From Sulfitobacter sp. SK011 (GTDB lineage: Bacteria; Pseudomonadota; Alphaproteobacteria; Rhodobacterales; Rhodobacteraceae), in NCBI RefSeq assembly GCF_003352065.1, contig NZ_CP025803.1:248001-312000 (forward strand): 64,000 bases of DNA, written 5' to 3'. The notes below the pieces were generated by a model. That model was given only the letters and a program-made list of their open reading frames with translations, made no database searches and was not told where the DNA came from. Below, one piece after another: positions 1-64,000 of the stretch. Numbering within the stretch: position 1 is the first letter of the stretch; each line of letters opens with the position of its first letter. Both the position numbers and the translations under genes were made by a program.

Positions 1-251
1 AGTTTTCGTTTTTCCTGTCGATGCCGACGATGGCAGGGGCGTTTGCCTATGACTTTTATAAGAACCGCGATGTCCTGGATGCCTCGGCACTGGGTGAGAT
101 TGCAGTTGGGTTTGTCATGGCGTTCATTACCGCGGTTTTGGTGGTGAAATGGCTGCTGGGCTATGTCAGCAAGCACGGATACGCTCTTTTTGGGTGGTGG
201 CGAATCGTTGTGGGCCTGTTGGCGCTGGCGGCTTTGATCGCTGGATATTAG
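1..251 (+). CDS. uppP: Undecaprenyl-diphosphatase, C-terminal part (partial at window edge)
   Basis: The reading frame is open from base 3, upstream of the first ATG at 21, so the gene starts outside the window. The visible part (about 82 residues) opens with a hydrophobic [13 protein letters not shown] stretch. This matches the conserved 'FSFLLSIPTI' segment of the UppP/BacA family, which dephosphorylates undecaprenyl pyrophosphate at the inner membrane to recycle the lipid carrier for peptidoglycan. Two further hydrophobic segments follow (about 29-48 and 56-75 from the ATG at 21), ending in the usual short C-terminus. The identification rests on this C-terminal third only; the catalytic residues lie mostly outside the window. 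Confidence 0.85.
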
Positions 252-407
252 ATAATAGGTCCGTATCGGATTTAATTTAGCGCAATAATTTGCCACAACA
301 CAACCAATGAAGAAATAAAGCGACATATAGGTCAGCAATGCTGCCTTTATCTTTGCGCTCTGATGTAATACCCCGGACATCCAATGGTTTGACTGAGGGG
401 CGGAATC

Positions 408-1841
408 ATGGCTGAGCAGCCGATGCTGAAATTTACGAGCGTTGAGCGGGATATGCCCGAGAAACGTCCGCCGAACCTACGGCGCACAGATTTCAACGAG
501 ATTTATGCCGAGTACGCGGATACCAAGGCCAAGGAGCAATCCAGCCGGTGCAGCCAGTGTGGTGTCCCCTATTGTCAGTCGCACTGCCCCTTGCACAACA
601 ATATCCCCGATTGGCTGCGACTGACGGCAGAGGGGCGTTTGCAAGAGGCCTATGAGATCAGTCAGGCCACCAACACCTTCCCCGAGATTTGCGGACGCAT
701 CTGCCCGCAAGATCGCCTGTGCGAAGGCAATTGCGTGATCGAGCAATCCGGCCACGGCACGGTCACGATCGGGTCAGTTGAAAAATACATCACTGATACG
801 GCGTGGGAAAAAGGTTGGGTGCAGGCCATCAAGCCCAGTGTTGAGCGCGCTGAAAGCGTTGGCATCATTGGTGCGGGACCCGGCGGTCTGGCCGCTGCTG
901 ATGTTCTGCGCCGGCAAGGTGTGCAAGTCACGATCTATGACCGCTATGACCGTGCGGGCGGCTTGCTGACCTATGGGATCCCCGGTTTCAAGCTGGAAAA
1001 AGACATCGTTATGCGCCGCAATGATCAGCTGGCCGAGGGCGGCGTGACCTTTGAGCTGAACTGTGATGTCGGCCGCGACATTTCATTTGCCGATCTGCGC
1101 GCCAAACATGACGCGGTGATCATTGCGACGGGTGTCTATAAAACACGGGAAATTCGTGCGCCGGGCATCGGAGGTTTCGGTGTCGAAAGCGCGATTGATT
1201 TTCTGACCGCCAGCAACCGCAAAAGCTTTGGTGATACGGTTGAGGAATTTGAAAGCGGGCGTTTGAACGCAAATGGCAAGAAGGTTGTTGTCATTGGCGG
1301 TGGCGATACGGCGATGGATTGTGTGCGCACGTCGATCCGGCAGGGTGCGGAGAGTGTGAAATGTCTCTACCGCCGTGACCGCGCCAATATGCCCGGCAGT
1401 CAGCGCGAGGTCGCCAACGCCGAAGAAGAAGGCGTGGTGTTTGAATGGCTGAGCGCGCCCAAAGGATTTGTCGGGGACCCGGTTAAAGGCGTGATGGTGC
1501 AAAAGATGCGTCTGGGCCAGCCCGACGTATCAGGCCGTCAAGCGCCCGAAGTGATCGAAGGTGCGGATTATGTGGAAGACGCTGATCTGGTGATTATGGC
1601 GCTGGGATTTGAGCCTGAGGATCTGCCAACGCTTTGGAACGAGCCAGACCTGCCGACAAACCGGTGGGGAACGATCAAGGCCGATTATGTGACCGGAGCA
1701 ACCGCGATAGACGGCGTTTATGCCGTGGGTGATATTGTGCGCGGCGCATCGTTGGTCGTCTGGGCCATCAAGGACGGGCGCGATTGTGCCGAAGCGATCC
1801 TGAAACGTTTGGATGAACCTGCGGCACTGGCAGCGGAATGA
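408..1841 (+). CDS. gltD: Glutamate synthase (NADPH) small subunit
   Basis: 477 residues. It carries electrons from NADPH through FAD and iron-sulfur clusters to the large subunit for glutamine-dependent glutamate synthesis in the cytoplasm. The N-terminal cluster-binding region has Cys48, 51, 56, 60 and Cys95, 99, 105, 109. An FAD Rossmann motif (GIIGAGPGG) is near residues 152-160 and the NADPH-binding VVVIGGGDTAMDC near 294-306. The ATG at 408 follows a purine-rich gaggggcgga site. The large subunit gltB lies downstream on the same strand, separated by three GFA-family genes; the 156 bases before the start are the likely promoter region. Confidence 0.97.
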   Translation: MAEQPMLKFTSVERDMPEKRPPNLRRTDFNEIYAEYADTKAKEQSSRCSQCGVPYCQSHCPLHNNIPDWLRLTAEGRLQEAYEISQATNTFPEICGRICPQDRLCEGNCVIEQSGHGTVTIGSVEKYITDTAWEKGWVQAIKPSVERAESVGIIGAGPGGLAAADVLRRQGVQVTIYDRYDRAGGLLTYGIPGFKLEKDIVMRRNDQLAEGGVTFELNCDVGRDISFADLRAKHDAVIIATGVYKTREIRAPGIGGFGVESAIDFLTASNRKSFGDTVEEFESGRLNANGKKVVVIGGGDTAMDCVRTSIRQGAESVKCLYRRDRANMPGSQREVANAEEEGVVFEWLSAPKGFVGDPVKGVMVQKMRLGQPDVSGRQAPEVIEGADYVEDADLVIMALGFEPEDLPTLWNEPDLPTNRWGTIKADYVTGATAIDGVYAVGDIVRGASLVVWAIKDGRDCAEAILKRLDEPAALAAE

Positions 1842-1984
1842 CCATGGTTTCGGTGTCTGTGCAACGTCGGTATTGCGTCAGTATTGGCACCGTCATTTGC
1901 CATTGGGCACGGCACAAAGGCTGACCCTTTTCAGCCAGAAGATTTAGAATTCTTTAAGCGAAGCAATCATCAGGGAGAAGTGAC

Positions 1985-2422
1985 ATGAGCGGATCAAAAA
2001 CAGGTGGATGTTTATGCGGTGCCACGCGATTTGAGCTTGCTGAGGCACCAACCGAATACGGCGCATGCCATTGCGGCATGTGTCGCAAAATCTCCGGTGG
2101 GATTGAGATGGGAATCTATGTACCGCCCGGCGGCATCACATGGACCCAGGCCGACACCCTGCGCGCCTATCAATCCTCTGAATGGGCCGAGCGGGGCTTT
2201 TGCGGCACCTGCGGGTCAAATATGTTCTGGCGTTTGACAGCGTCAGGCCCGATGCATGGCTTGTTAAGCCTGTCGGTCGGCGCGCTGGACAGCATGGAAA
2301 CCATGAAATTCGCCACCGAAGTCTATGTGGATCACAAACCCAAGAGCCATTCCTTTGCCGGACGTCGCAAGAAGATGACCGAAGCTGAGGTTCTGGAAAG
2401 TGTTGGCATTTCCGATGGCTGA
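1985..2422 (+). CDS. GFA/CENP-V family zinc protein, copy 1
   Basis: 145 residues. Cysteine pattern of the GFA (glutathione-dependent formaldehyde-activating enzyme-like, PF04828) fold: GGCLCGA near the N-terminus, HCGMC near residues 29-33 and FCGTCGSN in the middle, all expected zinc ligands. The founding GFA enzyme was proposed to condense glutathione with formaldehyde, but most members have no proven reaction. The start ATG follows a gggaga site. The stop overlaps the start of copy 2 by 8 bases, suggesting translational coupling. Its place between gltD and gltB hints at co-transcription with glutamate synthase. The substrate is unknown. Confidence 0.9.
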   Translation: MSGSKTGGCLCGATRFELAEAPTEYGACHCGMCRKISGGIEMGIYVPPGGITWTQADTLRAYQSSEWAERGFCGTCGSNMFWRLTASGPMHGLLSLSVGALDSMETMKFATEVYVDHKPKSHSFAGRRKKMTEAEVLESVGISDG

Positions 2423-2849
2423 CCAAATTGAGGGCCGCTGTCTTTGTGGTGCAGTGAAAATTCAGCTTGAGGCCCCCGCAGGTTGGGTCGGGGTCTGCCA
2501 TTGCCGAATGTGCCAACGCTGGTCCGGGTCACTTTGGGCCGGTTTCCCGGCCGATCACGAGACGATCACCGTTACGGGCCCGGTGCGGCGCTACAGATCC
2601 TCACAGCTGGCGGAAAGAGCGTTTTGCGAAACATGTGGCAGCCATCTTTGGATGCGGGACCACAAAGAAGGCGCGCCCTATGATTTGATGCCCGGATTGT
2701 TTGATGAAAGTCGGACCTGGCCATTGCAAGGCGAGATTTATGTGGATGAAGCGATGGCATCGATGGCGATGGCCGGACAACATCGCCGCGCGACCGCCGC
2801 AGAGTATCGGGCGAAAAACCCCGAGACAGAGGGGGTATCCGATGAGTGA
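2415..2849 (+). CDS. GFA/CENP-V family zinc protein, copy 2
   Basis: 144 residues, starting at the ATG at 2415 inside the end of copy 1; a GTG at 2400 is in frame but less likely. Zinc-ligand motifs are RCLCGA, CHCRMC and FCETCGSHLW, the same spacing as in its neighbours, so the three genes are paralogues. The C-terminal tail (GQHRRATAAEY) resembles those of copies 1 and 3. It overlaps copy 3 by 8 bases (ATGAGTGA), the same arrangement as at the copy 1/copy 2 junction. Function as for the family: unproven, possibly glutathione-adduct chemistry. Confidence 0.9.
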   Translation: MADQIEGRCLCGAVKIQLEAPAGWVGVCHCRMCQRWSGSLWAGFPADHETITVTGPVRRYRSSQLAERAFCETCGSHLWMRDHKEGAPYDLMPGLFDESRTWPLQGEIYVDEAMASMAMAGQHRRATAAEYRAKNPETEGVSDE

Positions 2850-3255
2850 AAAGATCAATGGTCAATGTTTGTGCGGCGCTGTCAAAGTTACGGCAACCAC
2901 AACAAACTCCATTGTCAGAGCCTGTCATTGCGACATGTGCCGCCAGCATACGTCGTCGATGTTCATGTCGTTGGCAACGGACCCCGGCAGCGAGACCATC
3001 GAAGGCCCGGCAAAGTCGTTCCAGTCTTCTGATTGGGCAGAGCGCGGGTTTTGCGAGGTCTGCGGATCGACGCTTTGGTACGGCACGTTGCATGATGGCG
3101 CAAAACACCTCGCGGCGGGCCTGTTTGAGAACGCTGCGGACGCGCCGCTCAAGTTGGAATTTTTCGTGGATAAATGTCCGCAGGGGTATGCGTTGGCAGG
3201 CGATCACAAGCGCCTGACTACTGATGAGACAATCGCGCTTTTTGCGCCCGTATAA
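2842..3255 (+). CDS. GFA/CENP-V family zinc protein, copy 3
   Basis: 137 residues from the ATG at 2842. A longer open frame reaches back to 2701, but that part overlaps copy 2 completely and has no family resemblance. Motifs are QCLCGA, CHCDMC and FCEVCGSTLWY. The stop is 15 bases before the gltB ATG, so gltD, the three GFA genes and gltB look like one transcription unit. Copies 1 to 3 have diverged substantially outside the cysteine motifs, which argues for an old duplication and different substrates rather than a recent amplification. Confidence 0.9.
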   Translation: MSEKINGQCLCGAVKVTATTTNSIVRACHCDMCRQHTSSMFMSLATDPGSETIEGPAKSFQSSDWAERGFCEVCGSTLWYGTLHDGAKHLAAGLFENAADAPLKLEFFVDKCPQGYALAGDHKRLTTDETIALFAPV

Positions 3256-3269
3256 GAAAGTTAAGTCCG

Positions 3270-6200
3270 ATGACACGCGATTTTGATGCATCTGAGACGC
3301 AATATGATGACGCATGGGTGGCCCGCGAAGAAGCCAAACGTGCGATGATGGCCGAAAAGGGGCTTTATTCACCCGAGGAAGAACATTCCTCATGTGGGGT
3401 GGGGTTGGTCGTGAACATCGACGGGTCCAAAAGCCGCGATGTGGTGTTGAACGGGATCAAAGCGCTTAAGGCGATCTGGCACCGGGGCGCTGTTGATGCT
3501 GACGGCAAGACGGGTGATGGCGCGGGTATTCACGTGCAAATTCCGGTGCCGTTTTTTTATGATCAAGTCCGCCGCACGGGACATAGCCCGCGTGAGGACG
3601 AACTGATTGCGGTTGGTCAGGTTTTCTTGCCCCGCACAAACTTTGCAGCTCAGGAAACCTGCCGAATCATCGTTGAAACCGAAGTGTTGCGGATGGGGTA
3701 TTATATCTATGGCTGGCGCCATGTGCCGGTGGATATTTCGGTTCTGGGCGAAAAGGCCAATGCGACCCGGCCCGAGATTGAACAGATCCTGATCTCGAAT
3801 GCCAAGGGTGTTGACGAAGACACGTTTGAGCGTGAGCTTTATGTGATCCGTCGCCGGATCGAAAAGGCCGCGATCGCCGCACAGGTCCCGCAGATGTACA
3901 TCGCGTCAATGTCGTGCCGCAGTATTATCTATAAGGGTATGATGCTGGCCGAGCAGGTCGCGGAATTCTATCCGGACCTCAAAGATGACCGGTTCATCAG
4001 CGCCTTTGCAATTTATCATCAGCGGTATTCGACCAACACCTTTCCGCAGTGGTGGCTGGCGCAGCCGTTTCGCATGCTTGCGCATAATGGTGAGATCAAC
4101 ACGCTCAAAGGCAACCTGAACTGGATGAAGAGCCACGAAATTCGCATGGCTTCGGCGACGTTTGGGGACATGGCGGGTGATATCAAGCCGATTGTCGCGG
4201 CTGGGTCATCCGATTCTGCTGCGCTGGATGCGGTGTTTGAGGTGCTGGTGCGTGCCGGGCGCAATGCGCCGATGGCTAAGACGATGCTGGTGCCGGAAAG
4301 CTGGTCAAAGCAGGCGGTCGAGTTGCCGCAGGCGTGGCGCGATATGTATTCCTATTGTAACTCTGTGATGGAGCCCTGGGATGGTCCGGCGGCCTTGGCG
4401 ATGACCGATGGGCGGTGGGTTTGTGCGGGTCTTGATCGCAGTGGTCTGCGCCCGATGCGCTATGTGGTAACGTCCGATGGCATGCTGATTGCCGGGTCAG
4501 AGGCAGGGATGGTGCCGCTGGACGAGGCGAGCGTCGTTCAGAAAGGAGCCTTGGGGCCGGGGCAGTTGATCGCCGTTGATATGCGCGAAGGCAAGCTGTT
4601 TCACGACACCGAAATCAAAGACAAGATGGCCGCGCATCAGCCTTTTGGCGACTGGGTCGGCAAGATTGTCGAACTTGATGATGCGCTGGGCGCGGTGACG
4701 GAAAAGCCATTGTTTGAAGGCAATGAATTGCGGCGCAGGCAGGTCGCGGCGGGCTATACCATCGAAGATCTGGAACAGATCCTTGCCCCGATGGCCGAAG
4801 ATGCCAAAGAAACGTTGGCCAGCATGGGTGATGATACCCCGTCTGCCGTCCTGTCAGAGCAGTATCGCCCGCTTAGCCATTTCTTTCGGCAGAACTTTTC
4901 TCAGGTTACAAACCCGCCAATTGATTCCTTGCGTGAGTACCGCGTGATGAGCCTGAAGACGCGGTTCGGGAACCTCAAGAACGTGCTGGACGAAGACAGC
5001 AGCCAAACCGAAATTCTGGTGCTGGACAGCCCTTTCGTGGGCAATGCCCAGTTTGACGAAATTACGCAGCATTTTAACGCTGATCTGGTGACAATTGACT
5101 GTTCGTTTGAACCCGGTGCCGGGCATCTGAGCGATGGATTGGCCCGTATCAGAGCCGAAGCAGAGGATGCGGTGCGGTCGGGTGCCGGGCATCTGGTCCT
5201 GACCGATCAAATGAGCGACGAGGGCCGTGTTGGTATGCCAATGATCTTGGCCACAAGTGCGGTGCATTCGCATCTGGTGCGCAACGGCCTGCGGACGTTC
5301 TGTTCTTTGAATGTGCGGTCTGCGGAATGTGTTGATCCGCATTACTTTGCCGTCCTCGTCGGCTGCGGCGCGACCATTGTGAATGCCTATCTGGCCGAAG
5401 ATTCATTGGCGGACCGGATTGGTCGCGGGTTGCTTGATGTGTCTCTAACTCAGGCTGTTCATCGGTATCGCACGGCGATTGATCAGGGTCTGCTAAAGAT
5501 CATGGCCAAGATGGGGATCAGTGTGATTTCGTCCTATCGCGGCGGGCTTAACTTTGAAGCGGTCGGATTGAGCCGGGCGATGGTGGCAGAATATTTTCCC
5601 GGCATGACCAGCCGCATTTCAGGCATCGGCGTCACCGGTATTCAACGCAAAGCAGAGGCTGTTCACGCAAAGGGCTGGCAAGGCGATGGCGTTGTCCTGC
5701 CTATCGGCGGTTTTTACAAAGCGCGCACCTCAGGCGAGACGCATGCATGGGAAGCGTCGTCCATGCATATGCTGCAAATGGCCTGTAACAGAGCCTCATA
5801 TGAAATGTGGAAGCAGTATTCGGCAAAGATGAAGTCGAACCCGCCGATCCATCTGCGCGATCTGCTGGACATCAAGCCTTTGGGTGCGCCCATTGGTCTT
5901 GAAGAGGTTGAGAGCATCACATCAATCCGCAAGCGGTTTGTGACGCCGGGCATGTCGCTGGGGGCGCTCAGCCCTGAGGCGCATAAGACGCTCAATGTTG
6001 CGATGAACCGCATTGGCGCAAAGTCAGACAGTGGTGAGGGCGGCGAAGATCCGGCGCATTTCATCCCGGAACCGAATGGCGATAACCCGTCAGCCAAGAT
6101 CAAACAGGTGGCATCGGGGCGCTTTGGTGTCACGGCCGAATACCTGAACCAATGCGAAGAGTTGGAGATCAAGGTCGCGCAGGGGGCCAAGCCCGGTGAG

Positions 6201-7826
6201 GGGGGCCAATTGCCTGGGATGAAGGTCACCGAACTGATTGCGCGGCTGCGCCATTCGACCAAGGGTGTGACGCTGATTTCACCACCGCCGCACCACGATA
6301 TCTATTCGATCGAGGATTTGGCGCAGCTGATCTATGACCTCAAGCAGATCAACCCGCGCTGCAAGGTGACGGTAAAGCTGGTCGCGTCCAGCGGCGTAGG
6401 GACGATTGCCGCAGGTGTGGCCAAGGCCAAGGCAGACATTATCCTGATTTCGGGCCACAACGGCGGCACAGGTGCATCCCCCGCGACAAGCATCAAATAT
6501 GCCGGTCTACCGTGGGAAATGGGCCTAACAGAGGCGCATCAGGTGCTGAGCATGAACAACCTGCGCGACCGGATCACCCTGCGCACCGACGGCGGTCTGC
6601 GCACCGGGCGCGATATCGTCATGGCAGCGATGATGGGCGCCGAAGAATACGGCATCGGCACCGCAGCCTTGATCGCGATGGGCTGTATCATGGTGCGTCA
6701 GTGCCAGTCGAACACCTGCCCCGTTGGTGTGTGCACGCAAGACGAGGCGTTGCGCGAAAAGTTCACCGGCAATGCCGACAAGGTGGTCAATCTGATTACC
6801 TTTTATGCCACCGAAGTGCGCGAGATTCTGGCGAGCATCGGTGCCAGGTCGCTTGGCGACGTGATTGGCCGTGCCGATCTTTTGACGCAGGTGAGCCGAG
6901 GGTCCGCGCATCTGGATGATCTGGACCTCAATCCGCTGTTGATCACTGTCGATGGCGCGCATGAAAACGTCTATGACCGCGACAAGCCGCGCAATGCGGT
7001 GCTGGATACGCTGGATGCCAAGATTGTCCGTGATGCGGCGCGATTCCTTGAAGACGGGGAAAAGATGCAACTTAGCTATGCCGTTCAGAATACGCATCGC
7101 ACCGTGGGCACCCGAACATCGAGCCATATCGTGCGCAAGTTCGGCATGAACAATTCGTTGCAGCCTGATCACCTGACCATCAAGTTGACGGGGTCAGCAG
7201 GCCAATCGCTGGGGGCGTTTGCCACCAAGGGTCTGAAGCTGGAAGTTTCGGGTGACGCGAACGATTATGTGGGCAAAGGATTGTCTGGCGGCACCATTGT
7301 CGTCAGGCCGGCAATGGCCAGCCCGATTGTTGCGTCCGATAACACCATTGTCGGTAACACCGTTCTTTATGGGGCGACCGCCGGCTACCTCTTTGCTGCG
7401 GGCCGTGCCGGAGAACGTTTTGCGGTCCGAAATTCGGGTGCAAAAGTTGTGATTGAAGGCTGTGGCAGCAACGGGTGTGAATATATGACCGGCGGGGTTG
7501 CCGTGATCCTGGGTGAAATCGGCGCAAACTTTGGCGCAGGCATGACTGGTGGGATGGCCTATCTTTATGATCCAAAGGGTCGTGCGGTGGCGCTGATGAA
7601 CCGTGAAACCATTGTGACCTGTCCGGTCACCGTCGATCTTTGGTTGAACCAGGTCGAAGAAATGCTGGAAATGCACCTAAAAGAGACCGGTAGCCGACGC
7701 GCCGCCGATATCTTGCAGCACTGGGACACGGAAAAGCATCACTTCTTGCAGGTCTGCCCGAAAGAGATGTTGGCGCATCTTCCTGCGCCACTCAGCAATG
7801 ACCAATCGGCGATTCCTGCTGAGTGA
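3270..7826 (+). CDS. gltB: Glutamate synthase (NADPH) large subunit
   Basis: 1518 residues, normal length. N-terminal glutaminase of the Ntn type: the catalytic Cys is Cys42 in HSSCGVGLV, so a propeptide of about 41 residues must be removed. The FMN-binding synthase domain contains GHNGGTGASP, and the 3Fe-4S cluster cysteines lie in CIMVRQCQSNTCPVGVC near residues 1142-1158. A C-terminal GXGXG beta-helix domain follows. Ammonia released from glutamine is channelled to 2-oxoglutarate in the FMN domain. It partners with gltD upstream. A perfect hairpin at 7846-7876 follows the stop. Confidence 0.98.
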   Translation: MTRDFDASETQYDDAWVAREEAKRAMMAEKGLYSPEEEHSSCGVGLVVNIDGSKSRDVVLNGIKALKAIWHRGAVDADGKTGDGAGIHVQIPVPFFYDQVRRTGHSPREDELIAVGQVFLPRTNFAAQETCRIIVETEVLRMGYYIYGWRHVPVDISVLGEKANATRPEIEQILISNAKGVDEDTFERELYVIRRRIEKAAIAAQVPQMYIASMSCRSIIYKGMMLAEQVAEFYPDLKDDRFISAFAIYHQRYSTNTFPQWWLAQPFRMLAHNGEINTLKGNLNWMKSHEIRMASATFGDMAGDIKPIVAAGSSDSAALDAVFEVLVRAGRNAPMAKTMLVPESWSKQAVELPQAWRDMYSYCNSVMEPWDGPAALAMTDGRWVCAGLDRSGLRPMRYVVTSDGMLIAGSEAGMVPLDEASVVQKGALGPGQLIAVDMREGKLFHDTEIKDKMAAHQPFGDWVGKIVELDDALGAVTEKPLFEGNELRRRQVAAGYTIEDLEQILAPMAEDAKETLASMGDDTPSAVLSEQYRPLSHFFRQNFSQVTNPPIDSLREYRVMSLKTRFGNLKNVLDEDSSQTEILVLDSPFVGNAQFDEITQHFNADLVTIDCSFEPGAGHLSDGLARIRAEAEDAVRSGAGHLVLTDQMSDEGRVGMPMILATSAVHSHLVRNGLRTFCSLNVRSAECVDPHYFAVLVGCGATIVNAYLAEDSLADRIGRGLLDVSLTQAVHRYRTAIDQGLLKIMAKMGISVISSYRGGLNFEAVGLSRAMVAEYFPGMTSRISGIGVTGIQRKAEAVHAKGWQGDGVVLPIGGFYKARTSGETHAWEASSMHMLQMACNRASYEMWKQYSAKMKSNPPIHLRDLLDIKPLGAPIGLEEVESITSIRKRFVTPGMSLGALSPEAHKTLNVAMNRIGAKSDSGEGGEDPAHFIPEPNGDNPSAKIKQVASGRFGVTAEYLNQCEELEIKVAQGAKPGEGGQLPGMKVTELIARLRHSTKGVTLISPPPHHDIYSIEDLAQLIYDLKQINPRCKVTVKLVASSGVGTIAAGVAKAKADIILISGHNGGTGASPATSIKYAGLPWEMGLTEAHQVLSMNNLRDRITLRTDGGLRTGRDIVMAAMMGAEEYGIGTAALIAMGCIMVRQCQSNTCPVGVCTQDEALREKFTGNADKVVNLITFYATEVREILASIGARSLGDVIGRADLLTQVSRGSAHLDDLDLNPLLITVDGAHENVYDRDKPRNAVLDTLDAKIVRDAARFLEDGEKMQLSYAVQNTHRTVGTRTSSHIVRKFGMNNSLQPDHLTIKLTGSAGQSLGAFATKGLKLEVSGDANDYVGKGLSGGTIVVRPAMASPIVASDNTIVGNTVLYGATAGYLFAAGRAGERFAVRNSGAKVVIEGCGSNGCEYMTGGVAVILGEIGANFGAGMTGGMAYLYDPKGRAVALMNRETIVTCPVTVDLWLNQVEEMLEMHLKETGSRRAADILQHWDTEKHHFLQVCPKEMLAHLPAPLSNDQSAIPAE

Positions 7827-7845
7827 TTTTTGCTATGACGTGTTG

Positions 7846-7876
7846 TCCGACCAGACCGCCAACCGGTCTGGTCGGA
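7846..7876 (+). terminator. Strong hairpin after gltB
   Basis: A perfect 13-base-pair stem (tccgaccagaccg / cggtctggtcgga) with a 5-base loop starts 20 bases after the gltB stop. No T-run follows, so it is either a Rho-independent terminator with a weak tail or a 3' mRNA-stabilising hairpin. Confidence 0.7.
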
Positions 7877-7987
7877 GACGAGGGACGTCAGATGCGTAGA
7901 TTTTTCGCCTTAATTGACTAAGATTTTGCCCAAATTCGAACCAATTTGTCCAGCATACCCAAGATTGTTTCCAATGAGGGTGTTCAG

Positions 7988-8902
7988 ATGCCAACGGCCT
8001 ACGAAGATCAGTTTTATACAATTGACCCCGGCAATCCGCCTGCGGTCGGGACCGCTGTCACCTTTCAGCGCGTCGAGTTCATTGACAACAATGACAATGG
8101 ATTGATCCAGCCAAATACGGGCGATACCTTTAACGGCGTTCAGATCACCAGCGTTTGGCAGAACGATACATTGACGATCAACGTGCCCGGTGTCGGGAAC
8201 GTGACGTACACCGGGGTCACATTTTATCTGGCAAGTGGTCCGGCGGTGTTTACCCCGACGGACGGGCAGGTCTTGCAGGATGGTACATTTGTCAGTTCGA
8301 CATTTGTGAACACCAGCACACAAACACCTGTTGGTGCCTTTGGGCCGACCTGTTTTACGCCCGGAACGCTGATTGAAACGCCGGATGGTCCGCACTTGAT
8401 TGAAGATCTGTGTGTTGGCGACCTTGTCACGACATTGGACAATGGCGCACAACCGATCCGAATGATCATCCGCGACCGGTATTGCGCAAGCGGGGAATTT
8501 GCCCCGATCCTGTTTGCTGCGGGGGCTGTCGGTAATGACGTGCCTTTACTTGTATCGCCGCAACACCGGTTGTTGATTACGGGGTGGCAGGCGGAATTGT
8601 ATTTTGGTCAGGACGAAGTTCTGGTTGCCGCAAAGCATCTGGTGAACGGTCATTCGATCAAACAGGTGTTGGGCGGCATGGTTGAATACATTCATCTGTT
8701 GTTCGACACGCATCAGATCATTTTTGGCGGCGGCATCCCGTCTGAAAGCTACTTTCCTTCACATGCAATGATCAGACAGGATGCGGATGCGATGGGCGAA
8801 ATCCTGATGCTGTTTCCAGATTTCAAAGTGAATGCAGACGCTGGTTGGGAATTGGTTCGTCCGGTTGTGCGCCGGTACGAGGCACAGCTATTGGCCGCTT
8901 GA
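7988..8902 (+). CDS. Hint (Hedgehog/intein-type) domain protein
   Basis: 304 residues from the ATG at 7988, which has an atgaggg site 8 bases upstream; a TTG at 7946 is possible. Residues 1-120 are an acidic, Asn/Thr/Gly-rich beta-type region with no recognised domain. A Hint_2-type module begins at Cys122 (CFTPGTLIETPDG), continues through VGDLVTTLDNG and a VSPQHRLLI motif, and ends in HLLFDTHQIIF followed by GGGIPSESYFP. That ending is typical of the many roseobacter Hint proteins. Hint domains can cleave at the N-terminal Cys to release or esterify the upstream part; whether this family does so is not established. No signal peptide is visible. It is probably monocistronic. Confidence 0.85.
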   Translation: MPTAYEDQFYTIDPGNPPAVGTAVTFQRVEFIDNNDNGLIQPNTGDTFNGVQITSVWQNDTLTINVPGVGNVTYTGVTFYLASGPAVFTPTDGQVLQDGTFVSSTFVNTSTQTPVGAFGPTCFTPGTLIETPDGPHLIEDLCVGDLVTTLDNGAQPIRMIIRDRYCASGEFAPILFAAGAVGNDVPLLVSPQHRLLITGWQAELYFGQDEVLVAAKHLVNGHSIKQVLGGMVEYIHLLFDTHQIIFGGGIPSESYFPSHAMIRQDADAMGEILMLFPDFKVNADAGWELVRPVVRRYEAQLLAA

Positions 8903-8946
8903 GCCACTGCTGTACCACCCGGATACCTGCTGATGACCCGCAATCC

Positions 8947-8994
8947 TGCAACCTTTTTGCAGGTGACGAAGTACATCCTTTGGCCAAAGGATCT
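8947..8994. repeat. Two adjacent hairpins between the Hint gene and mtgA
   Basis: 8947-8965 is a 7-base-pair stem (cctgcaa/ttgcagg) with a 5-base loop. 8977-8994 is a perfect 18-base palindrome, atcctttggccaaaggat. The first could terminate the Hint-gene transcript; the second could be an operator or a recognition site. The role is inferred from symmetry only. Confidence 0.5.
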
Positions 8995-9101
8995 GCAGTG
9001 ATTGGGACTTTTTTGGCGCACCATGCAGGATCACGGGCATCTCGCATCAAAACAAGGTTGTTATGATTGAGTTCAATTGCGGTTTCACTTTATAGCTAGG
9101 C

Positions 9102-9842
9102 ATGGCTCGGCGCTCCAATACCTCCAATACCTCCAAGACCAAGACCAAGGCGAAAGCACCTGCAAAGCGTTCGATAAAACGACGTGTATGGCGCGTGGTC
9201 TTAAGGGCGGTTTCGATGGCATTTCTTGTGGTTGTCTTCCTTGTCGTGCTGACGGTGTTCGTGAACCCGCCAACCAATGCCTACATCTTTTCGGAAAAGC
9301 GCCGCTTGGGGACGGTCAAGCATTCCTGGGTCGCGATTGAGGATATTGCCCCGGTGATGGCACGGTCGGTGGTGGCCGCAGAAGACGCCAATTTCTGTGA
9401 ACACTGGGGGTTTGATCTGGTTGCGATCAAGCTGGCCATTGCCCAGGGATCGTCCCGCGGCGCGTCCACGCTGAGCCAACAGACAGTCAAGAACGTGTTT
9501 TTGTGGCACGGTCGGTCATGGGCGCGCAAAGCGATGGAAGCGCTGATAACCCCTTTGGTAGAGGCGATCTGGACCAAACGCCGCATTGTTGAAGTGTATT
9601 TGAACGTCGCTGAATTTGACGAGGGTGTGTTTGGTGTAGATGCGGCGGCACGGCATTATTTTGGTGTTGAGCCTGCACAGCTGACGCCGACGCAGGCCGC
9701 GCGACTGGCGGCAATCCTGCCTTCTCCCAAAACGCGGTCTGCGTCCAGCCCGTCGACGGCGGTTCGCAAACGGACACGGCAAATCATCAGCGGGGCGGCA
9801 ACGATTCGCGCGGACGGACGCGCCGATTGTTTCGAGAGTTGA
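9102..9842 (+). CDS. mtgA: Monofunctional biosynthetic peptidoglycan glycosyltransferase
   Basis: 246 residues, glycosyltransferase family 51. A basic, Ser/Thr/Lys-rich cytoplasmic tail (1-30, coded by a short imperfect DNA repeat) precedes one membrane anchor (about 34-53). The periplasmic catalytic domain has the EDANF motif carrying the catalytic Glu, GASTLSQQ, and a later KRRIVEVYLN motif. There is no transpeptidase domain. It polymerises lipid II into glycan strands. Length and order of motifs fit MtgA. The gene stands alone between a Hint protein and a GST. Confidence 0.95.
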   Translation: MARRSNTSNTSKTKTKAKAPAKRSIKRRVWRVVLRAVSMAFLVVVFLVVLTVFVNPPTNAYIFSEKRRLGTVKHSWVAIEDIAPVMARSVVAAEDANFCEHWGFDLVAIKLAIAQGSSRGASTLSQQTVKNVFLWHGRSWARKAMEALITPLVEAIWTKRRIVEVYLNVAEFDEGVFGVDAAARHYFGVEPAQLTPTQAARLAAILPSPKTRSASSPSTAVRKRTRQIISGAATIRADGRADCFES

Positions 9843-9900
9843 ATTGCTTATCGATACCGGGCATTGAAGGGCACCATCCTTTTTGCACCGGAACCTCATT

Positions 9901-10566
9901 ATGGCCCGCTTGTTTCATGTCCCGCTTTCCCCGTTTTGCCGCAAGGTCCGTCTGAGCCTTGCTGAAAAGAAGGTCGAAGTAGAGCTGGTCGAGGAACGAT
10001 ATTGGGAACAGGACCCCGATTTCATGCGCCGCAACCCGGCGGGCAAGGTGCCGGTGCTGCGTCTTGATGGCATCATGATGTCAGAAAGCGCTGCAATCTG
10101 CGAATATATCGAAGAAACACGCCCCGAACCTTCACTGTTGCCAAGCGATCCGGTGCAGCGCCTGGAAGTGCGGCGTCTGGTCAGTTGGTTTGACGACAAG
10201 TTTCATTCTGAGGTGACATCGAAACTCTTGTATGAGCGGGTCAACAAGAAGATGATGAAGCAAGGGTACCCTGACAGCGCCAATGTCAAAGCGGGTGCCA
10301 AGGCGATCAAATATCATCTCGACTATATGGCATGGCTTTTGGATCACCGTCGCTGGTTGGCAGGTGACAAGATGACCCTGGCAGATTTCGCGGCGGCGGC
10401 GCATTTGTCATCGCTCGACTATATTTCGGATGTGGATTGGAACCGCAGTGAAGGGGTGAAGGACTGGTATGCCAAGATCAAATCCCGCCCTGCCTTTCGG
10501 GCGCTGCTTGCGGATCAGGTGTCGGGATTTCCGCCGCCAAAGCACTATAATGACCTTGATTTCTAG
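9901..10566 (+). CDS. Glutathione S-transferase family protein
   Basis: 221 residues from the ATG at 9901; a TTG six codons upstream is open but unlikely. The thioredoxin-like N-terminal domain has SPFCRKVRLSL near residues 9-19 (the region of the catalytic Ser/Cys), NPAGKVPVL with the cis-Pro, and SESAAICEYIE contacting the glutathione gamma-glutamyl group. An alpha-helical C-terminal domain follows with the usual LADFAAAAHLSSLDY. Substrate unknown. queG is 55 bases downstream beyond a palindrome, so it is probably expressed separately. Confidence 0.9.
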   Translation: MARLFHVPLSPFCRKVRLSLAEKKVEVELVEERYWEQDPDFMRRNPAGKVPVLRLDGIMMSESAAICEYIEETRPEPSLLPSDPVQRLEVRRLVSWFDDKFHSEVTSKLLYERVNKKMMKQGYPDSANVKAGAKAIKYHLDYMAWLLDHRRWLAGDKMTLADFAAAAHLSSLDYISDVDWNRSEGVKDWYAKIKSRPAFRALLADQVSGFPPPKHYNDLDF

Positions 10567-10575
10567 AGGCTGATT

Positions 10576-10594
10576 TCCGGGGGTTTCCCCCGGA
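10576..10594. repeat. GC-rich palindrome (tccgggggtttcccccgga)
   Basis: An 8-base-pair perfect stem with a 3-base loop, followed by cccccgagtatttttggc. Palindromes with a following 'gagtatttttggc' tail recur between genes in many Rhodobacteraceae genomes and probably act as terminators. Here it ends the GST gene and sits 28 bases before queG. Confidence 0.65.
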
Positions 10595-10621
10595 CCCCCG
10601 AGTATTTTTGGCGAAAAGAAT

Positions 10622-11656
10622 ATGGAACGGACCCTGAAAGACAGATTGGTCGAACAGGCGCTGGCCGAAGGGTTTGCCGCGTGCCGGGTGTGCAAACCCT
10701 GGGATGTGCCAGATGTACCAGAGCGGTTGGCCGCGTTTGTAGAGGCCGGATACCATGGGCAGATGGGGTGGCTGGAGGAGCGTATGCCGTGGCGTGGCAA
10801 TCCGGCGGCGCTTTGGCCCGAGGCGCGGTCGGTGATCATGTTGGCGGAATCCTATGCGCCGGTACATGATCCGCTTGAGGTGCTGAAGCATCCCGAGAAG
10901 GGGGCGATTTCGGTTTATGCGCAGGGGCGTGACTACCATGACATTGTCAAAAAGCGGTTGAAGCGGTTGGCGCGCTGGCTGATTGCGCAGGAGACCTGCG
11001 AGGTAAAGGTGTTTGTGGACACCGCCCCGGTGCCGGAAAAGGCCCTGGCGCAGGCGTCCGGCCTTGGCTGGCAGGGCAAGCATACGAATGTTTTGAGCCG
11101 TGATTGGGGCAATTGGGCCTTTTTAGGGTCTGTTTTTACGACATTGGATCTTGAGGCAGACGCGCCAGAAACGGATCATTGCGGGTCTTGTACGGCCTGT
11201 CAGGATATCTGTCCTACGAATGCATTTCCGATGCCTTACAAGTTGGATGCGCGGCGTTGTATTTCATATCTGACGATTGAACATTCAGGACCAGTGGAGC
11301 TTGATCTGCGTGCCAGGATGGGCAACCGCATATACGGGTGTGACGATTGTCTGGCAGTCTGTCCATGGAACAAATATGCAGTCGCCGCGAGTGACATGCG
11401 ATATCATGGGCCAGCCGTGAAACCCGCCGATCTGGTTGAGCTTGTGGCGTTGGACGATGCCGCCTTTCGGGCACGGTTTTCGGGGTCGCCGATCAAACGC
11501 ATTGGTCGGAACCGATTTATCCGCAACGTGCTATACGCAATCGGCAATTCGGGGATGAAAGACCTGCGAGGTGCCGCACGGCCATTGACAGATGATGCAG
11601 ACGCGGCGGTGTCAGATGCTGCGCGTTGGGCGATTGACCGTCTGTCCAAAGCTTGA
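10622..11656 (+). CDS. queG: Epoxyqueuosine reductase
   Basis: 344 residues. A cobalamin- and 4Fe-4S-dependent enzyme that reduces epoxyqueuosine to queuosine, the last step of this tRNA wobble modification. Two ferredoxin-type clusters are visible: [16 protein letters not shown] near residues 188-203 and [14 protein letters not shown] near 241-254. The N-terminal cobalamin-binding part contains the [15 protein letters not shown] segment with the conserved Asp. A short HEAT-like tail ([11 protein letters not shown]) completes the normal family architecture. The ATG at 10622 starts right after a gcgaaaagaat stretch with only a weak ribosome site. Confidence 0.95.
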
Positions 11657-11704
11657 CGCAAACGGGGTGGACCTGTCGCGGATAATCTCTAAACCATCCA
11701 TGAC

Positions 11705-13729
11705 ATGAGCGAGGAGAAGCCAGTGGCGTTGCTGTTGGGTGTTGATACAGGCGGAACATATACGGATGCGGTCCTGATCCGTGACGATGAGGCGGTGATT
11801 GCCTCAGCGAAATCGTTGACCACGCGGCATGATTTGGCGATCGGTGTTGGCGGGGCTGTCCGTGCTGTTCTGGCCGAAGCGGCGATCAGCCCTGAAGAGG
11901 TGTCGATGGCATCGCTGTCGACCACACTGGCCACAAACGCGCTGGTCGAGGGGCAGGGTGGGCGTGTCGCCCTGATCTACATCGGATTCAAGGAAAGCGA
12001 TCTGACAGCGCATGGTTTGGCCGAAGCGTTAAAGGGTGATCCCTATGTGGTTCTGGCGGGCGGGCACAATCACGCGGGCGGCGAGGCCAGGAAGCTGAAC
12101 GAAGAGGCGTTAATCGCCTTTTTAGAGACTCATAAGGACGATGTCAGTGGCTTTGCTGTCGCCAGTCAATTTGCCACGCGTAACCCGGCGCATGAATTGC
12201 GCGCGGCCGCGTTGGTTGCCGAGGTCACTGGCCGGCCCGTATCATCGTCACATCAACTGTCCGCGAAACTGAATGGTCCAAAACGCGCGATGACGGCGGT
12301 GCTGAATGCGCGGTTGATTGGTATGATTGATCGTTTGATCGGGCGCGCCGAGGATACGTTGACGGAACTTGGCATTACCGCGCCGCTTATGGTGGTCCGC
12401 GGTGATGGTGCGCTGATTTCAAGTGCACAGGCCCGCGAACGCCCGATTGAAACCATTCTGAGTGGCCCGGCCGCGTCGATTGTGGGCGCACGTTGGATGA
12501 CCGGTGCGGATTATGCGTTGGTCAGTGATATTGGCGGGACAACCACGGATATTGCGCTGTTGAAAGGTGGACGGCCTGCCATTGATCCGGCGGGCGCGCG
12601 GGTCGGTGCCTATCGTACAATGGTCGAAGCCGTTGCCATGCGCACTACCGGGTTGGGGGGTGACAGTGAGGTTCATTTCATCTCTGAAGGTCTGTCGGGT
12701 GGTGTGACTTTGGGGCCAAAACGGCTGGTGCCGGTGTCCCTGATTGCGATCGATGCCGCTGATGTTGTCCACGCCGCCCTTGATGCGCAACTGCGCAGCG
12801 TCACACCGGGTGAATATGATGGGCGGTTTATTCGTGCCGTGCCGGGGCAGACCCATGAGGGGATTGGCCCGAGGGAAGCAGCACTGCTGGAGCGGATCGG
12901 TGATGGGGTGCATCCATTGGGTGATATCCTGCGCGCGCGGATTGAGCAGGGTGCGCTCAAGCGGTTGGTAGAGCGCGGTCTGGTGCAGATTTCGGGGGTG
13001 ACGCCGTCGGATGCGAGCCATGCACTGGGGCGCGTGCTTCATTGGGATGCCGGGGCGGCGCGCAAGGCGTTGCTTTTGTTTGGGCGCAGGCGCACGGGAT
13101 CAGGCAATATGCTGTCGACCAGTGCTGAGGCTGTGGCAGAGATGATCGTTGATCGGCTGACGCGTCAGACGGCATTGGCCTTGTTAGAGACTGCTTTTGC
13201 CGAAGAGAACCCCAGTTTTGATCTGGCACCAGAGGTGTTGGCAAGCCATGTCCTGATGCAACGCGGCATGACCGGGCACGTCGGGCTGGTCAAGTTAGAG
13301 ACTGGTTTGAACGTGCCGGTGATCGGTTTGGGTGCTTCTGCCTCAAGCTATTATCCCGCAGTTGGCCAATTGGTTGGATCAAAGATGATCTTGCCGGAAC
13401 ACGCTGGGGTGGCCAATGCAATTGGTGCGGTTGTCGGGCGCGTTACAATGCGACAAAGCGGGACGGTAACGTCACCAAGCGAGGGAAAATTTCGGGTTCA
13501 TCTGATGGATGGGCCACAGGACTTTGGCGACCAGGATAGTGCGATGGCCATGTTAGAGACTGTTTTGCGCGACAAAGCAGAGGCAGATGCCCGTGCGGCA
13601 GGTGCCGCTGATATTCAGGTGAGTGTCAAACGCGACATTCGCAAAGCAGGTGTTGAATCGCGGGACGTCTTTATTGAAGCGACCATCACCGTTGAGGCCG
13701 CAGGCAGGCCGCGCGTGGCCGAAGGGTAA
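11705..13729 (+). CDS. Hydantoinase/oxoprolinase family protein (HyuA-like)
   Basis: 674 residues. ASKHA-type phosphate-binding motifs of the hydantoinase A/5-oxoprolinase family: GVDTGGTYTDAV near residues 11-22 and SDIGGTTTDIALL near 273-285. Members use ATP to open hydantoin or oxoproline rings or to carboxylate ketones, normally with a HyuB-type partner. No partner gene is next to it here, so the substrate is uncertain. The gene contains four copies of the 9-mer TTAGAGACT (12122, 13184, 13295, 13553), each coding Leu-Glu-Thr with a rare TTA codon. It converges with msrA. Confidence 0.88.
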   Translation: MSEEKPVALLLGVDTGGTYTDAVLIRDDEAVIASAKSLTTRHDLAIGVGGAVRAVLAEAAISPEEVSMASLSTTLATNALVEGQGGRVALIYIGFKESDLTAHGLAEALKGDPYVVLAGGHNHAGGEARKLNEEALIAFLETHKDDVSGFAVASQFATRNPAHELRAAALVAEVTGRPVSSSHQLSAKLNGPKRAMTAVLNARLIGMIDRLIGRAEDTLTELGITAPLMVVRGDGALISSAQARERPIETILSGPAASIVGARWMTGADYALVSDIGGTTTDIALLKGGRPAIDPAGARVGAYRTMVEAVAMRTTGLGGDSEVHFISEGLSGGVTLGPKRLVPVSLIAIDAADVVHAALDAQLRSVTPGEYDGRFIRAVPGQTHEGIGPREAALLERIGDGVHPLGDILRARIEQGALKRLVERGLVQISGVTPSDASHALGRVLHWDAGAARKALLLFGRRRTGSGNMLSTSAEAVAEMIVDRLTRQTALALLETAFAEENPSFDLAPEVLASHVLMQRGMTGHVGLVKLETGLNVPVIGLGASASSYYPAVGQLVGSKMILPEHAGVANAIGAVVGRVTMRQSGTVTSPSEGKFRVHLMDGPQDFGDQDSAMAMLETVLRDKAEADARAAGAADIQVSVKRDIRKAGVESRDVFIEATITVEAAGRPRVAEG

Positions 13730-13753
13730 GGCATTGCCCCCCGGCCCACACAT

Positions 13754-14263
13754 TTATTCAGCTGCGGCGCGTTTGGGCAGAACCCAATTGGCACGGGGGA
13801 AGTGGCAAGTATAGCCGTTTGGCACCCGTTCGAGGTAATCCTGATGCTCTGGTTCGGCTTCCCAGAAATCGCTGACCGGTTCGACCTCGGTTACGACTTT
13901 GCCGGGCCAAATGCCTGATGCCTCGACATCCGCGATTGTATCAAGTGCGACGGCTTTTTGATCTTCATCGACATAGTAAATGGCGGAGCGATAGCTCATG
14001 CCGCGGTCGTTTCCCTGACGGTTTTCCGTTGTTGGGTCATGGATCTGGAAAAAGAATTCCAATTGTTCGCGGTACGATGTTTTGGTGGGGTCAAAGATCA
14101 CTTCGATCCCTTCGGCATGAGTGCCGTGGTTTCGATAGGTCGCGTTTGGCACGTCGCCGCCGGTATATCCCACGCGGGTTGAAATCACGCCCGGGCGTTT
14201 GCGGATCAAATCCTGCATTCCCCAGAAACATCCGCCGGCCAATACTGCGCGTTCGGTTGTCAT
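13754..14263 (-). CDS. msrA: Peptide-methionine (S)-S-oxide reductase
   Basis: 169 residues. The active-site GCFWGMQ motif is near residues 11-17 with the catalytic Cys. The conserved [16 protein letters not shown] and YRSAIYY segments follow. It reduces S-epimers of methionine sulfoxide in proteins using thioredoxin. Its start overlaps the end of msrB by 4 bases (ATGA), so the two are translated as one unit with msrB first. There is no signal peptide, so it acts in the cytoplasm. Confidence 0.97.
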
Positions 14264-14709
14264 GCTACGTCCTCCACTTGGTTCAGGTAATCGCCGTATC
14301 CTTCGGCATCCATGTCGTCACGGTGCACAAACCGCAATGATGCGGAATTGATGCAATAGCGCAGGCCGCCACGGTCGGCCGGTCCATCGGGAAACACATG
14401 GCCAAGGTGGCTATCGCCATGGGTGCTGCGAACTTCGGTGCGGATCATTCCAAGCGACGCGTCACGCAGTTCACTGACATGGGCGGGTTCAATCGGTTTG
14501 GTGAAACTGGGCCATCCGCATCCGGATTCGTATTTGTCTGTAGATGCAAACAAAGGTTCACCTGATACGATATCGACGTATATGCCGGGTTCCTTATTTC
14601 TCAGCAGCTTGCCAGTTCCGGGGCGTTCTGTGCCGCTTTCCTGAGTCACATAGAATTCTTCGGGCGATAGGGCGGCGACGGCATCGGGGTTTTTCTCATA
14701 GCGGGGCAT
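14260..14709 (-). CDS. msrB: Peptide-methionine (R)-S-oxide reductase
   Basis: 149 residues. Motifs [19 protein letters not shown] and [11 protein letters not shown] identify MsrB; the Cys in RYCINSA is the catalytic one. The two CXXC zinc motifs found in many MsrB proteins are absent ([11 protein letters not shown] stands where YVCxxC usually is). This is therefore a zinc-free form that likely uses the Cys of GCGWPSF as resolving residue. First gene of the msrB-msrA unit. Its 132-base upstream region is shared with a divergent glutathione peroxidase gene, consistent with a joint oxidative-damage response. Confidence 0.96.
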
Positions 14710-14841
14710 GGCGTTCCTTTCGCAAACTGTTGCTTGGCATTAGATGGGGCGTGGCATGGAAATTCAAAGGGTTTGTCATATCTATGCAACTCTATGTGAT
14801 GTGAATTCGTATGTTTACCACAAAGCACATATATACGAGGA

Positions 14842-15369
14842 ATGGCGATGCGTTGGATTTTAGTCGTGGTGATGTCTTTGCTGGGGGCGACATCAGGTAT
14901 TGCCGCGCCACGCGATGTGACATTTTCTAACATCGATGGGGGCACTTTGAACCTTGCCGATTGGGCAGGTCGTCCGGTGCTGGTGGTGAATACAGCGTCC
15001 CAATGTGGTTTCACCTATCAATACGCCGGGCTGCAGGCGCTTTATGACCAATATGAGGCACGTGGTCTGGTGGTGCTGGCTGTGCCATCGGATGATTTCA
15101 ATCAGGAACTGGCCAGCGCAGAAAAGGTCAAGGAATTCTGTGAGATCAGTTTCGGCCTCAACCTGCCGATGACCGACATCACCCATGTCCGTGGTGCGCA
15201 AGCGCATCCCTTTTACAAAGCACTCGCAGCTGAGGTGGGGTTCGTGCCGAAATGGAACTTTAACAAAGTGCTGATTGGGCCAGATGGGGATGTGATGGGG
15301 ACCTGGGGTTCATCGACCAAGCCGCAATCGTCTGCGATTGTGAATGCGATCAAACCGTTGCTGAATTGA
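14842..15369 (+). CDS. Secreted glutathione peroxidase family protein
   Basis: 175 residues. An N-terminal signal peptide (about residues 1-22, ending GIAA) implies export to the periplasm. The peroxidatic Cys lies in NTASQCGFTYQYAGLQ near residue 54, and the catalytic Trp/Asn are in KWNFNKVLI. The family's usual PCNQFGGQEP is replaced by VPSDDFNQE, a variant seen in bacterial GPx-like thiol peroxidases. It probably reduces hydroperoxides with thioredoxin-like donors rather than glutathione. The start could be the ATG at 14842 or at 14848. It is divergent from msrBA. Confidence 0.92.
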   Translation: MAMRWILVVVMSLLGATSGIAAPRDVTFSNIDGGTLNLADWAGRPVLVVNTASQCGFTYQYAGLQALYDQYEARGLVVLAVPSDDFNQELASAEKVKEFCEISFGLNLPMTDITHVRGAQAHPFYKALAAEVGFVPKWNFNKVLIGPDGDVMGTWGSSTKPQSSAIVNAIKPLLN

Positions 15370-15410
15370 ACGGCCGTGCTTAGGCTTCCGATTGGAAAAG
15401 GGAGCCTTTG

Positions 15411-16043
15411 ATGCCTGAAAAAAATCCGGATCTTGATGCCGCCTATGCAATAGAGACGCCCGAGGATAACCGTCGTCTCTATGCGGATTGGGCAAAGACC
15501 TACGATGACAGCTTTGCAACGGATATGGATTATCAACTGCCGCGCATGGTTGGGTTGATCTTTTGCGAAGCATTCAGAGGGTCCGGGCCTGTGCTGGATG
15601 TTGGCGCGGGCACCGGGTTGTTGGCGCAAAGTATTCCGATCAGGGCGATGTTGGAAATGGATGCACTGGATATGTCGCCAGAAATGCTGGGCATCGCGCG
15701 GCAAAAGGGCCTGTATCGCAAGACCATCGAAGCAGATTTGACCCAACCGCTGGATATTGCTGATAATGTCTATGGCGCGATCGTAAGTTCAGGCACTTTT
15801 ACCCACGGGCATGTGGGACCGGATTCCTTGGATGAGCTTTTGCGCATCGCCCGACGCGGTGCTATTTTTGTATTGGCTGTGAACGCGGAACACTTTGTGG
15901 CGCGTGGCTTTGCCGAGAAATTCGCCTTGTTAGAGCCGCATATCGAAGGTTTGCAGCGCCATGATGTCAACATCTATGGTGCCGACGCGGACGCAACGCA
16001 TAAGGATGACCTTGCTTCGATTGCTGTTTTCAGAAAGAGGTGA
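15411..16043 (+). CDS. Class I SAM-dependent methyltransferase
   Basis: 210 residues from the ATG at 15411; an in-frame TTG one codon earlier is open but not needed. Motif I VLDVGAGTGLLAQ is near residues 62-74, with the acidic motif II region MDALDMSPEML after it, as in the UbiE/Methyltransf_11 type fold. The N-terminal YADWAKTYDDSFATDMDY is typical of a roseobacter group of small methyltransferases of unknown substrate. It is 41 bases downstream of the peroxidase gene on the same strand and may be co-transcribed. Confidence 0.9.
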   Translation: MPEKNPDLDAAYAIETPEDNRRLYADWAKTYDDSFATDMDYQLPRMVGLIFCEAFRGSGPVLDVGAGTGLLAQSIPIRAMLEMDALDMSPEMLGIARQKGLYRKTIEADLTQPLDIADNVYGAIVSSGTFTHGHVGPDSLDELLRIARRGAIFVLAVNAEHFVARGFAEKFALLEPHIEGLQRHDVNIYGADADATHKDDLASIAVFRKR

Positions 16044-16070
16044 AAGTGCTCAAAAAGCCCTTGTTTGACA

Positions 16071-17078
16071 CTACTTTTTGCTGACGTCGGACCAAAGAAC
16101 CTTGCCGTCCGATGCTTCCATGCCGGGCGGGATACCAAAAGAAGCGCGATAGCTTTTGGAGAAATGCGAGAGCGACTTGAAGCCACATGCCACACATACA
16201 TCCGTTACGGAAAGATCAGTTTGGCGCAGCAGATTGCGCGCCTTTTCAAGCCTCAGATGCAGGTAATATCGCTTGGGTGAGGTTTGGATGTATTTTGCAA
16301 AAAGCCGCTCAAGCTGCCTTGTGGAGAGGGAGACGATGCTGGCAATTTCATCGGGGATCAGCGGATCTTCCAGATTGTTTTCCATGATCTGCATGGCCAG
16401 TAGCAGTTTTGCGTTTCGTACTTCGGGACGGGATTGAAGTGACATGCGTTGGCCGTGGCTGTGTGCGCGTGGCACGGTATAGACCATCTGATCGGCGACC
16501 CAGGTTGCGATTTTGACGCCATAGTCTGCATGGACGCGGTGCAACATCATATCCATTGAAGCTGCCCCGCCAGCAGAGGTGAATACGCGGCCATCAACAG
16601 AATATATCGTGTCTTCCATAATCACATCCGGCAACATTTCGGCCAATGCTGTCTTGTATTCCCAATGGGTCGTCACCCGTTTGCCCCCGATCAACCCGGC
16701 AAGGGCAAGGGTATAGGTGCCCGAGGACAACGCGCCGAAATCCATTCCCTTCCGGGTTTCGCGGCGCAGCCAGTTTAAAAGCACCTTGGTGCTGCCATGG
16801 CCGGCATTTTCACCTGCGCATACGATCAGGGTCTCTTCACGGGCAAGTTCAGTCAGCGCTGAATCGACATTGACCGTAACGCCATTATAGGCGGCAACAG
16901 GCGCACCGGTTTCCGAGATAAGCCGCCATTTGTAATATTTACGCCCGGACGGGTGATGATTGGCCAAAGACAGCGCATCCAGCGCACAGGAGAAACCCAA
17001 CGTAGAAAAACCCGGCAAGAGCAAAAACGCATACGCTTTGGGGGGTGGATGCTCTGATTGCTGGGAAGAGTGGTTCAT
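16071..17078 (-). CDS. GlxA-family transcriptional regulator (DJ-1/PfpI + AraC)
   Basis: 335 residues. The N-terminal amidotransferase-like DJ-1/PfpI domain (about 15-190) has FLLLPGFSTLGFSCALDAL and a nucleophile-elbow-like region at VCAGEN. The C-terminal AraC-type double helix-turn-helix is near 235-325 (STRQLERLF, then VTDVCVACGFKSLSHFSKSYRASFG). Such regulators often control catabolism of quaternary amines or related nitrogen compounds, but no such gene adjoins here, so the target is unknown. It converges with the methyltransferase gene; a DMT exporter lies 71 bases upstream on the same strand. Confidence 0.93.
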   Translation of the reverse strand: MNHSSQQSEHPPPKAYAFLLLPGFSTLGFSCALDALSLANHHPSGRKYYKWRLISETGAPVAAYNGVTVNVDSALTELAREETLIVCAGENAGHGSTKVLLNWLRRETRKGMDFGALSSGTYTLALAGLIGGKRVTTHWEYKTALAEMLPDVIMEDTIYSVDGRVFTSAGGAASMDMMLHRVHADYGVKIATWVADQMVYTVPRAHSHGQRMSLQSRPEVRNAKLLLAMQIMENNLEDPLIPDEIASIVSLSTRQLERLFAKYIQTSPKRYYLHLRLEKARNLLRQTDLSVTDVCVACGFKSLSHFSKSYRASFGIPPGMEASDGKVLWSDVSKK

Positions 17079-17149
17079 ACCGGCATTTTACATCAGAATT
17101 TGAGGACTGGGGAATTGCATTGCGCGGCAGGTGATGTCGTGTTTGGCCT

Positions 17150-18019
17150 TTAGGTCTTGTTTTGGCGGGAAATCTGGACGGCCAGAATGCCAAGGCTGAT
17201 GATCGTAACGCCCAATATGTCCGATGTCCCCAGTGCTTCGTTCAGCATCAGCGCGGCGATGGCGACGCCAAAGAATGGATTGAGAAAATGGAATGTCGCG
17301 GCGCGCGTGGCCCCAATGCGATTGACCAACCAAAACCACGCCACAGTGGCCGCAAGGCCCGGAACAAGACAGGTGTAGGTGAAGGCCGCTGCCAGACGCA
17401 GGGTCGGATCAATCCGAGGTGTTTCGAACAGGAATGTGGCCAGACTTAGAGCCACGCAACCGACCAGCATTTGCAGGCCGACAATCATCATGAAATTCCC
17501 ACCCGATGTTGCCCCACGCACCAGCAATGTTGCGATCGTCAGTGCGATAACCCCGATTGCGCATAACATCACCCCGATCAGGTCAACATCGCCATCAAGC
17601 CGGGCACCCATGATAATCGCAACGCCCACAACGCCAGCGGCCAAACCAGCGACCCCCAGCGGCCGCAGTCGTTCCCCCAGAAACACCCATGCGGCCAGTC
17701 CAACCAACAGTGGCATCGTTGATGCGATGATGGCAGCCAGCGACGCCTGAACTGTCTGCATCGCAACAAAATTCAAACCCAGATAGATGGCGTTTTGCAA
17801 GATGCCGAAAATAATTGTGGCGCGCCATTGGGCTTTGCTCAGCTTCCAGTTTTGGCCCAGCATGAGGGCGATTCCAACGCCCAGCAGGCCAGAGATCAGA
17901 TAGCGCAGGGACAGCGCAAGAAGGGGTGACGCGTCTGCAACGATGATCCGCGCAGAGGTGAACGCGGACGACCACATGAGGGCAAATGCAAGCCCGACCA
18001 ATATTGCGCGCACGTCCAT
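17150..18019 (-). CDS. DMT-superfamily transporter (EamA type)
   Basis: 289 residues with about ten hydrophobic segments forming two EamA repeats (roughly 5-135 and 145-280). The N-terminal LAFALMWSSAFTSARIIV is typical, as are the paired Gly/Pro-rich helix ends such as NRIGATRAATFHFLNPFFGVA. Members export amino acids or metabolites across the inner membrane; the substrate cannot be told. It lies between a histidine kinase gene (upstream) and the GlxA regulator, all on the minus strand with gaps of about 70 bases, so an operon is possible. Confidence 0.92.
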   Translation of the reverse strand: MDVRAILVGLAFALMWSSAFTSARIIVADASPLLALSLRYLISGLLGVGIALMLGQNWKLSKAQWRATIIFGILQNAIYLGLNFVAMQTVQASLAAIIASTMPLLVGLAAWVFLGERLRPLGVAGLAAGVVGVAIIMGARLDGDVDLIGVMLCAIGVIALTIATLLVRGATSGGNFMMIVGLQMLVGCVALSLATFLFETPRIDPTLRLAAAFTYTCLVPGLAATVAWFWLVNRIGATRAATFHFLNPFFGVAIAALMLNEALGTSDILGVTIISLGILAVQISRQNKT

Positions 18020-18086
18020 AAAATTGCCTCGGATCCGATGTCTGGCGCACCTTTTCTGAATTCCACGGTGAGAACAAGCATGGTGG

Positions 18087-19193
18087 TCAAATGTGAGTGG
18101 GGATTGCGAAGTCCACGGTCAGCTGGCTGCCGTCTTGGGTAAGGTCGTTTTTGGTGGTGCCGCCCAGGCCCGAGGCCGCTGCGGTCATCAATTTCATGCC
18201 GATGCCTTGGGGTCGGGTTGGTGTTTCATCGGCAAGTGACGATGATCCAATCCCGTCGTCCCGGCATTCCAAGCGGAAATTAGCATCGACCAGATCGCGA
18301 AGTGCGATGGTGATCTTGCCCGCTCTTTCATTTGGAAAGCCGTGTTTGATCGAATTGGCGACAAATTCGCTGACGATTATTGCCAGATTGGTGGCGTGTT
18401 CTGAAGATACGATAACCGGGTCGATGTTGGACGTAATCGCGATGTTTTCGGGGGCACCATCCTGCAAAAGCTCAATAACGCGTTGCATGTAGAGGCGCGT
18501 ATCGACCAGGTTTGGCTTTTCTGCGGTTTGCAGTTCTGAATGCAGTGTCGCCACGGCATCTATGCGGCGCTGCAGGGCTGAAAGCGCATCTTTTGCGTTC
18601 TCGTCGTCAACCGTCCGGCTGTAGATGCGCACGACCGAGGCGATGGATTGCAGTGAGTTTTTGACGCGGTGGTCCATTTCGGCCTGCAGGATCTTCTGAT
18701 TGTGCAATGCAAGCCGCAGCTCAAGCATTTTCATCACTTGTTTTGACAGAACACGCAGCGCGTTGCGTTGCAGTTCCGTCAGATGCCGCGGTTTGGTGTC
18801 GATGACGCACAGGGTGCCGATCGGCATTCCGTTTGGTGCGACGAGTTTTGCACCTCCATAGAACCGAATGGCAGCTTCGTCATGGGCCAGTGGATTGTCT
18901 GCAGTCCGCTGATCCGCCAACAGATCGGGGATCTCTACGAAATCATCTTCCAAGATCACATGAGAGCAGATTGAGCTTTCCAAAGGAGTTTCAGTCTCGC
19001 TCACGCCAACCTTGGCTTTGAACCATTGGCGCGTGTCGGCAACGAGGCTGATGAGGGAAATTGGGGTTTCGCAGATTTGGGACGCCAGTTCGACGATATC
19101 GTCAAAGTCTGCTTCTTGAGGGGTATCAAGGATGCCGTATTGACCTAGCGTTTCAAGCCGCTGTTCCTGTTGGGGGTGAATGGGGGCGAACAT
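18087..19193 (-). CDS. GAF-domain sensor histidine kinase (HisKA_2 type)
   Basis: 368 residues, no membrane segment, so a cytoplasmic sensor. An N-terminal GAF domain (about 20-165) includes ADTRQWFKAKVG and FYGGAKLVAPNGMPIGTLCVID. The dimerisation/phosphoacceptor segment EMDHRVKNSLQSIASVV near residue 190 has the His of the HisKA_2 class, and the ATPase domain carries EFVANSIKHGF (N box) and a DDGIGSS G-box-like motif. This class usually serves general stress (PhyR/EcfG) or light/redox sensing. No response regulator adjoins. Two palindromes lie upstream of the start at 19243-19270. Confidence 0.92.
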   Translation of the reverse strand: MFAPIHPQQEQRLETLGQYGILDTPQEADFDDIVELASQICETPISLISLVADTRQWFKAKVGVSETETPLESSICSHVILEDDFVEIPDLLADQRTADNPLAHDEAAIRFYGGAKLVAPNGMPIGTLCVIDTKPRHLTELQRNALRVLSKQVMKMLELRLALHNQKILQAEMDHRVKNSLQSIASVVRIYSRTVDDENAKDALSALQRRIDAVATLHSELQTAEKPNLVDTRLYMQRVIELLQDGAPENIAITSNIDPVIVSSEHATNLAIIVSEFVANSIKHGFPNERAGKITIALRDLVDANFRLECRDDGIGSSSLADETPTRPQGIGMKLMTAAASGLGGTTKNDLTQDGSQLTVDFAIPTHI

Positions 19194-19242
19194 AAAAACC
19201 CTAAAATGGATACCTTCAGCGGCGGATGCCGTTAGATCATAT

Positions 19243-19270
19243 ATATGTCATCTGACATATTGCAATTGCA
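19243..19270. promoter_or_regulatory. Double palindrome upstream of the histidine kinase gene
   Basis: 19243-19260 is an inverted repeat of 8+8 bases with a 2-base spacer (atatgtca tc tgacatat), directly followed by the 10-base palindrome tgcaattgca at 19261-19270. It lies 50-77 bases upstream of the kinase ATG in a 142-base AT-rich gap before the HU gene. Symmetry and position suggest a dimeric regulator site; the regulator is unknown. Confidence 0.55.
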
Positions 19271-19335
19271 ATTATGCGAACGAAAATGGGCCGCCAGAGG
19301 CGACCCATTCCCACGTCTGATACTGTTGTTCAGAC

Positions 19336-19626
19336 TTAGCCGTTCACGCTGTCTTTCAGCGCTTTTGCTATGGTCATTTTCACGACCTTGTCCGCGTCTT
19401 TCTTGAACTGTTCGCCAGTCGCAGGGTTGCGAACCATGCGTTCCGGGCGTTCGCGGCAATAGATTTTGCCAACGCCGGGCAGGGTGACTGCGCCGCCACC
19501 TGACACTTCGCGTGTGATCAGGTTACATACCGCTTCGAGTGCCGCGCCTGCTGATTTCTTGTCTGCGCCCATGTCGTCTGCCAGTGCGGCGACGAGCTGA
19601 GTCTTTGTCATTGGTTTGGTTGCCAT
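19336..19626 (-). CDS. HU-family DNA-binding protein
   Basis: 96 residues, HU/IHF fold: an N-terminal helical part (MTKTQLVAALADDMGADKKSA) and a beta-arm region with GKIYCRERPERMVRNPATGEQ, which carries the conserved RNPxTG tip. HU proteins bend and compact DNA. A good ribosome site (ggagaataaaag) precedes the ATG. The arm contains a Cys and an ERPER variation, so this is a divergent HU rather than the textbook HupB; IHF is less likely because the IHF-specific positions are not evident. Confidence 0.93.
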   Translation of the reverse strand: MATKPMTKTQLVAALADDMGADKKSAGAALEAVCNLITREVSGGGAVTLPGVGKIYCRERPERMVRNPATGEQFKKDADKVVKMTIAKALKDSVNG

Positions 19627-19755
19627 CTTTTATTCTCCTTAGACCGCCCGAATATAGGGCCTCATGCGCAGAATGTAACGGTATGTTGTAGGATAACACA
19701 ACGAATAGTGGCCCGGAAAATGCGGAAATATGCGTTTTTCTGCGGTTTTTCGCCT

Positions 19756-21219
19756 TCAGAGAAAGGCCGTTTCGTCAAATGAGCGCAATTTCCGGCTGTG
19801 AATGCGTTCAAGCGGGGTGCCGCGGACCAATTCCATTGCGCGGATACCGATCATCAAATGGCGCGAAACCTGCGTTTTATAGAAGTCAGACGCCATTCCC
19901 GGCAGCTTTAATTCACCGTGAAGAGGCTTGTCCGAGACGCAAAGAAGCGTACCATAGGGCACCCTGAAACGATAACCATTGGCGGCAATCGTGGCACTTT
20001 CCATGTCCAGCGCGATGGAGCGCGACTGGCTTAGTCGTTGGACCGGACCGGATTGATCCCGCAGTTCCCAGTTGCGGTTGTCGATGGTTGCCACCGTGCC
20101 GGTGCGCATGATGCGCTTCAATTCGTAACCTTCGAGCTGGGTGACTTGAGCAACGGCCTTTTCCAAGGCGATTTGAATTTCCGCAAGTGCCGGGATTGGT
20201 ACCCAAACCGGCAGATCGTCGTCCAATACGTGATCTTCCCGTAGGTAGGCGTGGGCCAGCACAAAATCACCCAGCGCCTGGGTGTTGCGCAGACCGGCAC
20301 AGTGCCCCACCATCAGCCAGGCATGGGGGCGCAGGACGGCGATGTGATCGGTTGCTGTTTTGGCGTTGCTGGGACCGACGCCGATGTTCACCAGAGTGAT
20401 GCCAGACCCATCGGCGCGTTTCAGGTGGTAGGTTGGCATTTGCGGTGTCTTGGGCGTGTCCGGGATCAGTGTATCCCCATCAGTGATCTCAACATTGCCG
20501 GTCGAGACAAACGAGGTGTAGCCGCTTTCAGGGTCATTCAACTGGGTGCGGGCAAAGTCTTCAAATTCTGTCACATAGAACTGGTAGTTGGTGAAAAGCA
20601 CGTGACACTGAAAATGTTCAGGATCGGTTGCCGTGTAATGCGCCAAACGGGCCAGCGAATAATCGACCCGCTGGGCGGTAAAGGGGGCAAGGGGGCGTTC
20701 ATCGTTAACGGGTGAAAACGTGCCGTTTACAATGTCATCATTTGTGGTGCTGAGGTCTGGCACATCAAAAATATCGCGCAGGGTGAAATCGGCAGCCCCG
20801 TCTTGTGGGATATTGATCGCGCTTTCGCCCGTCACAGCGAAATGCACTGGAATGGGTGTATCCGACGCGCAGATGATCACGGGTTGGTCGTGATTTTCAA
20901 TCAGCAGGCCAATCTGTTGGATAAGGTAATTGCGAAACAGGTCAGGCCGCGTGATGGTCGCGGAAAAAGTTCCGGGCGATGACACATGGCCAAAGGACAA
21001 ACGGCTGTCGACATGGGCATAGCTGGATGTGCGAAACCTAACCTCTGGATAGTATGCGCGGATGCGGACACCTGATGGGGTGCTCTCCATGGCGGCCGAG
21101 AACTGATCGCGCAGGAATGTCGTTGCCTGGACGTAAAGCTCGGTCAGACGGTCGACAGCGGCCGTGGCGTCGTGAAATTTCTCGGATGGGGTGGCATTGG
21201 GTGTCAGTATTTTTGTCAT
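19756..21219 (-). CDS. amn: AMP nucleosidase
   Basis: 487 residues. An N-terminal AMP-nucleosidase-specific domain is followed by a C-terminal nucleoside-phosphorylase-like domain with NIGVGPSNAKTATDHIAVLRPH and VGHCAGLR, and with DMESATIAANGYRFRVPYGTLL near the end. It splits AMP into adenine and ribose 5-phosphate. The start ATG overlaps the stop of the adenine deaminase gene upstream by one base, so both are probably translated from one mRNA. Together they convert AMP to hypoxanthine through adenine. Confidence 0.96.
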   Translation of the reverse strand: MTKILTPNATPSEKFHDATAAVDRLTELYVQATTFLRDQFSAAMESTPSGVRIRAYYPEVRFRTSSYAHVDSRLSFGHVSSPGTFSATITRPDLFRNYLIQQIGLLIENHDQPVIICASDTPIPVHFAVTGESAINIPQDGAADFTLRDIFDVPDLSTTNDDIVNGTFSPVNDERPLAPFTAQRVDYSLARLAHYTATDPEHFQCHVLFTNYQFYVTEFEDFARTQLNDPESGYTSFVSTGNVEITDGDTLIPDTPKTPQMPTYHLKRADGSGITLVNIGVGPSNAKTATDHIAVLRPHAWLMVGHCAGLRNTQALGDFVLAHAYLREDHVLDDDLPVWVPIPALAEIQIALEKAVAQVTQLEGYELKRIMRTGTVATIDNRNWELRDQSGPVQRLSQSRSIALDMESATIAANGYRFRVPYGTLLCVSDKPLHGELKLPGMASDFYKTQVSRHLMIGIRAMELVRGTPLERIHSRKLRSFDETAFL

Positions 21220-23018
21220 TAAAGCGGCTCTAATAAGGGGACAAATTCAAACTTTCGCACATCTACGAGGCCAAGATCGGATATCCGCAATTCCGGGATC
21301 ACGACCAGCGCCAAGAGGGAGTGTTGCATGTAGGCGTTGTTTAACGTGCAGCCGCAGTCGCGCATCGCCTGCATCATCTGCTCGGCCTTGGCTGCGACTT
21401 CGGTGGCGGGGCTGTCAGACATGAGACCGGCAATTGGCAATGCAACCAGGGCCAATTCCTGACCATTGCGGAAGATGGTGATGCCACCCCCCACCTCGCG
21501 CAGGCGGTTCGCGGCCAATGCCATCTGGTCCGCACCGGTGCCAACGACGATCATGTGGTGGCTGTCATGTGCAACGGTCGATGCCATTGCCATCGACCCC
21601 TCATATCCAAAACCTGAAACAAATGCGTTGACCACAGTACCGGTCGCGCGATGGCGTTCAACCAGCGCAATCTGGCAGACTTCGCCGGTGCCCTGCACCC
21701 GCCCTTCGGTGACGGGCAATTCGAATTGCAGCGCCTTGGTCGGGGCCTGATTTTCGACGACGCCGATCACGTTTGCCGTGACGGCGTTTGCCCCTTGGGG
21801 TGCGGCGATATGAAAATCGGCGGCTGTCAGGATCTTGCCCATGTTCACCGTCTGGCGCGCGGTATCGGGCCAGTTGTAGTGCGGACAATCAACAAGGCAT
21901 TCGCCATCCTGCGCAACGACCTGCCCGCGGGCGATAACAGTCTCTATCTTGAGTGTTTTCAGGTCTGGCGTCAGGATGATATCCGCCCGTCTGCCCGGTG
22001 TGATGGACCCGATTTCACGTTCAAGCCCAAAGTGAGTTGCTGTGTTGATCGTCGCCATTTGCAGGGCGATCAATGGATCACACCCGCACTCAATTGCGTG
22101 CCGTACGACACGGTTCATGTGGCCTTCATTGACAAGGGTACCGGAATGGCAATCGTCCGTGCACAGGATCATGTTGCGCGGATCGAGCCCCTTTTCCGTA
22201 ATCGCGGTTATCTGAGTCTTGACGTCATACCAGGCAGAGCCGAGACGGATCATGGATCGCATCCCCTGACGCATTCGGGCGATAGCGTCTGCTTCGCAGG
22301 TTCCTTCGTGGTCGTCCGCAGGGCCGCCAGCCACATACGCGGCAAAAGGGGGGCCGAGGTCGGGTGACGCATAATGCCCACCAACGGTTTTGCCTGCTTT
22401 CTGGGTTGCTGCGATTTCGGCCAGCATTTGCGGGGCTGCGTTGCTGACACCCGGAAAGTTCATCATTTCGCCCAGACCGATGATGCCGGGCCATTGCATC
22501 GCCTCAGCCACGTCTGCGGCGGATATTTCGAAGCCCGTCGTTTCCATTCCGGGGGCAGAGGGCGCACAGGAGGGCATCTGGGTAAAGATGTTGACCGGCT
22601 GCATCAGCGCCTCGTCATGCATCATCCTGACGCCCTTGAGGCCCAGCACATTGGCGATCTCATGTGGATCGGTGAACATTGATGTGGTGCCATGCGGGAT
22701 CACCGCGCGGGCAAATTCTGCCGGGGTCAGCATGCCGGATTCGATGTGCATATGCCCATCACACAAGCCGGGAATCATATAGCGGCCATTGGCCTTGATG
22801 ATCGTGGTGTCGTCGCCGCGACAATGGCCGGCATCCGGACCGACAAAAGCGATCCGCCCGGCAGCGATGGCAATGTCGTGATCAGGCAGCGCTTCGCGGG
22901 TGTGCACGTTGACCCAAATGCCACCGGTAATGATGGTGTCTGCTGGTGTACGCCCCGCAGCCACGTTCACAAGCTGGGCGGCGACATCGGGCCATGAGGG
23001 AAAATTATCTTGCGTCAT
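21219..23018 (-). CDS. ade: Adenine deaminase
   Basis: 599 residues from the ATG at 23018; a GTG at 23033 is an in-frame alternative. Amidohydrolase fold: GHMHIESGML carries the metal-binding HxH near residue 90, DPHEIANV follows, and CTDDCHSGTLVNEGH is near residue 280. The C-terminal adenine-deaminase domain (HDSHHMIVVG) is present. It deaminates adenine to hypoxanthine with Mn/Fe. First gene of the ade-amn unit. It is divergent from the VOC gene, sharing only about 60 bases of upstream DNA. Confidence 0.96.
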   Translation of the reverse strand: MTQDNFPSWPDVAAQLVNVAAGRTPADTIITGGIWVNVHTREALPDHDIAIAAGRIAFVGPDAGHCRGDDTTIIKANGRYMIPGLCDGHMHIESGMLTPAEFARAVIPHGTTSMFTDPHEIANVLGLKGVRMMHDEALMQPVNIFTQMPSCAPSAPGMETTGFEISAADVAEAMQWPGIIGLGEMMNFPGVSNAAPQMLAEIAATQKAGKTVGGHYASPDLGPPFAAYVAGGPADDHEGTCEADAIARMRQGMRSMIRLGSAWYDVKTQITAITEKGLDPRNMILCTDDCHSGTLVNEGHMNRVVRHAIECGCDPLIALQMATINTATHFGLEREIGSITPGRRADIILTPDLKTLKIETVIARGQVVAQDGECLVDCPHYNWPDTARQTVNMGKILTAADFHIAAPQGANAVTANVIGVVENQAPTKALQFELPVTEGRVQGTGEVCQIALVERHRATGTVVNAFVSGFGYEGSMAMASTVAHDSHHMIVVGTGADQMALAANRLREVGGGITIFRNGQELALVALPIAGLMSDSPATEVAAKAEQMMQAMRDCGCTLNNAYMQHSLLALVVIPELRISDLGLVDVRKFEFVPLLEPL

Positions 23019-23077
23019 GTCCAAAGGTGCCACAGGGTTTAGGCATGTTCAAGCTGATGCGACGCAAAGGAACGCCG

Positions 23078-23497
23078 ATGAATTTTGAGACGGTCGCCGC
23101 CGAAGATTTTGGGGCCAGCCTGCGTGGCATTGGATTGAATTTGCTTGTCCGGGACGTGAAGCGCGAAGTCGCCTTTTTAGAGACTGTTTTTGGGATGAAA
23201 GGGCACCGTGTAAGTTCTGATTTCGCGATCATGACCTATGGGGATCAGATTTTTCAACTGCACAGTGATGGGACCTATCATTCTAACCCTTTGCTTGGCC
23301 TCTTACCGGAAAGCCCGCCTCGGGGCACTGGGGTCGAAATAAGGCTCTATGAAAGCGATCCAGAGGCAGTTTGCGCGAAAGCGGAGGCCGCTGGAGGGAT
23401 GATTTTACAAGGACCAACTGACAAGCCACATGGGCTGAGAGAAGCCTATGTGTTGTGCGAAAATGGCTATGCCTGGGTGGCAAGCAGGCCGATTTGA
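23078..23497 (+). CDS. VOC (glyoxalase/bleomycin-resistance fold) family protein
   Basis: 139 residues from the ATG at 23078, which has an aaagga site 9 bases before it; longer open frames upstream overlap ade and lack family features. The single-domain vicinal-oxygen-chelate fold is suggested by LNLLVRDVKREVAFLETVFGMKG at the N-terminus, HSDGTYHSNPL in the middle and the C-terminal GLREAYVLCENGYAWV. The metal-dependent reaction is unknown. It carries one copy of the TTAGAGACT motif at 23177. The class II aldolase gene starts 19 bases after it, so they are likely co-transcribed. Confidence 0.85.
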   Translation: MNFETVAAEDFGASLRGIGLNLLVRDVKREVAFLETVFGMKGHRVSSDFAIMTYGDQIFQLHSDGTYHSNPLLGLLPESPPRGTGVEIRLYESDPEAVCAKAEAAGGMILQGPTDKPHGLREAYVLCENGYAWVASRPI

Positions 23498-23516
23498 TTT
23501 TGAAGGGGGCAGTGCA

Positions 23517-24272
23517 ATGAGCGTAACACAGATCAGGTCCAACATGGACCATTGGCAGGAGCGTGTTGATCTTGCCGCGGCGTTTCGGTGGACCGCGCGG
23601 TTGAACATGCATGAAGGGGTCGCAAACCACTTTTCTCTGGCGGTCAACGATGCGGGCACGCAGTTCTTGATGAATCCCAATCAGGTACATTTCAGCCGTA
23701 TCAAAGCCAGCGATTTGCTGATGATTGATGCCGAAGATTCAGAGACGCTTTCAGGCCCTAATGCGCCAGATCCGACGGCCTGGGGGTTGCACGGTGGGGT
23801 CCATCGGGCCTGCGAGCATGCACGCTGTGTCATGCATGTCCATTCCATCCACGCGACAGTTCTGGCGTGTCTGCAGGACAGCCGCCTTCCGCCCATAGAT
23901 CAGAATTGTTGTACCTTTTACAATCGTGTGGTGATTGATGAGGATTACGGCGGGCTGGCGTTTGAGGATGAAGGCGCGCGCTGTGCCAAACTTCTCAAGG
24001 ACCCCAAACAGAAAGTGATGGTCATGGGCAGCCATGGCGTTTTGGTGATCGGCGATACGGTCGCGGATACCTTTAACAGGCTCTATTATTTCGAACGTGC
24101 CGCAGAAACGTATATTCGGGCGCTGCAGACGGGTCAGCCCCTGCGCCGTATTCCTGATGACATTGCCGAAAAAACGGCGCGTGAATTGGAAGAATATGCT
24201 GATCAGGACACAAGACATCTGGCGGAGCTGAAGGCGATATTGGACAGCGAAGGGTCCGATTATGCAAGATGA
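23517..24272 (+). CDS. Class II aldolase/adducin family protein
   Basis: 251 residues from the ATG at 23517 with a gaaggggg site. AraD-type fold: EGVANHFSLAV near residue 32 and the zinc-binding VMHVHSIHATVLACL near residue 108, with a later SHGVLVIGDTV providing the third His. Enzymes of this family cleave or isomerise sugar phosphates or act as decarboxylases; the substrate cannot be told. It overlaps the first sterol-desaturase gene by 11 bases, linking the two translationally. Confidence 0.92.
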   Translation: MSVTQIRSNMDHWQERVDLAAAFRWTARLNMHEGVANHFSLAVNDAGTQFLMNPNQVHFSRIKASDLLMIDAEDSETLSGPNAPDPTAWGLHGGVHRACEHARCVMHVHSIHATVLACLQDSRLPPIDQNCCTFYNRVVIDEDYGGLAFEDEGARCAKLLKDPKQKVMVMGSHGVLVIGDTVADTFNRLYYFERAAETYIRALQTGQPLRRIPDDIAEKTARELEEYADQDTRHLAELKAILDSEGSDYAR

Positions 24273-25248
24273 AGCGCCAAAAAACGCGGTATGGAACTAC
24301 CATCCGCCTTTGCCGCTGGAGGATCCATCGATCTTTGCCAAAGGTACGGGTATCGCGCATATTGCAGGCTGGTTTCGTCGAAATTGGCTGACGTTGAGCG
24401 AACGGATGCTTTTGCTGCTTTTGGCAATCGGTGGCTATTATTGGCTTTATCCACCGCTAGATGTGGCGCGCAGCTTTGGACTTGTTTGGATATTTCAAAC
24501 CTATGTCGTGAATTTGGCATTGGTCGGGGGTATCGCGGGCGCGCTGCACTGGTATTTCTACATGTATCGGGGGCAGGCCAAGACGCTGAAGTTTGATGGC
24601 CGCGATCAAGCCAAGAACAACCGTGCTTTCAAATTCGCTGATCAGGTCAAGGACAACATGTTCTGGACGCTGACCAGCGGTGTGGCGCAGTTGACCGGGT
24701 TTCAGGTTGTCACGATGTGGTTGATGGCCAATGGATATGCGCCGGTCATCACCCTGGCGGAAAATCCGGTTTGGTTTGTGGTGTGGATCGTTCTGCTGCC
24801 CGTGTGGTCAGCGTTCCATTTCTATTGGGTGCATCGTTTGCTGCATGTGCCATTTTTCTACACGCGCTATCATTCGCTGCATCACCGCAATATCAACATC
24901 GGGCCGTGGTCGGGTCTTTCCATGCACCCGGTTGAGCATTTTATCTATCTGACCTCGTTGTGCGTTCACTGGATTGTCGCGTCGCATCCGGTGCATTTGA
25001 TTTTTCACGTGTTGTATCAGGGGCCGGGGGCAGCGATGTCGCATACTGGATACGAGGATCTGTTGATCCGGGACAAGCGCAGCCTCGCGCTGGGCACGTT
25101 CTATCACACGCTGCATCACCGGTATTATGAATGTAATTATGGCAATCAGGAAATGCCCTGGGATCGATGGTTTGGCACCTTTCATGACGGAACCGAAGCC
25201 GCAACGACGGACACCCGCGCGCGCAAGAAACGGATGTACGCAAAATGA
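24262..25248 (+). CDS. Sterol desaturase/fatty acid hydroxylase family protein, copy 1
   Basis: 328 residues, integral membrane protein with four or five hydrophobic segments. Three di-iron histidine boxes of the family are present: HRLLH near residue 190, HSLHHRN near 208 and HTLHHRYYECN near 283. The family hydroxylates or desaturates lipid chains, sterols or carotenoids with O2. It shares the KDNMFW, ANGYAP and GPWSGLSMHP segments with the next gene, so the two are tandem paralogues. It overlaps the aldolase gene by 11 bases and copy 2 by 4. The lipid substrate is unknown. Confidence 0.93.
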   Translation: MQDEAPKNAVWNYHPPLPLEDPSIFAKGTGIAHIAGWFRRNWLTLSERMLLLLLAIGGYYWLYPPLDVARSFGLVWIFQTYVVNLALVGGIAGALHWYFYMYRGQAKTLKFDGRDQAKNNRAFKFADQVKDNMFWTLTSGVAQLTGFQVVTMWLMANGYAPVITLAENPVWFVVWIVLLPVWSAFHFYWVHRLLHVPFFYTRYHSLHHRNINIGPWSGLSMHPVEHFIYLTSLCVHWIVASHPVHLIFHVLYQGPGAAMSHTGYEDLLIRDKRSLALGTFYHTLHHRYYECNYGNQEMPWDRWFGTFHDGTEAATTDTRARKKRMYAK

Positions 25249-26216
25249 CGGACACGCGGCAGGAATGGAATCATGTGCCTGAGGTACCGATCGCGGTTTC
25301 GCCGCTGTGGCAATGGCCGCCGAAACCTCTGGCGACGCTCAAATGGTATGCGGACGGCTGGTTTTTCCTCACCATCAATATGGCGATCCTTGGATTGGCG
25401 TGGGTGAGTTATCTTTGGTTCAGTCCAGACCTGAACCAGACCCTAATATTGGGCATTTCGTGGATTGCGCTGATATTTCTCCGCAACTTTTTCTTGTTGC
25501 TGGTGGTCGCTGGCGGTCTGCATCTGTGGTTCCATACCTATGCAGTGCAAGGCACGGACAAAAAATATGATCCACGCCCATTTCCGCGCAAGGGGCGGGT
25601 CTTCAGCTTTGATGCGCAGATCAAAGACAACATGTTCTGGTCGCTCGCCTCTGGTGTGACAATCTGGTCAGGATTTGAGGTGTTGCTTTGGTGGGCGCTG
25701 GCAAATGGCTATGCGCCGCTTACGTCGTTCAGCGAGACGCCCATTTGGTTCATCGCGTTCTTCTTTCTCATTCCGGTGTGGGAGAGTTTTTACTTTTACT
25801 GGATCCACCGCCTGCTGCATTCCAATCTGCTCTATCGGTTTCACGCTTTGCACCACCGCAATACCGATGTTGGGCCCTGGTCCGGGCTGTCGATGCATCC
25901 GATTGAGCATGTCATGTATTTTGGCACTGTGATCATCCACTTTGTTTTGCCGACGCATCCGGTACATCTGATCTTTCATCTGATGTTCTACGCGTTGCTG
26001 GCCGTCACCACGCACACTGGTTTCGAAGGTTTGTGGTTTCGCAATGCAAAGCGGGTGCATCTGGGCATGTTTCACCACCAGATACATCACAGGTATTTCG
26101 AAGTGAATTATGGCAATCTGGATGTGCCCTGGGACAAGCTGTTTGGGTCGTTCCACGACGGGACCCCAGAGGGCAAGGCGCGGATGCGCGCGCGGCTGCA
26201 GGCACGAAAGCGCTGA
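25245..26216 (+). CDS. Sterol desaturase/fatty acid hydroxylase family protein, copy 2
   Basis: 323 residues, overlapping copy 1 by 4 bases (ATGA). Same topology and histidine boxes: HRLLH, HALHHRN and HHQIHHRYFEVN. The alternative FHHQIHH third box and a different N-terminal region separate it from copy 1, suggesting successive or different positions of oxidation on one lipid, or a heteromer. Last gene of the VOC-aldolase-desaturase run; the glycosyltransferase gene begins 73 bases later. Confidence 0.93.
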   Translation: MTDTRQEWNHVPEVPIAVSPLWQWPPKPLATLKWYADGWFFLTINMAILGLAWVSYLWFSPDLNQTLILGISWIALIFLRNFFLLLVVAGGLHLWFHTYAVQGTDKKYDPRPFPRKGRVFSFDAQIKDNMFWSLASGVTIWSGFEVLLWWALANGYAPLTSFSETPIWFIAFFFLIPVWESFYFYWIHRLLHSNLLYRFHALHHRNTDVGPWSGLSMHPIEHVMYFGTVIIHFVLPTHPVHLIFHLMFYALLAVTTHTGFEGLWFRNAKRVHLGMFHHQIHHRYFEVNYGNLDVPWDKLFGSFHDGTPEGKARMRARLQARKR

Positions 26217-26289
26217 ATTGTTGAGCGGTTGCTAACCTTTGGCTGCTTTGATTTTCTGGCAACACCCAATATCCGAGCAGGGATCCTGA

Positions 26290-27540
26290 ATGAATTTCCT
26301 TTTTGTGCACCAGAACATGCCGGGCCAATACCGTGAATTGGTGCAATGGCTCGCAGCGCGTGGGGGGCATAAGATATATTTTCTCACGCAGCGCAAAAAC
26401 GCGCCTAGCCTTAATGGGATTGAGACCCGTTTGTACAAGACGCACCGCAGCGCCACCAAAGAGTCCTACGGATTGTCGCGGGTGTGGGAAGAGGCAACAG
26501 GGAACGGATTTGGTGCGGCGCTGGCCGCCAAAGAGCTTGAGACCAAAGAGGGTTTCAAGCCTGACATCGTGATCGGCCACGTGGGTTGGGGCGAATTGAC
26601 GTTTATCAAGCAGATCTGGCCCGATGTGCCAGTTATCGGCTTGTTTGAATTCTATTATAACCTTGGCGGAGGGTTGGTCGGGTTTGACCCCGATGAGCCG
26701 ATCTCGGACCATACGCCATTCCTGATGCAGGCGCGCAATGCGGTGCCGCTGGCCAACATCGAGACTGTCGATATGGGGCATTGTCCGACCCTCTGGCAGC
26801 GTGACCAATTCCCAAGCAGCTTTCATGACCGCATGTACGTCTGCCACGATGGCATTCGTACTGACAAGTTGCGGCCCAATCCGAAGGTAACATTGGGGCT
26901 GGGTCGATTGGGGCGCGAACTGACCCGAGATGATGAGGTGATCACTTACGTCGCACGCAATCTGGAAAAAGCGCGCGGCTTTCACGTCTTTATGCGGGCG
27001 CTGCCGGGGATATTGAAAGAACGCCCAAATGCGCGGGTGCTGATTGTCGGGGGCAATGACACGTCTTATGGCGGCAAAAGCAAACACCGGGCCGGGATGC
27101 GCGCCGAAATGGAAGCTGAAGTTGGTGCTGACATTGATTGGGACCGCGTGCACTTTCTGGGTCAGGTGCCATATCCGGATTATCAAAAAATCATCCAGAT
27201 CAGCAGGTGTCATATCTATCTGACGATGCCCTTTGTGCTGTCCTGGTCGCTGTTGGAATCGATGTCGATGGGGGCGGTCATCGTGGCCTCTGATGTGGCC
27301 CCGGTGCGCGAGGCGATTACAGACGGAGAGACCGGGCTTTTGGTTGATTTCTTTGATCACAATGCGATTGCGTCACGCGTTGTTGATGTGCTTGCCCGAC
27401 CCGAGGAGTTTGCACATCTGCGCCAGGCGGCAAGAGATCACGTCATTAAAAAATACGACTTTCTGACCAGATGCCTGCCGCAGCATATTGCACAGATCAA
27501 CGCGCTGGTGCCTCGCGGGAAACAGATAGAAATCCCTTAG
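26290..27540 (+). CDS. Glycosyltransferase family 4 protein
   Basis: 416 residues, GT-B fold. The N-terminal acceptor domain starts MNFLFVHQNMPGQYREL. The C-terminal nucleotide-sugar domain has VARNLEKARGFHVFMRALP and the family motif around LSWSLLESMSMGAVIVASDVAPVREAI, with the two Glu/Asp-spaced residues that contact the donor. It transfers sugars from nucleotide donors, presumably to lipid-linked polysaccharide. Its stop overlaps the stop of the convergent export lipoprotein gene by 4 bases. Confidence 0.93.
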   Translation: MNFLFVHQNMPGQYRELVQWLAARGGHKIYFLTQRKNAPSLNGIETRLYKTHRSATKESYGLSRVWEEATGNGFGAALAAKELETKEGFKPDIVIGHVGWGELTFIKQIWPDVPVIGLFEFYYNLGGGLVGFDPDEPISDHTPFLMQARNAVPLANIETVDMGHCPTLWQRDQFPSSFHDRMYVCHDGIRTDKLRPNPKVTLGLGRLGRELTRDDEVITYVARNLEKARGFHVFMRALPGILKERPNARVLIVGGNDTSYGGKSKHRAGMRAEMEAEVGADIDWDRVHFLGQVPYPDYQKIIQISRCHIYLTMPFVLSWSLLESMSMGAVIVASDVAPVREAITDGETGLLVDFFDHNAIASRVVDVLARPEEFAHLRQAARDHVIKKYDFLTRCLPQHIAQINALVPRGKQIEIP

Positions 27541-28655
27541 TCAGAGATGTTGTTGCCGACCGAAATCAGACCAAATGCCGACCCGACCAGACCCAGAATG
27601 GTGCGTGTGTTTGTGATCGGGCTTTCCGTCGCCAGCACCAAATCGCCGGACAGAAGGTGAAAATTCCCTGCCGAGAACAATCCGTCTGATGTGGTCAGAT
27701 CTAGGGTGAACACAACCCGGGTTTTTTCAGGCCCCCGGATGCCATCGCTGAGGGCAGTTGAACTGTATTCGCGCAGGATCAGGATGCCTTGGGGGTCGGC
27801 GCGGCTGTCGTTCACGCCGCCAATGATGGCCAGCGCGTCAAGGGCAGACACGTCATCGCGGTTAAAAGAGAATTGCGCCTCGCGTCCGGCGGCACCGAGC
27901 GACAGGAAGTAGCGGCGGTCGCCCTCCACGATGACCTTGTCGCCACCGCGCAGACGGGTGTCGAGGGACGGATTGTCATAAAGCCGGTCAACGGACGTGG
28001 CATAGATTTTTTGGCCGCGGACAAGTTTGACCTGAGGGTTTTCCAAGGTGCTGCTGACGCCGCCACCTGCGGAAATGGCCGACAGTACCGAAAAATTCTG
28101 ATCTGGCATGACGATGTTGCCGGGATTATTGACGCCACCGACCAGATCGATTGAATTTGCACGCCCCTCGGCCATCGCAAGCTGCACCTGTGCAGAGGGC
28201 ACAATCGCTTCAACCTGACGCTGGATCAATGCGCGGGCGCTGTCGGGGGTGCGGCCGGATACCTTTACCTTGCCGACGTAAGGCACAAAGATGCTCCCGC
28301 TTTCGGACACACGGATCGAAGGCAGTGTCGCAACGCGCTGTTCGGCCCCCGTCAGCAAAGAATTTTCACCGCTGTCCCAGACCAACAAATCCAGGCTGTC
28401 ACCGGGGCGGATCACCTGGGCGTTTGATCCGTGACTGTGGCTGATCCAACTGTATCTGCGCGATCCACTATGGGGCCATGTCGCAACGTTTGGCAAAAAA
28501 TTGCGGGTTACAGGGTACACGGCAATGTCGGCGGCCGGTTGGTTCGCGTTCTTTAATATTTCTCTTTCGACCGCTGCCCCACGGGGCAACGAGCCGCACC
28601 CGGCCAAGGTGACCGTCAGCAGAATGCAGACGAGTATTCTGAAACTTGGGCCCAT
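27537..28655 (-). CDS. Polysaccharide export outer-membrane lipoprotein (OPX/Wza type)
   Basis: 372 residues from the ATG at 28655; an ATG at 28676 is also open. A signal peptide ends in a lipobox LAGC with Cys near residue 20. The poly_export motif region (VIRPGDSLDLLVWDSGENSLL, then VSESGSIFVPYVGKVKVSGRT) is followed by two SLBB-type repeats (VDLVGGVNNPGNIV and the FSLGAAGREAQF region). It forms the outer-membrane channel for capsule or exopolysaccharide. No Wzc-type kinase or polymerase is next to it, so other export genes must lie elsewhere. Confidence 0.93.
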   Translation of the reverse strand: MGPSFRILVCILLTVTLAGCGSLPRGAAVEREILKNANQPAADIAVYPVTRNFLPNVATWPHSGSRRYSWISHSHGSNAQVIRPGDSLDLLVWDSGENSLLTGAEQRVATLPSIRVSESGSIFVPYVGKVKVSGRTPDSARALIQRQVEAIVPSAQVQLAMAEGRANSIDLVGGVNNPGNIVMPDQNFSVLSAISAGGGVSSTLENPQVKLVRGQKIYATSVDRLYDNPSLDTRLRGGDKVIVEGDRRYFLSLGAAGREAQFSFNRDDVSALDALAIIGGVNDSRADPQGILILREYSSTALSDGIRGPEKTRVVFTLDLTTSDGLFSAGNFHLLSGDLVLATESPITNTRTILGLVGSAFGLISVGNNISD

Positions 28656-28802
28656 ATCTGCGCAACCGCTCTTCATTGTTAATCAGGCGTTAATTGTTTG
28701 CAGTCTTATTGCTTAAAACACGCAAAAGGTAAGGCGTTCAATCTAATTCTATCTAAAGGTGTGATTGGTTGCGCAAATGATACGAAACGAGGCCCGGCAC
28801 AA

Positions 28803-29699
28803 GTGATTGCGAACCTGTCTAGCGGAACTGGCAAAGTCGTGTTGTTGGGGGCATCTGGAAAACTGGGCCAAATGCTTCGTCAGATGTGGCCGGTTCCGGA
28901 TGATCTGGTGTGTCACAGCCGATATGAACGGCCGGGGTTTGTCTCTTTCGATCTTTGTCGCGATCTTGATGCGGCGCGCAAACACCTTGAACACGCGCGC
29001 GCCGTGGTTTGTTTGTCCGGGGTGACACCACGCCATGCTAGCCAAAGTGGTGATGCATTATCGTTGAACACAGATCTGGCCTTGGCCGCCGTGCATGCAG
29101 CGCATGGTGCCGGAGTTGGGCGGGTGTTTTTGGTGTCCTCCGCTTCGGTTTATGGACGGGCGGGTGGCGTTCTGCATGAAAGCGGCAGATGCGAACCGCT
29201 ATCAGACTATGGGCGGGCCAAGCTTGACATGGAAAAGGCCGGGCTGAAGGAAGCCTTGGACATTGGACAGCAGACGACCGTGCTTCGGATTGGAAACGTT
29301 GCTGGCGCAGATAGCATTTTGGGCGGCTGGACCGCTGATATGGCAATCGATCAACTGTCTGATGGGCGGACCCCACGGCGCAGCTACATTGGCCCAGAGG
29401 CATTGGCGAGTGTTGTTTGCCGTCTGACCCAAGTGGTCGGTTTACCGGATATCATGAATGTTGCTGCACCGGGCACGGTTGAAATGGGCAGGCTTTTGGA
29501 TGCTGCCGACTTGCCATGGGTGCCGCGCAAAGCCGCTGAGAATGTGATCGAAGACGTTGAGCTTTCGACCGGGCGGCTTGGACAACATGTGCGCGGCGGC
29601 GCGCTGATTTCTACCGCTGCCGGTCTGGTGGCGGAATGGCGTCGATTTACCCAGAACGACAGAGGGCACCAACATGACCTTGCGCAAGCGTATCTTTGA
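28803..29699 (+). CDS. NAD(P)-dependent epimerase/dehydratase family protein
   Basis: 298 residues if started at the GTG at 28803 (gagg site about 10 bases upstream). The frame is open back to a TTG at 28698, so the start is uncertain. Extended SDR features: VVLLGASGKLGQML (nucleotide-binding loop), VFLVSSASVYGRAGG, then a DYGRAKLDMEKA segment with the catalytic Tyr-X3-Lys. Likely makes or modifies a nucleotide sugar for the surface polysaccharide. It overlaps the sugar-transferase gene by 26 bases and shares a divergent promoter region with the export lipoprotein gene. Confidence 0.88.
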   Translation: MIANLSSGTGKVVLLGASGKLGQMLRQMWPVPDDLVCHSRYERPGFVSFDLCRDLDAARKHLEHARAVVCLSGVTPRHASQSGDALSLNTDLALAAVHAAHGAGVGRVFLVSSASVYGRAGGVLHESGRCEPLSDYGRAKLDMEKAGLKEALDIGQQTTVLRIGNVAGADSILGGWTADMAIDQLSDGRTPRRSYIGPEALASVVCRLTQVVGLPDIMNVAAPGTVEMGRLLDAADLPWVPRKAAENVIEDVELSTGRLGQHVRGGALISTAAGLVAEWRRFTQNDRGHQHDLAQAYL

Positions 29700-30294
29700 C
29701 CTGTTCTTTGCCAGCATATTGGTGGTCATTCTTGGGCCGGTCCTGCTTTGCCTGCTGGCCTATTTGCTGATCAAAGAGGGGCGACCGCTGTTTCATGTGG
29801 CCGAACGGATGCGAGGGCAGAGCGAACCGTTCAGCCTATGGAAATTAAGAACAATGACCGTGGTTGATTTCGACAGAGGCGTGTCAGGCGGTGACAAATT
29901 GGCACGGGTTACGCGGACAGGTGCGTGGTTGCGCAGCAAAAGGTTGGATGAATTCCCTCAACTTTGGAACATTCTGCGCGGTGATCTGAGCTTTGTCGGG
30001 CCGCGTCCGCCGTTGCGCGAATATGTAGAACGGTTTCCTGACATTTATGACGAGGTCCTGAAATCGCGTCCGGGTGTGACGGGGTTGGCCACGATCCGGT
30101 TCCACAAACACGAAGAACGGTTGTTAGGGCGATGTGAATCGCCAGATGAAACGGATGATATCTATTGCCGGATCTGCGTGCCGCGAAAGGCGCGTCTTGA
30201 TTTGATCTACCAGCGCAACCAATCGATCTGGTTTGATATCGATCTCGTATTTAAAACTATTGTTAACCTTTTTAAGCGTAAAAGTAGAATATAA
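29674..30294 (+). CDS. Undecaprenyl-phosphate sugar-1-phosphate transferase (initiating)
   Basis: 206 residues, the short monotopic form of the bacterial sugar transferase family (PF02397). One N-terminal hydrophobic segment (about 8-32) is followed by GRPLFHVAERM, SLWKLRTMTV, RSKRLDEFPQLWNILRGDLSFVGPRPPL and RPGVTGLATI. It links the first sugar phosphate to undecaprenyl phosphate, starting a repeat unit for O-antigen, capsule or exopolysaccharide. It overlaps the preceding epimerase gene. Followed by an AT-rich 134-base gap. Confidence 0.94.
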   Translation: MTLRKRIFDLFFASILVVILGPVLLCLLAYLLIKEGRPLFHVAERMRGQSEPFSLWKLRTMTVVDFDRGVSGGDKLARVTRTGAWLRSKRLDEFPQLWNILRGDLSFVGPRPPLREYVERFPDIYDEVLKSRPGVTGLATIRFHKHEERLLGRCESPDETDDIYCRICVPRKARLDLIYQRNQSIWFDIDLVFKTIVNLFKRKSRI

Positions 30295-30428
30295 ATCTAC
30301 TTAAGGTTGCATCATCTTTTCACCTTTGCAAAATAGAGTCGTAGGCACGGTGGCCAATGCCGGGTGCCGAGCTTTCGGGGGGGTCATGAAAACTGTTGTT
30401 TGAGGTTTGAAGCAAAGGTTGCGAAGCG

Positions 30429-32336
30429 TTGAAGAGTAAAAGGCATTATCCCGTGTTAGACCTGATCAAGGCCCTGACAAAGCCCCAAAAACGCATGATT
30501 ATGCTGTTTCTCGACGCAATTCTGATCATGTTATCGATGCTATGTGCGCTGGCGGCGGTGGGCTTGCCTGCTGGGCTGGGTGCCAGTCTTATCATTTATT
30601 TTCCGGTACTGCCCTATGTTCTGGTCAGTGGTGCGGCCGCCTCTCATTGGCTCGGTGTGTGCTCAATTCGGCTGAAAGCCTATGAAACTGCAGCAATTGG
30701 GGTGACCGCCGTCTATGCGCTGCTTCTCGCCATCGCCTCAACCATTCTGTCGGGTATCGGGCATCTTGATTTTCCACTGGCGCTGCATCTTGTGTTTGGT
30801 GTTGTGCTTTTTGCGTCGATTGTCATCAGCCGCGCAGTATTGTTGCAGTTGGTTTTGGCGCTCTATCGACGGTCTGCACCACGTTGCAGGGTGCTTATTT
30901 ATGGTGCCGGCACAACCGGGATCCAACTGGTTTCCGCCTTGCGCGGTCACGAAAAGATCGAACCTGTTGCATTTGTAGATGACAACGCAGCCCTACAGGG
31001 TCTGATGGTGGCGCACCTGCCCGTCTATACGCCACTGCGCATTGCCGAGATTGCCATTGCAAAGAAGATTGACCGCGTTTTGCTGGCGGTTCCTTCGTTG
31101 AGCCCACCAAAGCAGGCCCAGATAGCGCGACGCTTGAAGGGAATGGGATTGGAAGTTCAGACGCTCCCGTCGTTTGCACAATTGATTGGCGAAGAGGCGC
31201 TGGTAGACAAGTTAGAGCCGATCTCGGCCCACAGTTTTCTCAATCGCGACGAGGTTGCCGGTTCAATAGCTGATGGTGCGGTTTGCTATAGGGGTAAAGT
31301 CGTACTGGTGAGCGGTGCGGGAGGGTCCATCGGTTCAGAGCTGTGCCGTCAGGTGCTGGAATGCCGTCCCGCGAAGCTTGTCCTTTATGAACTGAGCGAG
31401 TTGGCATTGTATCAGGCCGATATGGAATTTCGGCATCAGACCAAGGGTATGGACATCGAAATTGTGTCGGTACTGGGATCAATCACGGATGCACGGCTGG
31501 TCAGCAAGACTATGGCAGAGCATGCTGTTCAGGTCGTTTTGCACGCGGCTGCGTATAAGCATGTTCCCTTGGTTGAGGCCAATCCGCTGACAGGATTGGT
31601 GAACAATGTGTTTGGGACCCAAGTGCTCGCTGAACAAGCGGTCAAGGCGCATGTCGAGCGGTTCATATTAATATCGTCTGACAAGGCCGTGCGCCCAACC
31701 AACATGATGGGGGCGTCCAAGCGTCTTGCGGAACTGGTAATACAGGATCTTGCCCGCTCCGGTCGAAGCGGCGGGCGGACGATCTTTTCGATTGTGCGCT
31801 TTGGAAATGTGCTTGGTTCATCAGGATCAGTTGTCCCGCTGTTTCAGGATCAGCTTAGCCGTGGTGGGCCACTTACCGTGACGGATCGGTCGGTCGCGCG
31901 CTATTTCATGACCGTTCAAGAGGCAGTCAATTTGGTCCTGCAAGCAGGTGCCATGGCGCAGGGTGGCGAAGTATTTGTGCTTGATATGGGCAAGCCGGTT
32001 TTGATTTATCACCTGGCGCGTCAGGTGATCGAAAGTGCGGGTTATACGGTGCGTGACGCGGACAACCGTGAAGGTGATATTGAGATCGAGTTTACCGGGT
32101 TGCGCCCCGGCGAAAAAATGACCGAGGAATTGACCCTTTCAGGCGAAATGTTGAGCACTGATCACCCCAAGATTTTTTCAGCCCAAGACGAAGGTTTGTC
32201 AGAAATCGAAGTGGCCTCGGCGATGCGGCAGTTACGCGAGGCGCAGATTGCCTATAATGAGGGCATGGCAGTTGAGGTCGTGCAGCGCTGGGTCGAAGGA
32301 TTTGAGCATGCAGCCCAGAAGCGAATTGCATCGTAG
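30429..32336 (+). CDS. Membrane nucleotide-sugar 4,6-dehydratase (WbpM/CapD-like)
   Basis: 635 residues. Four membrane helices (about 23-140) are followed by a CoA-binding-like Rossmann segment (VLIYGAGTTGIQLVSAL, near 158) and the SDR catalytic domain starting VVLVSGAGGSIGSELCRQ near 288. In ISSDKAVRPTNMMGASKR the usual catalytic Tyr position is Met, as in WbpM/FlaA1-type UDP-GlcNAc 4,6-dehydratases. The product would be a UDP-4-keto-6-deoxy-hexose for the polysaccharide. The start appears to be TTG at 30429 with an aaagg site 10 bases upstream; no ATG occurs before the first helix. Confidence 0.94.
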   Translation: MKSKRHYPVLDLIKALTKPQKRMIMLFLDAILIMLSMLCALAAVGLPAGLGASLIIYFPVLPYVLVSGAAASHWLGVCSIRLKAYETAAIGVTAVYALLLAIASTILSGIGHLDFPLALHLVFGVVLFASIVISRAVLLQLVLALYRRSAPRCRVLIYGAGTTGIQLVSALRGHEKIEPVAFVDDNAALQGLMVAHLPVYTPLRIAEIAIAKKIDRVLLAVPSLSPPKQAQIARRLKGMGLEVQTLPSFAQLIGEEALVDKLEPISAHSFLNRDEVAGSIADGAVCYRGKVVLVSGAGGSIGSELCRQVLECRPAKLVLYELSELALYQADMEFRHQTKGMDIEIVSVLGSITDARLVSKTMAEHAVQVVLHAAAYKHVPLVEANPLTGLVNNVFGTQVLAEQAVKAHVERFILISSDKAVRPTNMMGASKRLAELVIQDLARSGRSGGRTIFSIVRFGNVLGSSGSVVPLFQDQLSRGGPLTVTDRSVARYFMTVQEAVNLVLQAGAMAQGGEVFVLDMGKPVLIYHLARQVIESAGYTVRDADNREGDIEIEFTGLRPGEKMTEELTLSGEMLSTDHPKIFSAQDEGLSEIEVASAMRQLREAQIAYNEGMAVEVVQRWVEGFEHAAQKRIAS

Positions 32337-32514
32337 TTGAAGCATTTCCTTTTGGGTATTCTCTCGGCAAGTTCGGTCAGCATCATACCGCCGCTGTGAT
32401 TGGCGTGCAGAACGGGCGCGCATAGAACCACTCAATACAAAATGAGGGCCATTTCCGCATCCAGGGTTTGCTTTATTCTTGATGAACCCGCGGTTGCGGG
32501 CCATGTAAACGCAC

Positions 32515-33369
32515 ATGGATAAAACTTTGCTTTCATTTGGTCATGGTTTTAGTGCCCGCGCATTGGCCAAACGGTTGGTTCCGCAAGGGTGGCGGATCAT
32601 TGGAACGACCCGCAGCGCTGAAAAGATGCCAGCCATCGCAGCATCAGGTGTTGAACCGCTGCTGTGGCCGGGCAATGACATCTCCAAACTGATCTCAAGA
32701 ACACCGCATGTCTTGATTTCGGCAGGGCCAGATAACGACGGCGATCCGGTTCTGAATGCTTTGAGATCCGAAATTGCTGATGCGGCGTCCGGGTTTCGGT
32801 GGGTTGGCTATCTGTCGACCACGGGTGTCTATGGTGACCATCAAGGGGCTTGGGTCGATGAAGACACAGCCCTGACACCGTCAACCAAGCGCGGCCATGC
32901 CCGGGTGAAAGCCGAGGCGGAATGGCAATCCATCCCCGACCTGCCCCTGCATATATTTCGGTTGGCGGGTATTTATGGACCCGGGCGGGGGCCCTTTGCC
33001 AAAGTGCGAAATGGTACTGCCCGCCGTATCATCAAAAAGGGACAGGTTTTTTCACGCATTCATGTGGACGATATTGCGCAGGCGCTGGAGCTGTCGATTG
33101 CGGCACCGCACCCTGGGGCGATCTATAATCTGTGTGATGATGATCCGGCCCCCCCTCAGGACGTGATCGGACATGCCGCAGAATTGCTAGGTCTGCCCTT
33201 GCCAGAAGCTGTCGATTTTGAAACCGCAGAAATGAGCCCGATGGCCCGCAGTTTTTATGCCGAAAGCAAGAAGGTGCGCAATGATCGTGCCAAAGAACAC
33301 CTTGGGTGGCGGCCCACATATCCCGACTACAAAACGGGATTGGCCGCCATGTTAAAGGATGTCACCTGA
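32515..33369 (+). CDS. SDR-family NAD(P)-binding protein (YeeZ-like)
   Basis: 284 residues. The atypical extended-SDR start LLSFGHGFSARALAKRL resembles the YeeZ/SDR_a5 group. Further features are VGYLSTTGVYGDHQGAWVDED, IFRLAGIYGPGRGPF, and a C-terminal AEMSPMARSFYAESKKVRNDRAKEHLGW that is highly characteristic of the group. Substrate unknown. It sits 178 bases after the dehydratase gene and is not clearly part of the polysaccharide unit. The ATG at 32515 has no strong ribosome site. Confidence 0.9.
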   Translation: MDKTLLSFGHGFSARALAKRLVPQGWRIIGTTRSAEKMPAIAASGVEPLLWPGNDISKLISRTPHVLISAGPDNDGDPVLNALRSEIADAASGFRWVGYLSTTGVYGDHQGAWVDEDTALTPSTKRGHARVKAEAEWQSIPDLPLHIFRLAGIYGPGRGPFAKVRNGTARRIIKKGQVFSRIHVDDIAQALELSIAAPHPGAIYNLCDDDPAPPQDVIGHAAELLGLPLPEAVDFETAEMSPMARSFYAESKKVRNDRAKEHLGWRPTYPDYKTGLAAMLKDVT

Positions 33370-33482
33370 ACGGCGGCTGTTCTGGTCCACGAAGCGTTAG
33401 ACAGGATAAGATTGACGACAGGTCCTTGTTGGCCTTGGGCAAGATGGCCATATAGGCGCAATTGAACCAGCAGGCGAAATCA

Positions 33483-34265
33483 GTGAAAAACCGCGTAGAA
33501 TCATTTCTTGAAACAGCCGGATTCGGCAATTTCATTATGGCCGTCATCATCTTTAATGCGATCCTGTTGGGGATGGAAACATCTGCGGCCATCATGTCCC
33601 GTGCGGGGGGGATAATCCTGTTTTTGGACAGGCTGTGCCTTGCCATTTTTGTGGTCGAAATTGCGGCAAAGCTGTTTGCGTATCGGTTCAGATTTTTTCG
33701 CGATGGCTGGAACATCTTTGACTTTGTGATCGTCGGCATTTCGCTGGTTCCCGTGACGCAAGGGTTTTCGGCGCTGCGGGCATTGCGCATCTTGCGGGTG
33801 CTTCGGCTGGTGTCCACGGTTCCGCGTTTGCGCCGGGTGGTTGAAGGGTTCGTCAATGCTTTGCCGGGTATGGGATCGGTATTTTTGCTGATGGCGCTGA
33901 TCTTTTATATCGGTGCAGTGATCGCGACAAAGCTGTTCGGCATGAGCTTTCCAGAATGGTTCGGCACATTGGGCCGAAGTGGATATTCACTGTTTCAGAT
34001 CATGACATTGGAAAGCTGGTCAATGGGCATCGTGCGCCCAGTGATGGAGGTTTATCCATTGGCGTGGATGTTCTTTGTGCCGTTCATCATGGTAACGACT
34101 TTCGCCGTGGTAAACCTGCTGGTCGGTTTGATTGTCAATTCGATGCAAGATGCGCATCACGAAGAAACCAACGCAGAGACCGACGCCTATCGGGTTGAAG
34201 TCGCTGACAGGTTGCTGGCCATCGAAAAAAGAATGGATGCTCTTTTAGAACAGCGAAACAAGTAA
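33483..34265 (+). CDS. Bacterial voltage-gated sodium channel (NavBac type)
   Basis: 260 residues from the GTG at 33483 (a TTG at 33462 is also open); six membrane segments in one subunit that would form tetramers. S4 has arginines at every third position (SALRALRILRVLRLV). The pore carries the selectivity filter TLESWSM near residues 174-180, the same seven residues as in NavAb, followed by GIVRPVMEVYPLAW. The S6 region is TTFAVVNLLVGLIVNSMQD, and a C-terminal helical bundle/coiled coil (about 232-260) is typical of the family. It passes Na+ on depolarisation, with roles in motility and pH response in relatives. Confidence 0.95.
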   Translation: MKNRVESFLETAGFGNFIMAVIIFNAILLGMETSAAIMSRAGGIILFLDRLCLAIFVVEIAAKLFAYRFRFFRDGWNIFDFVIVGISLVPVTQGFSALRALRILRVLRLVSTVPRLRRVVEGFVNALPGMGSVFLLMALIFYIGAVIATKLFGMSFPEWFGTLGRSGYSLFQIMTLESWSMGIVRPVMEVYPLAWMFFVPFIMVTTFAVVNLLVGLIVNSMQDAHHEETNAETDAYRVEVADRLLAIEKRMDALLEQRNK

Positions 34266-34285
34266 GCCCCATCAAGGAAGCCGGA

Positions 34286-36214
34286 TCAAGCGCGTTGTGA
34301 ATTCAGGCTGGCAACACCCAGCACATCCAGCACCTTGGCTTCAATCTGTTCCGCATTCATCCCGGCAACGGCGTACATATCCGCCGGGTTCGCCTGATCA
34401 ATAAAGATGTCAGGCAGAACCATGGACCGATATTTGAGCCCCTGATCAAAGACACCTTCTTCGGCAAGGAGTTGCGCCACATGGCTGCCAAAACCGCCGA
34501 TGGCCCCTTCTTCAATGGTGATCAAGACCTCATGGTCTGCGGCAAGCGACAGGATAAGGTCCCGGTCCAGCGGCTTGGCAAACCGTGCGTCCGCGATTGT
34601 GGGCGTGATGCCCTTGGCTGCCAGAGCTTCGGCCGCTTTTTCGACTTCGGCCAACCGTGTGCCGAACGACAAAAGCGCAACTTTTGACCCAAGTTTGATG
34701 ATCCGGCCCTTGCCAATCTCAAGCGGTATGCCGCGTTCAGGCATATTCACGCCATTGCCTTCGCCGCGGGGGAAACGGAACGCAATCGGGCCGTCGTCAT
34801 AGGCGGCGGCGGTCGCAACCATGTGCTTTAGCTCGGCCTCGTCAGCGGCAGCCATGACGACAAATCCGGGCAGATTGGCAAGGAAGGCCACGTCGAAGGC
34901 ACCTGCGTGGGTGGCCCCGTCGGCCCCCACCAGCCCCGCGCGATCAATAGCAAAGCGCACGGGAAGACGCTGGATGGCGACGTCGTGCACCACCTGATCA
35001 TACCCGCGCTGCAGGAAGGTCGAATACATCGCGCAAAACGGTTTCATCCCACCAGCGGCAAGCGCTGCGGAAAAGGTCACGCCATGTTGTTCGGCAATGC
35101 CCACGTCAAAACACCGGCTGGGATAGCGTTCGGCAAACAGATTGAGGCCTGTGCCATCTGGCATCGCAGCCGTTACAGCGCAAATCTTGTCATCCTCTGC
35201 CGCCTCAGCCATCAGGCTTTGCGCAAACACGGATGTGTAGCTTGGTGCATTTGAGGGTGCTTTCTTTTGTTCACCTGTCACCACATTGAATTTGGACACG
35301 CCGTGACCCTTGTCGCGTGCCTTTTCGGCGGGGCCATACCCTTTGCCCTTTTTAGTCAGGACATGGATCAGGATCGGCCCGGTGGCGCGTTGTTTTACAG
35401 TGCGCAAAACGGGCAGCAGCTGGTGCAAATCGTGGCCGTCGATTGGCCCGAGGTAGGAGAAGCCCAATTGCTCGAACAATGTCCCGCCCACGGCCATGCC
35501 CTTGAGCATATCCTTGGCGCGGCGCGCACCCTCGCGGAAGGGTTCAGGCAGCAGGCTGACGGCACCTTTGGCCGCAGCTTTCAGATCCTGAAACGGCTCT
35601 TCGGCATAAAGGCGGCTGAGGTACGATGACATCGCGCCAACCGGGGGGGCGATCGACATTTCGTTGTCGTTCAGAATAACGATCATGCGTTTCTTGAGGT
35701 GGCCTGCGTTGTTCATCGCCTCATAGGCCATGCCCGCCGACATGGACCCGTCACCAATGACGGCTATTGCATCACCAAGTCCCTCTGGCACCACACCGCC
35801 CAGATCGCGCGCCACTGCGAAACCAAGTGCAGCACTGATCGAGGTCGAACTGTGCGCGGCCCCAAAGGGGTCATAGGGGGATTCGCTGCGCTTGGTGAAG
35901 CCGCTTAGCCCGTCTTTCATACGCAGGGTGCGGATCCGGTCACGGCGTTCAGTCAGAATTTTGTGGGGGTAACACTGATGACCCACATCCCAGATGATCT
36001 TGTCACGGGGGGTGTCAAAAACGGCATGCAGCGCCACAGTCAATTCCACAACGCCCAGACCGGCACCCAGATGCCCGCCAGTAACCGACACTGCGGAAAT
36101 CGTTTCGCTGCGCAGTTCTTTTGACAATTGGATCAATTGCGCGTCCGACAGTGCCTTTAGATCAGCAGGGCGTGAAATCTGATCGAGCAAGGGTGTTTCG
36201 GGCGTGTCGGTCAT
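34286..36214 (-). CDS. dxs: 1-deoxy-D-xylulose-5-phosphate synthase
   Basis: 642 residues, thiamine diphosphate-dependent first enzyme of the MEP isoprenoid pathway. [15 protein letters not shown] is near residue 78 and the ThDP/Mg motif [18 protein letters not shown] is near 153. The transketolase-type pyrimidine domain follows ([17 protein letters not shown]) with [18 protein letters not shown]. It is the last gene of the xseB-ispA-dxs unit and depends on ThDP, which the thiBPQ importer later in this window could supply. Confidence 0.98.
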
Positions 36215-36238
36215 GTTGGCCTTCCTTGGGTCGGCAGC

Positions 36239-37144
36239 TTAGCTTTGGCGGGCAATAACGAAGGCAGCCGCCTCTCGCAAGGTTTCTGCGTCCTCGCCAT
36301 ACATTGATAAGGCATCGCATGCGGATTGCACGAGGTCTTGGGCGCGGCGTTTGGCCCCATCAAGGCCGAGGTGTGAAACAAATGTGGCCTTGCCAGCATG
36401 AGCGTCTTTTCCGGTGGCTTTGCCAACGATGGCGGCATCACCTTCAACATCAAGGATGTCATCGGCAATTTGAAAGGCAAGGCCTAGGTTTTCTGCATAG
36501 ACGCGTAATTTGTGGCCGGGATCACCGACCATGCGCGGCCCAACCATCGCAGACCATTCTATCAAAGCCCCGGTTTTGCCTTTTTGCAGCGCGGTGATTT
36601 CGTCCAGTGATAAAGGCTTGGGCGCTGTTTCCGCCGCAATATCCATGGCTTGCCCGCCCACCATGCCCTGCACCCCTGCTGCCGTCGCCAGACTCCGGAC
36701 CAAAATCAGCGTATGTTCGGGGGCGCAGCGTGACATGCTGACAAGCTGAAAGGCAATTGATTGGAGCGCATCACCGGCGAGCACAGCGGTTGCTTCGTCC
36801 CATTTACGGTGAACGGTTGGCTGGCCCCGGCGAAGGTCGTCGTCGTCCATACAGGGAAGATCATCATGGATCAGCGAATATGAATGCAACGCCTCAATGG
36901 CACCAGCTGCGGGCAGCACTGCGCTGCCACTGATGCCATGCAGCCGGGCAGTCTCAAGAACAAGAAATGCGCGTAACCCTTTTCCACCGGTCGTCGCGTA
37001 GCGCATCGCGTCCGACACAGGGCCTGTCCTACCGCTGATCAGGTGGCTGATTTGGTCACTTGCAGCTTCCTGCGCGTTCTTAAGGGCAACAGAAAAGGGA
37101 TATCTCTTCAGGTCGACAACTTCGGAAACTTCAAAGCCCTTCAA
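36239..37144 (-). CDS. ispA: Polyprenyl (farnesyl/geranyl) diphosphate synthase
   Basis: About 301 residues if started at the TTG at 37144, which overlaps the end of xseB by 14 bases; an ATG at 37177 deeper inside xseB is an alternative. First Asp-rich motif HDDLPCMDDDDLRRG near residue 88 and second ADDILDVEGD near 226 identify an (E)-prenyl chain synthase. It condenses isopentenyl diphosphate onto dimethylallyl/geranyl diphosphate. Gene order xseB-ispA-dxs is standard in alphaproteobacteria and supports the short-chain (FPP) assignment. Confidence 0.95.
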   Translation of the reverse strand: MKGFEVSEVVDLKRYPFSVALKNAQEAASDQISHLISGRTGPVSDAMRYATTGGKGLRAFLVLETARLHGISGSAVLPAAGAIEALHSYSLIHDDLPCMDDDDLRRGQPTVHRKWDEATAVLAGDALQSIAFQLVSMSRCAPEHTLILVRSLATAAGVQGMVGGQAMDIAAETAPKPLSLDEITALQKGKTGALIEWSAMVGPRMVGDPGHKLRVYAENLGLAFQIADDILDVEGDAAIVGKATGKDAHAGKATFVSHLGLDGAKRRAQDLVQSACDALSMYGEDAETLREAAAFVIARQS

Positions 37145-37373
37145 CAGATTTCGCCCCTGTTGGGTTGCCGTCCCCATCCAAAGTGATTGCGGCAACCTTT
37201 TCTTCGGCCTCTTTCAACTTGGCCTCGCAGCGCGCCTTCAATTTCGCCCCACGTTCGTAAAGTGCGATACTTTCGTCCAATGCCACATCACCCCGTTCAA
37301 GCTGACCCAGCACTTTCTCAAGCTCTGCCATCGCAGTTTCAAAATTCATCTCTTCAACGGGGGTATCGCTCAT
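37131..37373 (-). CDS. xseB: Exodeoxyribonuclease VII small subunit
   Basis: 80 residues. The helical family signature NFETAMAELEKVLGQLERG and LDESIALYERGAKLKARCEAKL is present. With XseA it forms the exonuclease that degrades single-stranded DNA; xseA is not in the window. First gene of the unit with ispA and dxs. Confidence 0.95.
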   Translation of the reverse strand: MSDTPVEEMNFETAMAELEKVLGQLERGDVALDESIALYERGAKLKARCEAKLKEAEEKVAAITLDGDGNPTGAKSVEGL

Positions 37374-37477
37374 CGCAGCCTCTCAATTCACTATTTGCGG
37401 GACTTTAATCCGGCCAGCCCGGCAATGCCAGCAGGTCGTCCAATATTGGCGTGGTCAAATGGAACTCGGAAATCGCT

Positions 37478-38179
37478 TTAATCAGGGGCCAGCATATACC
37501 CTGCACCGCGCACGGTTTGAAGATATCGGGGCTGTTTCGGATTGTCTTCGATCTTGCGCCGCAACCGCGTTATCTGAACATCCACAGCACGTTCCTGGGC
37601 CTGTCCACGATCCCGTCCCAATTCTTCAACCAGCTTTGCGCGGCTCAGGGGTGATCCGGGCTCGGCTGAGAATATTTTCATCAATTGGATTTCAGTAGCG
37701 GTAAGACGGACAAGCTCATCGCCATGCCACATCTCACCACGTTCAAGGTCATAGCGGATGGCACCCAGGGACATCACCTTGGGTGCGGCATCTTCTGCCT
37801 TCGTATCAGGCATCCGGCGCAGGATGGCATTGATCCGCAATAGCAGCTCTTTGGGCTCAAACGGTTTGGGCAGATAATCATCGGCACCCGCTTCCAACCC
37901 TTCGATGCGGTTGCCGGTTTCGCCTTTGGCGGTCAGCAACAGGATCGGCGTTTGCATGGTTTCGCGCAACGAACGGGTCAACGACAAACCGTCCTCTCCG
38001 GGCATCATCACGTCGAGTACGATCAGATCAAAATCGAGCCCCGTCAGGATCCGACGCGCATGGCCCGCGTCGCGGGCGGCTGTGACCAAAAAACCGTTTC
38101 GCATCAGGAATTTCTGAAGCAGCGTGCGGATGCGTTCATCGTCATCAACGATCAGCAGATGGGCGTCCATATCGGTCAT
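37478..38179 (-). CDS. petR: OmpR-family response regulator, PetR-like
   Basis: 233 residues. Receiver domain with acidic pocket DDDER near residue 11, phosphoacceptor Asp in IVLDVMMPGEDG and Lys in LPKPFEP. The C-terminal winged helix has RLTATEIQLMKIF and VDVQITRLRRKIEDNP. It overlaps the MarR-type gene upstream by 4 bases. This MarR-OmpR gene pair matches petP-petR of Rhodobacter capsulatus, where PetR is needed for cytochrome bc1 gene function and growth. The symbol is assigned by family and arrangement; here petABC is about 12 kb away on the other strand. Confidence 0.85.
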   Translation of the reverse strand: MTDMDAHLLIVDDDERIRTLLQKFLMRNGFLVTAARDAGHARRILTGLDFDLIVLDVMMPGEDGLSLTRSLRETMQTPILLLTAKGETGNRIEGLEAGADDYLPKPFEPKELLLRINAILRRMPDTKAEDAAPKVMSLGAIRYDLERGEMWHGDELVRLTATEIQLMKIFSAEPGSPLSRAKLVEELGRDRGQAQERAVDVQITRLRRKIEDNPKQPRYLQTVRGAGYMLAPD

Positions 38180-38691
38180 GCACCATTCTCCTTCAATTGC
38201 GTGTAACTTCTTCGCATTTCCGGATCCATCATTGCTTCCAAAACCTTTCGAAATCCGGCCACGGAATCGGGCCCAGCATCGCGAAACGCCGCGCGCATGC
38301 GGGCGCGCTGTGCATCTGACAGTTTCTGTTCCAACGCGCGGCCTTTGTCCGTCAGAAACAGATGCCGTTCGCGTTTGTCGTTGCGCCCAACCTTACTGAT
38401 CACCAGACCATCGGCAATCAGGGTGCGCAACACACGGTTCAGTGATTGTTTGGTGACACCCAATATGTTCAAAAGGTTGTTCACTGTGGTGCCCGGTGCC
38501 CGGTTTACAAAGTGGACCGCACGGTGGTGTGCCCGACCATATGCCATATCGACCAAAATGCGATCCGGGTCAGCCGTAAAGCCGCGATAGGCGAAAAACA
38601 TCGCCTCAATGCCTTGGCGCAGTTGCTCGTCCGTCAGAAACAAAAGGCTTTCGCCGCTGTTGGTGGAAGGTCCGCGTCCGTCTGCCATCAT
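38176..38691 (-). CDS. petP: MarR-family transcriptional regulator, PetP-like
   Basis: 171 residues. Winged helix in the middle: VNNLLNILGVTKQSLNRVLRTLIADGLV, then the wing VGRNDKRERHLFLTDKGRALEQKL. The N-terminal region has an FFAYRGFTADPDRILVDMAYGRAHHRAVHFVNR helix set typical of the roseobacter PetP group. It is the first gene of the petP-petR pair, coupled by a 4-base overlap. Divergent from ilvE, with about 160 bases between the starts. Confidence 0.85.
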   Translation of the reverse strand: MMADGRGPSTNSGESLLFLTDEQLRQGIEAMFFAYRGFTADPDRILVDMAYGRAHHRAVHFVNRAPGTTVNNLLNILGVTKQSLNRVLRTLIADGLVISKVGRNDKRERHLFLTDKGRALEQKLSDAQRARMRAAFRDAGPDSVAGFRKVLEAMMDPEMRRSYTQLKENGA

Positions 38692-38849
38692 GCGCCTCGT
38701 TTTTCGTTGGAACGAGTTTAAGTCAGTGTTGTTGACATTCCAAGCCTCAAAGGCTATCCAATTTCAGGTTTTGCGCAACTTTATGTCCGTATCGGACGTA
38801 TTTTGCGCAATAAATGCAAAGATATACCAATTACTTGAAGGGAAATACC

Positions 38850-39719
38850 ATGGCGGGCGCGTATGATGATCGGGATGGTCACATCTGGATGGACGGTCAG
38901 ATGGTGCCTTGGCGCGATGCCAATATCCACATTCTGACCCATGCGATGCATTATGCGTCTTCGGTATTTGAGGGCGAGCGCGCCTATAACGGCAAGATAT
39001 TCAAGAGCCGGGAACATTCTGAGCGGCTGAAGCGGTCGGCGAATATGATCGACTTTGACGTGCCCTATACAATTGATGAGATTGAGGCCGCGAAGGTCGA
39101 GGTTCTGGCCTCTTCGGGGTTGCAGGATGCCTATGTCAGGGCCATCGCATGGCGCGGCGTTGGAGAGGACATGGGTGTGGCTTCCGCACGCAACCCCGTG
39201 CGGCTGGCCATCGCTGCCTGGGAATGGGGTGCCTATTACGGTGATGCCAAGATGAAGGGTGCCAAGCTCGACATCTCGAAATGGAAGCGCCCTTCGCCAG
39301 AGACAATTCCCAGCCATGCCAAGGCGGCCGGGCTCTATATGATTTGCACGATGTCCAAGCACGCGGCAGAGGCCAAGGGATGTTCAGACGCGATGATGTT
39401 CGACTATCGCGGTTATGTGGCCGAGGCGACAGGCGCGAACATCTTTTTCGTCAAGGATGGTGAAGTCCATACACCCGACCCTGATTGTTTTCTGAACGGC
39501 ATCACGCGCCAGACAGTCGTGGGGATGCTGAAAGACAAGGGCATCAAGGTGCACGAGCGTCATATCATGCCAGAAGAGCTGGAAGGATTTGAGCAGTGCT
39601 GGCTGACTGGCACGGCTGCCGAAGTCACGCCCGTTGGTCAGATTGGCGACTATAACTTTGAGGTCGGCGCACTGACACGCGATATTGCTGAGAGCTATGA
39701 GAAACTGGTGCGGCTTTAG
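38850..39719 (+). CDS. ilvE: Branched-chain amino acid aminotransferase
   Basis: 289 residues from the ATG at 38850, preceded by gaaggga; an upstream in-frame start at 38814 is unlikely. PLP class IV fold: an FEGERAYNG segment near residue 35, SKHAAEAKGCSDAMMFDYRGYVAEATGANIFFV with the substrate/PLP-contacting region, and the ITRQTV motif. The PLP Lys lies near residue 160 in HAKAAGLY. It transaminates Val, Leu and Ile with 2-oxoglutarate. Followed by a large nested hairpin at 39733-39772. Confidence 0.95.
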   Translation: MAGAYDDRDGHIWMDGQMVPWRDANIHILTHAMHYASSVFEGERAYNGKIFKSREHSERLKRSANMIDFDVPYTIDEIEAAKVEVLASSGLQDAYVRAIAWRGVGEDMGVASARNPVRLAIAAWEWGAYYGDAKMKGAKLDISKWKRPSPETIPSHAKAAGLYMICTMSKHAAEAKGCSDAMMFDYRGYVAEATGANIFFVKDGEVHTPDPDCFLNGITRQTVVGMLKDKGIKVHERHIMPEELEGFEQCWLTGTAAEVTPVGQIGDYNFEVGALTRDIAESYEKLVRL

Positions 39720-39732
39720 CGCTGAAATGGCT

Positions 39733-39772
39733 GAGAACGGCCCAGCGCCGGAGCTGGGCCGCAGCCGTTCTC
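39733..39772 (+). terminator. Nested hairpin after ilvE
   Basis: Outer arms gagaacg / cgttctc enclose inner arms gcccagc / gctgggc, all perfect, beginning 13 bases after the ilvE stop. No long T-run follows. Probably the ilvE terminator, or a copy of an intergenic repeat. Confidence 0.6.
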
Positions 39773-39903
39773 GACTTTGCGCAGATGTGAAAACCCAAAC
39801 CTGACCCTAATCGCAAGTCCAAATTCCAGGTTCCATGAAATGTGGGTTTCACCCTTGGTCGTTTTGGCTGCTCGGGCGAAGGGGATGTCAGATCATCTGG
39901 CGT

Positions 39904-40659
39904 TTATCCCCGTAGCGCCGGCAGGCCCACGCCAGTGCTTTCAAACCCGCCATCAGATGCAATGACCTGCCCGGTGACATAGCTGGACTTATCCGAACAC
40001 AAGAACACGATCACTTCCGCGATCTCCTGTTCGGAACCATAGCGGTTCAGTGGGATCGCATCGTGGTAGGCGTCGATGATGTCTTGTGTGTGCACGGCCA
40101 TTGCCAGCTTGGTCCGCACAGGGCCGGGGCAAACACAGTTGGCGCGAATGCCATGTTCGCCCAATTCTGCGGCCTGTTGTTTTGTCAGCTGAATCACCGC
40201 CGCCTTAGAGGTGCCGTAGGCCACCCGTAACGTGGATGCACGCAAGCCGGAAATAGATGCGATATTGACGATTGCGCCTTGCGTTTGTTTGAGCGCTGGG
40301 GTTGCGGCCTGAGACATGAGGAAAACACCGTCCAGGTTTGTCTCCATCACCCGCCGCCAACGGGCAAAGTCGGTTTCTTCAATAGGTCCAAAATCCGCGA
40401 CGCCGGCATTGTTGACCAACGCATCAATGCGTCCAAATCTGGCCATGATATCTTTGATGGCGGCATCGACTGCACTTGGATCTGAAACGTCATAGTCAAA
40501 ACCACCGGCACCCTGGCCCAAATCCTGCACTGCGGAGTTTAGCGCCTCGGTGTCTCGGTCAAGGACGGCAACCAGCCAGCCTGCGTCCAGAAAAAGCCGC
40601 GCGGTCGCAAAGCCGATGCCCCGCGCAGCACCTGTAACCAGTGCAACTTTTTCCAGCAT
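39904..40659 (-). CDS. SDR-family oxidoreductase
   Basis: 251 residues from the ATG at 40659. Classical SDR: TGAARGIG cofactor loop near residues 9-16, NNAG at 82-85, catalytic Ser in NIASISG and YGTSKAA near residue 147. The C-terminal SYVTGQVIASDGG is typical of FabG-like reductases. Substrate unknown. It begins one base after the cobO stop, so the two are translationally coupled although their functions look unrelated. Confidence 0.92.
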   Translation of the reverse strand: MLEKVALVTGAARGIGFATARLFLDAGWLVAVLDRDTEALNSAVQDLGQGAGGFDYDVSDPSAVDAAIKDIMARFGRIDALVNNAGVADFGPIEETDFARWRRVMETNLDGVFLMSQAATPALKQTQGAIVNIASISGLRASTLRVAYGTSKAAVIQLTKQQAAELGEHGIRANCVCPGPVRTKLAMAVHTQDIIDAYHDAIPLNRYGSEQEIAEVIVFLCSDKSSYVTGQVIASDGGFESTGVGLPALRG

Positions 40660-40660
40660 A

Positions 40661-41266
40661 TCAGTAATCCACACCCTTCTGCGCTTTGATCCCTGCCTTG
40701 AAGGGGTGTTTGACCTCGGTCATTTCCGTCACCAGATCGGCGTAGTCGCAAAGTTCCGGCTTTGCGTCGCGACCAGTCAGGATCACGCCCGTGCGTTTGT
40801 CACGGGCATCCAGTCCCGCCAGCACATCCGCGACCGATACATACTCATACCGCATCGCGATGTTAATCTCGTCGAGCACAATCAGATCATAGTCACCGCT
40901 TTCCATCAGTTCCCGCGCCTTGGCAAAAGCCGCTTGAGCGGCGGCGATATCGCGTTCCTTGTCCTGGGTATCCCAGGTGAAGCCTTCGCCCATGGTGTGC
41001 CAGGTGACCTCGCCCAAGCGATCAAAGAATATCCGTTCGCCGGTTTTCCATTTGCCTTTGATGAACTGGACGACGCCCACCTTCTGCTTCCAGCCCAATG
41101 CGCGCACCACGACGCCAAAGGCGCTGGATGATTTGCCTTTGCCAGCACCGGTATGAACCAGCACCAGACCTTTTTCCGGGTCTTGCAGGTCGGAAACCTT
41201 GGCGCGCTGGGCGGCCTGGCGTTCCTTCATCTTTTCTTTGTGCTGGTTTTGATCCGCGTCAGACAT
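40661..41266 (-). CDS. cobO: Cob(I)yrinic acid a,c-diamide adenosyltransferase
   Basis: 201 residues. CobA/CobO/BtuR-type P-loop HTGAGKGKSSSAFG near residues 37-50, followed by VGVVQFIKGKWKTGE, EGFTWDTQD, YDLIVLDEINIAMRY and GVILTGRDA, all signature segments. It transfers adenosyl from ATP to cob(I)alamin-type corrinoids. queG in this window needs cobalamin, so the genome uses B12. First gene of the pair with the SDR. Confidence 0.96.
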   Translation of the reverse strand: MSDADQNQHKEKMKERQAAQRAKVSDLQDPEKGLVLVHTGAGKGKSSSAFGVVVRALGWKQKVGVVQFIKGKWKTGERIFFDRLGEVTWHTMGEGFTWDTQDKERDIAAAQAAFAKARELMESGDYDLIVLDEINIAMRYEYVSVADVLAGLDARDKRTGVILTGRDAKPELCDYADLVTEMTEVKHPFKAGIKAQKGVDY

Positions 41267-41326
41267 GGCATGCTCCCTATGGGTGATTGAACGGCACCAT
41301 AGGCAGTTGCATCGCGAGGTAAAGCC

Positions 41327-42292
41327 TTAGGCTTTGGGATCAGTCACGGATCGCGCACGCCCGCGTTCCAGCCCCAACTGGCGTTCGCGCCAGATGATCA
41401 AAACGCCACCTGCAATGACCAAAGATGCCCCGATCAGGATCGCGCGCGTTGGCACTTCGCTGAACACGACCCAGCCGATGATGCTGGCGAATATCATTGA
41501 GGCATAATCGAAAGGTGCCAGCATGGATGCGGTGCCAAAACGATAGGATGAAGTGATCATGATTTGTGCAACACCGCCGATCAGACCTGCACAGATGATC
41601 AGTGTCAGAACCTCAATGCCCGGCGATGTCCATGCCAGTGACGGGATGGGGAAAACCCAACCCAGCGGCAATGAAAGCAGGGAAATGCACGTCGCGGTCA
41701 GGGAAAAATAAAATACGATGGCCGAGGTGCTGTCGGTCTGTACCAACCGTCTGACGTGAATTTGCACCAACGCGCGCAGGATCGATGCGGTCAGAACCAT
41801 CAGCGCCCCAAGGGTTGCGGTTGTGCCCAGGTCTGTTCCGATGCTGAGGCGCGGTGCCAGTACAATCATCACACCGACCAGCCCAAGGGCAACGGCAGAA
41901 AGACGAAACAGGCGAACGGTTTCGCCTAAGAAAATCGCAGCAAACAGCACGGTAAACATCGGCGTGGCATATCCGATCGCTGTCACCTCGGGCAATGGCA
42001 GCAGCGCAAGCCCTGCAAAAGTCAGCCCCATCGCAGTTGTACCAAACAAGCCGCGCCAAACATGGCCAAGCAGGTTGTTGACGTATAGCCCGTCGTGCAA
42101 ATGCCCCTGTTGCCACAGCCACAGACCAATCACCGGAATGGCAAAGAGAGAGCGAAAAAAGACCGCCTGACCGGGGGGGACGTCACCAGATGCCGCTTTG
42201 ATCAGTGCGGCCATAACCATGAACAGAAAAACCGCGCCAAGCTTGAGGGCAATGGCGCGGCCGGGAATATTCTGTGTCAGGGCGCTGGGCAT
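41327..42292 (-). CDS. DMT-superfamily transporter (EamA type)
   Basis: 321 residues with ten predicted hydrophobic segments in two EamA repeats (about 13-150 and 165-300). The first helix KLGAVFLFMVMAALIKAASGDVPPGQAVFFRSLFAIP is characteristic of the roseobacter RhaT/S-adenosylmethionine-uptake-like subgroup. The C-terminal tail is Arg-rich and cytoplasmic. It is not closely similar to the other DMT protein at 17150-18019. Substrate unknown. Confidence 0.92.
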   Translation of the reverse strand: MPSALTQNIPGRAIALKLGAVFLFMVMAALIKAASGDVPPGQAVFFRSLFAIPVIGLWLWQQGHLHDGLYVNNLLGHVWRGLFGTTAMGLTFAGLALLPLPEVTAIGYATPMFTVLFAAIFLGETVRLFRLSAVALGLVGVMIVLAPRLSIGTDLGTTATLGALMVLTASILRALVQIHVRRLVQTDSTSAIVFYFSLTATCISLLSLPLGWVFPIPSLAWTSPGIEVLTLIICAGLIGGVAQIMITSSYRFGTASMLAPFDYASMIFASIIGWVVFSEVPTRAILIGASLVIAGGVLIIWRERQLGLERGRARSVTDPKA

Positions 42293-42343
42293 GGCCGCTT
42301 AATGCGCCCGCAATCGTTAAAGATCAAGCGAAGTTGCAGCGGT

Positions 42344-42724
42344 TCAGTTTAACTGCGCGACGCCCAAAGGCACCGCAAATTCCAGGCACCAGATATAAAG
42401 TTCATTGTAGTCATCAATGTTCAAAGATGCAGGCACGACATAGCTTTGTGCGCCGTTGAGGTTTTTCAGCGCGCCCAGGTCGGCGACTGAGACAAAGCTG
42501 CCGTCTTTGCCAAAACCCACGCGCGGGTCAGGTGCGCCATCCAGCGAAAAGCTTTGATCGAAAGTGACGGTCGCCGTGCCGTCGGCATTCTTGGTGATTG
42601 TCACGCCACCTTTGGTTACGTGGTCGCTGGCACCCGTGAATGTTCCAGAGGTATCTGCATAGGCAGCGGATACCGGGCCGAAAGCGATTATTGCTGTCAA
42701 TGTGAGTGCAAATAGGGATTTCAT
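42344..42724 (-). CDS. Secreted DM13-domain protein
   Basis: 126 residues. Signal peptide 1-23 (ending AAYA) is followed by a small beta-type domain with GVTITKNADGTATVTFDQSF, DPRVGFGKDG and an ending YNELYIWCLEFAVPLGVAQL, the hallmark of the DM13 domain (PF10517) with its single near-C-terminal Cys. DM13 domains have been proposed to carry out redox chemistry, without biochemical proof in bacteria. It is divergent from a TetR-family gene with an 11-base inverted repeat between them, so it is probably that regulator's target. Confidence 0.9.
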   Translation of the reverse strand: MKSLFALTLTAIIAFGPVSAAYADTSGTFTGASDHVTKGGVTITKNADGTATVTFDQSFSLDGAPDPRVGFGKDGSFVSVADLGALKNLNGAQSYVVPASLNIDDYNELYIWCLEFAVPLGVAQLN

Positions 42725-42772
42725 TGGTTTGTCCTTTGAGCTGGGTTTGTATTGCTGTAGGGATCAAATAAA

Positions 42773-42832
42773 GTTAGGAACCACATAGTACAAAACACAA
42801 GAGCGTGAGTTGTGTAACAGTTGGTTCCTAAC
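42773..42832. promoter_or_regulatory. Inverted-repeat operator between the DM13 and TetR genes
   Basis: Perfect 11-base arms gttaggaacca (42773-42783) and tggttcctaac (42822-42832) separated by 38 bases. The right part also lies in aacagtt...aactgtt. This fits a pair of TetR-type sites controlling both divergent genes. Binding is inferred. Confidence 0.65.
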
Positions 42833-42861
42833 TAACTGTTGAAGACATTGAGGAGGACGAG

Positions 42862-43455
42862 ATGGCGCGCCCGAGAGAGTTTGAACCAGATGATGCGATT
42901 GAAAAGGCGATGCAGGTCTTTTGGGCACACGGATATGAAGGTGCGTCTTTGCCGGCCCTTTTGGATGGTATGGGATTGACCCGAGGCAGCCTCTACAAAG
43001 CGTTCAAGGACAAGAGAAACCTTTTTCTGCTGGTCCTAGACCGGTACGAAGCGGCAGTCGTTGACGGGGCAGTAGAGCTTTTGGAAAGCCCTGAAATAAA
43101 CGATGGAAAACAGCGGATATTGATGTTGTTCGAAAGTGTGGTTCGCGCTGTTGCTGATGCGGATTACCGTGGGTGTTTGTTGTGTACTGCTGCTACTGGC
43201 GACGCCGTGGATGATCCGAAGATTGCAAGATCAGTGCAAAAAGGGATGACAAAAATGCAGTCTGGATTCAGAAAAGCGCTGGAAGATGAGCGCAGTTTTG
43301 ATCGGCTTGAACCAGAGACAAAGCATCGTTTGGCAAATCTGCTTTTGACGCAGTACATCGGCCTGCGTGTTCTGGCGCGGTCCCGTTTGCCATTGGGCGT
43401 GCTGGACCAAAGTGTTCAGGGCGTGGATGATGTTTTGACTGCGGCGGCCAAATAG
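42862..43455 (+). CDS. TetR/AcrR-family transcriptional regulator
   Basis: 197 residues. The N-terminal helix-turn-helix (MARPREFEPDDAIEKAMQVFWAHGYEGASLPALLDGMGLTRGSLYKAFKDKR split over residues 1-52) is the classic TetR module. The C-terminal ligand domain contains CLLCTAATG with two Cys near residue 113, which could sense electrophiles or oxidants. It is preceded by gaggagga and an inverted repeat, suggesting it represses itself and the divergent DM13 gene. Confidence 0.94.
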   Translation: MARPREFEPDDAIEKAMQVFWAHGYEGASLPALLDGMGLTRGSLYKAFKDKRNLFLLVLDRYEAAVVDGAVELLESPEINDGKQRILMLFESVVRAVADADYRGCLLCTAATGDAVDDPKIARSVQKGMTKMQSGFRKALEDERSFDRLEPETKHRLANLLLTQYIGLRVLARSRLPLGVLDQSVQGVDDVLTAAAK

Positions 43456-43464
43456 GGCTGGGAA

Positions 43465-44565
43465 TTAACCGATCTGGCCGCGGTTTTGACCGATCTGGCC
43501 GCGGTGCAACAGCAGATGGTCCAGTATCACACAGGCCATCATCGCTTCGCCCACCGGGACCGCGCGAATACCGACACAGGGGTCGTGGCGGCCCTTGGTG
43601 ATTATTTCAGTATCTTCGCCCGACTTGGTAATGGTTTTGCGGGTGGTCAGAATGCTTGAGGTGGGTTTGACCGCAAACCGCAGAACGATGTCCTGCCCGG
43701 TGCTGATCCCGCCCAGAATGCCGCCAGCGTGGTTTGAGGAATAAACCGGGCCATCCGGCCCCATACTGATTTCATCAGCGTTCAATTCGCCGGTCAGCAT
43801 TGCGGCGGACATGCCCTCGCCAATTTCCACACCTTTGACGGCATTGATGCTCATCATTGCGGCGGCAAGATCGGTGTCGAGCTTGCCATAGACAGGCGCG
43901 CCAAGGCCCGCAGGCACGCCGCGTGCGACGACCTCAATAATTGCGCCGACGGATGATCCCGATCTGCGCAATCCATCAAGGTAGTCTGCCCATGCTTTTG
44001 CGGCCTTGGCATCCGGGACCCAAAATGGGTTCTGGTTGATCTGGTCCCAGTCAAACGCAGCGCGGTCAATCTGATGCGGTCCCATCTGCACCATGTATCC
44101 GGTGATCTGGACGGCTGGTGCCATTGCCTTGATCGCTTCGCGCGCCAACCCACCGGCGGCCACACGAGACGCCGTTTCGCGGGCTGATGACCGCCCGCCG
44201 CCGCGGTAATCGCGAATGCCGTATTTTTGGTAATAGGTGATATCGGCATGACCGGGGCGAAACTTGTCTTTGATGTCGCCATAGTCCTTGGACCGCTGAT
44301 CTGTGTTTTCGATCATCAACTGAATAGGCGTCCCTGTTGTGACCCCTTCAAAGACGCCGGACAGGATGCGCACCTCATCCGCTTCGCGCCGCTGCGTGGT
44401 GTATTTGTTTTGACCCGGTTTACGTTTGTCGAGCCAGTGCTGGATCATCTCGGCATCGACCTTCACGCCGGGGGGGCAGCCGTCGACAGTGGCACCAATC
44501 GCTGGTCCATGGCTTTCGCCCCAGGTGGTCACGCGGAAAAGATGGCCAAAGCTGTTGATCGACAT
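43465..44565 (-). CDS. aroC: Chorismate synthase
   Basis: 366 residues from the ATG at 44565, which has an aggag site 8 bases upstream. Signature segments are [18 protein letters not shown] near residue 10, the [24 protein letters not shown] region near residue 130 and RPHTVKGVE-like [11 protein letters not shown]. It converts EPSP to chorismate with reduced FMN. The C-terminus ends in [13 protein letters not shown], produced by an in-frame 21-base tandem duplication at 43468-43505, so the tail is longer than usual by one unit. Confidence 0.97.
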
Positions 44566-44659
44566 GGGATGTACTCCTGTTGGCATGATCCTTAGCGGGC
44601 GGGACGATTTGCCTCAAGGGGATTTGGCTTGCATCCCTGACACACACCTCCTACCTCTG

Positions 44660-44750
44660 GTTCTACCTCGGGGGGCACTGATTGTGCTGAGATTGCGAAA
44701 GCTGACCCGTAGAACCTGAACCGGTTAACACCGGCGGAGGGAAGGTCTGG
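44660..44750 (+). ncRNA. TPP riboswitch (THI element)
   Basis: Conserved core is readable: gtgctgagatt at about 44684-44694, acccgtagaacctgaac at 44705-44721, and ccggttaacaccggcggagggaa at 44721-44743. P1 can form between acct (44665) and aggt (44743). It lies 44 bases upstream of thiB, so thiamine diphosphate should shut off the thiamine importer. Confidence 0.93.
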
Positions 44751-44793
44751 ACATCCATCCACCTTTTTCCTTTCGCCGCAAAAGGAGGATGCG

Positions 44794-45786
44794 ATGAAGT
44801 ATCTTGCACTTGCGACGGCCATCATGGGGGCCCCAATTTTTACCCATGCGGCCTATGCCGAAACACCCATACTTACTGTCTATGCGGGCGATTATTTTAC
44901 GTCTGAATGGGGCCCAGGCCCGGTGATTGAGGCGGAATTTGAAAAGATCTGCGATTGCGATCTGGAGTTTTCGACCGGCGATCTGCTGCCACGGCTTTTG
45001 TTGGAAGGCGCGCGCACCAAGGCGGATGTTGTCATTGGGTTGACGTCGGATGTGACTGCAAAGGCGCGTGCGACGGGCCTGTTCGCGCCGCATGGTCAGG
45101 ACAACAGCGCGCTGACGTTGCCGATTGACTGGACTGACGACACCTTCTTGCCATTCAACTATGGCCACACGGCGTTCATCTATGACGAAACGCTCATGGC
45201 GACCCCGCCTGCCAGCTTTGACGACCTGCTGGCCATGCCTGATGATGTAAAGATCGTCATCCAGGATCCGCGCACCTCGATCTCTGGTCTGGCGCTCGTT
45301 CTTTGGGTTCAGTCGGTTTATGGTGATGATGCGGGGGCGGCATGGACCAAACTTGCCCCAAAGATCCTGACCGTGACCAAGGATTGGTCAGCCAGCTATG
45401 GCATGTTTACGGATGGTGAGGCCGACATGGTGCTGAGCTATACAACATCGCCAGCCTATCACATGTTCGCCGAGGAAGATTTTACCAAACACGCCGCGCT
45501 GTTCGCGGAAGGGCATTACTTCATGGTTGAAACGGTGGCCAAGATCGCCAAAACGGATCAGCCCGAGTTGGCAGATCAATTTATGGCCTATGTGATGTCG
45601 TCTGAGTTTCAGACGATCATCCCGACGGCCAACTGGTCGCTGCCGTCCGCATTGCCGCGAGAAAGCTGGCCCAAAGGATGGTCCGAATTGCCGCTGCCGG
45701 AAAAGGTGCTGTTTTATGACGAATCCGAAGCAGCCGCCCTGCAAGACAAAGCGATCGAAGCATGGCGCAGCGCGCTGACTCAGTAA
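44794..45786 (+). CDS. thiB: Thiamine ABC transporter substrate-binding protein
   Basis: 330 residues. Signal peptide (about 1-22, ending AYA) is followed by a periplasmic binding fold with LTVYAGDYFTSEWGPGP and an FNYGHTAFIYDE segment typical of ThiB. The ending with SALPRESWPKGW also fits. It captures thiamine or its phosphates. It is controlled by the TPP riboswitch upstream; ATG preceded by aaaggagg. The permease gene overlaps its end by 25 bases. Confidence 0.95.
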   Translation: MKYLALATAIMGAPIFTHAAYAETPILTVYAGDYFTSEWGPGPVIEAEFEKICDCDLEFSTGDLLPRLLLEGARTKADVVIGLTSDVTAKARATGLFAPHGQDNSALTLPIDWTDDTFLPFNYGHTAFIYDETLMATPPASFDDLLAMPDDVKIVIQDPRTSISGLALVLWVQSVYGDDAGAAWTKLAPKILTVTKDWSASYGMFTDGEADMVLSYTTSPAYHMFAEEDFTKHAALFAEGHYFMVETVAKIAKTDQPELADQFMAYVMSSEFQTIIPTANWSLPSALPRESWPKGWSELPLPEKVLFYDESEAAALQDKAIEAWRSALTQ

Positions 45787-47318
45787 CCACACGGTTTGGC
45801 ATCGCCGCCGCTGCCTTGGTGGTAGCGGCGGTTTTGCTGGCTTTTATTGGCATCGCGACGCGTGTTCAACCGGGGGCTGGCCTGGCCCCCGGTGATTGGG
45901 CTGCGATCCGGTTTACGGTTGTTCAATCGGTTTTGTCAGCAGTGTTGTCGGTCCTGTTGGCCATTCCGCTTGCCCGAGCATTGGCGCGGCGTCAGTTCAT
46001 GGGGCGCGGCGTTCTGGTCACGCTTCTGGGTGCGCCATTTATCCTGCCTGTGATTGTTGCCGTGCTTGGCCTCGTGACCGTGTTTGGCAGGAGCGGTTGG
46101 TTGAATACCGGGCTGGCGATGGTCGGTTTGCCAGGCGTTTCCATTTACGGACTGCATGGTGTGGTTTTGGCCCATGTGTTCTTTAATTTGCCACTGGCCA
46201 CCCGGTTGTTGTTGCAGGGGTGGCAAACCATCCCGGCAGAACGGTTCAGATTGGCCGCACAATTGCGCCTGACGCCTGAATCGCTTTTTCGCACCTTGGA
46301 ATGGCCATTGCTCAAACAGATTGTGCCGGGGGTGGCGGCGTTGGTTTTTGTCATCTGCCTGACCAGCTTTGCAGTGGCACTGACGCTTGGAGGGGGGCCG
46401 AGTGCCACAACTGTTGAATTGGCAATTTATCAGGCGTTCAAGTTTGATTTTGATCTCGGCCGTGCGGCATCGCTTGCGGTGGTGCAATTGGTCCTTGCCG
46501 GAGGGGCGGCATTGATTGCTTTGTCGGTGATTCCCGCGATCAGCATCGGTGGTGGGATAGACCGGCCCGTGCAACGCTGGGACGCCGAGAGTGGTCTGCA
46601 ACGCAGTCTGGATATTGGCATCATTGTGTTATCCGCACTGTTCTTGTTGCTGCCGTTGGGGGCGGTTGTGCTGCGCGGTCTTGCCGGGCTTGGCCAGGTG
46701 CCGGTGTCCGTTTGGCACGCGGCGGGCACATCGGTTTATGTGGCCACAATCAGTGTCGTTGTTCTGGGCCTGCTGGCGCTGCCCATGGCCGGATGGATTG
46801 CGTCCCGCCGCACTGGCGGGGTCGAGGCGATAGGACTGTTGGGGCTTTCCGCATCGCCGTTGATGATCGGGACAGGGTGGTTCATCCTGATCAATCCTTT
46901 GGCTGACCCTGTGCAATTGGCATTGCCTGTTACCGCGTTGGTAAATGCGTTGATGGCGATGCCCTTTGCCCTGCGCATCATGGTGCCAAGGCTGCGCGAC
47001 ACGGTGCAGGATTATGGGCGGTTGGGTGAAAGCCTGGGAATGCGGGGTTGGCCGCTTTGGCGATGGTTGATCCTGCCGCGCTTGCGGGCGCAAATTGGAT
47101 TTGCAGCCGGGCTCACGGGCGCTTTGTCAGTTGGTGATCTGGGCGTTATCGCACTTTTTGCGGACCCGGATCGGGCAACATTGCCTTTGCAAATGTACCG
47201 TCTGATGGGGGCATACCGGATGGAGGCTGCCGCGGGTGCGGCGCTTATCTTGCTGGTCTTGGCGCTTGGCGTTTTTTGGATCTGCGATAAGGGAGGACGC
47301 TGGCATGCTGAGGCTTGA
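45762..47318 (+). CDS. thiP: Thiamine ABC transporter permease
   Basis: 518 residues with about twelve membrane segments in two homologous BPD-type halves. EAA-like loops with FRTLEWPLLKQIVPG near residue 180 and GMRGWPLWRWLILPRLRAQ near 425 contact the ATPase. The first ATG (45762) lies inside thiB, giving a 25-base overlap. A later in-frame start is possible, but the N-terminal MAQRADSVTTRFG reads as a plausible cytoplasmic end. It overlaps thiQ by 14 bases. Confidence 0.94.
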   Translation: MAQRADSVTTRFGIAAAALVVAAVLLAFIGIATRVQPGAGLAPGDWAAIRFTVVQSVLSAVLSVLLAIPLARALARRQFMGRGVLVTLLGAPFILPVIVAVLGLVTVFGRSGWLNTGLAMVGLPGVSIYGLHGVVLAHVFFNLPLATRLLLQGWQTIPAERFRLAAQLRLTPESLFRTLEWPLLKQIVPGVAALVFVICLTSFAVALTLGGGPSATTVELAIYQAFKFDFDLGRAASLAVVQLVLAGGAALIALSVIPAISIGGGIDRPVQRWDAESGLQRSLDIGIIVLSALFLLLPLGAVVLRGLAGLGQVPVSVWHAAGTSVYVATISVVVLGLLALPMAGWIASRRTGGVEAIGLLGLSASPLMIGTGWFILINPLADPVQLALPVTALVNALMAMPFALRIMVPRLRDTVQDYGRLGESLGMRGWPLWRWLILPRLRAQIGFAAGLTGALSVGDLGVIALFADPDRATLPLQMYRLMGAYRMEAAAGAALILLVLALGVFWICDKGGRWHAEA

Positions 47319-47997
47319 GAACGCCGTCATTCGGCAAGGGGATTTTGTTCTGGCGGCAGATATGACCCTTGATCAGGGGCAAAAGTATGCGGTGATCGGC
47401 CCGTCGGGTGCGGGCAAATCAACACTGCTCAGCGCGATCTGTGGGTTCATTCCACTTTATCAGGGGCGGATCATCTGGGACGGGCGCGACATCACCGATG
47501 CGGTGCCGGGCGCACGACCAATGACCATGCTTTTTCAGGACAACAACCTGTTTCCCCATCTGACCGTGGCGCAAAATGTTGGCCTTGGCCTGCGTGCGAA
47601 TCTGCGCCTGAGCGCAGCAGACAACGACCGCGTGACAGATGCGCTTGATCGCGTGGGTCTATCGGACCACGCAGGCAAAAGGCCCGGTGCATTGTCGGGT
47701 GGACAACAAAGCCGCGCGGCGCTGGCGCGGGTTCTGGTGCAAGCCAGACCACTGGTTTTGCTGGACGAGCCGTTTGCCGCCCTGGGACCAGCCTTGCGCA
47801 ACGATATGCTGGATCTGATGTGCGATCTTGTGTCCGAAACCAAGGCCACGTTGATCATGGTCACGCATGCGCCAGAGGATGTAAGGCGGATCGCCGATCA
47901 GGTCATTTTTGTCGAAGGCGGGATAGCGCAAGCGCCGCAACCAGCGGGGATATTGCTGGACAATCCGCCGCCGGAATTGCGCGACTACCTCGGGTGA
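47305..47997 (+). CDS. thiQ: Thiamine ABC transporter ATP-binding protein
   Basis: 230 residues from the ATG at 47305 with a gggagga site; the longer frame from 47236 lies inside thiP. Walker A GPSGAGKST near residue 32, signature LSGGQQSRAALARVL, Walker B PLVLLDEPFAALGP and switch His in VTHAPEDV. Last gene of the riboswitch-controlled thiBPQ operon, powering thiamine uptake at the inner membrane. It converges with ribH. Confidence 0.96.
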   Translation: MLRLENAVIRQGDFVLAADMTLDQGQKYAVIGPSGAGKSTLLSAICGFIPLYQGRIIWDGRDITDAVPGARPMTMLFQDNNLFPHLTVAQNVGLGLRANLRLSAADNDRVTDALDRVGLSDHAGKRPGALSGGQQSRAALARVLVQARPLVLLDEPFAALGPALRNDMLDLMCDLVSETKATLIMVTHAPEDVRRIADQVIFVEGGIAQAPQPAGILLDNPPPELRDYLG

Positions 47998-48016
47998 GGT
48001 GGCTGATATGGGACGA

Positions 48017-48466
48017 TCAGGTCTCTAGCTCCTCATACGCTTCGACAATGCTTAGGGCGGCCTCTGCGGCCTCGCGTCCCTTGGACACAAAATGGTTGCG
48101 ATAAATCGCATTGTGATGATCGGTTTCTTGATATTGATGCGGCGTCAATGACACCGAGAGCACCGGCACTCCAAGATCCAGTCCGACACGCATCAATCCA
48201 TCAACAACAGCACTGGCCACGTAATCGTGCCGATATATTCCGCCATCGACCACAAAGGCGGCACAGACGATTGCGCTGTAGTTACCTGTTTTGGCAAGGG
48301 TCTGAGCCATCAAAGGCATTTCAAACGCGCCCGGAACGTCGAAGACATCCACAAACTCGGGGGCAATAATCTCGGTGAAACCGTCCAAGGCACAATCGAC
48401 AATATCGGCGTGCCATTGCGCTTTGACAAAGGCAAAGCGGGTGAGGGCGGAACTTAGCTGTGTCAT
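48017..48466 (-). CDS. ribH: 6,7-dimethyl-8-ribityllumazine synthase (type II-like)
   Basis: 149 residues from the ATG at 48466, which follows aaggaga. Lumazine synthase features are FDVPGAFEMPLMAQTL near residue 43, the VDGGIYRHDYVA substrate loop and a catalytic-His region at SLTPHQYQETDHHNAIYRNHF. The IYRHDYV and TPHQYQ forms resemble RibH2 of Brucella rather than the classic type, so another ribH is probably elsewhere in the genome. It makes the riboflavin precursor and is controlled by the FMN riboswitch upstream. Confidence 0.95.
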   Translation of the reverse strand: MTQLSSALTRFAFVKAQWHADIVDCALDGFTEIIAPEFVDVFDVPGAFEMPLMAQTLAKTGNYSAIVCAAFVVDGGIYRHDYVASAVVDGLMRVGLDLGVPVLSVSLTPHQYQETDHHNAIYRNHFVSKGREAAEAALSIVEAYEELET

Positions 48467-48552
48467 ATGTGATCTCCTTGTTTGGTCTCGACACGTCCAC
48501 CCAAGGCGATCACGAAGACATGGGGCAGGCCAGAGCCCGCTTCTTGTCCACG

Positions 48553-48707
48553 CATTCTCTTTCATCCGGACTATGACCGTCGGCTCTGGGTTCACACCAA
48601 ATCTGCTGTCCCTGTGCCTCTCGAAGAGAGGTCACAAGCGCTCGCGGGCTCCTGTGGGACTGACCACTTACCGCCGGTGGGGAATTTCACCCCGCCCTGA
48701 GAATGGT
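48553..48707 (-). ncRNA. FMN riboswitch (RFN element)
   Basis: Read on the minus strand, the conserved agggcggggtgaaattcc, ccaccggcggt, gagccgacggtcatagtcc and ggatgaaagagaatg blocks are present. P1 forms between cattctc (48707-48701) and gagaatg (48560-48554). It lies 87 bases upstream of the ribH start and should lower expression when FMN is plentiful. Confidence 0.95.
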
Positions 48708-48772
48708 GCCACGTTGCCAAGGCCCGGCGAAACCTGCAATAGCAAAAGGGTCAGAGCGGAAGGACAGTCACG

Positions 48773-49396
48773 ATGCACCCAAACCCGATTTATCATGATG
48801 CGGATGCTGCCCGTAACCTGGGCTATGCCCGCGAGCGGGGGTTTGGGGTATTGGCAGCTAATGCCAAAAATGGTCCGCTGATTGCCCATATTCCATTTTT
48901 GTTGAATGAGGCGGGCAATGTGGCCGACCTGCATTTGGTCCGTTCAAATCCGATTGCGCGCGCATTACGCGAACCGATGAGTGTGAAAATCGCTGTTTCC
49001 GGCCCAGACACCTACATTTCACCCGATTGGTACGGTGTCCCTGATCAGGTGCCGACGTGGAATTATGTCGCCGTGCATCTGACCGGTGTTCTTGAGCTGC
49101 GCCCACAAGAAGAACTGCGCGATCTGTTGGACCGACAATCGGCTTTCTACGAGGATCGTTTATTGCCCAAAAAACCTTGGAAGACTGCCAAGATGACCAA
49201 AGAGGTTTTGGACAAGATGATGCGTCAGATTGTGCCGTGTCGGATGCAGGTCACAGGTGTGGATGGGACATGGAAGCTGAACCAGAACAAGCCTGACGCT
49301 GTGCGGCTGTCAGCGGCTGATCATGTTGCGGGATACGGTTTTGGCGCAGAAACGGATGTAATTGCCGCGTTGATGCGTGGGGTCGGGGAAGAATGA
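48773..49396 (+). CDS. FMN-binding negative transcriptional regulator-like protein (PaiB family)
   Basis: 207 residues. Split-barrel FMN-binding fold of the PaiB family: the N-terminal NAKNGPLIAHIPFLL, the YISPDWYGVPDQVPTWNYVAVHLTG core near residues 78-103 and a C-terminal KLNQNKPDAVR segment. In Bacillus, PaiB affects sporulation and protease genes, but most members are better seen as flavin-binding proteins of unknown role. It is divergent from the FMN riboswitch-ribH unit and starts 66 bases beyond it, an apt setting for an FMN-binding protein. Confidence 0.92.
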   Translation: MHPNPIYHDADAARNLGYARERGFGVLAANAKNGPLIAHIPFLLNEAGNVADLHLVRSNPIARALREPMSVKIAVSGPDTYISPDWYGVPDQVPTWNYVAVHLTGVLELRPQEELRDLLDRQSAFYEDRLLPKKPWKTAKMTKEVLDKMMRQIVPCRMQVTGVDGTWKLNQNKPDAVRLSAADHVAGYGFGAETDVIAALMRGVGEE

Positions 49397-49451
49397 TTGC
49401 ACATAGAGGAACACGAGGTGATACTTCGTGCGAGCCAACAAAGGATACATG

Positions 49452-50063
49452 ATGCAACTCGCCTATTCCGCCACCTCGCCTTATGTCCGCAAAGTGATGG
49501 TGCTCTTGCATGAAACCAAGCAGTTGGACGATGTGACGCTGCAAAATCAATCCGGCACGCCACTTGCGCCTGCCGACGGGTTGCTTCCCAAAAATCCGTT
49601 GGGGAAAGTACCAGCACTTGAACGGCCTGACGGGCCAACGCTGTATGACAGCCGGGTGATTTGTGCCTATCTCGACGATCGGGCTGGCGGTAAATTGTAC
49701 GGGTCCGGCGCGCGGCACTGGGACACGCTGACGCTTGAGGCGACGGCCGACGGCATCTTGGATGCGGCGCTGCTGATGGTTTATGAAACGCGGCTGCGGC
49801 CCGAAAACATGCGAATGGACGCGTGGGTTGATGGTCAGTGGGATAAGATCGCCCGCGCCTGTGCTGCGCTGAACACCCGCTGGATGAGCCATCTGTCCGG
49901 ACCGTTGGATATGGGTCAGATCGCTGTTGGCTGCGCCCTTGGTTACGTCGATTTTCGTTTGGATGCGCGGGGATGGCGCACAGACAACGACGCGTTATCG
50001 GCCTGGTTCGAGAAATTCGATTCGCGTGCCTCAATGCAGGCAACCCAACCGCCAAAGGGGTAA
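49452..50063 (+). CDS. Glutathione S-transferase family protein
   Basis: 203 residues from the ATG at 49452 (aaagg site 7 bases upstream; an ATG one codon earlier is possible). The thioredoxin-like N-terminal domain has SATSPYVRKVMVLLHE with the catalytic Ser region, NPLGKVPALE and YDSRVICAYLD. The helical C-terminal domain contains DMGQIAVGCALGYVDFRL. It is only weakly similar to the GST at 9901-10566 and belongs to a different subgroup. Substrate unknown. petABC starts 179 bases downstream. Confidence 0.92.
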   Translation: MQLAYSATSPYVRKVMVLLHETKQLDDVTLQNQSGTPLAPADGLLPKNPLGKVPALERPDGPTLYDSRVICAYLDDRAGGKLYGSGARHWDTLTLEATADGILDAALLMVYETRLRPENMRMDAWVDGQWDKIARACAALNTRWMSHLSGPLDMGQIAVGCALGYVDFRLDARGWRTDNDALSAWFEKFDSRASMQATQPPKG

Positions 50064-50242
50064 TCCAGGCCTGATTGCGGTGTTTTTTTGCATAACCCGG
50101 ACCCCCTGCGACCCTTTGCGCGGCTTTGACATCTGGACGGGCGCGCCCTGTCCCGGTAGATACCGAATTGAAGTCGGGTAACATGTGACGTGTTGCCCCT
50201 ATGTCTGATGGTCACTGATTGGCCAAGAAGTGGAGAAAACTC

Positions 50243-50830
50243 GTGTCTCAAGCAGATGATCACGCAGGCAACCGGAGGGATTTCCTCTATTATGCGACTG
50301 CCGGTACAGGTGTTGTCGCCGTTGGTGCTGCCGTTTGGCCCCTGGTGAACCAGATGAACCCGTCAGCCGATGTGCTTGCGCTATCGTCTATCCGTGTGGA
50401 TGTAGGCGGTGTTGAACCTGGCACGCAATTGACCGTCAAATGGCTGGGCAAGCCCGTTTTTATCCGCCACCGCAGTGGTGCTGAGATCCAAGAGGCAAAA
50501 GCGCAGGATGAGGCAGCCGTCGGCACGCTTCCTGACGAAAGTGCGCGGAATGCGAATATTTCTGACCCCAACGCATTAGCTACCGACGAAAACCGTGTGA
50601 TGCCGTCACCAGAGGGCGAAGCGCCGGGTGCCTGGATCGTTCAGATGGGTGTTTGCACCCACCTTGGGTGTGTCCCGCTGGCTGATGCCGGGGATTTTGG
50701 CGGCTGGTTCTGCCCGTGCCACGGCTCTCACTACGACTTGTCTGGCCGTATCCGCAAAGGTCCGGCCCCGGAAAATCTGCCGATCCCGCCTGCGTCTTGG
50801 GCGGACAACACAACAATTAAGCTGGGTTAA
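50243..50830 (+). CDS. petA: Ubiquinol-cytochrome c reductase, Rieske iron-sulfur subunit
   Basis: 195 residues from the GTG at 50243 with ggag 7 bases upstream; a TTG at 50219 is open but less likely. Twin-arginine type N-terminus [12 protein letters not shown] is followed by the membrane anchor. The 2Fe-2S ligands lie in CTHLGCVP and CPCHGSHYD near residues 139 and 159. A roseobacter-type insertion (about 75-125) is present between anchor and cluster domain. It transfers electrons from ubiquinol to cytochrome c1. First gene of petABC. Confidence 0.97.
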
Positions 50831-50842
50831 GGGAGCAGATAG

Positions 50843-52174
50843 ATGGCTGGAATTCCGCACGACCATTACGAGCCAAAGACCAAGGGCGAAAAGTGGCTTT
50901 CAAGCCGCCTGAATGTCGTTGGCCTGCTCTACGACACATTGATGATCCCGACACCCAAGAACCTGAACTGGATGTGGATCTGGGGCATTGTTCTGACGTT
51001 CTGTCTGGGTTTGCAGATCGTTACCGGTATTGTTCTGGCGATGCATTATACACCTCACGTTGATCAGGCGTTTGCATCTGTTGAACACATCATGCGCAAT
51101 GTGAACGGCGGCTATATGCTGCGTTATTTGCATTCCAACGGTGCTTCGCTGTTCTTTATCGCTGTTTATGCGCACATCTTCCGGGGCCTGTACTATGGTT
51201 CTTACAAGGCGCCGCGTGAGATTACCTGGATCATTGGCATGTTGATTTACCTGCTGATGATGGCAACCGGTTTCATGGGCTACGTCCTGCCTTGGGGTCA
51301 GATGTCGTTCTGGGGTGCCACAGTCATTACGGGTCTGTTTGGCGCTGTCCCGTTTGTGGGCGAATCATTGCAGACCTTCCTGCTGGGCGGACCTGCGGTG
51401 GATAACGCCACGCTGAACCGTTTCTTCAGCCTGCACTATTTGCTGCCCTTCGTGATTGCGGGTCTGGTGATCGTGCATATCTGGGCGTTTCACACCACAG
51501 GCAACAACAACCCGACAGGTGTAGAAGTGCGCCGCGGATCGAAAGAAGAGGCAGAGAAAGACACGCTGCCTTTCTGGCCCTACTTCGTGATCAAAGATTT
51601 GTTTGCGCTGGCCGTGATCCTTGCGATTTTCTTTGCTGTTGTCGGCTTTATGCCGAACTATCTGGGCCATCCCGACAACTATATTGAAGCGAACCCGCTG
51701 GCGACTCCTGCGCACATCGTGCCTGAATGGTATTTCTTGCCCTTCTATGCGATCCTGCGGGCATTCACCTCTGAGGTTTGGGTCGTACAGATCGCCTCCT
51801 TTGTCACAGGTGGCATTATCGACGCGAAGTTCTTTGGTGTTCTGGCGATGTTTGGTGCGATTATTGTGATGGCGCTGGTTCCATGGCTGGATACGTCGAG
51901 CGTGCGTTCGGGCCGCTATCGGCCAATGTTCAAATGGTGGTTTGCCCTGCTGGTCATCGACTTCTTCGCATTGATGTGGCTGGGTGCCATGCCAGCGGAA
52001 GAGCCCTATGCCAGTTTCTCGCTTATCGCATCGGCATACTGGTTCGGGTACTTCTTGGTTATCCTGCCGTTGCTGGGTGTTATTGAGAAACCTTCACCGC
52101 AGCCAGAAACCATCGAAGCCGATTTTGACGCGCATTATGGCCCGTCAAAGACAACGACAACTGCGGCGGAGTAA
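50843..52174 (+). CDS. petB: Ubiquinol-cytochrome c reductase, cytochrome b subunit
   Basis: 443 residues with eight membrane helices, full-length bacterial cytochrome b. The paired haem-ligand His residues fall in helices B and D (the [21 protein letters not shown] region near 95-115 and [24 protein letters not shown] near 195-215). The PEWY motif of the Qo site is near residue 294. It starts 12 bases after petA and ends 5 bases before petC. Confidence 0.98.
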
Positions 52175-52179
52175 GGCAG

Positions 52180-52974
52180 ATGAAAATGATAAAAAAACAT
52201 ATCCTCTCTGCTGCTATGGCGATTGTTCTGGCACCTGCCGCATTCGCGGCGGGTGGCGGAGACGCCCACATTGAAAACATCGACTTTTCATTCGATGGGC
52301 CTTTCGGGTCATACGATGTGAACCAGTTGCAGCGTGGCTTGCAGATCTACACTGAGGTCTGTTCAGCCTGTCACGGTCTTCAATATGTCGCCCTGCGGAC
52401 ATTGGGCGATGATGGTGGTCCGAGCCTGCCAGAAGACCAGGTAATTGAATATGCCAAGCAGTGGGACGTGTATGACGCCGATCTGGATGATACGCGTTCG
52501 GCTACTCCGGTCGATCATTTTCCGGGTTCCAACCTGGAAAACGCACCTGATTTGTCTTTGATGGCCAAAAAACGCGCGGCGTTTCACGGACCCTATGGAT
52601 TGGGCATCAATCAGTTCCTCAAAGGTACTGGTGGCGCTGAATACATCGCAGCTTTGATGACCAGCTATACCGGTGAAACCAAAGAACAGGCTGGTGCCAC
52701 GTTTTATGAAAACACCGCCTTTCCCGGTGGCTGGATTTCTATGGCACCGCCTATTGAAGATGAGCAGGTAGAGTTTGTCGATGGCCATGCGAACGATGCA
52801 CATCATCTGGCAGAGGATGTGTCTGCGTTCTTGATGTGGACGGCCGAACCTAAAATGGGTGATCGCAAGCAGGCCGGTTTTGCCGGCGTGTTGTTCCTGA
52901 CGTTGCTATCCGTGCTGCTTTATCTGACCAACAAGCGTCTTTGGGCACCGATCAAGCACAAAGAAAACGACTGA
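52180..52974 (+). CDS. petC: Ubiquinol-cytochrome c reductase, cytochrome c1 subunit
   Basis: 264 residues. Signal peptide about 1-21 (ending AFAA), haem c-binding CSACH near residue 62 and the likely axial Met in [15 protein letters not shown]-terminal membrane anchor ([24 protein letters not shown]) holds the haem domain on the periplasmic face. Last gene of petABC, followed by a strong hairpin at 53001-53028. Confidence 0.98.
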
Positions 52975-53000
52975 CAGCTATTTGGATTTTCTCGAAAAGA

Positions 53001-53030
53001 CCCCTCCGGCCTGTTACGGCCGGAGGGGTT
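53001..53030 (+). terminator. petABC terminator
   Basis: Perfect 11-base-pair GC-rich stem (cccctccggcc / ggccggagggg) with a 6-base loop, 27 bases after the petC stop and followed by ttaagttt. The next 264 bases to the Crp/Fnr gene hold no supported gene. Confidence 0.85.
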
Positions 53031-53294
53031 AAGTTTGAGCCGCGTGAAATAAGCAGCTCCTCAGGGAGAAAGGGATACTAAAAAAATTTGGTCAGAAGGA
53101 GTTTGCTTTAAAGCTGGCTCCCCGGTCCAGAATGGCTTAGCCACCTTTCGCGCTTGTCTGACCGTTTACCGTTATATGATGCGCAGGTACCCGCAATTAA
53201 TACTGGGGCTTTGGTCTTACCTGAGCAGTGTGTCTCAATGATTTGAGTATTGCCCGTCAGATCAGACGCGTCTGTGAACTAGCTCACATAGTGA

Positions 53295-53972
53295 TTAAAA
53301 ATCGATGATATTTGCGATTTTTGTTAATGAATTTCGGTCACGCAGTATCAGGCCACCCCGATTAAGGTCGATCACGCCATCAGCCTTCCAGATCGACAGG
53401 GTTTTTGAGACCGCTTCGCGGCTTGCGCCCACAAACTCGGCCAGATCCGATTGGGACATGATCAGTTTATCGGTCGGGGTTTGTCCATTGCCGGTCAAAT
53501 GCAGGATTTTGCGCGCAAGTCGGGCTGGCAGGGGCAAAAATACCTGTTCATTCAACTGCGCCCCCATCCACCGCAGACGTTTTCCTGCAAGCTGGATCAT
53601 GTCGATGTTCAGCCTAGGTTTATCCCGTAGGGCCTTGAGGACGTCAGAGTTTCGAATGCCCAGAACAGATGTGGCTTTGAGTGCTGTTATTGTTGCTGTT
53701 CTGGGGCCGGGATCAAACAAGCAGATTTCGCCAAAAACCGCGCCCTTGTGCATAATCTGAAGGCTCAATTTTCGGCCTTCAGGCGATGTGACGCTGACTT
53801 CGAGAGCACCGGAGAGCACAGCATAAAGCGTCTCGCCCTGATCGCCCTGAACAAAAAGTGTCTCGCCTTTGCGCAGGTCCTGCCGGACAGCGAGCGCTGT
53901 CATCAAGTCACGCAGATCATCCGACGCGTTGCCAAGGAAACCTGACTCGAATAGCGGGGGTGTCGAATTCAC
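53295..53972 (-). CDS. Crp/Fnr-family transcriptional regulator
   Basis: 225 residues. Cyclic-nucleotide-binding-type beta roll (about 15-130: GETLFVQGDQGETLYAVLSGALEV, GAVFGEICLFDPGPRTATITA) and C-terminal helix-turn-helix (SQSDLAEFVGASREAVSKTLSIWKADG). There is no N-terminal Cys cluster, so it cannot be an oxygen-sensing 4Fe-4S FNR. Its ligand, if any, is unknown. The 3' end faces petC and its own promoter abuts mtaB, with no visible link to petABC beyond proximity. Confidence 0.93.
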   Translation of the reverse strand: MNSTPPLFESGFLGNASDDLRDLMTALAVRQDLRKGETLFVQGDQGETLYAVLSGALEVSVTSPEGRKLSLQIMHKGAVFGEICLFDPGPRTATITALKATSVLGIRNSDVLKALRDKPRLNIDMIQLAGKRLRWMGAQLNEQVFLPLPARLARKILHLTGNGQTPTDKLIMSQSDLAEFVGASREAVSKTLSIWKADGVIDLNRGGLILRDRNSLTKIANIIDF

Positions 53973-54005
53973 TGAAGCTGTCCTTTGACGGGTAAAATCA
54001 CCATG

Positions 54006-55259
54006 CTATGCGGCAAGATGATCGGCGGCGGCGGACAGAATTCTTGCCTGAACAATCTGTCCTTCGGGACGGGGTTGATCAAACAGCACTGGAGTGAATT
54101 GTTCAGTGCGCCCCATTGTCGGGCTTTCCATCAGGATATGATGTGTCTTCCCGACTTGATTGCGCAGGTGATCCACGACGCGGATCGTTCCCGCCATCCG
54201 CAGACGCGCTGCGCGGGACTTGATGTCGGTACCGTTCACCGCGGGCATCCGCGCGGCAGGGGTACCGGGACGGGTGGAGTAGGGAAAGACATGCAGCCAC
54301 GTCAGGTTGCAATCGTCCACCAACCGCAGTGAATTTTCAAACATCGCCTCGGTCTCTGTCGGGAATCCCGCAATGATATCGGCCCCAAAAGTCATGTCGG
54401 GACGCAATTGCATGGCCGTTTCGGTAAAACGGATTGCATCGTCTCGCAAATGACGTCGTTTCATCCGTTTGAGGATCATGTCGTCGCCATGTTGGAGCGA
54501 CAGATGCAGATGCGGCATCAGACGTCGTTCTGTTGCGATGGCTTGCATCAGGTTGTCGTCCACCTCAATGCTATCAATTGATGAAATGCGCAGGCGGGGC
54601 AGGTCAGGGACCAACCGCAAGATGCGCATCACCAGATCACCCAATTTGGGGGTCGCAGGCAGGTCAGCACCCCATGACGTCAGATCAACGCCCGTCAGTA
54701 CAACCTCGTTAAATCCCTTGTCCACCAGCCGCTTGATCTGATCTACGACCACGCCCGCCGGAACAGACCTGGAATTGCCGCGCCCAAAGGGGATGATGCA
54801 AAACGTACAGCGGTGATCGCAGCCATTCTGAACCTGCACGTAGGCGCGGCTGCGGGTGCCAAAACCATCGATCAAATGACCAGCCGTCTCAGTGACGGAC
54901 ATGATGTCATCCACCTGAACAGCCTCGGTCGTGCCGATAAAGTCTGCGGCAAGGCCGGTCCACGTGCCCGCCTGCATCTTTTCGGTGTTGCCAATTACGG
55001 CGTCGACCTCGGCCATTTTGGCAAAAGTGTCAGGCTCGGTCTGTGCCGCACACCCTGTCACGATCAACCGTGCATCAGGGTGGGCCTTGCGCAGCTTGCG
55101 GATGTCCTGGCGTGCTTTGCGCACCGCCTCTGCCGTCACCGCACAGGTGTTGACCACCACAGCATCTTTCAGCCCTGCCTGACCCGCCAGATCTTTCATC
55201 GCCTCAACTTCGTAAGCGTTCAGCCGGCACCCGTGATTTGAGAAAACAGGCGCGCTCAT
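54006..55259 (-). CDS. mtaB: tRNA t6A37 methylthiotransferase
   Basis: 417 residues. Radical SAM methylthiotransferase of the MtaB subgroup: N-terminal domain cysteines in HGCRLNAYEVE, VVNTCAVT and VTGCAAQ (first 4Fe-4S cluster), radical SAM CDHRCTFC near residue 150, and a C-terminal TRAM-like region. It adds methylthio to t6A37 of tRNAs reading ANN codons, turning t6A into ms2t6A. It starts inside the last codons of dapF (4-base overlap). The neighbouring tRNA-Lys(TTT) is a natural substrate type. Confidence 0.96.
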   Translation of the reverse strand: MSAPVFSNHGCRLNAYEVEAMKDLAGQAGLKDAVVVNTCAVTAEAVRKARQDIRKLRKAHPDARLIVTGCAAQTEPDTFAKMAEVDAVIGNTEKMQAGTWTGLAADFIGTTEAVQVDDIMSVTETAGHLIDGFGTRSRAYVQVQNGCDHRCTFCIIPFGRGNSRSVPAGVVVDQIKRLVDKGFNEVVLTGVDLTSWGADLPATPKLGDLVMRILRLVPDLPRLRISSIDSIEVDDNLMQAIATERRLMPHLHLSLQHGDDMILKRMKRRHLRDDAIRFTETAMQLRPDMTFGADIIAGFPTETEAMFENSLRLVDDCNLTWLHVFPYSTRPGTPAARMPAVNGTDIKSRAARLRMAGTIRVVDHLRNQVGKTHHILMESPTMGRTEQFTPVLFDQPRPEGQIVQARILSAAADHLAA

Positions 55260-56098
55260 GTGATGCTCATCAAAAAGTCGGATGTCAGCGTTCCGCTGAA
55301 TACATGCATGGTCGGACCTGTCATCCAGACACCATCCTCGCGCCAGTTGACGTGCAATGTGCCGCCATCCAGATCAATGCGCACATCACGCCCTGTGAGG
55401 CCCCTGCGCGCCGCTGCAACGCCCGTCGCGCAGGACGAAGAGCCTGACGCCCAGGTGACGCCGACGCCACGCTCCCAGACCCGCATACGAATGTGATCGG
55501 GGCCAACGATCTGAGCAATCTGTACGTTGGTCCGCATCGGAAAGAGTGGATGATGTTCGATGGTTGGTCCAAACTGTGCGAGGTCAATGGCTGCCACATC
55601 AGGCACAAAAAAGGTGCAATGCGGATTGCCCATCCCTGTCGCCGTTGGCACCCCATCCATGGGCAATTCAAGCGTGTCCATTTCGTGCGCCAGAGGGATT
55701 TCATGCCATTGCAGTTGCGGTTGCCCCATATTGATCGCTGTCAGGCCATTGCCAGCGTCCCTGGCGACCAGATCACCGCGATCTGTGGTCAGGTGCAGAT
55801 GATCGGCCCCGCTTTCCTCCATCAAGTACCGAGCAATACAGCGTGTGGCATTCCCGCATGCCGCAGAGACAGAGCCGTCAGCATTATAAAAGGTCAGATA
55901 TGCGTCACCGCTGCCGTTGCTGATCACCGCCAGCTGGTCAAAGCCAACGCCAAAATGCCGGTCCCCGATTCCCTTGGCCATCGTAGCCGTAATATTCAGG
56001 TCACACGCACGCGCGTCCACGACGACAAAGTCGTTTCCCAGCCCGTGCATTTTCATAAAGGGCAAATCAGGTGTCAAAGCGCTGCACATTTGGCGCAT
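55256..56098 (-). CDS. dapF: Diaminopimelate epimerase
   Basis: 280 residues from the ATG at 56098; ATG 56089 or 56056 are alternatives. A longer open frame to 56221 runs through the tRNA-Lys gene and is not used. The two-base catalytic Cys residues lie in ACGNATRC near residue 83 and ASGSSSCATG near 222, and KMHGLGNDFVVVDAR opens the enzyme. It converts L,L- to meso-diaminopimelate for lysine and peptidoglycan. First gene of the dapF-mtaB unit. Confidence 0.95.
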   Translation of the reverse strand: MRQMCSALTPDLPFMKMHGLGNDFVVVDARACDLNITATMAKGIGDRHFGVGFDQLAVISNGSGDAYLTFYNADGSVSAACGNATRCIARYLMEESGADHLHLTTDRGDLVARDAGNGLTAINMGQPQLQWHEIPLAHEMDTLELPMDGVPTATGMGNPHCTFFVPDVAAIDLAQFGPTIEHHPLFPMRTNVQIAQIVGPDHIRMRVWERGVGVTWASGSSSCATGVAAARRGLTGRDVRIDLDGGTLHVNWREDGVWMTGPTMHVFSGTLTSDFLMSIT

Positions 56099-56194
56099 AT
56101 AACTGTGCTGAGCGCACTTATCCAGCATGTGTCTAGAAATTCGCAGGTTTAGGGCTTGACCCCCCTCCGCCTCCTTTCTAAGTAGACCGCCAGT

Positions 56195-56270
56195 GGGCCT
56201 GTAGCTCAGTTGGTAGAGCAACTGACTTTTAATCAGTAGGTCTCCGGTTCGAACCCGGACGGGCTCACCA
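56195..56270 (+). tRNA. tRNA-Lys (anticodon TTT)
   Basis: 76 bases. Acceptor gggcctg pairs with cgggctc allowing two G-T pairs, the D arm gctcagttggtagagc is standard, the anticodon arm actgacttttaatcagt has TTT, and the T arm is tccggttcgaacccgga. CCA is encoded. It divides core genes (left) from accessory DNA (right), a common integration site for mobile elements. Confidence 0.98.
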
Positions 56271-56277
56271 ATAAATC

Positions 56278-56311
56278 AAAGGGTTAGGTGGAATCGCGTA
56301 ACCCTTTCTTC
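56278..56311 (+). terminator. Terminator after tRNA-Lys
   Basis: Stem aaagggtta / taaccctttc (9 base pairs) with a 12-base loop, starting 8 bases after the tRNA and followed by ttcattt. The remaining bases to 56560 hold no supported gene. Confidence 0.7.
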
Positions 56312-56560
56312 ATTTCTAGTCTCTTTTTAGTCACTTGTTTGACGTTGTTTTCGGGTGATCTGCAATGTTCAGGTATAAGAGCGTTGCTCACGATTTCTGA
56401 TGCGCTTGCTGAAAAAACCCGGATTTGGGCGACCAAGTGATTTGTGTGCATTCCATGAACGCTCTCTCGCCACTTCAACTCCAAGCTGCTAGCCTTTCTC
56501 TGCCTGGGTATTGTCGTAACCTTGGGCATCGCGATGCTCTTCAGAGATGGAGAGATCGTG

Positions 56561-56746
56561 ATGAGGATACTTTCAAAACCCCAACTGAAGGAGTTGGTTC
56601 TGTATTCACCGCAACATGTCGCACGTCTGGAAAAGGCAGGCCTATTCCCCAAGCGGGTACAGCTGGGCCCGAACAGAGTGGGATGGGTCGAGGATGAAGT
56701 GCTGGACTGGCTTCAAACACGGATGGAGGGTCGCGAGGAGGCCTGA
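56561..56746 (+). CDS. AlpA-like excisionase/regulator (MerR-type helix-turn-helix)
   Basis: 61 residues from the ATG at 56561, with a ggagag site just upstream. It reads MRILSKPQLKELVLYSPQHVARLEKAG then FPKRVQLGPNRVGWVEDEVLDWLQTR, the short AlpA/phage_AlpA pattern in which a winged-type helix-turn-helix binds att-site or promoter DNA. AlpA proteins control integrase or transfer genes of integrated elements. No integrase is next to it. It is convergent with the cassette at 56819-60980, with two hairpins between. Confidence 0.9.
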   Translation: MRILSKPQLKELVLYSPQHVARLEKAGLFPKRVQLGPNRVGWVEDEVLDWLQTRMEGREEA

Positions 56747-56770
56747 CCGACACTCCTCATGTAGGAGTAT

Positions 56771-56806
56771 GGGTGGCCGGAGGTGCACACTTCGGCCACC
56801 CGTTTT
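56771..56806. terminator. Hairpin between convergent alpA-like and cassette genes
   Basis: Stem gggtggccg / cggccaccc (9 base pairs) with a 13-base loop and gtttt after it. A second small hairpin, actcct/aggagt, lies at 56752-56768. The position between two convergent stops suggests a two-way terminator. Confidence 0.7.
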
Positions 56807-56818
56807 CGACCAAGAGGT

Positions 56819-57742
56819 TCAGCCGGTCTTCAGACCAGATCGGGACAACAGCACTGGCGCGCTTTGGCATCTGGCCCAATTGTTCTCATAATGGGAACCG
56901 ATGGTGGTTTGAGCGGCCCTGTCATTCGGCATCACTTGCGCGCAGAAAAGGTTTTTTGCCGGGCCACCAAACTGGCCAACCAAGTCCAGAAACCGCTGTT
57001 CATTGCTGCGTCGCGAGAACACCCATAGAATTAACACCGTCGCCTTGAGGCCATAGTTGGCGCGGTGAATGTTCTGTTCAATCATCTGTCGGTACATCTC
57101 AATCGATGAGGCATAACTCTTGCGGGCCGCACTTGATGTCTTGGGTTCGGTTCCGCGATCTACTTCCAACATGAAGGCGCGATATCTACCACCGTAATCC
57201 AAGGCAAAAAGCTGATCCGGGATCAGTTTGCGACGGCCAATCGGAATAGTGAGGAAAGCTTGCTTGATGGCGAGGATTTCATGGGCTGGGATATACCGCA
57301 CGTCATCCTGCGCTGCCGCGATCTCAATCGCGCTGGTCACGCTGGAGACGGCAGCTCCATGGCCCCAATGCCCTGTTGGCCGCACGGCGGGTTCGGCCAG
57401 GCCGAGATCAATGAGATGAGCGCGCGCCTGTTTGGTCAGGTCATAGATGTAGGGGTTGAAGTCGGCGTGCTCGGTGAATCGCTGTTGACGCGGTAGCATC
57501 AAAAATCCACCGGCCCGCAATTTCTGCAATTGCCGCAGGCTTGTATCCCTGCAGCGGTGCGTGTCTTTGGTGAGTGCATGTAGATGCGCAGAGTTTAGTG
57601 GCCCGTGACGCTCAATATGCTTGAACCAGCGGATTTCACGAGGCGTGGGGCGCACATCGGCCAATGGAACGATGTGATGGAATGTTGCGCGCCCCAGGCT
57701 GTCGGTTTTTTTCTTGTGCTGCAGTGAATCTGTGTGGCTCAT
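56819..57742 (-). CDS. Replication-relaxation family-like protein
   Basis: 307 residues. The N-terminal part (about 30-105) looks like a winged helix: PTPREIRWFKHIERHGPLNS, then LRQLQKLRAGGFLM. The C-terminal part has KLIPDQLFALDYGGRYRAFMLEVDRGTEP, a segment typical of replication-relaxation proteins (PF13814), where it may form a nuclease-like or ATPase-partner fold. Such genes travel with VirD4/HerA-like ATPases in plasmids and islands. It is the last gene of the cassette, 19 bases after the ATPase gene. The biochemical role is not established. Confidence 0.8.
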   Translation of the reverse strand: MSHTDSLQHKKKTDSLGRATFHHIVPLADVRPTPREIRWFKHIERHGPLNSAHLHALTKDTHRCRDTSLRQLQKLRAGGFLMLPRQQRFTEHADFNPYIYDLTKQARAHLIDLGLAEPAVRPTGHWGHGAAVSSVTSAIEIAAAQDDVRYIPAHEILAIKQAFLTIPIGRRKLIPDQLFALDYGGRYRAFMLEVDRGTEPKTSSAARKSYASSIEMYRQMIEQNIHRANYGLKATVLILWVFSRRSNEQRFLDLVGQFGGPAKNLFCAQVMPNDRAAQTTIGSHYENNWARCQSAPVLLSRSGLKTG

Positions 57743-57761
57743 GTCGCCAGATTAGGCGGGC

Positions 57762-59837
57762 TCAAAGCTCTGGCGAAGGGTTCGCGGGATCGTCGGGTTC
57801 GTTTTCTTCTGGTGGATTCGGCCGCGTCTCATCCGATGTTCCGCTGTCTTCAGCCTTGCTCTGCCATGGTTCCGCATAGGCGTTGCGGCTGTGTTCCCGG
57901 ATTGCATCAATCTCAGCTTTTGTGGCGCGTTCCCGATTTTCCATAACAAAGAATGGAACGCTGATGGGCACGGCGCGGTCGGTTAATCCCCGCACAAAGG
58001 TGGCAAAAGTGCCCTTGGGCTGGCGCTGGATCAGATCGGCATCACACGACATTTGCCCCGCCAAGGCGCGCGCATCACGGGCTGAGACACCTCCGGCGAG
58101 TTTGATTGACGTGTTGGCTTCAAATGCTTCTTGCAGCCCGTTGCTGAGCTGGCCCAGGAACTGGTGCGCCATGATCATCCCGACGCGGTATTTGCGCGCC
58201 TGACTGAGGATGATGCCAATGTTCTGGTCGAAGTAATCATGCGCCTCATCGATGTAGATCATGGCAGGCAGGCGATCGCGCGCGGGCAGCGTGGCACGCT
58301 CTTGGGCGGCCTGAGTGATCAGAGCAATGAAGAAGCGGCCGAAGATCTCGGTGCCCTGTTCTTTCAGTAGTGATTTTGAGGTGTTGATCAGGATCAGCTT
58401 GCCTGCGTTCAATTCAGTGAACATGTCGAACTTCGACTGCGGGTTGGTAAACATCCGCTCGAAGGTCTGATTTTCCAGCACGCCATAGAGACGGCGCAGC
58501 ACTTGCGTTTTGGTGTTGGTGAATTCCTTGCTGTCGAACTCGGTTTCAAAGAATCGGCGCGGCGTGCCTTCCAGCTTGGCAATGTGATCGCGGTACTTTT
58601 CCGTGCCGCCGGGTTCCATCAGCTCGCGTAAGGTGTGGATCGTCGCGTCAGGAATATGAAACATCAGGCGCGTAACATAGCGAAAGACCACGGATTGCTT
58701 GGCGGTCATGCCCGCTGACAGCAGCGATCCCAGAACAAAGTCATAAAGCTCAATGATGGAATTGGTCAGCCGCTCACGTTCGAGGGCGTTGTAGTTTTCA
58801 AGGCGACCCTGGCCAACGGAGAACAGGTTGAGGCTGACCGGAAAGGCGATGTCTTCTGGATCAATCAGAACAATCCGTTCGGGTGGCAGGGTTTTCGCCT
58901 TCAGGATTGTATTGATCAGATCGCCCTGGCTGTCGATCACCACGACCGATTTGTCACCCCGCACCACATCTTCCAGATCGTTCGCCAGGAAGTATTGCAG
59001 GGTCTGGGTTTTGCCGTGACCCGATCCAGCCACAATGTGCATGTGTTCAAACCGGCTGTTTTCCGGGATCTCAAATGGGGTTCTGAGTCGGAACAATTCT
59101 TTCAAATGAGTGCCTGCCAGATAGGTCTCCACAACATCATCGCCCTTATAGTCGCTCGGGAAGATCGGCTGGGTGCGATTGGTCCGACTGAGATTAGCGT
59201 CAATCCGGTCCCGTAAGCGCTTGAAGTGGTTGTAGTCAGTGTCAGCAAAAAACGGTGCGATGACATTCTGTACCGCCTGCCCCAGTGGGTGCACAAACTG
59301 GGTCACATCGACCAGCACGTCGCCCTCAATCGGCGGCACGGCCTGTGCAATGGTGCCCAGGCTGTCCGAGATGACATCTAGTGCAGTCAAAACCATGACC
59401 CGGTCGCTGCGGGCCTGCCCGGATCGCGCCAGCATGTCGCGATACCGCGCGCCCTCAACGGTGTTGCAGAGTGCAGGCATTGGTGGGATTTCTGGACTCA
59501 AACCTTCGTCATTGAGCAAGGCGCGCCCGATCTCCAGCAATTGGATCTTGAGAGCCTCTGGCGTGTCTGGCGGCCAGTGATGCGACAGGGCGGCATCGAT
59601 CTCAGCGTCGCTCAGGCGCACCTGTCCGCTCAGCGCGTGGTTGTAGAGAATTTCCGTTTCCTCGCGGGCCAGACGCTCCAGACGTCGTGGGCTTTCTTTG
59701 TAGAGCCGATAGAAAACATAGGCCGGAATGCCGACCAGCAGAACCGGCGTAAGGAAAGCCGCCAGGGCGAGGATGCCGGAGATAATAAAGAAGGACAGGA
59801 TTAACCCATTGAAGTTATCCGAGTTTGAACCTGCCAT
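57762..59837 (-). CDS. VirD4/TraM-like type IV coupling ATPase
   Basis: 691 residues. Two N-terminal hydrophobic segments (about 11-42) anchor it in the membrane. A long accessory domain precedes the ATPase. Walker A is AGSGHGKTQT near residue 271 and Walker B AMIYIDEAHDYFD near 522; the C-terminal AHQFLGQLSNGLQEAF and ANTSIKLAGG match TraM-recognition/TraG-VirD4 ATPases. It is likely a hexameric DNA pump at the inner membrane. There is no relaxase or mating channel nearby. A disordered acidic tail rich in Pro/Glu ends it. Start overlaps the previous stop by one base (TGATG). Confidence 0.87.
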   Translation of the reverse strand: MAGSNSDNFNGLILSFFIISGILALAAFLTPVLLVGIPAYVFYRLYKESPRRLERLAREETEILYNHALSGQVRLSDAEIDAALSHHWPPDTPEALKIQLLEIGRALLNDEGLSPEIPPMPALCNTVEGARYRDMLARSGQARSDRVMVLTALDVISDSLGTIAQAVPPIEGDVLVDVTQFVHPLGQAVQNVIAPFFADTDYNHFKRLRDRIDANLSRTNRTQPIFPSDYKGDDVVETYLAGTHLKELFRLRTPFEIPENSRFEHMHIVAGSGHGKTQTLQYFLANDLEDVVRGDKSVVVIDSQGDLINTILKAKTLPPERIVLIDPEDIAFPVSLNLFSVGQGRLENYNALERERLTNSIIELYDFVLGSLLSAGMTAKQSVVFRYVTRLMFHIPDATIHTLRELMEPGGTEKYRDHIAKLEGTPRRFFETEFDSKEFTNTKTQVLRRLYGVLENQTFERMFTNPQSKFDMFTELNAGKLILINTSKSLLKEQGTEIFGRFFIALITQAAQERATLPARDRLPAMIYIDEAHDYFDQNIGIILSQARKYRVGMIMAHQFLGQLSNGLQEAFEANTSIKLAGGVSARDARALAGQMSCDADLIQRQPKGTFATFVRGLTDRAVPISVPFFVMENRERATKAEIDAIREHSRNAYAEPWQSKAEDSGTSDETRPNPPEENEPDDPANPSPEL

Positions 59838-60196
59838 CAGATTTCCACGACTGTGCGCGTGCCGGTCTCGGCATTGTCATCCAGCCAGGTTTTCATTTGC
59901 GCCATCACCGCCAAAAGGTTTTCTTCATATATCTTGGATTTTGAGGGCGTTGCGCAGAGGAAACGATCAATCCGCCCATCCATCAGATGTTCGACACGCA
60001 GCTCGAACTTCTCATCGCGCGCATCGTTTTTGGCATCCGCTGGACGGCGATCCACCAGTTTGGTTTTGAGCAATCCACGTTGTCTGATGATCTGTTTTTC
60101 CTCATGGGTAAAAGCGACCATCAAATGCACTTCGTGATAGGTCGTCTTGAAGATGAAACCCTTTCGAATGACCTCATGTGAGATGGAAACGCGCAT
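59837..60196 (-). CDS. Conserved-looking hypothetical protein of the ATPase cassette
   Basis: 119 residues, soluble, no recognised domain. Mostly charged, with FTHEEKQIIRQRGLLKTKLVDRR suggesting a short helix-rich stretch and HLMDGRIDRFLCATPSKSKIYEENL an alternating beta/alpha part. Its stop overlaps the ATPase start by one base, so the two are translationally coupled and may act as a complex. Function unknown. Confidence 0.75.
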   Translation of the reverse strand: MRVSISHEVIRKGFIFKTTYHEVHLMVAFTHEEKQIIRQRGLLKTKLVDRRPADAKNDARDEKFELRVEHLMDGRIDRFLCATPSKSKIYEENLLAVMAQMKTWLDDNAETGTRTVVEI

Positions 60197-60202
60197 GTGA
60201 AT

Positions 60203-60457
60203 TCAGCCTCGAAGGGTTTCGGCGTCTTCGAAGAAGACGACGGAAATATCACCCGCGAAAGCGGGTGAAGTCATGGCTTCAAAACGGCCTTTCATGTGAT
60301 GGTATGTTCCCAAATGTTCAGCGATGATCCCCCATACCTGATCCCCATAAAGGTTGGGGATATCGTACGGGGACCTCAGCTCAGGTTTCGTTGGATTCAG
60401 CAGGGAGCTTTCTTGCAGGCCGTGCCGCCAACATATCGATGTGTTCTTTGGCGGCAA
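60203..60457 (-). CDS. Small hypothetical protein of the ATPase cassette
   Basis: Up to 84 residues if started at the ATG at 60457, which overlaps the end of the upstream membrane-protein gene by 77 bases; a shorter start after that stop is possible (non-ATG, or ATG within the last 31 residues). The C-terminal half (YGDQVWGIIAEHLGTYHHMKGRFEAM, FAGDISVVFFEDAETL) reads as a folded domain. It is 6 bases upstream of the next gene. Existence is likely, start uncertain, function unknown. Confidence 0.5.
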   Translation of the reverse strand: MPPKNTSICWRHGLQESSLLNPTKPELRSPYDIPNLYGDQVWGIIAEHLGTYHHMKGRFEAMTSPAFAGDISVVFFEDAETLRG

Positions 60458-60980
60458 GTAACGTTTCGAATGGAATACCTTTGTACAGTAACTTGCCCTT
60501 TACGTCTCTGATTGTCTTGCCCCTGTAAACGGTACTCTGGTCTTCCAGCTGCGCCGGCTCGAGATCCTTGACCATTCGTCCTTGAGGTGACGTTTTGTCA
60601 GCTTGATCCACAAACGAACTTCTGGGTTCCTGTGCACTCTCTGTCTGCGCCGCCGCCGCGAAAGTCTGTGGCACTACACTTTGCAGTTTCAGGCCTTGCT
60701 TCGATACTTCCAGCTGATCACGCGAAATACTCAGCATCTGTTGCGTGTATTCGGCTGTATCCACGGTTGCCCGGCCCATTTGCACAAAGGCGACAAGGAT
60801 AAGCCCTGTAATGCCAATACCGATGCCTGGAACCATCGCAAGCAGGCCTGCGCCACTGCCACCATACTGAGAAGCCCCCGCAGCACCGATCAGTGCCACA
60901 ATCACTCCGACGACAACCACCGACCATGCCATGAATGCCAGAAAGCTAAAAAGTGATCTGGCAGCTTCGTATGAACGCAT
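60381..60980 (-). CDS. Two-helix inner-membrane protein of the ATPase cassette
   Basis: 199 residues from the ATG at 60980, with aaagga 7 bases upstream; the frame stays open to 61133 without good cause. Two hydrophobic segments (about 9-34 and 45-68) form a hairpin, followed by a helical region (GRATVDTAEYTQQMLSISRDQLEVSKQGL, likely coiled coil) and a soluble C-terminal tail that includes VYRGKTIRDVKGKLLYKGIPFETLLAAKEHID. First gene of the cassette. It may be the membrane partner of the ATPase. Function unknown. Confidence 0.75.
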   Translation of the reverse strand: MRSYEAARSLFSFLAFMAWSVVVVGVIVALIGAAGASQYGGSGAGLLAMVPGIGIGITGLILVAFVQMGRATVDTAEYTQQMLSISRDQLEVSKQGLKLQSVVPQTFAAAAQTESAQEPRSSFVDQADKTSPQGRMVKDLEPAQLEDQSTVYRGKTIRDVKGKLLYKGIPFETLLAAKEHIDMLAARPARKLPAESNET

Positions 60981-61479
60981 TGAAAATTCCTTTAAAAAAC
61001 CAATTCGGACACCCTGCGGCGTACAACCAAAACGTGTCAATGGAATTGTCGGTTCTGAGCATATTACTCGGAGGCTGCGAAAACACTCTGAGATCGTTCG
61101 TGACGCCAAAATCACGCGTAGCAGGTCGCACATCTCGGTTCAGGTTTTAGACAAGGCGCTCCTGAGATGGGTGCGGATGGGATGGATGTTTTGGTGGTAT
61201 CATCAACGGGCTGCAAAGCGTCAGTGGCGGGATGACGCGCGCGATCGGTCAGTACCTCAGAGAACCGAGGTTATTGTTTTTGTCTTATGCTCTGGACCTA
61301 TAAACGGGTCACAATTTCAACGGCAGCTTCCACCAGCACCAGACGTTCGTCGAATTCATCGCTATGACCGAGTTGCGGACTTTTGAGACATTCGCTGCTT
61401 TGGCACCAATGGCCGGTGTTGGCGCTTCGCGACGTTGATCATGGTCATGTGCGCTTCGTCTTTGGTAATCGGACTAGCT
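60981..61479. other. Intergenic stretch before the cassette, no supported gene
   Basis: Presumably holds the cassette promoter close to 60981. Short open frames on both strands have no recognisable protein features. 61364-61383 contains a 20-base sequence that recurs at 63790-63809. The stretch next to 61480 may be degenerate mobile-element DNA. Confidence 0.5.
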
Positions 61480-61734
61480 GAATACGCCGGGATGCAGCGA
61501 GCAAAGCGCAATGTTCGCCTGGAATACATCCAGCCCGGCAAGCCACAGCAGAACGCCTACATTGAGCGCTATAACCGCACGGTTCGTGGCGAATGGTTGG
61601 GGCAATACATCTTCGAAAACATTGAGGAAGCACAGGATCAAGCAACCGAATGGCTCTGGACTTACAACAACGAGCGACCCAACATGGGCATCGGCGGCAT
61701 GACACCCGCCATGAAACTGAAAACAGCCGCGTGA
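61480..61734 (+). pseudogene. IS3-family transposase, C-terminal remnant
   Basis: The frame codes the C-terminal part of an IS3-type (IS407-like) OrfB integrase: RLEYIQPGKPQQNAYIERYN with the last catalytic Glu of the DDE triad in NAYIERYN, then WLWTYNNERPNMGIGG and TPAMKLK. The first two Asp residues and orfA are missing. Upstream sequence to 61435 stays open but does not resemble a transposase, so the element is truncated at the 5' end. Confidence 0.88.
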
Positions 61735-61775
61735 GTTCTACGGCTGAACCCCATTAAAAATGGGGGGATTACCGT
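61480..61775 (+). mobile_element. Truncated IS3-family (IS407-like) element, right end
   Basis: After the transposase stop, a ccccattaaaaatgggg segment (61749-61765) followed by ggattacc looks like the terminal inverted-repeat end of an IS407-type element. The left part is lost. Confidence 0.65.
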
Positions 61776-61833
61776 TCAAGCTATCCGATTGAGGACGCAG
61801 TCAGTTTTGAACTCAGCCGGCACCAAACAAATG

Positions 61834-62583
61834 TCAAAAGTTGCAGGACAATTCAAAATGGCTTTCGCATCCAATTTTCACCGGATTGTAGCACAAAACC
61901 TTCTTAGCTTCCTCAACGGTTGGTTTCTTGTTCGAAACAATAACCTTTGCGCCCTTGTAAATTATTTCGCCGTAATTGGTACTTTTCGTGTGGGTAAGCG
62001 AAAGACGGTACGGGTCATACCTGAAGCTTGCAATACAACCAGTTCGCGTTGGTGCCAAAACATGCGTGGCTTTGCAGCGTCGCGGACGATTAGACTTAGA
62101 GCACCCGTCGCGGGTCGCCTCCTCGACGGTGCGTCCCCGCCCAATTAGACCGACATTGGTAAAAATCACTGCTGGACTCGACAGATACCGCTGATATCTC
62201 TCACGGGCTTTGCTCACTTTGTCATAGTCAATTGCACCGCGCGAACCAGACTTGGGTTCCAGTGAATACGAAAAATAGTCATTGTCAGTTTGAGCTCGCA
62301 AAAAAGTTGTATTGAGCTCATACAAAATTCTAATGTTGCTTTCGTTACCTGGAAACTGTTCCAAGATGAGCTGCTTTGCAGCATTCGAAGTATCCAGATC
62401 GAGCACACCGGTTACTTCAACTTCATGACCGTAGTGGATCAAAATCTTTTGAATGCGCCTTACCTCAAACTTCGAAAGCTCTCTTGCTTCTGCGTCCGCT
62501 AAAAATGCCAACGTCGAGAAAGCAATACAGAAAGAAGCGGTTAGAAGTTTCTTAATTGTTTTGCGAATTGACAGAGAACTCAT
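61834..62583 (-). CDS. Secreted protein of unknown function
   Basis: 249 residues from the ATG at 62583; the frame is open to 62628. A strong signal peptide (about 1-33: basic start, KKLLTASFCIAFSTLAFLADAEA). The next 60 residues (LSKFEVRRIQKILIHYGHEVEVTGVLDL) resemble a peptidoglycan-binding-like helical repeat. The C-terminal half has four or more spaced Cys (DGCSKSN, RRCKATH, TGCIASF, VLCYN, GCESHFELSC), reminiscent of DUF4189-type proteins, which suggests disulfides in the periplasm. Codon use is more AT-rich than in core genes, hinting at transfer. No homologue is recognised with certainty. Confidence 0.7.
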   Translation of the reverse strand: MSSLSIRKTIKKLLTASFCIAFSTLAFLADAEARELSKFEVRRIQKILIHYGHEVEVTGVLDLDTSNAAKQLILEQFPGNESNIRILYELNTTFLRAQTDNDYFSYSLEPKSGSRGAIDYDKVSKARERYQRYLSSPAVIFTNVGLIGRGRTVEEATRDGCSKSNRPRRCKATHVLAPTRTGCIASFRYDPYRLSLTHTKSTNYGEIIYKGAKVIVSNKKPTVEEAKKVLCYNPVKIGCESHFELSCNF

Positions 62584-62628
62584 TGTACTTACTCCATTCA
62601 TCCGAACAGCTGCACTCAACTTGTTCAA

Positions 62629-64000
62629 CTTGATCGTTACTATTTAGCGGACGCATCTTTTGATGCCTTCCACTCACGCCAGGTAATACTCGAGTATGCT
62701 GCAGCCAAAATCAACTGTGGCATTCGGTGGATTTCTTTGAGCACCTTAGGCGTTGGCAAAAGTCAGCAAGCACGCGTTGACGCGGATACGCTGGCTCGAG
62801 GTGCGCCTTGCTGGCATGACACCCGCGGCACTTATTGGACCGCACAATACGCGGACACACCCTATTTTTTGACAAATGTGATCTGGTTCACAGACAAACG
62901 CCGAAGCGCATTGTAGTACCATTTAAAAGAAACACGGCATCAACCTCGGAGAACCAGAAAATGCAACGCCGCAAACAAATTCATACCCAGAGACTCAGTC
63001 AGCCATCAGGCTACCCCAACTCAATTGCGCGTCAGGTGTTTGAACGCATTCTCAACGCCATACGCCAGAGCATCGAGATCCAGATGAAGGTGAGCCAATA
63101 TCACTGACGGTTGGTGAGCAAGAAGTTCGTCTCATACCAAAAGCAGAGGCGAGGGCCCTGACTCTGTCGGATATCTGCAAGAGTATCTGTAGAGTCTTTT
63201 TTGGGTTAAATATCTGAGCAAATCCAGAGAATACCCAGAAAATACATTGTACCTAATTTTTCCCTTTCAAGGGCTCCGGAGATCTTTTTTGGTTTGTATC
63301 TCGTTGGCCGTAGCCACTGGCGCAATCCTCATAACGGAAATCCAGACCTTCAGTCAGTTCTTACAGAAGGCCAGGATCAACCGACTGATAGCCAATTGCT
63401 AACAATCAGTTCCAATTTTTTCCCAAAATGCCACAATTTCTACGATATGCCGCCGCTTTTCCATGAGAGGCACAACTGTGCAACGCATTCAAGGTTCTGG
63501 GCAATGATGGTAGCTGGCAAGTTCATTCTGACACATATCGAAATTCATGCTGTATCGCTACGTGCAGTAAATTATGCACACGAACCATATGGATCACCTG
63601 CCGCTCATCTGCGTCGTCTGCTTAATATTGGACGTGGTGAGCAGCCAGGAGGTTCCTTTGGAAGGGCGATGGCAGCGCAGTCAAATGTTTCCAGGGGCTC
63701 CACCGCCGAAATGGATCGGGACCTCTAAACAGGTCACGTATGCAACGACAGCACCGCCCATAGAGCAGACACTGGGGAAAAACACGGCCATGACCGAGTT
63801 GCGGACTTTCCAGTCGTTCATTTTTCGGGCTTCGCTCGCGCAGCACTTTCTCGCAGTCGCGGCACATTTGTTGTTGCAACGCAGCGAGCGTTGTCGAGGC
63901 GGTCATTCATGGGCTGCTGTATCTGACGAAATTTTTGTGACCAGTCTGGCAATAGAGCGGGATACGTTCAGGCCAGTGGGTTTAACAAATTTGCCCTACC
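62629..64000. other. About 1.4 kb without a supported gene, apparently decayed accessory DNA
   Basis: Open frames here (62835-63107 and 63294-63728 on the plus strand, 63622-63906 on the minus strand) lack ribosome sites, family motifs and the local codon pattern. 63170-63260 is AT-rich and non-coding in look. 63790-63809 repeats the 20-base sequence of 61364-61383. Probably remains of mobile elements or old genes. Confidence 0.55.

Follow-up and report, generated by a model that had tools for sequence, protein, structure and literature searches.

A truncated copy of a probably mobilizable element with a candidate relaxase at a tRNA-Lys gene of Sulfitobacter sp. SK011

Introduction

Among the systems described so far, the integrative and mobilizable elements (IMEs) of streptococci are among the closest to the locus presented here. 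According to the passages of PMC5357655 drawn upon, IME class 8 combines a serine integrase, a VirD4 coupling protein and a relaxase of the PF13814/MobC type, and only two IMEs of this class were found in that paper. Similarly, as far as the excerpts of PMC5704250 and PMC5357655 go, mobilizable elements with a VirD4 and a MobC of their own have precedents in two streptococcal IMEs and in a few plasmids. The element discussed below has in common with class 8, as portrayed in those excerpts, its integrated state, the lack of a mating pore, a VirD4-type ATPase with a PF13814 (candidate) relaxase, and a serine recombinase. It differs from that portrayal in its hosts (alphaproteobacteria), in the use of tRNA sites with P4-type tyrosine integrases, in its two ATPases, and in its XRE, RuvC-like (named by eye), DUF3768 and ArdC genes and defence cargo.

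Another kind of comparison is offered by plasmids. TraX of pAD1/pTEF1 and MobC of CloDF13 are treated as MOBC relaxases in the sections of PMC12857230 consulted, where the binding site of the TraX/MobC type is described as direct repeats lying away from nic, like the phased repeats seen here. Unlike the present element, pAD1, pTEF1 and CloDF13 are plasmids and are not integrated at tRNA genes. TraX of pTEF1 falls within PF13814 (28.5 bits against a cut-off of 25.3), and a coupling-protein gene lies just upstream of it, as in the present locus. Its residues D152, E170 and E172 form a D, ExE/D motif with a spacing similar to that of the PF13814 protein here. The likeness of CloDF13 MobC to this protein is one of description only; the CloDF13 mob gene that was examined has no PF13814 match and looks ATPase-like.

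P4-type satellites and islands carry a P4 integrase and AlpA near tRNA genes. The present element shares this arrangement and, unlike such satellites, has no phage structural family among the conserved gene clusters named here. Salmonella genomic island 1 and other mobilizable islands are likewise integrated and moved by helper conjugation machinery; they are likened here by partial descriptions, in which Salmonella genomic island 1 differs by its mobilization proteins MpsA/MpsB. No description of this alphaproteobacterial family was found in the open-licence literature searched.

Layout of the locus

The window is a stretch of 64,000 nucleotides of the Sulfitobacter sp. SK011 genome. An earlier note, made from its letters alone, had described a tRNA-Lys gene followed by an AlpA-like ORF that faces a convergent minus-strand unit with coupled starts. 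All of these were confirmed in place, and the coupling holds for the 119-aa gene and ATPase 1 (Table 1). The unit reads membrane protein, 119-aa protein, ATPase 1 and PF13814 protein, and the slot between the PF13814 gene and alpA is empty in the window. The tRNA-Lys gene is likely the integration target. The alpA-like ORF likely starts at the ATG at 56561; its substitutions by codon position are 34/24/89, summed over the five of the ten fetched relatives that were readable. Homology places the start of the membrane protein probably near 60980 rather than at 61133.

Table 1. Features of the element copy in the window (window coordinates).
Feature	Position	Strand	Evidence and remarks
tRNA-Lys(TTT)	56195-56270	+	ARAGORN; Rfam tRNA 72.5 bits; attL side
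tRNA-Lys 3' half, 45 bp, putative att core	56226-56270	+	same kind of repeat bounds six relatives
alpA-like excisionase/regulator	56522-56746	+	PF05930 34.6 bits, cut-off 21, 1.7e-8
Terminator-like hairpin, 3' of alpA, between convergent genes	56769-56803	+	fold of 56745-56815: -34.2 kcal/mol, z -4.79
PF13814 (Replic_Relax) protein	56819-57742	-	65.2 bits, cut-off 25.3
ATPase 1, T4CP/HerA-class motor	57762-59837	-	N-terminal long helix, likely membrane
119-aa protein	59837-60196	-	start-coupled to ATPase 1; directly upstream of ATPase in 32/33 loci
ORF overlapping candidate oriT (84 aa)	60203-60457	-	judged spurious
Candidate oriT	60249-60376	-	inverted-repeat box 60330-60373; 10-bp-phased AACAT-like words; TGACTTCA box 60266-60275 with two flanking bases; hairpin 60249-60268
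Membrane protein, first gene of unit	60381-61133	-	ORF list; family in 32/80 loci
IS3/IS481-type transposase remnant, near break-off point of element	61435-61734	+	PF13683 1.2e-22

Three copies in one genome

The genome of this strain is a single contig (C1), and ATPase 1 occurs in it three times with 99-100% identity: at C1:305765-307837 (the window, copy 1), 241262-243334 (copy 2) and 968589-970661 (copy 3). Each copy lies near a different tRNA gene, namely Lys(TTT), Leu(CAG) and Phe(GAA), and the DNA identity among the copies is 94-98% over 3.6-3.9 kb. Between copies, dN/dS is 0.16-0.19 for ATPase 1 and for the PF13814 gene, the latter being identical in copies 1 and 2; ATPase 2 and ArdC have values of 0.06 and 0.21. 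Judged by these ratios, ATPase 1 and the PF13814 gene are under purifying selection between copies.

Copy 2, which spans about 233.2-246.2 kb of C1, is the fuller one. Compared with the window, it additionally carries a P4-type integrase, ATPase 2, a large serine recombinase, an XRE regulator and an ArdC-type antirestriction gene, along with a RuvC-like ORF (named by eye, without a Pfam match). At a fourth site, C1:4132455-4139073, only this other half is found, with an intact DUF3768 gene. The homology of the window to copy 2 stops at window position 61259 (genome 309259), near the transposase remnant, and copy 3 breaks off within the 119-aa gene, close to a further transposase-like ORF.

It had been proposed that a second tRNA-Lys 3' end should be sought as an att site. 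Such a repeat does exist at a distance: the tRNA-Lys 3' half recurs at C1:1873742-1873786 with one mismatch, outside any tRNA found there, and no integrase gene was recognised beside it. A near distal att site was not found for the window copy, nor was an integrase ORF. Copies 2 and 3 share the 3' half of tRNA-Phe from the anticodon loop onwards, with a two-base gap near the end in copy 2, and a 30-base core of this half is identical at C1:1077551, where it adjoins another P4-type integrase. Despite its tRNA-Phe half, copy 2 now sits beside tRNA-Leu and an integrase; no second copy of this tRNA-Leu was found in the genome. The att-like tRNA halves being so scattered, the copies bear the marks of integration at tRNA sites followed by rearrangement.

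The explanation that best joins these data, and which we hold to be probably correct, is that a truncated half-element sits at tRNA-Lys in the window and that two further, nearly identical copies exist elsewhere in the genome. Since the integrase, a near distal att site, ATPase 2 and the rest have been lost, the window copy probably cannot excise by itself. The idea of a minimal stand-alone module was rejected, as the missing half is present both in copy 2 and in the relatives.

Relatives and co-inheritance

Relatives were taken from 80 of 108 qualifying loci from named genomes. Within them, a Rhodobacterales-type set of 33 loci (the first 32 of the list and L053) was picked by rank and by the type of the membrane and 119-aa genes, not by taxonomy alone. 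The 119-aa gene lies directly upstream of the ATPase in 32 of these 33 loci (44/80 overall), and the PF13814 gene directly downstream in 31 (55/80 overall). Pairwise identities of ATPase 1 were correlated with those of the other proteins across the same set, and r is 0.74 for the PF13814 protein, 0.71 for the membrane protein and 0.65 for the 119-aa protein (Mantel p=0.001 each). The correlation is weaker for ATPase 2 (0.43, p=0.019), AlpA (0.38, p=0.030) and DUF3768 (0.24, p=0.049), and stands at 0.18 (p=0.052) for the RuvC-like and 0.13 (p=0.108) for the XRE protein; none was seen with the serine recombinase (-0.12, p=0.707, 15 loci) or the integrase (-0.05, p=0.642, 8 loci). These correlations thus point to the four-gene unit as a co-inherited module, which upholds, for four of the five genes, the module suspected before, and to recombinases that are exchanged.

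The ATPase is found at E<=1e-50 in five of 295 family genomes, the strain itself included, with one match only 40% identical and one partial. Such an occurrence is sporadic, as for mobile DNA. The association with tRNA genes, raised for checking earlier, was seen in relatives too: alpA lies at most 600 bp downstream of a same-strand tRNA in 9 of the 40 loci with alpA, where 0.14 would be expected, and the tRNA genes concerned are those for Met, Leu, Thr, Phe, Gln and Gly.

Nine relatives were assembled from overlapping stretches, and in six of them direct repeats of a tRNA 3' end flank the element, giving sizes of 20.7-32.8 kb. Phaeobacter marinintestinus, Leisingera ANG59 and Erythrobacter AP23 are among the hosts of such bounded elements. 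The repeats belong to Leu(CAG) (23 bp), Gly (46 bp, four mismatches), Met (48 bp, one mismatch), Asn (49 bp), Asn (48 bp) and Leu(GAG) (15 bp). The 15-bp repeat, that of G296, is weak. In the other three, att repeats were not seen: G310 had none, G308 only 14 bp, and G304 no tRNA. In all six bounded elements there is a single integrase of the copy 2 type, a single PF13814 gene and a single XRE gene, together with two ATPases and one or more serine-recombinase ORFs; the RuvC-like gene is lacking in one of the six, and so is DUF3768 in one. All six integrases match PF13356 and PF00589. Some elements have the integrase at the far end, others between alpA and the att site of that side. An integrase of its own and att sites (tRNA repeats of 15-49 bp), as in an IME, are therefore present in six relatives.

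Two other kinds of carrier were considered and rejected. One relative was met in a viral collection by a pattern-based scan, on a 34-kb contig whose match region is ordered as in a Phaeobacter island, and a phage or satellite was not retained. For a plasmid-borne system, there was one close plasmid match and 28 remote ones of less than 60% identity. MOB-suite typing called a Sulfitobacter plasmid carrying the unit non-mobilizable, which counts against the mobilizable reading.

The probable coupling ATPases and the PF13814 protein

TrwB ranks first among the structural neighbours of ATPase 1, which has the T4CP fold with a Walker motif, and the VirD4-like nature assigned to it earlier is borne out. 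In Pfam, ATPase 1 stays just under the T4CP cut-offs (PF02534, 18.3 of 20.1 bits; PF10412, 16.9 of 20.5), and ATPase 2 of copy 2 exceeds that of PF10412 (44.3 of 20.5). ATPase 1 also aligns weakly with the coupling protein of pTEF1.

The earlier note had seen no relaxase in the unit and had supposed that those of other elements are used. The unit, in fact, carries a candidate of its own, as the PF13814 protein is likely the relaxase of the element. It belongs to PF13814 above the cut-off of the Pfam model (Table 1), and the link to MobC comes by way of the published CONJscan assignment of this family, given in the excerpt of PMC5357655. The protein likely consists of a winged helix and a PD-(D/E)XK-type domain, and D176, E193 and D/E195 are kept in 55 of 55 aligned sequences. 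The fold matches of the nuclease domain are weak (best Foldseek E 0.01, none at 0.001). Nucleases are absent from the VIA list of this protein; the list tested the winged helix only, and so this absence is no evidence. Against the pAD1-type TraX family, hhalign gave E 0.017 and a probability of 2.6%, for the winged-helix part only, which is not significant. PDB sequence searches returned nothing for either the ATPase or the PF13814 protein.

The candidate transfer origin

Between the membrane and 119-aa genes lies a conserved non-coding site (Table 1) that is likely the transfer origin of the element. In this intergenic stretch, 28 loci and the window have in common an inverted-repeat box (ACCCCCATA ... 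TATGGGGGT), followed by AACAT-like words and, after these, by a TGAC(T/A)T box, mostly TGACTTCA, with a hairpin. Conserved non-coding repeats and an inverted repeat stand beside the relaxase unit, as in an oriT. In 30 of 30 sequences (including one duplicate contig) the first and last blocks are 83, 84 or 85 bp apart, and the AACAT-like words are spaced by 10 bp 30 times, against 0.26 in shuffles. The hairpin beats its shuffles (p<=0.05) in 12 of 29 sequences and is not significant in the other 17; a control stretch beats its shuffles in 0 of 29. In the inverted repeat, 89.9% of cells are paired, compared with 28-57.5% when it is slid. Its covariation is weak, the cells paired, the score and the double changes being reached by 72, 68 and 24 of 500 shuffles; it is, therefore, read as a conserved palindrome whose secondary structure is not proven.

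A sequence model, R1, was built from 29 sequences (28 loci and the window). It matches the window, itself part of the model, at 60254-60373 with 80.6 bits, and finds the element in 31 of the 33 Rhodobacterales-type loci, including the three held out (L026, L027 and L040, 49-69 bits); L077 is matched as well. There was no match in L025, where another ATPase ORF lies upstream instead, or in L044, where the contig stops 366 bp above the 119-aa gene. Among the 295 family genomes, the model reaches 70 bits or more at five places in four genomes, all adjoining a 119-aa gene or its remnant; two of the four, G213 and G267, appear to be those of the training loci L016 and L023. An apparent orphan oriT in G018 was rejected, as it adjoins a 119-aa-type remnant. 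Of six weak matches (17.7-24.2 bits), the two that were opened lie beside ribosomal-protein-type genes (named by eye) and were taken as chance. In a second type of loci, YGACTTCA occurs upstream of the partner gene of the ATPase in 13 of 37, against 0.6 in mononucleotide shuffles, and is absent in 24; some of the 13 also have the same CCCCA boxes.

Two small unknown proteins had been counted in the unit. The 119-aa protein stands, and the other, the 84-aa ORF, overlaps this conserved DNA and is not a conserved protein. It was rejected as a gene because no frame is kept across the 30 sequences: the register of the window is open in 15 and closed in 15, and 11 of the 30 have no open frame across the element at all. 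The varying distance between the end blocks shifts the reading frame among these sequences. A profile of the translation matched 28 loci because the DNA itself is conserved.

It can also be asked whether the unit works intracellularly, with the PF13814 protein and the ATPase replicating, maintaining or segregating the excised circle and the DNA element serving as a replication origin or binding site. The iteron-like phased repeats would agree with such a role, as would a PHROG family labelled 'replication initiation by nicking', which the PF13814 protein matches weakly (9.2e-4). The coupling-protein fold, the long N-terminal helix, the membrane partners and the ArdC-type antirestriction gene of copy 2 argue otherwise, and we regard an intracellular role as improbable.

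Probable defence genes on the islands

PADLOC matched ten of ten genes from the slot next to alpA in G295, G301 and G310 (the ends of G310 were not found); the ten were chosen by eye, and the figure is not a rate. The families are IetA/IetS, PDC-S60 with a DNA methylase, and SspA-D with PbeA/PbeC. Going by these matches, the slot between alpA and the PF13814 gene likely holds anti-phage defence genes as cargo in the relatives checked. In the bounded element G298, the far-slot genes look like metal efflux by eye.

The earlier note had also thought of a defence system built on a DNA pump, that is, of the ATPase-nuclease pair itself as an anti-phage system on islands. HerA-class motors with nucleases are known defence parts and occur among the structural neighbours, and PADLOC gave ATPase 1 a mad8 match of 1.2e-10 along with two weaker ones to DndH, hits that any HerA-class motor could be expected to give. 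Against it, TrwB comes first among those neighbours, the oriT-like DNA accompanies the pair in 31 of 33 loci, and the recognised defence genes sit in a slot apart. A defensive function of the pair is, therefore, very improbable.

The mating pore and the proposed route of transfer

The VirB4 domain (PF03135) was searched as the marker of the mating pore and is absent inside all six bounded elements; judged by this domain alone, they have no mating-pore genes of their own, as in an IME. The strain's own genome has no VirB4 match at all, and no complete conjugation set was seen beside the unit, in line with the lack of mating genes noted earlier. VirB4 occurs elsewhere in the genome in 8 of 16 genomes, and is absent from the strain's own and 7 of the 15 others; the 16 include G213 and G301, probably one genome, and most are drafts, in which plasmids may be missing. 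In those without VirB4, then, no resident helper is seen.

This pattern fits a mobilizable element, and it leaves room for a pore-less machine, in which the unit would transfer DNA self-sufficiently by two T4CP/HerA-type motors with the membrane and small proteins. The genomes lacking VirB4, the two motors in all six bounded elements and membrane partners that co-evolve with the motor speak for such a machine. No outer-membrane or pilus-like gene was recognised, however, in an inspection made without a model search, and half of the genomes surveyed, mostly drafts, do have VirB4 elsewhere. Such self-sufficiency seems quite unlikely to us.

The reading we prefer, and consider probable, is that the element travelled in the manner of an IME, equipped with a relaxase, coupling ATPases and a transfer origin of its own; the tRNA-anchored, mobilisable element of the earlier note is thereby supported as likely. 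The integrase and AlpA would excise the element as a circle. The PF13814 relaxase would bind the phased repeats and nick near the TGACTTCA/hairpin box, and ATPase 1, anchored by its partners in the membrane and perhaps with the aid of ATPase 2, would pass the relaxase with its bound DNA on to the mating pore of another element. The circle would finally re-integrate at a tRNA gene.

If this is true, a large island family that can escape standard typing has an identifiable relaxase, coupling protein and oriT, so that its mobility becomes testable. It would also point to a possible means of passage for anti-phage defence genes between marine and soil alphaproteobacteria, and the short conserved oriT signature could be used to find such islands by sequence. 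A bolder generalisation, of a widespread alphaproteobacterial class of tRNA-hopping defence carriers with their own restriction-endonuclease-type relaxase, a conserved oriT, paired membrane-anchored coupling motors and no classical type IV pore, could appeal to the 8 of 16 host genomes without VirB4 and is improbable. Against the reading we prefer, the serine recombinase could also be the mover of the element.

The alpA gene region and the trans44 family

The alpA-like gene region of the window copy is matched by the Rfam family RF02649, named 'Ruegeria trans44 sRNA', which scores above the cut-off in 16 of the 295 family genomes. As judged from substitutions by codon position, the matched region is coding, and it is closed by a terminator-like hairpin. 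Thus, what is catalogued as an sRNA family may in reality be an alpA mRNA.

Features located in the Sulfitobacter sp. SK011 genome (C1, its single contig)
Feature	Location	Detail
tRNA-Lys 3' half (locus L120)	C1:1873742-1873786	45-bp copy, one mismatch
RF02649 match on the alpA gene region	window 56527-56793	302 bits
264-aa ORF	window 61834-62628	near the point where homology to copy 2 stops

Other traces in the host genome

A fourth alpA/trans44 site is present in the same genome (C1:211715-211979), and a diverged ORF, PF13814-like by eye (C1:224692-225501), lies close to an ATPase C-terminal fragment. Taken together, these sites hint at an older, decayed element. The 264-aa ORF has no match in Pfam or NCBIfam.

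The distant tRNA-Lys half is found 1.57 Mb away from the tRNA-Lys gene. A tRNA-Thr gene lies at a distance of about 190 bp from this half, and no adjacent integrase was recognised. Another stretch, of about 110 kb (C1:967071-1077593), carries tRNA-Phe at one end, while its other end is marked by a distal half of tRNA-Phe together with a P4-type integrase; its length is far above that of the relatives bounded by tRNA repeats. Copy 3 is adjoined by a run of consecutive ORFs that are caspase-like by eye (C1:974564-981742, L012), and the only one scanned, 978498-980138, matches Peptidase_C14 (1.8e-39).

Relatives in other genomes

Among remote loci (L083-L088, L090, L091 and L093), in Reyranella, Ramlibacter, Patescibacteria and other hosts, an ATPase relative of about 890-960 aa is paired with one of about 400-480 aa; the PF13814-type profile recovered no relaxase gene in them. 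In the Phaeobacter genome (G301), the element is followed by a third tRNA-Asn repeat and another integrase-like gene (C23:536131-546506, L118), and a second element therefore seems to stand in tandem with the first.
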